Shown here piece after piece: positions 1-17,720 of a stretch of DNA of 17,720 nucleotides. The position numbers and the translations under genes were made by a program. Positions within the stretch are counted from its first letter, which is position 1. Every line of letters starts with the position of its first letter. The notes under the pieces were generated by a model. The model was not told where the DNA came from. It ran no database searches and worked only from the letters and a program-made list of their open reading frames with translations. Source of the stretch: Gemmatimonadota bacterium (GTDB lineage Bacteria; Gemmatimonadota; Gemmatimonadetes; Gemmatimonadales; Gemmatimonadaceae); NCBI GenBank assembly GCA_003222065.1, contig QHUV01000021.1, forward strand, positions 1 through 17,720, read 5' to 3'.

Positions 1-31
1 TTGTACCCGATGGCGGTGACGCCGCGCCAGT

Positions 32-37
32 TACTAT
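32..37 (+). promoter_or_regulatory. -10 element of a likely leaderless promoter
   Basis: TACTAT lies exactly 6 nt before the GTG at 44. The same TANNNT-N6-start arrangement occurs at 6105, 9560 and 15266. With a transcription start about 7 nt after the -10 box, the mRNA would begin at the start codon. No good -35 box is visible. Confidence 0.45.
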
Positions 38-43
38 CGCAGT

Positions 44-274
44 GTGGCGAGTCTTCGCCGCGTGCCAAGCGCCACTGAGATGAATCACGTCGCGAACATC
101 GATGACCGGGGGCGCCGCCGGCGACTCATCGGAGGCGTCGTATGGCTCGGCATCGCCACGGTGGCGACGGCGGTGTTGAGCTCACTGCGCGCTCGCGATG
201 GCTGGTACGCGCTCCTCGTCGTCCCGTTCACTCTCGCCGCGTTAGGCTACTTTCAAGCGCGCGAGCGGACGTGA
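44..274 (+). CDS. small two-helix membrane protein
   Basis: This is a 76-residue protein of no family I recognise. The N-terminal third is polar and ends in an Arg-rich stretch (DDRGRRRR). Two hydrophobic segments follow, at about residues 29-46 (GGVVWLGIATVATAVL) and 54-70 (WYALLVVPFTLAALGYF), separated by a short basic loop. It is therefore probably an inner-membrane protein. The GTG start at 44 is preferred because a TACTAT box sits 6 nt upstream; an ATG at 80 (MNHVAN) is the alternative and would give 64 residues. The next small gene begins immediately after the stop codon, which suggests co-transcription. A CGTTAGG motif encodes Leu-Gly near the end. Confidence 0.6.
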   Translation: MASLRRVPSATEMNHVANIDDRGRRRRLIGGVVWLGIATVATAVLSSLRARDGWYALLVVPFTLAALGYFQARERT

Positions 275-448
275 GTGGTGCGGGCCGCGCTCGGGGAGCG
301 CGAAGGCGAGGGTCCGCCGCTCACTCCCGATGTACAACGCCAGGCGCGTCGTCAGGCGTTAGGCGTTTGGGCTCGGTCGGTGTTGGTTGGAGTCGCGATC
401 ACGGGGCTGGTGTGGTGGGTATTGGATGTTCTGTCATCCCGAGCGTAG
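275..448 (+). CDS. small single-helix membrane protein
   Basis: This 57-residue ORF is too short for most gene finders. It begins with GTG directly after the TGA of the preceding gene (272-274). It has a polar, Gln/Arg-rich N-terminal half (PDVQRQARRQALG) and one clear hydrophobic segment (VLVGVAITGLVWWVLDVL). Its TAG stop lies inside the palindrome at 432-460, so the last residues (SSRA) come from the repeat. Back-to-back placement, a CGTTAGG motif in an Ala-Leu-Gly context and the membrane segment support a real gene, probably partnered with the upstream membrane protein. No function can be assigned. The ORF spanning this region in another frame is Arg-rich and unlikely. Confidence 0.5.
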   Translation: MVRAALGEREGEGPPLTPDVQRQARRQALGVWARSVLVGVAITGLVWWVLDVLSSRA

Positions 449-460
449 CGAGGGATGACA
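432..460. repeat. REP-like palindrome
   Basis: A 9-bp perfect stem (TGTCATCCC/GGGATGACA) encloses GAGCGTAGCGA. It belongs to the same family as 1815-1843, 8542-8572 and the two arms of 12895-13094. It lies between convergent genes ending at 448 and 470 and could act as a bidirectional terminator. Confidence 0.75.
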
Positions 461-469
461 ACTAGGCGA

Positions 470-1525
470 TCACTTCGTGATTCTGAGTCCCACGATACCA
501 GCCCACCACGCGATCCGTCCCTTGGGCCCGACCGCCCAGCCGGCGTTTGGGGCCTCGAAGCGCACGGAGTTGTACGCGACACTGTCGATCATGCGCCAGC
601 TCTCGCCGCCATCGGTGGAGAGCGCGGTACCGGCGAGGCCGACGGCGACGACGCTGGTGGTCCCTCCGAGGAACGACGCTGAGGAGAGATACCCGACGGG
701 CAACGGGCCTTTCGCGATGCGCCAGGTGCGCCCGCCGTCGTTTGTCAGGACGACATTGGGGAATCCGCCGCGCACCATCTGGTAGTCGCCGCCGACGGCG
801 ACCCCTTGGCGTCCGTCGCGAAAGGCGAGTGAAAAGATGCCTGACGAGGCGCTCCCGGCGTGCATCGGCGTCTCGGCGACGGTCCAGGTGCGGCCACGAT
901 CCGATGAGTGATACACGCGCGCCGTCGCGCCGCCGCCCGTGCCGATCCACACGCTGGACTCTCCGTCCACCGTTAGGCATGTGCCGCTGGCGGCGAACGC
1001 GGCCTCGCCGGCCAGGGCGGCGGGTATTCGCTCCGGGGGAACGCGCGTCCACGAGCCACCGCCGTCGTTCGTCGTCACGAGAAAGAACCGGCCGTCTACC
1101 GGATCGCTGAGCGCGATGCCGTGTTGCGCATCCCAGAACGCCACGGCGTCGAGGAAAACACCCTTCTGCTGCGTCGAGTAGACAAGCGACCAGTGCGCAC
1201 CGGCGTCCGTCGTCCGGTAGATCCGCGCCTGGCCTTTGTCGGCGTCGCCGGCGCTCATGAGCCACGCGCGCCGCGCGTCGAGGGCGCGCACGGCGCGGAA
1301 GTCGAGCGCCGACCCTGTCGGCACGCTATCGATGCGCCAAGTATGGCCCCCGTCGGTGCTGCGCGCGTATCGGCCGCGCGTCCCGCTGGCCCAGACGACG
1401 CTCGCGCCGGCGGTGCTCAGACCGCGGAACTCGGCGTCGGTGCCCGAAGTCGCCGTCGCCCACTGCGCGCCGGCGACGACCGGTATGACATAAAGCACGG
1501 CAATGAGTAAACTCTTACACATCAT
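470..1525 (-). CDS. secreted Asp-box (BNR/YCF48-like) beta-propeller
   Basis: This is a 351-residue protein with an N-terminal signal peptide (hydrophobic residues 5-19, AGA-Q cleavage near 20). Six Asp-box motifs of the S/T-x-D-x-G-x-x-W type occur at about residues 56-63, 105-112, 152-159, 207-214, 261-268 and 303-310. The count and spacing suit a propeller of the sialidase-BNR/YCF48 class. Asp boxes mark the fold and are not catalytic, and I see no sialidase active-site arginine pattern, so no enzyme activity should be assumed. A Cys at 183 is isolated. The gene starts at the first of two adjacent ATGs. It lies 30 nt downstream of a small membrane protein on the same strand, probably in one operon, and ends beside the palindrome at 432-460. 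Confidence 0.85.
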   Translation of the reverse strand: MMCKSLLIAVLYVIPVVAGAQWATATSGTDAEFRGLSTAGASVVWASGTRGRYARSTDGGHTWRIDSVPTGSALDFRAVRALDARRAWLMSAGDADKGQARIYRTTDAGAHWSLVYSTQQKGVFLDAVAFWDAQHGIALSDPVDGRFFLVTTNDGGGSWTRVPPERIPAALAGEAAFAASGTCLTVDGESSVWIGTGGGATARVYHSSDRGRTWTVAETPMHAGSASSGIFSLAFRDGRQGVAVGGDYQMVRGGFPNVVLTNDGGRTWRIAKGPLPVGYLSSASFLGGTTSVVAVGLAGTALSTDGGESWRMIDSVAYNSVRFEAPNAGWAVGPKGRIAWWAGIVGLRITK

Positions 1526-1555
1526 GTCGTCCGGATCAGTGGGTTCTCGACGATG

Positions 1556-1771
1556 CTACCGCTCGAGACCGTCAAGCACTTCCATTAGCCAGGTGTCCCG
1601 CCGAAAGGCAAAATAGAAGCACAAGACGGCTCCGACGAACAGGGCCACGCTCTGCGTCCAATAACGATGCTTGTCGTCCCGTAGGAACCAGATTCCCAAC
1701 GGGACGAACAGGACGCCAAGGAGAGAGAGCGTCGATCGTACGAGGCAGCCGGGGCGAGGGAGATTGGCCAT
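1556..1771 (-). CDS. small two-helix membrane protein
   Basis: This 71-residue protein has an ATG start. Two hydrophobic segments are visible, at about residues 14-29 (LSLLGVLFVPLGIWFL) and 40-56 (QSVALFVGAVLCFYFAF), joined by a short charged loop (RDDKHRYW) and followed by an acidic tail. I do not recognise a family. It is the first gene of an apparent two-gene minus-strand unit with the Asp-box propeller 30 nt downstream. It is divergent from the threonine dehydratase gene, with a REP-like palindrome in the shared upstream region. No ribosome binding site is obvious. Confidence 0.6.
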   Translation of the reverse strand: MANLPRPGCLVRSTLSLLGVLFVPLGIWFLRDDKHRYWTQSVALFVGAVLCFYFAFRRDTWLMEVLDGLER

Positions 1772-1814
1772 ATCTTGCCAGGACGCGTGAGGGACCTATG
1801 ACGCTACGAATACC

Positions 1815-1843
1815 CGTCATCCCTCGCTTCGCTCGGGACGACG
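1815..1843. repeat. REP-like palindrome, degenerate
   Basis: CGTCATCCC and GGGACGACG (one mismatch) enclose TCGCTTCGCTC. On the minus strand it reads as the family consensus GTCRTCCCGAGCGAAGCGAG. It lies between divergent genes, so it cannot be explained as a terminator here. Confidence 0.65.
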
Positions 1844-1893
1844 GCCCTGTCGACGTCGCGATGCTAGACTTGCTCATCGTAATTTCCTCGACC

Positions 1894-2844
1894 ATGCCCA
1901 CTCTCTCCGACATTGTCGCTGCCCGCGAGCGGATCCGCGACCGCGTTCACCTGACACCCGTGCTCTCCGCCACTCGCCTCGGCGCGACGGTCGGCACGGT
2001 GCTCATGCACAAATGCGAATCCTTACAGAAGACCGGATCGTTCAAGGTGCGCGGCGCGCTCAACCGGCTGGCGCAGCTCGACGACGCCGCGCGAGCGCGG
2101 GGTGTGATCACCGTCTCGGCGGGAAACCACGCGCAGGCGCTTGCGTGGGCGTCGCGCGACGCCGGCGTACGCTGCACCGTCGTCATGCCGACGACCGCAT
2201 CCCCCACGAAGGTGGACGCGAGTCGCGGCTATGGCGCCGAGGTCGTGCTGTATGGAACGAGTGGCATGGAGGCGTTCGCGCGCGCCCACGAGCTTTCAGT
2301 CGAGCGATCACTGACCTTCGTGCATCCTTTCGATGACGAAGCCGTCATGGCTGGGCAGGGCACCGTCGGCCTCGAGCTACTCGAGCAGGCCGAGGCGATC
2401 GACGACGTCGTCGTCTCGATCGGCGGCGGTGGGCTCATCGCCGGCATCGCGGTGGCGATCAAAGAGCGACGTCCGTCGATTCGCGTCTACGGCGTCGAGC
2501 CGACGGGCGCCGCGGTGATGCGCAAGAGTCTCGACGCGGGTCACCCCGTTAGGCTCGAAGGGATGAAGACGATCGCCGACGGCCTCGCCGCGCCGATGGC
2601 GGGCGACCTCACGTTCCCACTCGTGCAGCGTTACGTGGATGATGTCGTGCTCGTGAGCGATGACGAGATCGCGGCGGCGATGCGCGAGCTGCTCTTCTCG
2701 GCGAAGCTGTTGACGGAAGGAGGCGGAGCGGCGGCGACGGCTGCGGTACTCTCTGGCAAAGTGCCGGTAGAAGGGCGTCGAGTGGTTGCCGTGATCAGTG
2801 GGGGGAATATCGACGCGTTCAGGGTGAAAGAGATTCTCGGATAA
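1894..2844 (+). CDS. ilvA: threonine dehydratase, short PLP-dependent form
   Basis: Deaminates threonine (and probably serine) to 2-oxobutyrate (or pyruvate) and ammonia, in the cytoplasm. The 316 residues match the length of the catalytic domain alone. No regulatory ACT domain follows, so it resembles the short ilvA/tdcB type and may not be feedback-inhibited by isoleucine. Visible motifs are GSFKVRGA with the PLP-binding Lys51, SAGNHAQ (75-80), the phosphate-binding GGGGL loop (177-181) and SGGNID near the C-terminus. The ATG at 1894 is chosen because the family begins with a TL-DI-AARERI helix, while an upstream ATG at 1798 would translate the palindrome at 1815-1843. TAATTT at 1880-1885 is a possible -10 box. 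The catabolic or biosynthetic role cannot be decided from the sequence. Confidence 0.88.
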   Translation: MPTLSDIVAARERIRDRVHLTPVLSATRLGATVGTVLMHKCESLQKTGSFKVRGALNRLAQLDDAARARGVITVSAGNHAQALAWASRDAGVRCTVVMPTTASPTKVDASRGYGAEVVLYGTSGMEAFARAHELSVERSLTFVHPFDDEAVMAGQGTVGLELLEQAEAIDDVVVSIGGGGLIAGIAVAIKERRPSIRVYGVEPTGAAVMRKSLDAGHPVRLEGMKTIADGLAAPMAGDLTFPLVQRYVDDVVLVSDDEIAAAMRELLFSAKLLTEGGGAAATAAVLSGKVPVEGRRVVAVISGGNIDAFRVKEILG

Positions 2845-2849
2845 CGGCT

Positions 2850-2890
2850 AAAAGAGCGAGCCGAAAAGAGCGAGCCGAAAAGAGCGAACG
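2850..2890. repeat. 14-bp tandem repeat, three units
   Basis: AAAAGAGCGAGCCG occurs at 2850-2863 and 2864-2877, and a decayed copy follows at 2878-2890. Inverted partial copies follow at 2946-2955 (TTTTCGGCTC) and 2962-2975 (CCGGCTCGCTCTCT), the latter inside the end of the PAP2 gene. Long-range pairing between the convergent gene ends is possible. Confidence 0.7.
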
Positions 2891-2902
2891 AATAAGGAAA
2901 TC

Positions 2903-2921
2903 GGGCGCGCCCGGCGCGCCC
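2903..2921. terminator. GC-rich hairpin between convergent genes
   Basis: GGGCGCGC (2903-2910) and GCGCGCCC (2914-2921) form an 8-bp stem with a CCG loop, 59 nt past the dehydratase stop. No T tract follows, so the terminator role is inferred from position. Confidence 0.45.
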
Positions 2922-2957
2922 GTCTGTCCGATTCCGCAAACGTCGTTTTCGGCTCCC

Positions 2958-3656
2958 CTATCCGGCTCGCTCTCTTGCGCTCTCGTCTCGAAATGCCAGA
3001 CTCGTCATAAGAAACCACACGATTCCCACTATCACCCCAGCCAAGACATCGATTGGCCAATGCACTCCCAGGTATATCCTTGAGTAGAGACTCAACAACG
3101 AGACCGGCACGAGGAGCCAATACGTCCACGTCCACCCACGCTCTCGATGGAGGATCGCGGCCACGGTGAAGAGGACGGCGATGCTGGCGATGGCGTGGCC
3201 GCTCGGAAAGGAGGACCAGCCGTACCAACCGCGGTGTGGGAAGAGGTCAGGGCGCGGGCGCCCGTACAGGTCCTTGAGTGCGGGATTGAGGATGTAGCTG
3301 CCGAGTTGGACGATGAGCAGGCGCATCGCGAGGTGCGGACGCTTCGCGCGTGCCCAGAGCCACCACACGCCGGCGAGCACACCGGGGATGAGCGTGATGT
3401 TCGTGCCTAACCAGGGCGAGGCGTAGATCAGAGCGTCGAGCCAGGCGGGCAGATGCACGTGCCACGCGGTCATGAGCGAGCGCTCCCACTGCGTCCCGTG
3501 CTGCCAACCGCCGGACCGCTTCGCCCACGCGGCGACCGCCATGCCGCTGAGGAAGGCAAACGAATATCCGGCGGCGATGGTCAACCAGCGCTGTCGCCAC
3601 CATGGCCGTGTTTCGCTCGACGCGACACGCGCAACCTCGAGATCGGTCTTCTCCAC
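2958..3656 (-). CDS. PAP2-family membrane phosphatase
   Basis: This is an integral membrane phosphatase of about 232 residues. All three PAP2 signature motifs are intact: KX6RP (Lys128 to Arg135-Pro136), PSGH (151-154, with the general-acid His) and SRX5HX3D (192-203, with nucleophile His and Asp). Several hydrophobic segments surround them. The family dephosphorylates lipid phosphates such as phosphatidic acid, PGP or undecaprenyl pyrophosphate; the substrate cannot be read from the sequence. The start is uncertain. The open frame extends to 3923, but that part is antisense to the gene at 3766 and is Ser/Arg/Cys-rich, so the GTG at 3656 (or TTG at 3665) is preferred. The gene is divergent from the 3766 gene and convergent with the dehydratase. 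Confidence 0.85.
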   Translation of the reverse strand: MEKTDLEVARVASSETRPWWRQRWLTIAAGYSFAFLSGMAVAAWAKRSGGWQHGTQWERSLMTAWHVHLPAWLDALIYASPWLGTNITLIPGVLAGVWWLWARAKRPHLAMRLLIVQLGSYILNPALKDLYGRPRPDLFPHRGWYGWSSFPSGHAIASIAVLFTVAAILHRERGWTWTYWLLVPVSLLSLYSRIYLGVHWPIDVLAGVIVGIVWFLMTSLAFRDESARERAG

Positions 3657-3765
3657 CCAAGCCAACTGAGCAGGGAGCGCGCCAGCGCGCGAGTAGCGTC
3701 TGGAACGGTTGCTGCCGTCAAAGAGGACAGATTCGCGTCGAGCACACTTCACTGGAGAAACGAAC

Positions 3766-4026
3766 ATGACGGATCGCGAGCGGTCGAAGGACGAACAGCA
3801 GCAAAAGGATGACGCCGACGCGACGGAGTCGCTAAAGGGCAAGGACGTGATGCGCGGTCGGAGCTTTGCGGGCGCGAACATCGCCAACACGGAACGCCAG
3901 CAGACGCGCGATCGCCAGCGCATTGCCGGTCATGGCGGCGAGCCACTCGATGAGAGTGGCGAGATGGTGACGGACGCCGAGATCGAGGCGCGCGAGGAGC
4001 GACGGGCGGAGCGGAACGAAGACTGA
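3766..4026 (+). CDS. small, highly charged hydrophilic protein
   Basis: This 86-residue protein is rich in Asp, Glu, Arg, Lys and Gln. It has no hydrophobic core and is probably disordered or helical (DEQQQKDDADATE; a C-terminal EAREERRAERNED stretch). GGAG at 3754-3757 lies 8 nt before the ATG, one of the clearest Shine-Dalgarno sequences in the window, which favours this start over the upstream ATG at 3709. The composition is reminiscent of small stress-associated or nucleic-acid-associated proteins, but I recognise no family and assign no function. It faces the thioesterase gene across a 66-nt convergent gap with a hairpin. Confidence 0.65.
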   Translation: MTDRERSKDEQQQKDDADATESLKGKDVMRGRSFAGANIANTERQQTRDRQRIAGHGGEPLDESGEMVTDAEIEAREERRAERNED

Positions 4027-4031
4027 GAATG

Positions 4032-4082
4032 GTGGTCGGCGGTCTCTCGTCAGTCGTCGCCGATTCCGAATTCACCGACCAC
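4032..4082. terminator. inverted repeat between convergent genes
   Basis: GTGGTCGG (4032-4039) and CCGACCAC (4075-4082) form an 8-bp perfect stem around a 35-nt interior. It fills most of the gap between two convergent genes. The terminator role is inferred from position; there is no T tract. Confidence 0.4.
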
Positions 4083-4092
4083 TGACTGCTGA

Positions 4093-4527
4093 TCACACAA
4101 CGGTCATCATTGTTCCCGTCATCGTCGCGACGAGCTTTTCCTCTTTGCCGGTAATGGCGACGACATCGGCCCGGCAGACTGTGATTGTGCGTCCGGCGCG
4201 GATCACGCGTGCGCGCGCCTCGAGCCGCTCGCCGACGGCGGGCGCGAGCAGATTGAGCTTGAACTCGACGCTGAGGACGCGCGCCGTCGCCGGCATCAGG
4301 GTGTGCGCCGCGTAGCCGCACGCGCTGTCCGCGACCGCGGCAACGATGCCGGCGTGGAGGAATCCATCCTGCTGCGTGAGATCTTCGCGAAATGGCAACA
4401 CGACGTCGACTGCGCCCGGGTCGACCGCGCCTAACGACGCGCCGATCGTCACCATCGCCCGCTGCTCGGCGAAGCTGCGTTGGACGCGGGTGGCGTAGTC
4501 GGGGTCAGGCGGAGCAAACGTGCTCAT
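4093..4527 (-). CDS. PaaI-type hotdog-fold thioesterase
   Basis: This is a 144-residue single hotdog domain of the PaaI/YbgC-like class, which hydrolyses acyl- or aryl-CoA thioesters in the cytoplasm. The motif DGFLHAGIVAAVADSACG (about 54-71) matches the family's H-G-G/A...D/E helix: His58 and Asp67 are the likely catalytic pair and sit at the start of the long helix. A strand with LSVEFKLNLLAPA follows, then the alternating C-terminal strands. The ATG at 4527 is preferred over an upstream start at 4578 because the gene then begins 17 nt after the stop of the upstream plug protein gene, with AGGA at suitable spacing. Substrate unknown. A CGTTAGG motif (4430) encodes Leu-Gly. Confidence 0.82.
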   Translation of the reverse strand: MSTFAPPDPDYATRVQRSFAEQRAMVTIGASLGAVDPGAVDVVLPFREDLTQQDGFLHAGIVAAVADSACGYAAHTLMPATARVLSVEFKLNLLAPAVGERLEARARVIRAGRTITVCRADVVAITGKEEKLVATMTGTMMTVV

Positions 4528-4544
4528 CGGACCGTCCTGACGGG

Positions 4545-5981
4545 TCACCGCTTTCGATTGATCCGCCGCTCCGTCCAAATCACGACCGTCGTGCAGCCAG
4601 TCAATCCGGGCTGCTGGAACTGCGCCGGCGTCGTCGAGCCATTGTAGACCTCGAGCGCCGCGACTTCCTCCGGGCGAACATAGGTATCGAGATCACCCGG
4701 CGTCATCTGCTGCCACGGCGCGCCGTCGACGTAAAACGTCACGCAGCCGCCGGTCGGGTTGCGTGAGCTCGTGATGACGTTCGTCCCGTTGCCCCCGGGT
4801 TGCACGCGAACCCCGGGCACGGTGCGCAGCATGTCACTGAATTGCACGGTCTGCCGCGTCTTCAATTGATCGGCGTCGAGATAGTAGCCCATGCCGCTCT
4901 TCTTCCGATCGGCGAACCCGACGTCGCTGAGCCCGTGCTCCCGGTTCGCGGTGACGCGCATCTCGCTCAACACCGGCACGTAGTCCGTCATCTTCACGGT
5001 CACGTTCTGCGGGTTCGCCGCCGAGAGCTCCACGGCGACTTCCGTCGGCGCGAAGCCGAGCTGCCGGATCTCGAGCGTCTGCGTGCCGGAGGGCAAGCTG
5101 TCGAGCGTGAAGTCGCCGTTGGCGCGCGTTTTGGTTGCCGCGCCCGTGTTCTGCAGCTCGACGCGTGCCCCGACGATCGGCTGACCGTACTTGTTGAGGA
5201 TTTTCCCCGTCACGCGCGAACGTCCGCGCACGATCGTCGTCTTCGCGCCGGTATCCGTCGACGCCGATGCAACCACCTGAGATGTTGATGAAATGCTCAT
5301 GCTGCGCATCGCCAGGAGGTTAGTCCCGCTGGTCCCTCCGAGCTCGACCGGCACCTCGCCCGTCTGCACGCCGCCGCGGAAGACCTGCAGCTTTCCGTTC
5401 ATCGTCTCCGGCAGGCCGCAGATGCGGTACCTGCCGTCAGCGCCGATCTGCTGCTCGCGCACGCGCGGCGTCTTCTTGAACCCGAGCGGATCGGACTCGT
5501 ACCAGAGCAACGAGACCTTCGCGCCTTGGGCTGCCGCTTCCGTGTCGGCGTCGCGCACGAAGCCGACGAGCGCCGCGGGGCCTAACGCGCGCCGCGCCGC
5601 CGTGCACAGAAGGGAGACGAGCGTCTCATTCCCCGGCACGGAGAGGAAGATCTCTTTGTCGTCGCCAGCCGCGAACGACATCGGCTGCGTCACGAGCGAG
5701 ATCCCGAGCGTGTCGAGCAGCGGATGGATGACGAGCAGCCGATGCTGCCCGGCGGATACGCTGTCGATGCGGTAGCGTCCGAGGGAGTCCGTGACCGCCT
5801 CGCGCGTCGTGTTTTCGACGCGAACCAATGCACCCCGGAGAGGGATCTCGTGGAGGCTGTCGGTGACGATCCCGCGGAGGGACGCTACGCCGGCGGGGGA
5901 GGCAGGCGCGGGTGTCTGCGCGCCGGCGATAACGGCGCCGAGCGCGGCAATGATGGGAGTGGAGAGAATACGCTTCAACAC
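4545..5981 (-). CDS. secreted carboxypeptidase-regulatory/TonB-plug protein without barrel
   Basis: This 478-residue exported protein has a signal peptide (about 1-21, ending AGA-Q). A CarboxypepD-regulatory-like domain is seen at about 34-100 (SLRGIVTDSL...GALVRVENT), a divergent second region at about 140-230, and another regulatory domain at about 255-335 (VTGKILNKYGQPIVGARVEL). A TonB-receptor plug-like region runs from about 355 to the end (FSDMLRTVPGVRV, CVTFYVDGAPW, EEVAALEVYNG). The protein stops there: the 22-strand outer-membrane barrel is absent. Two Cys flank the plug core (GGCVTFYV and TGCTTVVIW) and could form a disulfide. The start is GTG. On the minus strand a CATTTT sequence lies 6 nt upstream, resembling the leaderless pattern. 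The thioesterase gene follows 17 nt downstream. Confidence 0.8.
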   Translation of the reverse strand: MLKRILSTPIIAALGAVIAGAQTPAPASPAGVASLRGIVTDSLHEIPLRGALVRVENTTREAVTDSLGRYRIDSVSAGQHRLLVIHPLLDTLGISLVTQPMSFAAGDDKEIFLSVPGNETLVSLLCTAARRALGPAALVGFVRDADTEAAAQGAKVSLLWYESDPLGFKKTPRVREQQIGADGRYRICGLPETMNGKLQVFRGGVQTGEVPVELGGTSGTNLLAMRSMSISSTSQVVASASTDTGAKTTIVRGRSRVTGKILNKYGQPIVGARVELQNTGAATKTRANGDFTLDSLPSGTQTLEIRQLGFAPTEVAVELSAANPQNVTVKMTDYVPVLSEMRVTANREHGLSDVGFADRKKSGMGYYLDADQLKTRQTVQFSDMLRTVPGVRVQPGGNGTNVITSSRNPTGGCVTFYVDGAPWQQMTPGDLDTYVRPEEVAALEVYNGSTTPAQFQQPGLTGCTTVVIWTERRINRKR

Positions 5982-6097
5982 AGCGTGAAAATGATGAGGG
6001 AGGGACCGACCGGATACTGATAGCCGGGTACGTCATAACCTATGGCGCTGATCCCGGTTCCCTCAACCTCTAAAGCTCGTGAGCACGTCACTCCCTG

Positions 6098-6116
6098 GCC
6101 GGGCTATTTTCCCGGC
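6098..6116 (+). promoter_or_regulatory. leaderless promoter with dyad over the -10 box
   Basis: TATTTT (6105-6110) lies exactly 6 nt before the ATG at 6117. It sits in the 7-nt centre (CTATTTT) of a perfect inverted repeat, GCCGGG (6098-6103) and CCCGGC (6111-6116). If transcription starts at the ATG, the downstream arm is not transcribed, so the dyad is better read as a DNA operator than as an RNA hairpin. No clear -35 box. Confidence 0.5.
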
Positions 6117-6845
6117 ATGTATGTGCTGACGGACGCGTGCGTGACCATTGTCGGGGCTGGCCGGCTGGGCAAGGCGCTGGCAAACGCCATGAAAGGCGCC
6201 GAGCTGCGCGTTTCCGGTCCTTTAGGCAAGGGCGCGGATGGGAGCGGGGCGGACATCGTGCTCCTTTGCGTTCCGGACGCCGCCATCGGCGACGCGGCGC
6301 GAGCGGTCAAGCGGGGACCCCTCGTCGGCCACTGCTCGGGCGCGTCTACCCTCGCCCCACTCGCGCCTCACGAAGCCTTTTCGATGCACCCGTTGATGAC
6401 GGTCGCCGAAGGGGCGGCGGTCTCGTTCGCCGGAGCGGGTTGCGCGGTCGCCGGTAGCACCGAACGAGCGCGGGACGCATCGATTGCACTCGCCGAACGT
6501 CTGTACATGCGGCCATTCACCGTCGCCGACGGCGACCGCGACCCATACCACGCGGCGGCGTCCATGGCGTCGAACTATCTCGTCACGCTCGAGGACGCCG
6601 CCGAACGACTCGGCGCCGTTGCCGGCGTCGAGCGAGAGCTTTTCGTCCCACTCGTTAGGGCCGCCGTCGAGAACTGGGCTCGGCTCGGCGGTCGACGGGC
6701 GCTCACGGGTCCGATCGTTCGGGGCGATGCCGCGACCGCGGCGCGACAGCGCGACGCCGTCGCGGCGCGCACTCCCGAGCTGCTGCCGCTCTGGGACGCG
6801 CTCACCGAGGCGACGCGAGCACTCGCGCGCGGCAAGGGATCGTGA
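6117..6845 (+). CDS. Rossmann-like DUF2520 oxidoreductase-like protein
   Basis: This 242-residue protein has an NAD(P)-binding Rossmann fold (TIVGAGRLGKALA, GxGxxG at 13-18) followed by a DUF2520-type helical domain: FSMHPLMT, then SMASNYLVTLEDAAERLG and ALTGPIVRGDAATAARQ. It has the architecture of ketopantoate or 6-phosphogluconate reductase-like dehydrogenases, and DUF2520 proteins are commonly found beside panC. Here it starts a tight operon with panC and panB, so a role in pantothenate synthesis, possibly ketopantoate reduction, is a reasonable inference but unproven. The ATG at 6117 is chosen over an upstream ATG at 6042 because the protein then begins just before the Rossmann strand and a TATTTT box is 6 nt upstream. 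Its stop overlaps the panC start by 4 nt (GTGA). Confidence 0.85.
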   Translation: MYVLTDACVTIVGAGRLGKALANAMKGAELRVSGPLGKGADGSGADIVLLCVPDAAIGDAARAVKRGPLVGHCSGASTLAPLAPHEAFSMHPLMTVAEGAAVSFAGAGCAVAGSTERARDASIALAERLYMRPFTVADGDRDPYHAAASMASNYLVTLEDAAERLGAVAGVERELFVPLVRAAVENWARLGGRRALTGPIVRGDAATAARQRDAVAARTPELLPLWDALTEATRALARGKGS

Positions 6846-7696
6846 AAACCGTCCGCACCATCGCCGAGCTGCGGAGCGGGCTCGACGCAGCACGCCGCGC
6901 CGGCGCGCGGATCGGCTTCGTGCCGACGATGGGATTCTTCCACGAAGGCCATCTCTCGCTCATGCGGCGCGCGCGCAACGAGTGTGACGTCGTGGTGGTG
7001 TCGCTCTTCGTCAACCCGACGCAGTTCAATGACCCGTCGGATCTCGCGGCCTACCCACGCGACGAGCGGCGCGACGCGGCGAGGGCGGAAGGCGTTGGCG
7101 TCGATTGCCTCTTCGCGCCTAACGAGGCCGAGATGTACCCGCCAGCCACGGCGACGGCGGTCGTGGTGAGCGGCGTCAGCGAGCCACTGGAGGGCGTGTC
7201 GCGTGGTCCGGGTCACTTTCGTGGCGTGGCGACCGTCGTCGCCAAGCTGTTCAACATCGTGCAGCCGGGCGTCGCGTACTTTGGCCAGAAGGACGCGCAG
7301 CAGGCGCTCGTCATCCGCCGCATGGCGCGCGATCTCGACTTCCCATTACTGGTCGAGGTCTGCCCGACGGTCCGGGAGCCGGACGGTCTGGCGATGTCGA
7401 GCCGGAACGTGCGACTCTCGGCGGACGCGCGCCAACAGGCGCTGGCGCTCAAGCGCGGTCTCGACGCGGCGACGGCAGCCGTAGCCGCCGGCGAGCGCGA
7501 TCGCGACCGCGTGGAGCGGCGCGGCCGCGACGCGATGGCCGCGTTAGGCGTCGAGCCCGAGTACTTCGCCGTGTTGTCGGCGGCCGGGCTGACGCCGGTC
7601 AACCCGCTGGCGGGTGAGATTCTCGTCGCCGTCGCGGCGCACATCGGTGGTGTGCGGCTCATCGACAACGCCATCGTGGCCGTGACCGCCTCGTGA
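6842..7696 (+). CDS. panC: pantothenate synthetase
   Basis: Condenses pantoate and beta-alanine with ATP, via pantoyl-adenylate, to make pantothenate (vitamin B5/CoA precursor) in the cytoplasm. The 284 residues match the family length. Visible motifs are PTMGFFHEGH with the HxGH nucleotide-binding pair (His34, His37), SLFVNPTQF, YFGQKDAQQ (147-154) and REPDGLAMSSRN (178-189, the KMSKS-equivalent loop). The GTG start at 6842 overlaps the TGA of the DUF2520 gene, with AGGGA just upstream. The end overlaps panB in the same GTGA fashion. panD and a recognisable panE are not in this window. Confidence 0.96.
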   Translation: MKTVRTIAELRSGLDAARRAGARIGFVPTMGFFHEGHLSLMRRARNECDVVVVSLFVNPTQFNDPSDLAAYPRDERRDAARAEGVGVDCLFAPNEAEMYPPATATAVVVSGVSEPLEGVSRGPGHFRGVATVVAKLFNIVQPGVAYFGQKDAQQALVIRRMARDLDFPLLVEVCPTVREPDGLAMSSRNVRLSADARQQALALKRGLDAATAAVAAGERDRDRVERRGRDAMAALGVEPEYFAVLSAAGLTPVNPLAGEILVAVAAHIGGVRLIDNAIVAVTAS

Positions 7697-8553
7697 CGCG
7701 AGGCACCTCCGGCCGCCGCCTAACGACCGAGGCCATTCGCGCCATGAAGGGGCGCGGCGAGGCGATCGTCATGATCACCGCGTATGATTTCTCGACGGCG
7801 CAGGTCGCCGAGCGCGCCGGCGTCGACATCGTCCTCGTCGGCGACTCGGCGGCGATGGTCGTCTTGGGCTACGAGACGACGCGCCTCGTGACGATCGAGG
7901 AAATGCTCATGCTCGCCGGCGCCGTGCGCCGCGGGGCGCCGCTGTCGCTCGTCATCGGCGACCTGCCGTACCGGAGTTACGAGGGCTCTAATGAGCTGGC
8001 CGTCGCCACGTCACGACGCTTTGTCCAAGCCGGCTGCGACGCGGTGAAGATGGAAGGGGCGAACGCGACCGTCGACCGCGCGCAGGCCGTGATCGCGGCG
8101 GGGATTCCGGTCATGGGACACGTCGGCCTCACGCCGCAGCACACCGGTGACGGCGAGGGCTTCCGCGTCCACGGGCGCACCGCCGCGGCCGCGCTCCAGA
8201 TCATCAGCGATGCCCGCGCGCTCGACGGGGCCGGCTGCTTCGCGATCGTCGCCGAAGCGATGCCCGCCGTCGTGGCCCGCGCGCTGACGCCGCGCGTGCG
8301 CGCGCCCGTGATCGGTATCGGCGCTGGACCGGATACGGATGGTCAAGTGCTCGTCTTTCACGACCTCGTGGGTCTTTACGACGAGCATGTGCCGAGGTAC
8401 GTGAAGCGTTATGCGGAGCTCAAAGCCGTGATGATCGATGCTGTCGGCCGGTACGCATCGGACGTTCGCGGTCATCAATTCCCGCAGCCTGAGCACGAAT
8501 ACCGTATGGAGGCGGGAGAGGAGGAAAAGCTCGCGGCCCGTTTGTCATCCTGA
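7693..8553 (+). CDS. panB: 3-methyl-2-oxobutanoate hydroxymethyltransferase
   Basis: Makes ketopantoate from 2-oxoisovalerate and 5,10-methylene-THF, the first committed step to pantothenate. It has 286 residues, the full family length. Visible family motifs are MITAYDFSTA (27-36), LVGDSAAMVVLGY (48-60; Asp51 and Ser52 in the metal/substrate site), IGDLPYRSY (Asp90), VKMEGA (Glu121), MGHVGLTPQ (141-149), AIVAEAMP (Glu188, catalytic) and PVIGIGAGPDTDGQ. The GTG start overlaps the panC stop by 4 nt. The TGA stop lies inside the perfect palindrome at 8542-8572, so the final codons (LSS) are repeat-derived. Confidence 0.95.
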   Translation: MTRGTSGRRLTTEAIRAMKGRGEAIVMITAYDFSTAQVAERAGVDIVLVGDSAAMVVLGYETTRLVTIEEMLMLAGAVRRGAPLSLVIGDLPYRSYEGSNELAVATSRRFVQAGCDAVKMEGANATVDRAQAVIAAGIPVMGHVGLTPQHTGDGEGFRVHGRTAAAALQIISDARALDGAGCFAIVAEAMPAVVARALTPRVRAPVIGIGAGPDTDGQVLVFHDLVGLYDEHVPRYVKRYAELKAVMIDAVGRYASDVRGHQFPQPEHEYRMEAGEEEKLAARLSS

Positions 8554-8572
8554 GCGAAGCTCAGGATGACAA
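8542..8572. terminator. REP-like palindrome, bidirectional hairpin
   Basis: A 14-bp perfect stem (TTGTCATCCTGAGC at 8542-8555, GCTCAGGATGACAA at 8559-8572) with a GAA loop. It belongs to the GTCATCCCGAGC repeat family with two compensatory changes (CTGAGC/GCTCAG) that keep the stem intact. It sits between convergent panB and the solenoid gene and contains the panB stop codon. Confidence 0.75.
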
Positions 8573-8575
8573 CGG

Positions 8576-9352
8576 CTATCGCCGGCCTCTGCGACGCTCC
8601 GGGATGTCAACGCGTCCTTTGACATCCGAGTATTCGATGTTGCCGCTTGCCTTACGATCGACCACGAAGTCGCCGCCGACGTGCGTGACGTCGACCGAGC
8701 CAGAGCCCTTCGAGCGCACGTGCACCGATTTCGACACACTCGTTGTGCGGAGCGGTCCCGAGCCCTTGCTCCCGATCTCGACGCCACCGTCGACGTCGCG
8801 AATCTCGAGCAGGCCCGAGCCATCGGTCACCTCGAGATCGCCCTTGACGTCTGTGATGTGAAGCTCGCCGGAGCCGTCCTTGACGCGCAGGTTCCCGCCG
8901 ACGTGCTCGATCACCGCGCTTCCCGAACCATCACTCAACGTCAACGGTCCGACGTTCCGGATTTCCAACTCGCCGCTGCCGTCCTCGACGTCGAGCGGTA
9001 AGTCGGCGGGCACTTCGATGACCAGATCGAGCGCCTGACGATCGTCGTCGTCGTTCCAATCGTGATGCTCCGGAATATCCGCCTCGATGTAGATCGTGCC
9101 ATCGCGCTCCTCGGCGATCAGCTTGATCTCCTCGAGCGCACCCCGCGACGAGGCACGCGCTGTTCCTCGGACCGTTACGTCGCGTGCACGCCGGCGGCCG
9201 TCGATGCGCAACGAGCCGGCGCGGCCGATGACTTCGATGCGCCGTGCGTCCGATACTGGCACCGTGGCGGAGCGGGGCGCGGTGTAGTCCTGCGCTCCGA
9301 GCGCCTGCGAGCTGAGTGCGGTGAAAAAGACGACAACGAGAGTGTTTTGCAT
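8576..9352 (-). CDS. secreted beta-solenoid (DUF4097-like) protein
   Basis: This 258-residue protein has a signal peptide (about 1-20, ALGA-Q). After an N-terminal region with strands and an acidic insertion (HHDWNDDDD), about seven tandem repeats of 18-20 residues run from about 118 to 250. Each is built as D-G/K-S/A-G-x-L-x-I-x-x-V-x-G-x-L-x-V (for example DGSGELHITDVKGDLEV, DGSGLLEIRDVDGGVEI). This is the pattern of a right-handed beta-solenoid, as in DUF4097/putative-adhesin proteins. It is probably periplasmic or surface-exposed, and no catalytic residues are evident. It is convergent with panB (hairpin at 8542-8572) and divergent from the HEGRH protein, with a long repeat between them. 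It contains no CGTTAGG motif. Confidence 0.78.
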   Translation of the reverse strand: MQNTLVVVFFTALSSQALGAQDYTAPRSATVPVSDARRIEVIGRAGSLRIDGRRRARDVTVRGTARASSRGALEEIKLIAEERDGTIYIEADIPEHHDWNDDDDRQALDLVIEVPADLPLDVEDGSGELEIRNVGPLTLSDGSGSAVIEHVGGNLRVKDGSGELHITDVKGDLEVTDGSGLLEIRDVDGGVEIGSKGSGPLRTTSVSKSVHVRSKGSGSVDVTHVGGDFVVDRKASGNIEYSDVKGRVDIPERRRGRR

Positions 9353-9408
9353 GTGAACTATTCTGGTGGCTGGTCCTACGGTTCGACACCCGAGGGCGGG
9401 CAGAGGTT

Positions 9409-9558
9409 TGAGGCCTCAGCGGTCAGCAATCAGCTCTGGGCCTTTTCGGTTCGCTGGCTCGTGTATCGCACCCGGTACAGCGAGCCCAGTTTCGAGAAGG
9501 CAGCCGCGAGATGGCAGCCTTGAGTCGAAAAGGTTGGGAATGAATGAGCGGGAGAGCC
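9409..9558 (+). repeat. long intergenic repeat, single half (copy 1)
   Basis: A ~150-bp unit carrying GAGCCCAGTTTCGAGAAGGC at 9482-9501 and running to GGGAGAGCCC just before the promoter at 9560. It is closely similar to the reverse complement of 16782-16917. Here only one half is present, between divergent genes. Confidence 0.75.
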
Positions 9559-9559
9559 C

Positions 9560-9565
9560 TATATT
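9560..9565 (+). promoter_or_regulatory. -10 element of a likely leaderless promoter
   Basis: TATATT ends 6 nt before the ATG at 9572, immediately beyond the inner end of repeat copy 1. No convincing -35 box at 17-18 nt; TTGGGA at 9534 gives a 20-nt spacer. Confidence 0.5.
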
Positions 9566-9571
9566 CGGATC

Positions 9572-11440
9572 ATGGACGCGTTGCGCTGGTTCGCGCTGGG
9601 AATGCTGCTATTTCCCTTCGCTCTGCATGGCCAATACTCACGCGAGCGTGTGTCGCTCGTTCTGCGTGGCGAAGAAGCCCTGCAGCGCCAGGAGGTAGGC
9701 GCCGCGATCGACGCGTTTCGTGCTGCCGCGCGCGATACCAGTGTCGCGCGTCGCGCGGCCGCCGAGCGAATGCTCGGTATCATCTCGTGGAGGTTCTATC
9801 ACGAGAACGGACGTGCGCGCGAGCACTTCGGCGCCGCCCTGGCGACGCAACACGATACCGCGGCGACGCTCGTCGAGCTGGCGCGACTGGCGATCTCGGA
9901 AGGACGCTATCGTCAGGCATTCACCTTCGCGGACCGTGCGCGTGCCGCGGCCGTCGACGACATCGCCCGCCGCGGCGCCGTTCTGCAAATGGCGCGTGCG
10001 GTCACGGAGGCGGCGCTCGCGGCGCGCGTCGATGACGCACCGAGCGCCGACCATGCCGACAGCGCTGCCGTCGCGTCCGTGGTGTCCGAGCTGTTGGCGC
10101 TCGTTAGGGAGACGCCGGGCCGCGGCGACGAGTCGCATCAACTCCTGCTCGCGGCGCTCATCGCCGGTGATGGCGCGGCCGCGACGTCCGGCGCCGATTC
10201 GTACTACCTCGTTGGCGTCGGCGACGCATCCATGCAGACCGCCATCCCGGCAACGATCGCTGAGCTGGACAAGCTTCTCCCGGCGTGGCACGGCGATCAC
10301 ACGCGGGCAACCGATCGCGCGCGCCTCGTCGCGGCACTCACACGCGCACGGTTGATCGATGCCGCCGCGCTCGTCGCCACGCCGGGCGCCGAGGTCATCG
10401 CCTACGCCGCGTACTGCCGGCGCATGGCGCGTACCGCCGAGGAGTATTATCGCCGCGCCCTCCTCGGCGAAGGCCGACAGACCGACTTGACACGCGGGTA
10501 CATCCACGCGTCGCACGATCTCTGGCCCCGCCTAACGTGGCCAGGGGCGACGCCGCGATACTATCCGGCGGCCGTCGACGCCGAGCTCGCGCGGCGGTTC
10601 GGCACCATTCTCCAGTTAGGCATCACCGGCGGCTACTACGACATGCACATGGCGCACGTCGTCGGCGCCGAGCGTCGCGTGATTTCGCAATATGGCAAGC
10701 GCGCCGCAGTCGACTTCGTCGTGATCGACGGTATCGTCACCAATGGCCTGCAGAGTTGGGCGTGGGACGACGCTGGTGGTCACGGTGGTTGGCAGCGCTC
10801 CGACACGATCGTGCAGGTTCGACCGATCTTCGTCGAGCACGCAATCAGTCTCTGGGTGAGCGCCGACACGGCGCGGCGAGAGCGCGAGGAAGGCAGCATT
10901 GCGTCGGATAGCGTGCTGGATTGGAATCTTGCTCAATCGGACTCGATCGCGTACTTGCCGGGTGTCGCCGCTCGACTGCGACGCGACGGCCGCCAAGCGC
11001 TGATGGACTCACTCAGGCGCGCCGGCGTTTCCGATCTGACGCTCGGCTCAGTCTTCGTGCGTGTCGCGTCGCGGTTGATGCGCGAGAGCTCGATCATCGC
11101 CCACGAAGGGCGTCACGCGATCGACGAAATGCTTAGGCCATCGCTCAGTCCCGAGGAGCGAGAGTTCCGCGCCAAGCTGTCCGAGATCGCGTTCGCCGAG
11201 CGCCCGAAGATCGTGATGTCGTCGATCGTGCACCCCAACATCGGCGATGCCACGCCGCACGGGCGCGCGAACGCGCGCGTCATGCTCGGGCTGATTCGCT
11301 GGATGCGCGCGCACGCGTCCGAGGTTCGTGGTCTGCTTGTCAACCGGCCAATGCTGCCCCAACTACCCCTTCTCAGCGACGCGCAGCTGCGAAGAGCATT
11401 TCGCTCGATGGATCCACTCGCACTTCAACCAGGGCGGTGA
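9572..11440 (+). CDS. secreted TPR-like protein with HEGRH putative metalloprotease motif
   Basis: This 622-residue protein has a signal peptide (about 1-21, ALHG-Q). The N-terminal ~270 residues are alpha-helical and TPR-like (RGEEALQRQEVGAAIDAFRAAARD; EHFGAALATQHDTAATLVELARLAISEG, each helix pair about 34 residues). The C-terminal half contains a conserved-looking core (LQLGITGGYYDMHMAHVVGAERR) and SSIIAHEGRHAIDEML. This carries an HExxH zinc motif (His511, Glu512, His515), with Glu538 in LSEIAF as a plausible third ligand 23 residues on, as in gluzincins. A secreted metallopeptidase is inferred; I do not recognise the family. The gene has a TATATT box 6 nt before the ATG and overlaps the amidase gene, suggesting translational coupling. 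Confidence 0.75.
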   Translation: MDALRWFALGMLLFPFALHGQYSRERVSLVLRGEEALQRQEVGAAIDAFRAAARDTSVARRAAAERMLGIISWRFYHENGRAREHFGAALATQHDTAATLVELARLAISEGRYRQAFTFADRARAAAVDDIARRGAVLQMARAVTEAALAARVDDAPSADHADSAAVASVVSELLALVRETPGRGDESHQLLLAALIAGDGAAATSGADSYYLVGVGDASMQTAIPATIAELDKLLPAWHGDHTRATDRARLVAALTRARLIDAAALVATPGAEVIAYAAYCRRMARTAEEYYRRALLGEGRQTDLTRGYIHASHDLWPRLTWPGATPRYYPAAVDAELARRFGTILQLGITGGYYDMHMAHVVGAERRVISQYGKRAAVDFVVIDGIVTNGLQSWAWDDAGGHGGWQRSDTIVQVRPIFVEHAISLWVSADTARREREEGSIASDSVLDWNLAQSDSIAYLPGVAARLRRDGRQALMDSLRRAGVSDLTLGSVFVRVASRLMRESSIIAHEGRHAIDEMLRPSLSPEEREFRAKLSEIAFAERPKIVMSSIVHPNIGDATPHGRANARVMLGLIRWMRAHASEVRGLLVNRPMLPQLPLLSDAQLRRAFRSMDPLALQPGR

Positions 11441-12888
11441 CGATGTCAGATGATGCTCTTTCACGACGCGCGTTCGTAGGCGTTACGGCCGCCATCGCAA
11501 TCTCCACGGTAGAGCGACGGCACGCGCGAGGCTCAACGCCCACCATTCGGTCCCCGGCGCCCTCCGCGCCCTCCGCGCCGCTCGACGACCTAACGATTGT
11601 CGACCTCCAGGCCGGTCTTCAATCGGGCAAGTACACGGCACGGTCGCTCGTCGAGCAGTACACGGCGCGCATCGAGGAACTGGACAAACGAGGACCAGTC
11701 CTCAACCACATCATCGAGCTCAATCCCGACGCCCTGACGATAGCCGATCAGCGTGACGCCGAACGGAAGTCCGGGAGGCCACTCGGCCCTTTGCACGGCA
11801 TACCGATCCTGATCAAGGACAACATCGATACGGCGGATCGCATGCACACGTCCGCGGGATCGCTCGCGCTCGCGGCATCGACGCCGGCGCGGGACTCGTG
11901 GGTCGCCGAACGGCTGCGTGCGGCGGGTGCGATCATATTAGGAAAGACTAATCTCAGTGAGTGGGCGAACATCCGATCGACGCACTCGTCGAGCGGCTGG
12001 AGCGGGCGTGGCGGGCAAGGGAAGAATCCATACGCGCTCGACCGCAATACCTCCGGGTCGAGCTCCGGTTCGGGCGGCGCCGTCGGGGCGCTGACCGGGT
12101 TGGATCCCCGCGACAATGCGACGAAGGCGAGCGCCGGCATGTCGTTCACCAACTACACGCGCTTTCTCGACGCCCGCGCCTTACGCGGCGCGCGCATCGG
12201 CGTCGCGCGCGAGACGTTCATGGGCTACAGTCCGAAGACCGACAAGCTCGTCGAGCAGGCGATCGATGTCTTCAAGCAGTCGGGCGCGACAGTCGTCGAT
12301 CCGTCCAATCTGCCGGGCATCACAAAGATCGGCGACGCCGAGCTCGAGGTGCTGCTGTATGAGCTCAAGGCGGATCTCAACGCATATCTTGCCTCGTTAG
12401 GCCCGGCGGCGCCGGTCAAGACCCTGGCGGACGTGATCCGGTTCAACGAGCAGAATGCGTCGAGGGAGATGCCATATTTCGGCCAGGAGCTGTTCGAGCA
12501 GGCGCAGAAGAAGGGACCGCTCACCGACGCGAAATACAAGGCGGCGCGGGCCAAGTGCATTCGGTTGGCGCGTACGGAGGGCATCGACGCCGTGATGACG
12601 AAACACCGCCTCGACGCACTCGTCGCGCCGACGCAGGGTCCGGTGTGGCTCATCGATCTCGTGAGTGGCGACTGCGGAGGCGGCGGCGGCAGTTTCACGC
12701 AGCCCGCGGCCATCGCCGGCTACCCGCATATCACTGTGCCGATGGGGCTGGTGCACGGGCTGCCGGTCGGGCTGTCGTTCGTCGGACGCGCGTGGAGCGA
12801 GCCGACGCTGTTCAAACTTGCTTATGCGTATGAGCAAGCGAGCAAGGCGCGCAAGCCACCGACATTCGCGACAACCGTAACCGTGTGA
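11437..12888 (+). CDS. Tat-exported amidase-signature protein with internal deletion
   Basis: This 483-residue protein belongs to the amidase signature family, which hydrolyses amides with a Ser-cisSer-Lys triad. The N-terminus carries a twin-arginine signal (SRRAFVG then a hydrophobic stretch). Lys127 in ILIKDNID is the catalytic Lys. The Gly/Ser motif NTSGSSSGSGG (204-214) holds the cis-Ser. In relatives about 65 residues follow, including G-T-E-T-D-G-S-I with the nucleophile Ser and the GIKPT segment. Here residue 217 runs directly into ALTGLDPRDNAT, which normally lies after that block. The reading frame is kept on both sides, so the lesion is a clean in-frame loss at about 12076-12093 and the product should be inactive. 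The GTG start overlaps the upstream stop by 4 nt; ATG at 11443 is the alternative. Confidence 0.85.
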   Translation: MTMSDDALSRRAFVGVTAAIAISTVERRHARGSTPTIRSPAPSAPSAPLDDLTIVDLQAGLQSGKYTARSLVEQYTARIEELDKRGPVLNHIIELNPDALTIADQRDAERKSGRPLGPLHGIPILIKDNIDTADRMHTSAGSLALAASTPARDSWVAERLRAAGAIILGKTNLSEWANIRSTHSSSGWSGRGGQGKNPYALDRNTSGSSSGSGGAVGALTGLDPRDNATKASAGMSFTNYTRFLDARALRGARIGVARETFMGYSPKTDKLVEQAIDVFKQSGATVVDPSNLPGITKIGDAELEVLLYELKADLNAYLASLGPAAPVKTLADVIRFNEQNASREMPYFGQELFEQAQKKGPLTDAKYKAARAKCIRLARTEGIDAVMTKHRLDALVAPTQGPVWLIDLVSGDCGGGGGSFTQPAAIAGYPHITVPMGLVHGLPVGLSFVGRAWSEPTLFKLAYAYEQASKARKPPTFATTVTV

Positions 12889-12894
12889 CCCAGC

Positions 12895-13094
12895 TGTCAT
12901 CCCGAGGAGCGAAGCGACGAGGGATCTGCTCGCTGGCGCTCGCAGAAGCCTATATGGAGTCGCGCGCGCAGTGCGCGCGCTCCCGCTCCTCGCGGCGAGG
13001 CGAGCAGGAGCAAGCGCGTAGCGCTTGCGACTCCATATAGACGATCTGCTTCGAGCGAGCGAGAAGCAGATCCCTCGCTTCGCTCGGGATGACA
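12895..13094. repeat. 200-bp composite REP palindrome
   Basis: The outer arms are GTCATCCCGAG...GGGATCTGCT and its inverse near 13058-13093. An inner 14-bp perfect pair, CTATATGGAGTCGC (12950-12963) and GCGACTCCATATAG (13027-13040), brackets a GC-rich centre. It fills the whole gap between convergent genes ending at 12888 and 13099 and would fold as a long hairpin in either transcript. Confidence 0.75.
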
Positions 13095-13098
13095 AGCG

Positions 13099-13854
13099 CT
13101 AAATGCTTCGTACCCTGAAATCCACGTTATCCGCGATCCACTTCCACAGGTCGGTCTGATCTTCGGACTTAGCGCCTTGGTGGTAGTGCTTCTTCCACGT
13201 ATTCATCACCTCGTCGTCGACCGTCCACATGCGGACGCGGTGTCGCGGCACCTGCTTTTCCCACCGCACGGCGATCGTCGGGCGAGGGAAGAGGATGCGC
13301 ACTGTGACGTTCTTCGACAGATATTCGAGCTTGCTCACATCGATCCTCTTGTACCCGCCCAAGCTGTCCGTCTTGGACTTTTGCGTGTCCGGCACGCCGT
13401 CCGTTACGAGAATGATGTTGAGCGGCGCGAGCACGAGATTCTGTCGCGTGACGAGTGTCGCCGTCCGCGCGAAGAAGGGATTGAAATCCGTGAGCCCGTC
13501 GTGCGACGGATACATCTTGCGGAGAAACGCCGCGATCTGCGGCACGCTCATGCCCTCGAATGTCTCGATCGGCTGAAAGGATTTCGTCTCCTGGGGGTGG
13601 TCGCCACCAATCGAGCCGACGAAAACCGCCGTCGGCTGCTTCAGACCGCCGAGCCCGTGGAGATGAGCGTATATATAATTCGCGACGAAGTCGAGCGAGC
13701 TCTGGTAGTCCTTGCCGAACGAGCCGCTGACGTCGATGCCGATGACGAGGGTATTGCGCGGGATGCTCTTCGGTCCCTCATCTGCGGGCGCGCCGCACGC
13801 TGTCATTCCAAGGAGCACAGCGACGAGCAATTTGACCACTGAGTTTTTCCTCAT
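13099..13854 (-). CDS. vWA-domain lipoprotein
   Basis: This 251-residue protein has a lipoprotein signal (LLVAVLLGMTAC; Cys20 lipidated). A von Willebrand A-like domain follows: IGIDVSGSF carries the MIDAS DxSxS (Asp41, Ser43, Ser45), Thr122 in LTDFNPF is a likely third MIDAS ligand, and ILVTDGVPD (151-156) provides the TDG motif. All metal-site residues are present, so divalent-metal-dependent ligand binding is likely. The ligand is unknown. The ATG start overlaps the stop of the upstream membrane-protein ORF (ATGA, 13851-13854), so translation is probably coupled. The lipobox codons lie in a sequence resembling the REP family (13799-13829). It is convergent with the amidase gene. Confidence 0.8.
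   Translation of the reverse strand: MRKNSVVKLLVAVLLGMTACGAPADEGPKSIPRNTLVIGIDVSGSFGKDYQSSLDFVANYIYAHLHGLGGLKQPTAVFVGSIGGDHPQETKSFQPIETFEGMSVPQIAAFLRKMYPSHDGLTDFNPFFARTATLVTRQNLVLAPLNIILVTDGVPDTQKSKTDSLGGYKRIDVSKLEYLSKNVTVRILFPRPTIAVRWEKQVPRHRVRMWTVDDEVMNTWKKHYHQGAKSEDQTDLWKWIADNVDFRVRSI
13799..13829. repeat. REP-like arm within a lipoprotein signal sequence
   Basis: Aligned by eye with 12893-12923 it matches at 25 of 31 positions (shared GCTGTCAT, AGGAGC and AGCGACGAG). It encodes the VAVLLGMTAC region of the vWA lipoprotein on the minus strand. Only one arm is present, with no complete palindrome. Confidence 0.5.
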
Positions 13855-14285
13855 GACGCTACCCTCGCCATCGGATCCCGCGGCGTACGCATCCCCGCGC
13901 CGGAGCGCACGGTCAGCTCCGGTTTGCCGGACGCGTCGGGCGTCGCGTGGAGAACGTCATCGAGCGAGTTGAATGGAAGTCGGAACATCGGACGCGACTG
14001 CACCATCACGACTGCGAAGTTGAGTGCCGCGGCAAAGGGCTGCAGGACAGGAAGCGACAGCAGCTCGAACATGCGCCGCGCTTCCTCGTGGAACCACTTC
14101 GTCTCCGCCTTGAGTGCCTCGATCGGTGCGCGCCAGAGCTCCGGGGCGTCGTGATGCTTCACAGCCGGCGTGTGTCCCTTCTCCATGTTCTCACGCGACA
14201 GAATCGCGATGAGGGCCGGCGTCCCGAAGCGCCCGAAGAGGAACGATGTCATGCCGCGCACACCCATCCAGCCGAACGATGCCAA
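13851..14285 (-). CDS. C-terminal part of a frameshifted membrane protein
   Basis: This 144-residue open frame has a possible TTG start at 14285 or an internal ATG at 14267. It reads MGVRGMTSFLFGRFGTPALIAI, then a polar region (KHHDAPELWRAPIEALKAETKWFHEEARRMFELL) and an amphipathic tail. The frame stays open upstream into the preceding gene, reading PAASLAIGLASFGWMG, which continues that gene's last membrane helix. A single extra base at about 14300-14312 would explain the break: 13851-14946 spans 1096 nt, one more than a multiple of three. It is most simply the C-terminal third of one ~364-residue protein. The stop overlaps the ATG of the vWA lipoprotein. I recognise no family. Confidence 0.6.
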   Translation of the reverse strand: MASFGWMGVRGMTSFLFGRFGTPALIAILSRENMEKGHTPAVKHHDAPELWRAPIEALKAETKWFHEEARRMFELLSLPVLQPFAAALNFAVVMVQSRPMFRLPFNSLDDVLHATPDASGKPELTVRSGAGMRTPRDPMARVAS

Positions 14286-14946
14286 ACCAATCGCAAGCGA
14301 AGCTGCCGGCGACGAGCATGAAGAGGAAGATCCAGAGCATCGGCTGCATGACGCGCGGGCTCACTTCGGTGCCCGTTAGGCTGTCGAAGACCTCTTTGAG
14401 CGTCGGCGTCAACGTGAACGTGAAGATCGTCGCTTCGACCGCTGACCAGAGAATGAGGATCAGGAACGCGACCCATGGCATGCCGCCCGCCTCGAAATAG
14501 GCTCGCGACGAGTTCTGGATCAGGGTGAGCGGTGCCCTAACGAGGCCGATGATCAGACTCTTGATCATACGCAAGCCGAAGCGTAAGGCGCCGATGATCC
14601 AGCCCACGAACGCGATGAGAACGCGCACCAGGCCCGTGTAGAAGAACAGGATGCAGCGACCCGCGTCCCACCACGTCATGAGCAACAAGGTGAGGAAGCG
14701 GCCCCGTCCCGACCGGAAGGGTATCGTGTAGAGCGACGCGGCGGTGCTCCACGTACCGGCGGCGACGAGCACTATCGGCACTATCAGGAGGACCTCGCCG
14801 GCGATGAAACCGATCGTCTGGTCATGGCCGAAGGTCCATCGCGCCAGGAAGCCTTGCCATGCTGCCAGCCACCGAAACGGTCCGGTCAGCAGCAGGATCG
14901 CCGGCCGCCAATTGGCGGGAAAGAGATCCGCGAACGATTCGAACAT
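14191..14946 (-). CDS. polytopic membrane protein, N-terminal part
   Basis: This 251-residue open frame has about five or six hydrophobic segments: AILLLTGPFRWLAAW, GEVLLIVPIVLVAAGTW, a central stretch with LVRVLIAFVGWIIGAL, WVAFLILILWSAVEATIF and MLWIFLFMLVAG. I recognise no family. The last ~37 residues (WFGIVRLDGCARHDIVP...) are polar and look out of frame, while the overlapping +1 frame continues the hydrophobic pattern. The ATG at 14946 is preferred; the frame upstream to 15048 is Pro/Arg-rich and would translate the G tract. It is first in a minus-strand operon with the vWA lipoprotein, which suggests a membrane complex with an extracytoplasmic metal-binding partner. Confidence 0.65.
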   Translation of the reverse strand: MFESFADLFPANWRPAILLLTGPFRWLAAWQGFLARWTFGHDQTIGFIAGEVLLIVPIVLVAAGTWSTAASLYTIPFRSGRGRFLTLLLMTWWDAGRCILFFYTGLVRVLIAFVGWIIGALRFGLRMIKSLIIGLVRAPLTLIQNSSRAYFEAGGMPWVAFLILILWSAVEATIFTFTLTPTLKEVFDSLTGTEVSPRVMQPMLWIFLFMLVAGSFACDWFGIVRLDGCARHDIVPLRALRDAGPHRDSVA

Positions 14947-14996
14947 TGAGTCGCCCTCGGGTGGGGTTGAGGTAGGCGAGAAACAGCTCAAGCGTC

Positions 14997-15006
14997 GGGG
15001 GGGGGG
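14997..15006. repeat. ten-G homopolymer tract
   Basis: A run of ten G on the + strand, followed by AGGG. It lies 50-60 nt upstream of the minus-strand membrane-protein ATG, in its likely promoter region. A tract like this is prone to slippage in vivo and to sequencing error. Confidence 0.7.
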
Positions 15007-15084
15007 AGGGAACAGCAGTGACGCTTTGCTCTGAGCCTGACGAATCACATCGGGCCAGCGAAACGCGGCAATTTGCGGGTGTGC

Positions 15085-15259
15085 CGCGTGTCACCTCAGG
15101 GCGACACGCGCGTCAGGGCCGACGAGTTGGCCGGAGCATCGGGATGACGCATTCGCGCTGGATCACTTGATCGGTGGCGAGCGTGAACACCGGCGCGATG
15201 AACGTCACCTGACCGCGAATGCTGAATCCCGAGGCTGCGGCTTGACTAATCTCCCTCAC
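15085..15259 (-). other. possible 48-codon gene remnant with 3' hairpin
   Basis: A minus-strand frame from a GTG at 15259 to a stop at 15113 reads GFSIRGQVTFIAPVFTLATD near its middle, which looks protein-like. It is followed by an 8-bp hairpin (CGCGTGTC 15085-15092, GACACGCG 15103-15110). It overlaps the aromatic promoter in antisense. It may be a remnant or chance; no family is recognised. The rest of the 331-nt gap 14947-15277 holds the G tract and the promoter at 15242-15271. Confidence 0.2.
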
Positions 15260-15271
15260 GGATGCTATCGT
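15242..15271 (+). promoter_or_regulatory. promoter of the aromatic attenuator operon
   Basis: TTGACT (15242-15247), an 18-nt spacer and TATCGT (15266-15271). The leader-peptide ATG follows 6 nt later, so transcription is predicted to begin at or next to the ATG. This is the best complete promoter in the window. Confidence 0.7.
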
Positions 15272-15277
15272 CTCCCC

Positions 15278-15361
15278 ATGTCGATCGCCCGCGTGTCGTA
15301 CTACTCCTATTACTTTGCGACCCTCGTCACGGGCCGAAGCTGGAGGCGTGCGCACGACTGA
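15278..15361 (+). CDS. tyrosine-rich attenuator leader peptide
   Basis: This 27-residue peptide starts with ATG and contains SYYSYYF at residues 7-13 (four Tyr and one Phe in seven codons, 15296-15316), with a Trp at 22. It lies between a strong promoter and an intrinsic terminator, ahead of DAHP synthase and chorismate mutase. This is the classical layout of ribosome-mediated attenuation. Scarce charged tRNA-Tyr (or Phe) would stall the ribosome on the codon cluster, leaving 15330-15346 free to form the antiterminator. With enough Tyr the ribosome covers that segment up to the stop codon and the terminator forms. There is no Shine-Dalgarno; the start appears leaderless. The peptide itself probably has no other function. 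Confidence 0.8.
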   Translation: MSIARVSYYSYYFATLVTGRSWRRAHD

Positions 15362-15400
15362 CGTCGTCGATTGAGCACTCACGAAACTTCCAGCGGCCCG
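15330..15400 (+). promoter_or_regulatory. antiterminator of the tyrosine attenuator
   Basis: CGGGCCG (15330-15336) pairs perfectly with CGGCCCG (15394-15400). CTGGAGG (15340-15346) pairs with CTTCCAG (15387-15393) with one G-U. A 3-nt bulge (AAG) separates the two helices. The 3' strand of this fold takes up most of the terminator's left arm, so the two structures exclude each other. The 5' strand begins 14 nt after the Phe codon. Confidence 0.7.
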
Positions 15401-15421
15401 CCTTGCGGGTCGCTTTTTTTT
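15392..15421 (+). terminator. attenuator intrinsic terminator
   Basis: AGCGGCCCGC (15392-15401) and GCGGGTCGCT (15405-15414) form a 10-bp stem with one G-U pair and a CTT loop. It is followed by eight T (15414-15421). It lies 25 nt before the DAHP synthase start and after the leader-peptide stop. Confidence 0.85.
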
Positions 15422-15446
15422 CTGGCCCCTCAGAGCCCCTCGTCTC

Positions 15447-16340
15447 TTGATCATCATTACTCGTGCCTCGATTACCGACGCCGAGCTCGACGCCATTCGC
15501 GAACGCATCGAGCAGCGCGGCATGCGCACCCACCTCTCGCGCGGCGTCGAGCGCACGATCATCGGCTGCATCGGCGACGAATCCCTCCTCGCCGAACTGC
15601 CGCTGCGCTCGATGCCCGGCGTCGAGGACGTCGTGCCGGTGCTCAAGCCGTACAAGCTCGCGTCGCGCGAGTTCGCGGCCGCGCCGTCGGTGGTGCGCGT
15701 CGGCGACGATCCTTCGCGGCCGGGACGCGTTGCCGCCTTTGGCGGGCCGGCAATCGCCATTATCGCCGGCCCATGCTCAGTGGAAGGGCCGGACATGCTG
15801 CGTGAGACCGCGGAGGCGGTGCGTGACGCCGGCGGCGTCATGCTCCGTGGCGGCGCCTTCAAGCCCCGCACGTCACCCTACGCCTTCCAGGGACTCGGCG
15901 CCACCGCGCTCAAGATGCTGGCTGACGTTAGGCGAACGACCGGGATGCCCGTCGTCACCGAGGTCATGGATCCGCGGCAGATCGACGACGTCGCCGAGCA
16001 TGCGGACATGCTCCAGGTCGGCGCGCGCAACATGCAAAACTTCTCATTGCTCTCCGAGCTCGGCCGCGTCAAACGTCCGGTGCTCCTCAAGCGCGGCCTG
16101 TCGGCGACAATTAAGGAACTGCTCATGGCCGCGGAGTACATCATGGCGCAGGGGAATCGTGACGTCGTGCTCTGCGAGCGCGGGATTCGCACCTTCGAGG
16201 TCGCGACACGCAACACCCTCGACGTCGCCGCGCTCGACGGCTTTCGGGAGTTGATGCGCCGCCTCGCTCCCTTCGCCGCGGCGGCTGGGCGTTCGTTAGG
16301 CGCGTCGGCCGACGGCGCGCGGGCTGGAGCCGCCGCGTGA
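15447..16340 (+). CDS. aroF: DAHP synthase (type I-beta) lacking C-terminal catalytic segment
   Basis: The family condenses PEP and erythrose 4-phosphate, the first step of the shikimate pathway. This 297-residue protein has an N-terminal ferredoxin-like regulatory domain (about 1-75) as in Thermotoga-type enzymes. The barrel follows with AGPCSVE (107-113, metal ligand Cys110), [14 protein letters not shown] (138-151), GARNMQNF (192-199), [10 protein letters not shown] and CERGIRTFE. After RNTLDVAAL it jumps directly to [10 protein letters not shown], the usual C-terminal helix. About 60 residues are missing, including the DPSH, VEVHP and SDG motifs that supply three of the four metal ligands (His, Glu, Asp). 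As written the enzyme should be inactive. A direct repeat CTCGACG (in 16218-16242) flanks the junction. TTG start; regulated by the upstream attenuator. Confidence 0.88.
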
Positions 16341-16642
16341 CCACCGATCCCTCTCCGTCAGCCCGCGACGCCGCGCTCGACACCCTCGGCCGATACCGTC
16401 AGCAGATCGAGCAGCTCGACCGTGACCTCGTATCGCTGCTCGCGAAGCGTGTCGCGTTGAGCAAGGAGATCGGCGCCATGAAGCGCGTCGCCGGCCTGCC
16501 GACGCTCGATCCCGCGCGCGAGGCCGAGGTCATCCGCCGCGCCGCCGCGTTGGCCCGCGACGCAAGTCTCAACGACGAAAAGGTCCGGGACATCTTTTGG
16601 CATGTCATCGGGCTGTCGCGCGCAGTCCAGGTCGACGAATAG
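16337..16642 (+). CDS. chorismate mutase, AroQ type
   Basis: Converts chorismate to prephenate, the branch point to Phe and Tyr. The 101 residues are a single all-helical AroQ domain. [27 protein letters not shown] carries the long first helix with the catalytic Arg/Lys pattern, followed by [16 protein letters not shown] and the last helix [12 protein letters not shown]. The GTG start overlaps the aroF stop (GTGA), with GGAG 7 nt upstream, so the two are translated from one mRNA under the Tyr-rich leader. In several bacteria DAHP synthase and AroQ mutase are fused or form a complex for feedback control; a complex here is possible but inferred. Confidence 0.9.
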
Positions 16643-16652
16643 ACTGCTGAGC

Positions 16653-16917
16653 TGAGATGTCAGCTCCCGCTTTGTCGATGCACCGGCGCACGCATCACAC
16701 CCACGAAAGTGAGCCCAGTTTCGAGAAGGCAGCAACGAGCCGCGAGCCTTGAGACTAAAAGGTCAGGAATTAGAAATGGGGCTCTCCCGCGCAGTCATTC
16801 CCAACCCTTTCGACTCAAGCTGCCATCTCGCGGCTGCCTTCTCGAAACTGGGCTCGCCGTACCGGGTGAGATGCTGATGAGCCGCATCGAAAGAGCCGGA
16901 GCTGACTTCTGAGGTTC
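16653..16917. repeat. long inverted-repeat element (copy 2, both halves)
   Basis: A 23-bp perfect inverted pair at 16711-16733 and 16833-16855 (GAGCCCAGTTTCGAGAAGGC... and its complement) lies within a ~260-bp imperfect palindrome. Outer flanks also match each other (GTCAGCTCC... against ...GGAGCTGAC). It fills the gap between convergent chorismate mutase and the DUF1569 gene and abuts the latter's stop codon. Confidence 0.8.
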
Positions 16918-17358
16918 TTAAGCCCCAAACTGCCGCAGATGATGATCGACGTGCTTCGCCTGCAGCCGACTGTTGAACTTGCCCGTGACGCGCCCAAAGA
17001 TCGGCGACTCCGGCCACGCCGACTCCATCGGCTTCTTCGTGAACTCCTCGATCAGCGTTAGGCAACGCGCCTTCTCGGCCCCAAAATCACAGCGGTCACC
17101 AACGCAGAAGTCCGGATGAGTCGGCGCGCTCTTCGGCCATGGAAAATTGACGGCCAAGAATCGGAACAGCGGTCCCGGCATCGGCATCTTTAGCGGCGTA
17201 TAGCTATTCCGCCCGAGCGTCGCACCGAGCGCGATGTTGAGGTGCTTCAGCATCTGATCGACCGTCATTTTGCCCCACTGGCGCGACGCGCCCGGCTGCA
17301 GCGCTTGGAGACGCGAACGAAGGGACTCACGGGTCGTCGGATCGTGCAGAAGTGGCAT
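16918..17358 (-). CDS. DUF1569 (DinB-superfamily) protein
   Basis: This 146-residue protein resembles DUF1569, a branch of the DinB/YfiT metal-binding four-helix superfamily. GKMTVDQMLKHLNIALG (His39 in the first helix) and the C-terminal AKHVDHHLRQFG (His136, His139, His140) are the typical ends and supply the His ligands seen in this fold. Biochemical function is unknown; relatives in the superfamily act as thiol-dependent transferases or stress proteins. The ATG at 17358 is preferred over an upstream start at 17424 because the family begins near LHDPTTRESLRSRL. The gene is bracketed by two long inverted-repeat elements (copies 2 and 3). It contains a CGTTAGG motif at 17056. Confidence 0.75.
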   Translation of the reverse strand: MPLLHDPTTRESLRSRLQALQPGASRQWGKMTVDQMLKHLNIALGATLGRNSYTPLKMPMPGPLFRFLAVNFPWPKSAPTHPDFCVGDRCDFGAEKARCLTLIEEFTKKPMESAWPESPIFGRVTGKFNSRLQAKHVDHHLRQFGA

Positions 17359-17424
17359 GGTTATCTCGACGGAAAGGAGACGCCCGAATGTGCGCGCCGG
17401 GGGCCGAACGCGCCATGCTCCCAA

Positions 17425-17665
17425 CGACGGACGGCACTTCCGTCAACTCGCTCATCGACATCTCAACCGTGACAGCGAGCCCAGTTTCGAGCCGGTAGGC
17501 GCGAGCGACGAGCCGTGAGTATGAAGGGTTAGGTGTGAGACAGACCCCACCTCATACACAACCCTTCGAACTCAAAAGCTCACCGCTCGCTGCTGCCTTC
17601 TCGAAACTGGGCTCACCGTCGCGGGTGAGATGCGAGCCGGCGAATCGAAGGGGAGAGATCTGAGC
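17425..17665. repeat. long inverted-repeat element (copy 3, both halves)
   Basis: GAGCCCAGTTTCGA at 17477-17490 is matched by its inverse inside 17592-17614, which again has the full 23-bp form. The centre contains AAGGGTTAGGTGTGAGA and TCATACACAACCCTT. The left half is more decayed than in copy 2. The gap 17359-17665 holds nothing else I can identify. Confidence 0.72.
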
Positions 17666-17720
17666 TCAAGTGCTCCATAGTCTGAAGCTGACGGCACGGC
17701 CGTCGCCCCATTCAATCGTA
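17666..17720 (-). CDS. 3' end of an unidentified gene (partial)
   Basis: A minus-strand frame enters from the window edge and reads TIEWGDGRAVSFRLWST before a TGA at 17666-17668. The residues look like a genuine protein C-terminus, and the stop abuts repeat copy 3 much as the DUF1569 stop abuts copy 2. Seventeen codons are too few to name it. Confidence 0.35.
   Translation of the reverse strand, partial: TIEWGDGRAVSFRLWST

Follow-up and report, generated by a model that had tools for sequence, protein, structure and literature searches.

The window, by which we mean the whole stretch of 17,720 nucleotides analysed here, stems from a genome in 736 contigs that is 82% complete. It carries a DAHP synthase gene, aroF, and an overlapping chorismate mutase gene, aroQ, and ahead of aroF a promoter-like site, a short open reading frame with a run of aromatic codons and two overlapping RNA helices (Table 1). 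On re-reading the window we found the promoter, the 27-codon leader, the antiterminator, the terminator and the two genes exactly where the sequence-only reading had placed them. A simple scan of positions 15000–15600 yields one single promoter-like site (15242–15271; shuffle mean 0.2) and one single terminator-like site (15392–15421; shuffle mean 0.4). The spacer between the −10 box and the ATG reads CTCCCC, a Shine–Dalgarno sequence is absent before the leader start, and the sensor run holds four Tyr codons and one Phe codon.

Table 1. Features of the aroF–aroQ leader region and the genes behind it (window coordinates)
Feature	Position	Strand	Basis
Sigma-70 type promoter, TTGACT-N18-TATCGT	15242–15271 (TTGACT 15242–15247, TATCGT 15266–15271)	+	hexamers; same layout in orthologues
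Leader ORF, 27 codons and stop, MSIARVSYYSYYFATLVTGRSWRRAHD	15278–15361	+	ATG 6 nt past the −10 box
Sensor codons Tyr Tyr Ser Tyr Tyr Phe (run SYYSYYF)	15299–15316	+	translation of leader ORF
Putative long 1:2 hairpin, 5′ arm, inside the ORF, overlapping the first sensor codons	15292–15307	+	fold and permutation with 69 orthologues
Inner region 1, GCGACCC, directly after the last aromatic codon; possible pairing with region 2	15317–15323	+	folding energy; one clade
Region 2, antiterminator 5′ arm, CGGGCCG and CTGGAGG	15330–15346	+	duplex score, covariation
Putative long 1:2 hairpin, 3′ arm, conserved GGAGNCGTACGC-like segment	15342–15353	+	fold and permutation with 69 orthologues
Region 3, antiterminator 3′ arm, CTTCCAGCGGCCCG	15387–15400	+	overlaps terminator 5′ arm
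Intrinsic terminator, 10 pairs, loop of 3, then 8 T	15392–15401 with 15405–15414, T run to 15421	+	fold, scan, covariation
aroF, encoding a DAHP synthase that carries a ferredoxin-like domain; start codon TTG	15447–16340	+	Pfam, NCBIfam
aroQ, type II chorismate mutase, overlaps aroF stop	16337–16642	+	Pfam, NCBIfam

Leaders of orthologous aroF genes

The 24 nearest named loci (L034–L056 and L061) all belong to Gemmatimonadota, 12 of them labelled Gemmatimonadaceae, with 64–78% identity over the best segment; the next-nearest named loci have 58% identity and come from other phyla. Orthologous upstream regions were taken from the top of 99 relatives (L004–L025 and G091:C56), from these 24 loci and from 179 genomes of the family (matches with E ≤ 1e-85). 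After removal of 2 + 16 duplicates 80 distinct regions remained, of which 79 are informative as L012 is cut at a contig end.

The comparison of aroF upstream regions proposed in the sequence-only reading confirmed that the aromatic codons are conserved: a short leader ORF with such codons is found in 75 of the 79 informative regions, all from Gemmatimonadota. Our script, whose threshold was merely two F/Y/W among the first 24 residues, recognised leader and terminator together in 74 of the 79; L159 has the leader, and its hairpin was missed by the terminator filter. A stricter setting, which required at least four F/Y/W in 10 codons, is passed by 68 of 80 regions. Within the 79 regions the leader is absent from L022, L039 and L042 and degenerate in L045. 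In G023, for example, the orthologous leader (L016) reads MTRHASAITYACRFYYPPTRMGPGEFGMRS. In six of the orthologue genomes the second DAHP synthase paralogue was also inspected and is never preceded by such a leader (0/6). In 50 of the 64 orthologue loci tried, the fetched flanks contain a tblastn match to the chorismate mutase of the window.

Residues 2–19 of 72 distinct orthologous leaders comprise 237 Tyr, 107 Phe and 17 Trp. This mixture of Tyr, Phe and some Trp does not support the Tyr-specific attenuator that had been proposed at aroF; the aroF leader would sense aromatic amino acids and not Tyr alone. Mixed aromatic sensing suits an enzyme that is common to all three pathways. The leaders are also richer in codons which the aroF genes use little: the Tyr codon TAT makes up 101/245 in leaders vs 3/76 in aroF genes and the Phe codon TTT 72/111 vs 10/87, the gene counts being those of 18 named loci. 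Three aroF leaders of family f2 (L023, L024, and L025) carry Trp codons in the runs YTWYWY, YSWYWY, and YYFAFWF and look as if they sense all three aromatic amino acids.

The start of the leader lies at a nearly fixed distance from the promoter. In 74 leaders the spacer between the −10 box and the ATG is 5–12 nt long, and in 57 of them 6–7 nt. When the spacer was left free between 0 and 39 nt, all 65 leaders with a promoter score of at least 10 fell within 5–12 nt (45 at 6–7 nt), and among the 68 leaders found in this way the spacer never exceeded 12 nt. As sigma-70 transcription starts ∼7 nt past the −10 box, the AUG would lie at or beside the 5′ end of the transcript, and given the cluster at 6–7 nt the leader ORF is very probably translated from a leaderless mRNA, its 5′ end being inferred from promoter spacing. 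In addition, tetramers resembling a Shine–Dalgarno sequence precede 5 of the 68 starts vs 14% of background windows, i.e. they are rarer than in the background. Both observations lend indirect backing to the leaderless start that had been suggested for the window. The leader could instead be translated from a longer 5′ UTR with a start site further upstream and no Shine–Dalgarno sequence, which would make the element an ordinary attenuator. The promoters are recognised here from their hexamers only, which is in favor of this alternative, but the narrow spacing, found even when much longer spacers were allowed, and the scarcity of Shine–Dalgarno-like tetramers speak against it, and we consider it improbable.

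Alternative helices and the proposed mechanism

In the window the terminator folds with −18.4 kcal/mol vs −8.4 kcal/mol for shuffles (z −4.4; 0/200 as good). The antiterminator duplex between 15329–15347 and ∼15386–15401 reaches −26.6 kcal/mol, which is matched by 0/200 base shuffles of the leader; in the first set of leaders the 2:3 duplex of 12 out of 39 does not beat 95% of the base shuffles. Covariation was analysed in an anchored set of 72 regions (L055 and L139, having no anchor pair, were left out) and in a second alignment made with MAFFT from 35 sequences picked from 69 usable ones. In the anchored set 85.2% of the cells of the 2:3 helix (52 distinct rows) are paired vs a maximum of 78.7% over 1000 permutations of whole arms, which like all our permutation tests on helices ignore the tree, and two-sided changes number 45 vs at most 28. 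For the 3:4 helix (40 distinct rows) 92.7% are paired vs 79.7% in the best permutation, with 69 vs 33 two-sided changes. The 35 rows of the MAFFT alignment give 85.1% paired for 2:3 vs 80.5% for shuffles (0/500) and 89.8% with 45 two-sided cells for 3:4 (0/500 shuffles). Sliding the arms by 1–3 columns drops the pairing to 31.8–48.9% (at most 42% for 2:3). For the 2:3 helix of this alignment two weaker measures out of five, namely both-side changes and further pair types, are not above shuffles (116 and 221 of 500). The antiterminator and the terminator, which had been described as mutually exclusive, show compensatory changes in both stems.

The support for the putative 1:2 fold further upstream is purely comparative. 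In the window alone neither the fold of the whole leader ORF (z −0.29; 67/200 shuffles as good) nor the inner 1:2 hairpin (z +0.94; 167/200 as good) beats chance. A putative long 1:2 pairing, analysed in 69 sequences, would join the ORF's 5′ half to a conserved GGAGNCGTACGCG-like stretch ahead of its stop codon. Its energy is −21.9 for the own partners vs −20.3 for permuted partners (best permutation −21.4; 0/300) and vs −19.1 for codon-shuffled ORFs (best shuffle −20.3). The inner hairpin would form between the GGG of region 2 and a short stretch of CCC type that directly follows the last aromatic codon. Here 67 distinct segments give −10.46 vs −9.25 with permuted partners (0/300 as low); the left–right pair count of 6.79 does not beat the best permutation (6.94), and column-wise 57.3% are paired in the 35 rows, the same as in shuffles. 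One clade of 17 rows with GCATGGG or a like sequence has the three outer 1:2 pairs in 16, 15, and 14 of 17, with swaps between T-A and C-G; here a slide by one leaves 3 or 5 of 51 vs 45 pairs and a slide by two 28 or 24. The long pairing seems clearer than the inner hairpin; in it the ORF itself would serve as 5′ arm, which is also how classical attenuators are built. We had also considered the conserved GGAGNCGTACGCG as a pause sequence for RNA polymerase and have dropped this idea, the 3′ arm of the long 1:2 pairing being the simpler account.

The position of the sensor codons relative to these helices fits as well: in 35 of 72 leaders the start of the last aromatic codon lies 17 nt 5′ of the region-2 GGG, and in all 72 it lies 10–23 nt 5′ of it. 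A stalled ribosome extends over the RNA downstream of its codon, and with this spacing it would therefore cover region 1 and leave region 2 free.

We suggest, with a probability of about 0.9, that the region is a classical ribosome-mediated transcription attenuator which controls aroF–aroQ and whose leader peptide is made from a leaderless mRNA. This agrees with the earlier reading of the window and is strongly backed by the orthologue comparison. Sequence and comparison show a leader with its codons, a promoter at fitting distance and two helices that exclude each other, all of them kept in orthologues, and from these we infer the start site, the stalling, the read-through and the response to amino acids as follows. 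Transcription would start at or within ∼2 bases of the AUG at 15278, and the first ribosome would load on the 5′ end. When charged tRNA-Tyr and tRNA-Phe are ample, the ribosome would read through, the 1:2 hairpin would hold region 2 and the terminator would form. Under a shortage of aromatic aminoacyl-tRNA it would stall at the YY.YYF run and cover the 5′ arm and region 1, so that region 2 could pair with region 3, the terminator would be blocked and aroF–aroQ would be transcribed.

A different type of control would be arrest by the nascent peptide, as in TnaC or SecM, or a leader RNA that binds a ligand, such as a T-box or a riboswitch; neither depends on the supply of charged tRNA codon by codon. 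A GR.WRR-like C-terminal part is indeed common to many leaders, and in a group of nine sequences conservation is lowest at the third codon position, both of which speak for such control. However, the leader peptides differ widely, and region 2 is found in all three frames (57, 12, and 3 of 72, with a doubt of one base at longer G runs). Past region 2 conservation is equal at all three codon positions (0.82, 0.81, and 0.82 bits) in the largest group without gaps, of 22 sequences, and in a group of 12 sequences the third position is even the most conserved. On this evidence from frame and codon positions we judge peptide arrest unlikely. The sensor residues moreover vary with the downstream gene (see below), which also speaks against this type of control. 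As to a ligand-binding RNA, no Rfam family reaches its cut-off: none of the amino acid operon leaders attains its gathering score on the window, Leu_leader having 20.6 of 50 bits at 15257–15418, and the T-box covariance model has no match in the window. Taken together we regard arrest or ligand binding as very improbable. That the terminator does no more than close a short transcript, with an aromatic run due to chance, for which the GC-rich sequence and the unremarkable 1:2 fold of the window alone might be cited, is hardly credible, because 75 of 79 orthologous regions keep the leader, His, Phe, Tyr, and Trp versions stand ahead of matching genes, and the long upstream ORF (14191–15048, no family match in Pfam or NCBIfam) is on the opposite strand.

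Similar elements before other amino acid genes

A covariance model built on 35 aroF leaders and run on 60 relatives gave 57 matches at E ≤ 1e-3. They lie ahead of aroF orthologues (12), other DAHP synthases (6), phenylalanine hydroxylase (6), hisG (14), prephenate dehydratase (1), prephenate dehydrogenase (1), and chorismate mutase (1, with a weak promoter); three have Cys-bearing leaders, 12 are bare terminators without a leader and one (G079:C1) is unread. Three of the hisG matches were assigned through L201, L202, and L206, the leader of L206 having masked bases, and two of the bare terminators (G016:C44:74461 and G029:C324) were judged by their place, without reading. Matches without a leader score at most 37 bits and those at hisG at most 44 bits, while aroF and phenylalanine hydroxylase reach up to 89 bits. 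Judged by these scores, common descent of the aroF and phenylalanine hydroxylase elements appears firm, and common descent with the hisG elements is only suggestive.

The best match of all, with 89 bits, is ahead of phenylalanine 4-monooxygenase and has the leader MNRAPRSYSYRYYYVPRATGRERRRVRD. Ten hydroxylase leaders together contain 37 Tyr, 4 Phe, and 1 Trp, which differs from the aroF mixture with p = 0.0026 in Fisher's test, a value that is generous because the leaders are related to each other. Only 7 of the 26 hydroxylase loci scanned have a Tyr leader. The residue counts given for aroF, the hydroxylase and the other genes leave out L326, L209, L277, L198, and L195; L326 is a hydroxylase by Pfam and has a GYRYSY leader, yet it lacks the sequence motif used as a check.

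The leaders before other genes change their codons. In two prephenate dehydratase leaders (L270 and L340) Phe prevails, with 10 Phe to 1 Tyr; L198, the third of them, combines 4 Tyr with 3 Phe in residues 2–19 and goes against the rule that the codons follow the product. L195 has the leader WFFGYF ahead of a frame with matches to both prephenate dehydratase and DAHP synthase. The prephenate dehydrogenase leader L272 has 3 Tyr, and in other DAHP synthase clades six leaders show a mixture of 17 Tyr, 19 Phe, and 5 Trp. Before hisG 18 leaders contain 107 His. A model-free scan finds His-rich leaderless ORFs before 9 of 12 hisG loci, the sole other residue coming from one R-rich frame. The same scan gave Trp-rich leaderless leaders at 2 of 20 trpE loci, both on minus strands: a SYWWWP leader directly 5′ of trpE (L187) and a LWWRW leader directly 5′ of a DAHP synthase gene adjoining trpE (L188). 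No F/Y/W-rich leader was found at 19 pheS loci, and none that convinces at nine ilvB loci, where L216 has a V-rich frame with a weak promoter.

Outside aroF and hisG, with spacers of 0–39 nt allowed, 15 of 17 further leaders have a spacer of 6–10 nt, the others being L337 (13 nt) and L280 (30 nt). In 14 loci of other genes no Rfam family reached its cut-off. In a sample of the phylum the model matches at E ≤ 1e-4 in 46 of 121 genomes, 9 of them from other families of the class; one match was read in each of three of these nine genomes, and the three lie before aroF, a hydroxylase and prephenate dehydratase.

His-rich leaderless leaders with a terminator-like hairpin stand before hisG in L201–L203, L205, L207–L212, L268, L277–L279, L281, L284–L286, L288, L292, and L295 (Gemmatimonadota); the His leader of L209 is ahead of another frame of the his operon, by eye hisI and not hisG. 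The Cys-bearing leaders are L282 (minus strand), L296, and L299, with CCC before a gene that by eye resembles sulfite/nitrite reductases and CAC before a HAD-IB phosphatase-like gene.

The codons of the putative sensors thus mostly follow the end product of the enzyme behind them, one exception being a mixed prephenate dehydratase leader. We see an even chance that a single ancestral leaderless attenuator RNA of Gemmatimonadota was copied before many amino acid operons and re-coded, the frame CACGGGCCG, GGAGNCGTACGCG, GGCCCGTG..CACGGGCC being kept. The codons would then be His at hisG, Tyr at phenylalanine hydroxylase and prephenate dehydrogenase, Phe at prephenate dehydratase, mixed aromatic at DAHP synthase, Trp at trpE and the DAHP synthase beside it, and perhaps Cys at the sulfite-reductase-like gene. 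If true, this would be a regulatory module with exchangeable codons, including a Tyr-sensing control of the hydroxylase that converts Phe to Tyr. A shared RNA frame with swapped codons is what these leaders suggest, and the codons could be read as a label of the end product; the Tyr codons would mark phenylalanine hydroxylase as a tyrosine-making enzyme.

Known attenuators and further observations

The AroR attenuator at aroF of Corynebacterium glutamicum, reportedly leaderless according to Neshat et al. in 2014, resembles the present case as an aromatic-codon leader peptide ahead of a DAHP synthase gene. It is from a different phylum, and we liken the two by their way of working without claiming common descent. 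We know of no re-coded set of leaders in C. glutamicum. The AroR leader peptide has the aromatic residues F-Y-F, and transcription is increased under Phe limitation (PMC4046766; PMC11802643), while Tyr supply has no effect according to PMC11802643. In addition, ilvBNC of C. glutamicum has an attenuator ORF without ribosome binding site (Morbach et al. 2000, as quoted in PMC4046766), and poly-Cys leaderless attenuator ORFs are reported for mycobacteria (Canestrari et al. 2020, as quoted in PMC13236596; Shell et al. 2015, PMC4633059), where PMC13236596 speaks of translation attenuation for the Cys genes of M. smegmatis. These ORFs lack a ribosome binding site like the leaders studied here but relate to other amino acids.

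The trp, pheA, and pheST attenuators of Escherichia coli work with stall codons and 1:2, 2:3, and 3:4 helices, and their leaders are translated with a Shine–Dalgarno sequence. To our knowledge these attenuators have no RNA frame in common between operons. The stall codons, the 2:3 and 3:4 helices and the type of genes behind (Trp, Phe, or tRNA synthetase) are as in the present elements, and so would be the 1:2 hairpin; in contrast, the E. coli leaders are led by a Shine–Dalgarno sequence and sense Phe or Trp only. The E. coli attenuators are treated in PMC11802643. A comparative survey of Actinobacteria likewise predicted terminators and leader peptides ahead of amino acid genes (PMC1262725), but unlike here it observed no conservation of RNA structure in the Phe, Tyr, or His operons of Actinobacteria (PMC1262725).

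The suggestion that the element may be undescribed is hence to be narrowed: an F-Y-F attenuator at aroF is known from C. glutamicum and attenuator ORFs without ribosome binding site from there and from mycobacteria, and for Gemmatimonadota none was found in the literature searched. A search with names of Gemmatimonads together with attenuation, leader peptide or leaderless returned no title on attenuation in this phylum, subscription journals being largely outside this search; on leader-peptide attenuation of phenylalanine hydroxylase genes the review PMC11802643 was the only result. The new part is the breadth of similar elements before other amino acid genes. Leaderless ribosome-mediated attenuation would extend to a phylum without a report in the literature searched. 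The leaders also form a natural series for asking how a 5′-terminal AUG loads ribosomes early enough for control of a terminator ∼110 nt downstream.

In relatives from other phyla (L057, L058, L063, L071, L072, L092, and L069) we noted by eye that a hairpin and repeats of TAGGATGG/TAGGACGG-like motifs precede the aroF-like gene, and in L069 a T-box-like stretch; other lineages may therefore control this gene by other RNA devices.

In the window itself AroF lacks, in frame after position 263, 61 residues that are present in four orthologues. The absent stretch holds DPSH and EVHP..ALSDG in these orthologues, which we take to be metal-ligand motifs. The window aroF is thus either broken or misassembled, the attenuator itself being intact, and the switch may here guard a dead or misassembled gene. 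An amidase gene at 11437–12888 matches one model with its residues 51–218 (model positions 12–182) and another with residues 217–482 (positions 264–524), so that ∼80 positions of the family model seem to be missing; two such gaps within a single window would be in keeping with an effect of the assembly. Finally, a sequence around GAGCCCAGTTTCGAGAAGGCAGC recurs as an imperfect repeat and inverted repeat at 9440–9562, 16669–16882, and 17435–17637 with arms that are 80–96% complementary, and looks like a REP- or MITE-like element.
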